Assembly (NCBI GenBank): GCA_021783685.1
Contig: JAJXTQ010000067.1
Span: forward strand, 1-8,372
Direction: 5' to 3'
From: Pseudomonadota bacterium
GTDB lineage: Bacteria; Pseudomonadota; Gammaproteobacteria; UBA5335
DNA length: 8,372 nt
Part shown: positions 1 to 8,372 of the stretch, one piece after another
Layout of the letters: each line of letters begins with the position of its first letter
Numbering within the stretch: the first letter of the stretch is position 1
The notes under the pieces: model-generated
Seen by the model: only the letters and a program-made list of their open reading frames with translations
Told to the model about the DNA's origin: nothing
The model's database searches: none
Translations under genes and position numbers: made by a program

Positions 1-2
1 TC

Positions 3-146
3 GCGGCGCTTAAACGCAACTATCCCGATCTCGACCAGAAGGTGTTCGAGGACGAGTGCCTGGACGTGGGCAACCTGAACCTCGCCTTCCGGGCCGTGAT
101 GCAGGCCTCCCACGTCGAGGAGGCTGCAACGCCGGGGGAAGCCTGA
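3..146 (+). CDS. Tail assembly chaperone, gpG-like, 3' end only
   Basis: The reading frame is open from the window edge and ends at TGA 144-146, giving 47 visible C-terminal residues; the start lies upstream. The residues have the acidic/hydrophobic pattern DLDQKVFEDECLDVGNLN, followed by an alanine-rich tail ending TPGEA. This resembles the C-termini of small tail assembly chaperones of the lambda gpG / GTA g10 type. Such proteins bind the tape measure before tail tube polymerisation. The assignment rests mainly on position: it is followed by a second short ORF in the -1 frame and then by the tape measure gene, the arrangement of lambda G-T-H. With the N-terminal part missing, family membership cannot be confirmed. 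It could be another small tail-completion protein. Confidence 0.55.
   Translation, partial: AALKRNYPDLDQKVFEDECLDVGNLNLAFRAVMQASHVEEAATPGEA
134..140 (+). other. Candidate -1 ribosomal frameshift site between the two chaperone ORFs
   Basis: In the upstream gene's frame this stretch reads G GGG GAA, one sense codon (GCC) before its TGA at 144-146. A -1 slip here would read GGG GGA AGC CTG AGG CCG GTG, leading straight into the downstream ORF, which is in the -1 frame and open from position 14. The P-site codon re-pairs perfectly, but the A-site codon does not, so this is not a canonical X XXY YYZ heptamer such as lambda's GGGAAAG. The geometry (short gene, -1 frame, immediately before the tape measure) is what makes the site plausible. 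Confidence 0.3.
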
Positions 147-151
147 GGCCG

Positions 152-424
152 GTGCCGGTCGATTGGGACGCGGTGTATTGCCTCCTCATCGAGCGCACCG
201 GCTGGACCTGGGACTATGTCGACCACCACATGGATCTGCCGCGCTTTCTCGCGCTGGATCGGTACTGGCGCCGCCACCCGCCGCTGCGCGACATGGTGCA
301 AGCCTATCTCGGCATCAAGCCCCCGCTCGAGCGCGAGACATCGAACCCCTCCACCGGCAATGACCAGGCCGACCTCGACGCATTCATCGAACTCTTCCGG
401 GCCGCAGGCGGGAGCATCGCATGA
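152..424 (+). CDS. Second tail assembly chaperone / gpT-like extension
   Basis: This is a short ORF of about 90 residues ending in TGA 422-424, which overlaps the tape measure ATG at 421. The protein-like part begins near VPVDWDAVYCLLIERTGWTW and continues with a Leu/Tyr/Trp helix and a PP pair (RYWRRHPPLRDM). The W...L...T....L..YW...PP pattern is typical of the short ORF that follows the tail chaperone in lambda-like and GTA-like tail modules. The start is uncertain. GTG at 152 fits where the recognisable sequence begins, but its only nearby purine run (TGAGG, 144-148) is too close to be a good ribosome site. An ATG at 230 would cut the conserved part. The ORF is open in this frame back to 14 and lies -1 relative to the upstream chaperone, so it may instead be translated as a frameshift extension. 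Confidence 0.6.
   Translation: MPVDWDAVYCLLIERTGWTWDYVDHHMDLPRFLALDRYWRRHPPLRDMVQAYLGIKPPLERETSNPSTGNDQADLDAFIELFRAAGGSIA
410..414 (+). promoter_or_regulatory. Shine-Dalgarno site of the tape measure gene
   Basis: GGGAG lies 6 bases upstream of ATG 421, a good Shine-Dalgarno match at good spacing. It supports 421 as the tape measure start even though the preceding ORF overlaps it. Confidence 0.6.
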
Positions 425-2754
425 CCAAAGTCGCTGAACTGCAGATCGAGATCGCGGCCAACGTCGCGCGGCTGACCTCCGACTTCGGACGCGCCAAGGA
501 GGAGGTCAATCGCTCGATGGGCCAAATCCAGCGGACGGTCCGCGAGCAGCTGGATGGTGTCAAGGAATCGCTCAAATCCATGAAGGAGATGGTCGAGGCG
601 ATGGGCATCGCGATGCTCGCCGAGCACCTGGTCGAAGCCGCCAAGAGTGCGGCCGAATTCGGCGACCGGATCGAGCACGCCGCGCAGCAGACGGGGATGA
701 GCACCGAGTCGCTTCAGGGACTCGGTTTTGCCGCCAAGATGTCCGACGTCGACTTCCAGTCCTTGTCGGTCGGGCTCGAACACCTCTCGCGCGCGATGCT
801 GCAGACGCAGCAGGGCTCCTTGCAGTCGGCCTCCGCCTTCCGGTCGGTGGGGCTCTCCGCCCAGCAGCTCCAGAGCATGAGCATGGACGAGGTGCTCGCG
901 AAGGTCGCCGACCGCTTCCACGCCACGCGCGACGGCGCGACCAAGACGGCGCTCGCCATGCAGCTCTTCGGGCGCTCGGGGGCGGAGTTGATCCCGCTCC
1001 TCGACCGAGGATCCGAAGGCATCGACGCCCTCGAGGCGAAGGCGAAGCAGCTCGGCATCGTCATGAGCGAGGAGTCGGTGCGCCAGTCGGCCGCCTTCGC
1101 CGACAAGCTGAAGGAAATCTCGGCCGAAGGCCAGGCGGTCACCCGCAACCTGATGGGGGAACTGATGCCCGCCATGAACCGGATCGTGGATGCCTTCCTC
1201 AAAGGGACATCCGATGGCGGCGTGCTGAAGGAGGTGTTCCGGCAGATGGGGGACGCCGCCGTGTGGATGACCGGCTTCATCGCCAAGCTCGCCGCGACGG
1301 TCGAAGCGCTGGGCAAAACCATCGCCATGGTGGCGGCGGTCGTTTCGCACCCGATGTCCGCCAAATCCATCTTCGAGGCGTGGAAAGAGGATGTCGATGC
1401 GCTGCAGGCCAGGACCAATGCCTTTCTCGCCACGCTCGACACCGCATCCAAAGCCTCGTCGCCATCCGAATCGGAGGGCGCGACCGGCACGGGGACGCTC
1501 GCGGTATTCCGGACGAGCGGGGGTCGCGGCGGCGGGCGTCACCACGGCGCCGCCGAGCGGTCGCACATGGCCGAGTACGAAGCGCGTCTTGCCGAGGCGA
1601 AGGTCTACTACCAGCAGACGAATGATCTGCGGGAGTATTCGAAGGCTCAGGAAATCCGGTACTGGCAGGACATCCTGGAGACGCAGAAGCTCTCCGCCAA
1701 TGACCGGATCGCCATCGAGCGCCGCGTCTCGTCGCTTACGCTCGATCAGATGAAGCAGGATGCCGCCGAGCGCCGCAAGCTCGCGGAGGAAGCCATCCAG
1801 GCGCACCGGGATCAGGCGTTGAATGACGTGGCACTCGACGAGCAGAAGGCGCGCACACAACGCAAATCCGGCCGGATCACCCACGACCAGCTGCTGCAGA
1901 TGCAGCAGAACTTCGAGGACGAGAAATACCGCATCGAGGTCGATGCCCAACAGAAGCGCATCGCGCTGCTGCAGGGCGACCCCAATCACGATCCGGTCGC
2001 GTTGCAGCGCCAGCTCGATCAACTCGCGCAGATCGAGCAGAAGCACGCGCTCGACATGGAAAAGCTCCACACCCAGGCCGCGACCAACGCCGTCGCCGCC
2101 TGGCAGAAGGCCTTCGCCCCCATCACCCAGGCGTTCGACACCACCATCAAGGGCATGATCATGGGCACCACCACCTGGCAGAAGGGGGTGACGCATCTGC
2201 TCGATTCGGTGGTGGCCGAGTTCGTCGGTGCCGGTGTGCGGATGGTGACGCAGTGGGCGGCGAACGAAATGGCCAAGACCGCCGCCACCGTGACGGGCAC
2301 GGCCACGCGCACGGCGGCCGAACAGCAGGCCAGCGCCTCGGGGCTCGCGTCCTCCGCCATGGCGGTCATCAAAGCCATCATGAACGACGCCGCCAAGGTG
2401 TTCTCCGGCGTCTGGGCGGCGCTCTCCGGCATTCCCTATGTGGGGCCGGCGCTCGCTGCGGCATCCGCCCCTGCGGCCATGGCCACCGTCGCGGGGGTGG
2501 CCGGCAGTGTCGCGTCCTCGGCGGGGGGCGCCTGGCAGATTCCCGCAGACCGGTTGAATTTCGTGCACCGCAACGAGACCATCCTGCCCGCCGACAAGGC
2601 GGCCGGCCTTGATCGGCTGATCAACGGGGGCGCAGGCGGCGGCACCGTGCACATCCATGCCCGCAGCGACGCCGACGTGGTGCGGGTAGGCGACCTGCAG
2701 GCGCTCCTGCGGCAGATGGGACGCAACTTTGTGCCGGTGACGCGCTTCCCATGA
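421..2754 (+). CDS. Phage tail tape measure protein
   Basis: This 777-residue protein should run inside the tail tube, set tail length and be ejected during infection. The N-terminus (1-60) is a charged helical segment. The family motif LFGRSGAELIPLL lies at 182-194, as in the TIGR01760-type tape measure core. A Ser/Gly/Thr-rich linker (about 344-382) separates this half from a long charged, Gln-rich helical region (about 383-560), likely coiled coil. An Ala/Gly/Val-rich hydrophobic stretch follows (about 620-702), as expected for a segment interacting with membrane. The end has the common tape-measure tail HRNETILPADKAAGL (716-730), then a Gly-rich turn and a short C-terminal helix. At the usual rule of about 0.15 nm per residue the tail would be roughly 115 nm; this is an estimate. 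The gene has a good ribosome site and ends in an ATGA overlap with the glycosyltransferase gene. The family call is secure; the domain limits are by eye. Confidence 0.93.
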   Translation: MTKVAELQIEIAANVARLTSDFGRAKEEVNRSMGQIQRTVREQLDGVKESLKSMKEMVEAMGIAMLAEHLVEAAKSAAEFGDRIEHAAQQTGMSTESLQGLGFAAKMSDVDFQSLSVGLEHLSRAMLQTQQGSLQSASAFRSVGLSAQQLQSMSMDEVLAKVADRFHATRDGATKTALAMQLFGRSGAELIPLLDRGSEGIDALEAKAKQLGIVMSEESVRQSAAFADKLKEISAEGQAVTRNLMGELMPAMNRIVDAFLKGTSDGGVLKEVFRQMGDAAVWMTGFIAKLAATVEALGKTIAMVAAVVSHPMSAKSIFEAWKEDVDALQARTNAFLATLDTASKASSPSESEGATGTGTLAVFRTSGGRGGGRHHGAAERSHMAEYEARLAEAKVYYQQTNDLREYSKAQEIRYWQDILETQKLSANDRIAIERRVSSLTLDQMKQDAAERRKLAEEAIQAHRDQALNDVALDEQKARTQRKSGRITHDQLLQMQQNFEDEKYRIEVDAQQKRIALLQGDPNHDPVALQRQLDQLAQIEQKHALDMEKLHTQAATNAVAAWQKAFAPITQAFDTTIKGMIMGTTTWQKGVTHLLDSVVAEFVGAGVRMVTQWAANEMAKTAATVTGTATRTAAEQQASASGLASSAMAVIKAIMNDAAKVFSGVWAALSGIPYVGPALAAASAPAAMATVAGVAGSVASSAGGAWQIPADRLNFVHRNETILPADKAAGLDRLINGGAGGGTVHIHARSDADVVRVGDLQALLRQMGRNFVPVTRFP

Positions 2755-3932
2755 ACGTCCTGGCTGCGTGGGAACTGGGCGGCAATTGGGGGCACGTCGC
2801 GCGCGATCTACCCGTGCTGCGCCGCTTGCAGGCGCAAGGCCACGATGTCCGGTACGGGGTGCGGGATGCGACGATCGCGGCTTCCCTGTGTGCATCCATC
2901 GGCATCCATTGTGTCACAGCGCCCCACGGTGCTGCGATCCGGCGGATGCCGCGCGGACTTGCGGGCTACGGGGCCATCCTCTTTGCCGACGGCCTCAATG
3001 ATGCGGCGATGCTGGAGGGGCGGCTCGCCGGCTGGATGCGGCTCTTTGCCGAGCACAGGATCGATGTCCTGCTCGCCGACTACGCGCCCTCGGCGCTCCT
3101 GGCTGCTCGCGTGGCGGGCATTCCGTCCGTGGCGGTGGGCAGCGGATTCGAGATTCCGCCGGATGCGGCGGAACTGCCGTCGTTTCTGGCGGATGCCGAT
3201 CGAGACGCGCCGGCGCGCCGGTTCTCCGAGGACCTGGTGCTCTTCAACGTGAACCGGGTGCTGCGCGCCCTCGGGGCGGCCCCGCTCGAGCGGTTGGCGC
3301 AGGTGTTTCAGGGTGCGCGCAATGTGCTCACCACCGTGGCCGAACTGGACCACTGCGGTGCGCGTGCGGACGCCACCTATGCCGGCCCGTTGCAGGACCT
3401 GCCGGGCGGTGTGGCGGCGAATTGGAAAGGGACGACCGGGCCCCGCGTACTGGTCTATCTGCGCGGAACGGGATCGATCGTCGACCTGGTGCTGCAGGCG
3501 CTGGAGAAAATCGACGCCGAGGTCATCGCGGTGCTGCCGGAGGTGGGACGGCGCCCCGACGTTCGCGCCGAAATCCAGGTGTTCCGGCAGCCGGTGCGCT
3601 TCAATGGTCTGCTGGAATCAGCCGATCTCGTGATCGCCGCAGGAATCGGCGCCGTCACCACCGCGCTGCTCGCCGGGGTTCCGGTGCTCGTGCTGCCGGC
3701 CAACGCCGAGCAGGCGATGTTGGCCCGCAGGGTCACGCAGACGGGCGCCGGAATGTTCGTGGATGGCGGGACGGCGGCAACCGTCCCGGATGCGGTTCAC
3801 CGCCTGCTGAGTGATGCCGCCTACCGAGCTGCCGCCAGGGCACTCGCCGCGAAATACACCGGCCTACGCATGGAATCCGCCGTCCAGACGGTGATCGACG
3901 AAATCCACAACGTTTCATCGCACCATTCATGA
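2751..3932 (+). CDS. GT-B fold glycosyltransferase (GT1/MurG-like) inside the tail operon
   Basis: This 393-residue soluble protein looks like a two-domain GT-B enzyme that moves a sugar from a nucleotide sugar to an unknown acceptor. No signal peptide or membrane segment is seen. The N-domain opens with a beta strand and glycine loop, WELGGNWGHVARDLPVL; H15 sits where GT1 enzymes place the catalytic base. D110 in VLLADYAPSALLAARVAGIP is a candidate partner Asp. The C-domain starts near RVLVYLRGTGS (232-242). It holds the donor-site region LLESADLVIAAGIGAVTTAL (287-306), then LLAGVPVLVLPANAEQ, whose E320-Q321 matches the acidic residue/Gln pair that binds the sugar. The usual His of the GT1 HGG motif is absent; the Ala-Gly there is closer to MurG. 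The gene overlaps both neighbours by 4 bases and has only a weak GGTGA at 2736-2740 upstream, so it is probably translated by coupling to the tape measure. Homologues of this type also occur as chromosomal glycosyltransferase genes. Donor and acceptor are unknown. Confidence 0.82.
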   Translation: MNVLAAWELGGNWGHVARDLPVLRRLQAQGHDVRYGVRDATIAASLCASIGIHCVTAPHGAAIRRMPRGLAGYGAILFADGLNDAAMLEGRLAGWMRLFAEHRIDVLLADYAPSALLAARVAGIPSVAVGSGFEIPPDAAELPSFLADADRDAPARRFSEDLVLFNVNRVLRALGAAPLERLAQVFQGARNVLTTVAELDHCGARADATYAGPLQDLPGGVAANWKGTTGPRVLVYLRGTGSIVDLVLQALEKIDAEVIAVLPEVGRRPDVRAEIQVFRQPVRFNGLLESADLVIAAGIGAVTTALLAGVPVLVLPANAEQAMLARRVTQTGAGMFVDGGTAATVPDAVHRLLSDAAYRAAARALAAKYTGLRMESAVQTVIDEIHNVSSHHS

Positions 3933-4564
3933 GCTTCGCCATCGTCACCCCGCCGCCGCCTCCGGGTTGCGGCAAGGTCTTTCCGACGCTGCCCGGCATC
4001 CAGTGGGGCGTGCAGAAATCGCCGCAGTTCAACACCGCGACCCACCGGGCGGTGTCCGGGTTTGAGGTGCGCGCGGCGCGCATGCAATATCCGCTGTGGA
4101 CCTTCACGCTCTCCTACGAATTCCTGCGCGATGGGGCCTACGCCGAAATCGAGACCCTGATGGGGTTCTTCCTGCAGCAGCGGGGAAGCTTCTCGGCCTT
4201 CTGCTATTCGGATCCGTCGGACAACGCGGTCGTGAACCAGCCGTTCGCCACCGGCGATGGCGTCACCAGCACCTTCCCGCTCACGCGCGCCTACGGCGGC
4301 TTCGTCGAGCCGGTGCAGAACCTGAACGGCACACCGGAGATCTTCGTGGGCGGGGTGCTTCAGGCCTCGACCGCCTTCTCCATCGTCAACGGGATGGTCT
4401 CGTTTGCCACGCCACCTGCCGTCGGTGCCGTGCTCAGCTGGACGGGGTCGTTCTTTTACCGCGTGCGCTTCGTGAACGACCACGCGGACTTCAACCAGTT
4501 CATGTACCAGCTCTACGAACTCAAGCAGATCGCGTTCGTGGGCAGCCCCTTGAACAAGGTGTGA
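3929..4564 (+). CDS. DUF2460 / TIGR02217 distal tail protein (GTA gp12-like)
   Basis: This 211-residue protein probably forms the ring between the tail tube and the hub, as the GTA gp12 homologue does. Support comes from overall architecture. A Pro-rich start is followed by a beta-rich segment, with aromatic-rich PLWTFTLSYEFLR at 55-67. The signature-like FFLQQRGSFSAFCYSDPSDN (80-99) corresponds to the DUF2460 block that usually reads as a Phe-rich run ending in a D-P turn. Then come repeated beta turns (FVEPVQ, IFVGGVLQ, GAVLSWTG) and the C-terminal FYRVRFVNDHADFNQF (176-191), the usual RF.nD region. Length is close to the family norm. The start overlaps the glycosyltransferase stop as ATGA, and no purine-rich ribosome site lies in the 20 bases before it, so translation likely depends on the gene upstream. 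Confidence 0.88.
   Translation: MSFAIVTPPPPPGCGKVFPTLPGIQWGVQKSPQFNTATHRAVSGFEVRAARMQYPLWTFTLSYEFLRDGAYAEIETLMGFFLQQRGSFSAFCYSDPSDNAVVNQPFATGDGVTSTFPLTRAYGGFVEPVQNLNGTPEIFVGGVLQASTAFSIVNGMVSFATPPAVGAVLSWTGSFFYRVRFVNDHADFNQFMYQLYELKQIAFVGSPLNKV
4556..4561 (+). promoter_or_regulatory. Shine-Dalgarno site of the DUF2163 gene
   Basis: AAGGTG lies 4 bases before ATG 4566, inside the last codons of the DUF2460 gene. It supports that start and contrasts with the missing site before 3929. Confidence 0.5.
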
Positions 4565-4565
4565 C

Positions 4566-5483
4566 ATGAAACAAGCCTCCGCGCTTACCCGATCGCTGCT
4601 CGCATCGAACCAGTTGCTCTATGCCGATCTCTACACCATCACGCTCATCTCGGTGGATCCGGGCGCATCACAGGGTGGCTATGGATACGGCTACGGTCCG
4701 CCGGCGCCGACCAGGCTCTACTACACCGACGCCGACCAGAACCTCGTCTACAACGGCAACACCTATCTGTGCACGCATCCGGCGGTGGCGAGATCCGGCA
4801 TCAAGTGCTCGCTGGACCTCTCGGTCGACACGGTGGAGGTGTCGATCTTCGGATCCGCGTCCGATCTCGTGCTGGGCGTGCCGTTTCCGCAGTTCGCCGT
4901 CAACGGCGGCTTCGATGGGGCGACGGTGAGCATCGACCGCTGTTTCATGCCGAGCTACGGCGACACCTCGGCCGGGGTGGTCAATCTCTTCTTCGGCAAC
5001 GTCTCGGAGGTCAAACCTTCGCGCTCGAGTGTCGTGCTGACGGTGAGTTCGCAACTGGAGTTGCTCAATCTCGACATGCCGAGAAACCTGCTCTCGCCCG
5101 GCTGCATCCATGCGCTCTTCGATACCGGATGCACGCTGACCCAGGCCTATTACGCCGAATACGACTGGGTGAGCAGCGGATCGGCCCTCACCATCGACAG
5201 CACCGGCCTCAACATGCCGTCGGGGTATTTCACTCAGGGCACGATGCTCTTCACCTCGGGCGCCAATGCAGGGGCCGCCGCGACCGTCAAGCAGCATACG
5301 CTGGCGAATGGGGTCAACACCTTCGCGCTGATGACGCCCATGAACGCCGCCCCGGCCATCGGGGACAACTTCACCGTCTTCCCCGGCTGCGACAAAACCA
5401 TGGCGACCTGCCAGGCGAAGTTCAACAACCTCGTCCACTTCCGCGGCTGGCCCTTCGTGCCGTCGCCCACGGCGAGCACCTGA
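4566..5483 (+). CDS. DUF2163 / phage BR0599-family tail hub protein (GTA gp13-like)
   Basis: This 305-residue protein probably forms the hub below the distal ring, the role of GTA gp13 and, more distantly, lambda gpL. The N-terminal half has the DUF2163 features: an early helix (SALTRSLLASNQLLYADLYT), then LYYTDADQNLVYNGNTYLCT (51-70) and a beta-rich run with VSIFGSASDLVLG. The C-terminal half ends in the recognisable BR0599 block VFPGCDKTMATCQAKFNN followed by FRGWPFVP (292-299). Four cysteines are arranged in two pairs, C180/C189 and C275/C282, and may bind an iron-sulphur cluster as reported for lambda gpL. An unusual tyrosine/glycine run (QGGYGYGYGPP, 36-46) sits in the N-terminal loop where most relatives have a short turn. 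It follows the DUF2460 gene after 1 base and precedes the peptidase gene by 1 base. Confidence 0.9.
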   Translation: MKQASALTRSLLASNQLLYADLYTITLISVDPGASQGGYGYGYGPPAPTRLYYTDADQNLVYNGNTYLCTHPAVARSGIKCSLDLSVDTVEVSIFGSASDLVLGVPFPQFAVNGGFDGATVSIDRCFMPSYGDTSAGVVNLFFGNVSEVKPSRSSVVLTVSSQLELLNLDMPRNLLSPGCIHALFDTGCTLTQAYYAEYDWVSSGSALTIDSTGLNMPSGYFTQGTMLFTSGANAGAAATVKQHTLANGVNTFALMTPMNAAPAIGDNFTVFPGCDKTMATCQAKFNNLVHFRGWPFVPSPTAST

Positions 5484-5484
5484 G

Positions 5485-5934
5485 ATGAACGGCACGCGAG
5501 AAGACGTCCTGACCGAATTGCAGGAGTGGCTCGGCACGCCCTACCACCATGCCGCCCGCGTCAAGGGTGCGGGCGTGGACTGCCTGATGCTGCTGCTGGA
5601 AGTCTACGGGCGCGCGGGCGTGTTCGCGCGCAGGGGGGTGGAGGTAGCGACCATCCCGATCCCGCGCTATTCCCGCGACATCATGCTCCATCGCAACGAG
5701 GAAACCTACCTCGAGGGCATCCGGCAGTACGCGGCGGAAGTGGCGGAGCCGGCGCCCGGCAACATCGCGCTGTGGAAGTTCGGCCGGATCTACAGCCACG
5801 CGGGCGTCATCACCGCTTGGCCCTTCATCATCCACGCCTACGCCCCGGAGAAGATGGTCGTCATCGGCAACGCCGCGATGGGGGCGCTGGCAGGCCGCCC
5901 GGTGCGCTTCTTCGATCCGTGGGGAATGCCATGA
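5485..5934 (+). CDS. NlpC/P60-family tail-associated cell-wall peptidase (GTA gp14-like)
   Basis: This 149-residue protein is likely a cysteine peptidase that cuts peptidoglycan peptides during DNA entry and sits on the tail tip, like GTA gp14 and the lambda gpK peptidase domain. Visible active-site residues are C33 in GAGVDCLMLLLEVY, H105 in YSHAGVIT and H117 in IIHAY, in the usual Cys-His-His order. The N-terminal LQEWLGTPYHHAARVKGAG carries the W.GTPY...... G.DC pattern of the family. The length is that of a single catalytic domain, with no signal peptide or cell-wall binding domain, as expected for a virion-borne enzyme. Its final codons overlap the tip gene start by 4 bases. A lysis role is less likely because no holin or spanin is adjacent. 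Confidence 0.92.
   Translation: MNGTREDVLTELQEWLGTPYHHAARVKGAGVDCLMLLLEVYGRAGVFARRGVEVATIPIPRYSRDIMLHRNEETYLEGIRQYAAEVAEPAPGNIALWKFGRIYSHAGVITAWPFIIHAYAPEKMVVIGNAAMGALAGRPVRFFDPWGMP
5921..5926 (+). promoter_or_regulatory. Shine-Dalgarno site of the tail-tip gene
   Basis: GGGGAA lies 4 bases before ATG 5931, within the end of the peptidase gene. It supports 5931 as the start; the ATG at 5926 is in the peptidase frame. Confidence 0.5.
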
Positions 5935-8372
5935 GCGGGCTCTTCGGCGGCAACAAGCCCCGGCCCTCGGGCTGGCAGACCCCGGTGCTGGCGGGGCTGC
6001 AGATCCAGAAGACCGGCTACAGCCAACCCGTGCCCATCGTCTACGGCACCGCGCGCGTCTCGCCCACCCTCATGTACTACACCGACTGGCAGGTGCATCC
6101 GCACACCAGTTCGCAGAGTACCGGCGGCGGCAAAGGCGGCGGCGGGGGCGGCTCGATCACGACCACCACCTACACCTATTCGGCCACGGTCTGTTTCCTG
6201 CTGGCCGAAGGCCCGGTTGCGGGGGTGTCGCGCATCTGGCGCAATCATGTGTCCTACGCCAACCCGGCGGCGGTCGGCTTCACGATCTTCCCCGGCAGCT
6301 ATCCGCAGACCCCCTGGGGATACTTGAGCTCCGCGCACCCGACCGAGGCGCTGGGCTACGCCGGCAGCGCCTATGCGGCGTTCGCCAACTATGACCTGGG
6401 AAGCAACGGCTCGCTCGGCAATCACCTCTTCGAGGTCGAGGGCGCCCGGATCGCGGCGGGCACGCAGGACGCCAATCCGGCCGACGTGATCCGCGACTTC
6501 CTCACCAACCCGTACTACGGCGTGCTGTCCGTATTCCCCAACGCCTGGGCGCCGCAGTCGTTCCTGGGTGACCTGACCGCGCTGCGCAACTGGTGCGCAA
6601 ACAATGGGCTCCTCATCAGCCCGGCGGTGGCCACCCAGCGCGCGGCGCACGACTGGATCGCCGACTGGCTGCTGGTGGCCAACGCGGGCGCCTTCTGGTC
6701 GGAGGCCACACTCAAGATCATCCCCTACGGCATGGTCTCCGCCACGCCGGTCTATGACCTCGGAGATGACGATTTCATCGTCAAGGGAAGCGAAGATCCG
6801 GTCGTCGTCACGCGCAAGCGCCGGGCCGACGCCTACAACGACGTCTCGGTGGAATATCTCGACCGCGCCAATGAGTACACGGCCGCCCCCGCGCGGGTGA
6901 CCGACCAATCGGCGATCGAGACCTTCGGCGTGCGCACCAAACCCACCGTCACGTTGCACTCGATCTGCCTGCCCACGGTGGCCCAACAGGTGGCGCAGGC
7001 CATCCTGCTGCGCGAGATCTACATCCTCAACACCTTCCAGTTCAAGCTCTCGCCGCGCTACTGCCTACTCGAACCCATGGACGTGGTGACGATCACCGAC
7101 GCCATGCTGGGGCTCGATCACACACCGGTGTTGATCACGGCCATCGAGGAGGATGCGAGCGGTCTCCTGACCATCACCGCCGAGGAGTTCAACCCGGCGT
7201 TCCATGCGTCGCTCGCCTACGACGCGCAGGCCGCCTCGGGCTACATCCCGAATCTCGGCACCGCACCCACCCAGATGTCAGCCGCGACGATCTTCCTGGC
7301 GCCGCCCGCAGCAACCGCCGGCGGCAACGAGGTCTGGATGGCGGTCGTCAATCTCGACCCGCTGTATGCCGGCTCGCAGATCTACCTGAGCTATGACGAT
7401 GTGAGCTATCAGCCGATCGGGGTGATCTACGGGAATTCGACCGCAGGGGTGACGACCACCAGCCTGGCCCCGGCGCCGTCCGCCTCGCCCGGGGTGCTCG
7501 ACACGGCCAATACCCTGGGCGTCGATCTGTCGGCAAGCAAGGGAACGCTCGCAAGCGTGAACCAGGCTGCGCTCATGACCTACGGCACGCTCTCGCTCGT
7601 GGGCGACGAGTTCCTCGCCTGGCGCGATGCGACGCTCACGGCGACGTCACACTACACGCTGGGCACTCTGCTGCGCGGCCTCTATTACAGCGCCGACCAG
7701 AACCCGGTCGCGGCGGGCGCGCGTTTCGTGCTGTGCGACCAGACGCTGTTTCGCTATCCCTACAACCCAGCCTTGCAGGGCAAGACGCTCTACTTCAAGT
7801 TCGTCGCGTTCAACGCCGGGGCGGTGGCGGTGCAGGACATCGCGCAGGTGCCGGCGGTGGCCTTTCTCGTAGGCCAGCAACTCTCCGTGCCGCCCGCGCC
7901 CACGGGACTCACCGTCGCGCAGAGCGGCAGCACGGTCGATTTCAGCTGGGTCGGATCCATGATCAACAGCGCCCGCTACGAACTGCGCTATGTGCCGCAG
8001 GGCAACGCCGCCAATTGGGATGACGGCGTGCTGATCGCAACCTCCATCACCCAGACCGCCTATGCCTCGGCGCAGGTGCCGCCCGGCGCGTGGATCTTCC
8101 TGCTGGCAGCAGAAGATTCCGGCGGCAATTACTCGGCGGCGGCGGTCTGCGATTTCAGCGTCACGGATACGCTCACCGTGCAGGCCACGCTCGACTGTGG
8201 GCCGCAGTGGCCGGGAACCCTGAGCCATCTGGTCGAGCACTGGACGGGAAAGCTCGTCCCGCAAGGGCAAAACCCGACGATGGATGACGGCTGGGACACC
8301 TTCGATGCACTGGTGGCCAATCCGTATCCCACCTGCTCGTTCACGCCGCAAGCCGTGCTCGACCTGGGATCG
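5931..8372 (+). CDS. Large phage tail-tip / host-contact protein (Phage-tail_3 family), 3' end missing
   Basis: The frame is open from ATG 5931 through the last base, 814 codons without a stop, so the C-terminus lies outside the window. The N-terminus has the tip-protein block GYSQPVPIVYGTARVS, then a glycine linker GGGKGGGGGGS (65-75) and TYTYSATVCFLLAEGPVAGV, a set known from this family. Residues about 279-425 (from DDDFIVKG, through PRYCLLEPMDVVTITD, to EEFNPAFHA) match the Phage-tail_3 domain. Further beta domains include LAWRDATLTATSHYTLGTLL. A fibronectin type III-like domain lies at about 654-744 (PPAPTGLTV to AAAVCDFSV), and another beta module starts after that. The TIM-barrel glycosidase that precedes the Phage-tail_3 domain in Rhodobacter GTA gp15 is not present. 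The protein should cap the tail below the hub and carry the receptor-binding or fibre-attachment region in the unseen part. Confidence 0.92.
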   Translation, partial: MSGLFGGNKPRPSGWQTPVLAGLQIQKTGYSQPVPIVYGTARVSPTLMYYTDWQVHPHTSSQSTGGGKGGGGGGSITTTTYTYSATVCFLLAEGPVAGVSRIWRNHVSYANPAAVGFTIFPGSYPQTPWGYLSSAHPTEALGYAGSAYAAFANYDLGSNGSLGNHLFEVEGARIAAGTQDANPADVIRDFLTNPYYGVLSVFPNAWAPQSFLGDLTALRNWCANNGLLISPAVATQRAAHDWIADWLLVANAGAFWSEATLKIIPYGMVSATPVYDLGDDDFIVKGSEDPVVVTRKRRADAYNDVSVEYLDRANEYTAAPARVTDQSAIETFGVRTKPTVTLHSICLPTVAQQVAQAILLREIYILNTFQFKLSPRYCLLEPMDVVTITDAMLGLDHTPVLITAIEEDASGLLTITAEEFNPAFHASLAYDAQAASGYIPNLGTAPTQMSAATIFLAPPAATAGGNEVWMAVVNLDPLYAGSQIYLSYDDVSYQPIGVIYGNSTAGVTTTSLAPAPSASPGVLDTANTLGVDLSASKGTLASVNQAALMTYGTLSLVGDEFLAWRDATLTATSHYTLGTLLRGLYYSADQNPVAAGARFVLCDQTLFRYPYNPALQGKTLYFKFVAFNAGAVAVQDIAQVPAVAFLVGQQLSVPPAPTGLTVAQSGSTVDFSWVGSMINSARYELRYVPQGNAANWDDGVLIATSITQTAYASAQVPPGAWIFLLAAEDSGGNYSAAAVCDFSVTDTLTVQATLDCGPQWPGTLSHLVEHWTGKLVPQGQNPTMDDGWDTFDALVANPYPTCSFTPQAVLDLGS

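What the first reader, a model, noticed from the sequence alone, without database searches (positions are those of the whole stretch)
2751..3932. Glycosyltransferase locked into a tail structural operon between tape measure and distal tail genes
The sequence shows a complete GT-B-type gene with 4-base ATGA overlaps on both sides, inside the tape measure - DUF2460 interval that is contiguous in GTA and most related phage modules. Morons normally have their own promoter and terminator; this gene has room for neither and must be made with the tail proteins. Inferred roles, most to least likely: glycosylation of a tail or tip protein; modification of a host surface sugar late in infection to block superinfection or re-adsorption of progeny; a co-opted structural or chaperone role. 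A DNA-base glucosylation role is less likely given the location.
Basis: partly seen in the sequence, partly recalled or inferred. Interest (0 to 1): 0.8.

Follow-up and report, generated by a model that had tools for sequence, protein, structure and literature searches.

The report
Sugar-adding enzyme inside phage tail operon
A family of bacterial viruses keeps a gene for a sugar-transferring enzyme wedged between two tail genes, and the same viruses carry an unusual glycine- and tyrosine-rich loop on their tail baseplate hub that could be the part the enzyme decorates, which would make tail glycosylation a built-in step of virus assembly.

The parts
421..2754 (+). Tape measure protein gene (777 aa), directly upstream, stop codon overlapping the GT start
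   Evidence: ORF; PHROG tape measure 3.3e-52
2751..2754 (+). ATGA overlap of tape measure stop and GT start
2751..3932 (+). GT1-like (GT-B) glycosyltransferase, 393 aa
2793..2795 (+). Codon of His15 in the GH motif, candidate catalytic base (role by recall of GT1 enzymes), present in 100 of 100 aligned sequences
3078..3080 (+). Codon of Asp110, candidate partner of His15 (role by recall), 42 of 42 in the phage clade, 43 of 58 in distant relatives
3438..3848 (+). Donor (nucleotide-sugar) domain, residues 230-366 (boundaries mine); 66% identical to the nearest held genome's copy, against 91% before and 89% after it
3708..3713 (+). Glu320-Gln321, EQ motif expected to contact the donor sugar (role by recall); E in 100 of 100, Q in 95 of 100
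3929..3932 (+). ATGA overlap of GT stop and DUF2460 start (4-base overlap in 8 of 8 GT-bearing loci)
3929..4564 (+). DUF2460 distal tail protein gene (211 aa)
   Evidence: PF09343 142 bits
4566..5483 (+). Baseplate hub protein gene (305 aa), relative of RcGTA hub (PDB 6tba chain 7A)
4653..4709 (+). Inserted Gly/Tyr-rich hairpin loop of the hub (residues about 30-48), candidate glycan acceptor
5485..5934 (+). NlpC/P60-type tail peptidase gene
5931..8372 (+). Megatron-type baseplate protein gene, runs off the window

Best explanation
The gene is a long-term resident of the tail module of one phage lineage and encodes a GT1-type glycosyltransferase, probably active, made together with the tail proteins by translational coupling. 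It most likely transfers a sugar from a nucleotide-sugar in the cytoplasm onto a tail protein before or during baseplate assembly. The best candidate acceptor is the Gly/Tyr-rich hairpin loop that, among the phages compared, only this group carries on the attachment domain of the baseplate hub (tyrosine, or the serine beside it). Shown: gene, operon, predicted fold, conserved active-site residues, recurrence in one slot, loop specific to the group. Inferred: catalysis, protein acceptor, hub loop as the site, benefit for adsorption or protection. My split: a virion protein is the substrate about 0.5; the hub loop specifically about 0.3.
Against: GT and loop co-occur in one clade, so this is one evolutionary coincidence; four of the ten hubs come from one metagenome (L008, L009, L094, L105). 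Of 119 viral loci with GGYGGYG-coding DNA (109 with it in an open frame) 0 have this GT nearby. The GT-hub correlation drops to 0.72, level with DUF2460 at 0.70, when L010 and L121 are both left out. GGY tracts in genes next to chromosomal relatives are rare: 2 of 302 near against 0 of 697 farther, p 0.09. A second sample of relatives, without the two loci shared with the first, gave 3 of 16 with secretion neighbours, p 0.08; type I ABC transporters alone are not enriched (18 of 78 and 8 of 18 against 6 of 20). The window's own copy has Ile and Ala where most phage copies have Ser and Thr in the diphosphate loop, which could weaken it. Closest solved enzymes act on small molecules. One loop-bearing hub entry (P0139) shares a longest-contig length (14339) with a 37% GT (P0064), unresolved. 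I found no glycan data.
Confidence: 0.5

Rival explanations
1. It modifies a host surface glycan or lipid late in infection, so that progeny or rival phages do not adsorb to the dying cell.
For: Late tail operon implies late expression; four distant relatives neighbour another glycosyltransferase (L014, L004, L015, L035); phage GTs that change host serotype are known (passage in PMC12619734).
Against: No promoter-like site for separate expression in lysogens; recurrent neighbours of relatives are protein-secretion genes more often than other GTs; the hub loop would be unexplained.
Confidence: 0.22
2. It glycosylates a small molecule, nucleotide or DNA base, for example as counter-defence, and its place in the tail operon only sets timing.
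For: The nearest solved structures are natural-product GTs; a 292-kb viral contig carries a 32% relative with no tail gene of this module in its flanks (L011); the top viral fold match is a baculovirus ecdysteroid glucosyltransferase.
Against: Stable place between two tail genes; no match in the defence library (not decisive); chromosomal relatives linked to secreted proteins.
Confidence: 0.13
3. It has a structural or chaperone role in tail assembly without catalysis.
For: Position between the tape measure and the distal tail protein; the window's donor loop deviates from the family.
Against: Active-site residues kept in 42 of 42 phage copies; dN/dS 0.28-0.43; ten GT-less contigs carry the same two genes side by side without it.
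Confidence: 0.09
4. A passenger gene with no benefit, retained by chance in one lineage.
For: Highest or among the highest divergence of the module's genes in several pairs; mosaic alleles.
Against: Purifying selection; 54 database clusters of 59% identity or more, 51 of them 384 aa or longer; fixed slot.
Confidence: 0.06

Closest known systems
GT1 macrolide/aglycone glycosyltransferases (CalG1, OleI/OleD, GtfD, YjiC)
   Different: 13-25% identity in those rows; lacks the usual His of the HGG diphosphate loop (AAGIGA here, G-S-G-T in most phage copies); sits in a tail operon
Mycobacteriophage virion glycosylation (Che8, Rita and others; Freeman 2023 is not held, known to me through passages in PMC12619734 and PMC11256854)
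   Same: Phage-encoded GTs proposed or reported to put glycans on virion proteins (capsid, tail tube)
   Different: In Maravista the GTs lie near the 3' end of the genome; here one GT is coupled between the tape measure and the distal tail protein, and the candidate site is the hub
RcGTA-type tail module (g11-g15)
   Same: Tape measure, DUF2460 distal tail, hub, NlpC peptidase, megatron in the same order (gene names of RcGTA partly); hub related to 6tba chain 7A
   Different: The GT-less phages tested have no GT in the interval and no Gly/Tyr hub loop; RcGTA itself was not aligned over the loop
Chromosomal AWELGxNxGHLxR glycosyltransferases, mainly of beta- and gammaproteobacteria
   Same: Same family by sequence, about 29-42% identity
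   Different: Chromosomal, often beside RTX/HlyD/autotransporter genes; no experimental work on them seen in one search listing

Membership tests
GT-B, GT1-type glycosyltransferase | Two Rossmann-like domains of GT-B type | tested here: met
GT-B, GT1-type glycosyltransferase | Curated family model above its cutoff | tested here: met
   EryCIII-like_C 59.3 against 31.7 and UDPGT 22.6 against 19.5; NCBIfam MGT 56.5 against 260 not met, so not the macrolide subfamily itself
GT-B, GT1-type glycosyltransferase | N-terminal catalytic His and acidic partner | tested here: met
   His15 100 of 100, Asp110 42 of 42 phage and 43 of 58 distant; their roles are by recall
GT-B, GT1-type glycosyltransferase | HGG-type diphosphate loop with His | tested here: not met
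   No His at 297 in the phage clade (Ser 33, Ala 9 of 42); 9 of 58 distant relatives have it. MurG-like loops also lack it (recall)
GT-B, GT1-type glycosyltransferase | Sugar transfer from NDP-sugar | not testable with these tools
   Needs enzyme assay
Virion-glycosylating phage GT | Glycan on virion protein lost without the gene | not testable with these tools
   Needs MS of particles
Moron | Own promoter and terminator between structural genes | tested here: not met
   0 promoter-like sites, no same-strand terminator-like site by a simple sigma-70/consensus scan; 4-base overlaps on both sides
RcGTA-type tail module | DUF2460, hub, NlpC and megatron in order after the tape measure | tested here: met
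   TIGR02218 hub above cutoff; TIGR02217, TIGR02219 and GTA_megatron matched below cutoff

The most novel reading that the evidence does not exclude
A two-part glyco-tail system: a tail-operon GT1 enzyme that O-glycosylates a dedicated Gly/Tyr-rich loop on the baseplate hub, with exchange of GT alleles (in some pairs of the donor domain alone) changing the sugar while the tail stays the same, like serotype switching of a virion.
Probability: 0.22. Interest if true: 0.82.

Novelty: new variant of a known kind. Interest (0 to 1): 0.6.

Why it matters
As far as I know, phage virion glycosylation is documented mainly in mycobacteriophages. A glycosyltransferase built into the tail operon of a proteobacterial phage lineage, with a concrete candidate acceptor loop, would make tail glycosylation directly testable, and would point to a large chromosomal sister family as possible glycosylation enzymes for secreted giant proteins. 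It also marks the tape measure - distal tail junction as a place where related phages keep different carbohydrate-active parts.

Tried and rejected
Lone insertion: rejected. Donor-domain exchange as a rule: first suggested by pairs such as P0003/P0011 (N-terminal part 100%, donor part 70%) and by window against G001 and by tree conflict (dlnL 656/650 against 155/114 for one random split; distant relatives 171/149 against 83/40). But the correlation curve has no dip at the domain boundary, and in the 131 distant pairs of 55% or more the spread of N minus donor identity is the same (SD 0.066 against 0.064). I keep 'mosaic alleles', not 'domain-specific exchange'. GGY tracts beside chromosomal relatives: 2 of 302 against 0 of 697, too weak. 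The insertion scan also gave two blocks absent from the GT group (tape measure near residue 758, megatron near 269); both are also absent from the closest GT-less phages L096 and L122, so they do not go with the GT. INPHARED phages: no tblastn match to the GT, no megablast match to the window. Defence library: no match. DNA-base role: no specific support; left as part of a rival. Literature: searches were seen as listings (one returned none) and showed no paper on a GT between tape measure and distal tail genes; this covers the held open-access library only. Gene calls in scripts were greedy ORF picks and misplaced some genes (for example the DUF2460 of L010 and L097); key junctions were redone by homology. 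The first neighbour clustering left out 14 loci for that reason; searches do not depend on it. The five hub-search contigs L148-L152 are not in the 12 or 15 GT-less counts: no tape measure was matched there. On re-check two loci of the second relative sample proved to be contigs of the first, so 47 of 96 became 46 of 94; this does not change my odds.

Full report
What is there. The window holds a tail module in the order G0 (56-424), tape measure (421-2754), glycosyltransferase (2751-3932), DUF2460 distal tail protein (3929-4564), baseplate hub (4566-5483), NlpC/P60 peptidase (5485-5934) and a megatron-like protein (5931 to the window's end). ATGA overlaps join neighbours at 421-424, 2751-2754, 3929-3932 and 5931-5934. 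In 2400-4200 no promoter-like site was found and the only terminator-like site lies on the other strand.

It is a resident, not a visitor. The protein database gave 194 relatives, 120 listed: 54 at 59% identity or more, then a gap to 42%. I could read the DNA around 8 distinct loci of the first group: the window, G001, G057, G103, G058 and three IMG/VR contigs (L008, L009, L010; L012 and L013 are the same contigs as G103 and G058). In all 8 the GT lies before DUF2460 with a 4-base overlap; in the 7 with a visible upstream side it follows the tape measure, overlapping by 4 bases in 5 and 4 bases apart in 2. None of the 83 loci of 42% or less had these phage genes in the flank held, which for some is short. 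In a sample of 399 genomes of the order, 11 carried DUF2460: 4 with 85% or more, all with the GT in the slot; 7 with 58% or less, none with a GT match at E 1e-30. The 42 aligned phage copies form one clade, support 0.92, on a long stem. tblastn found no match among 50,697 deposited phage records at E 1e-5; the tool warns that records very near the window may be left out.

How the gene evolves. Five pairwise comparisons give dN/dS of 0.28-0.43 for the GT and 0.10-0.23 for tape measure, DUF2460 and hub; NlpC ranges from 0.10 to 0.38. L009 and L121 are 98% identical in the tape measure and 96% in DUF2460 but 68% in the GT (dS 0.05, 0.16 and 0.68); their hub genes also differ (dS 0.82). The window and G001 differ most in the donor domain: 71-79% of bases there, 84-97% in the blocks around it. 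The alleles are thus mosaic. My tests do not show that breakpoints favour the domain border.

A candidate acceptor. I compared five tail proteins of the GT group and GT-less phages for group-specific insertions of six or more columns. One was found: a Gly/Tyr-rich hairpin extension in the hub's N-terminal attachment domain, 10 of 10 against 0 of 15. Two of the ten (L094, L105) are contigs that begin inside DUF2460, so their GT is unseen; the 15 include near-duplicates. In the database, 18 of the 120 listed hubs are 77% identical or more and all have the loop (17 by pattern, P0136 by eye); the other 102 do not match it, most of them not read by eye. Six pairs of GT and hub entries share the same longest-contig length and source (57400, 40138, 37306, 7534, 4035, 4168), which suggests shared contigs; but lengths also coincide where kinship is doubtful (4533; and 14339, a loop-bearing hub with a 37% GT). 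GT distances track hub (r 0.90), megatron (0.82) and NlpC (0.75) better than DUF2460 (0.68) or tape measure (0.37), with 7 or 8 taxa; the lead over DUF2460 vanishes without L010 and L121 (0.72 against 0.70). In RcGTA the hub's attachment domain binds the distal tail protein, and several tail parts have oligosaccharide-binding folds (passages of PMC7296036).

What relatives do. Chromosomal relatives (about 29-42% identity; the 78 are the best-scoring ones of a scan that found 179) lie within about 8 kb of an RTX giant, a HlyD adaptor or an autotransporter at 43 of 78 loci, and at 3 of 16 loci of a second sample after removing two contigs already in the first, against 0 of 20 control windows from seven genomes (six of them with chromosomal relatives, the seventh G001). 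The first contrast is strong (p 1.6e-6), the second alone is not (p 0.08). HlyD is the next gene downstream at 17 of 78. Domain names were checked on 9 neighbouring proteins, of which 2 had no Pfam match. This points to cytoplasmic glycosylation of proteins before export as the ancestral trade. It is an inference from neighbourhood.

Verdict. The position and recurrence are solid. The most likely role is glycosylation of a virion protein, with the hub loop the leading candidate. The main weakness is that GT and loop co-occur in one lineage only, and Gly/Tyr tracts elsewhere in viruses have no such GT nearby (0 of 119 loci). Phage virion glycosylation itself is known (passages in PMC12619734 and PMC11256854; the primary paper is not held). 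I saw no paper on this arrangement in search listings 36, 37, 83, 89 and 106.

Noticed in passing
L096:994-4713, L122:10204-13971 (minus): DUF2460 fused to a ~1,030-aa N-terminal part with an (alpha/alpha)6-barrel fold like sugar epimerases, GH76 and GH48; 24 database relatives, some with beta-propeller domains.
   Followed up: partly
L014-L091, L173-L190: Chromosomal sister family of GTs beside RTX giants, HlyD adaptors or autotransporters, mainly in beta- and gammaproteobacteria; possibly an undescribed glycosylation system for secreted proteins.
   Followed up: partly
L010:6272-6804 (minus): Two small genes between DUF2460 and hub that look by eye like a toxin-antitoxin pair.
   Followed up: no
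L120:9144-12258: About 3.3 kb of genes, some with signal-peptide-like starts by eye, inserted between DUF2460 and hub.
   Followed up: no
L123:6674-7317 (minus): Small genes that look by eye like a toxin-antitoxin pair between G0 and the tape measure.
   Followed up: no
window 421-2754 and L008-L010, L118, L120, L121: Tape measures fall in two classes of 47-50% identity that travel with G0 and the tail tube gene, while DUF2460 and the hub stay 74% or more alike.
   Followed up: partly
L011:8001-9161: A 292-kb viral contig carries a 32% relative of the GT with no gene of this tail module in its 8-kb flanks.
   Followed up: partly
window 304-2895 (minus): An 863-aa open frame antisense to the tape measure; looks like an artefact of high GC.
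   Followed up: no
window 3645-3653 (GT residues 299-301): Ile299 and Ala301 in the diphosphate loop where most phage copies have Ser and Thr.
   Followed up: partly
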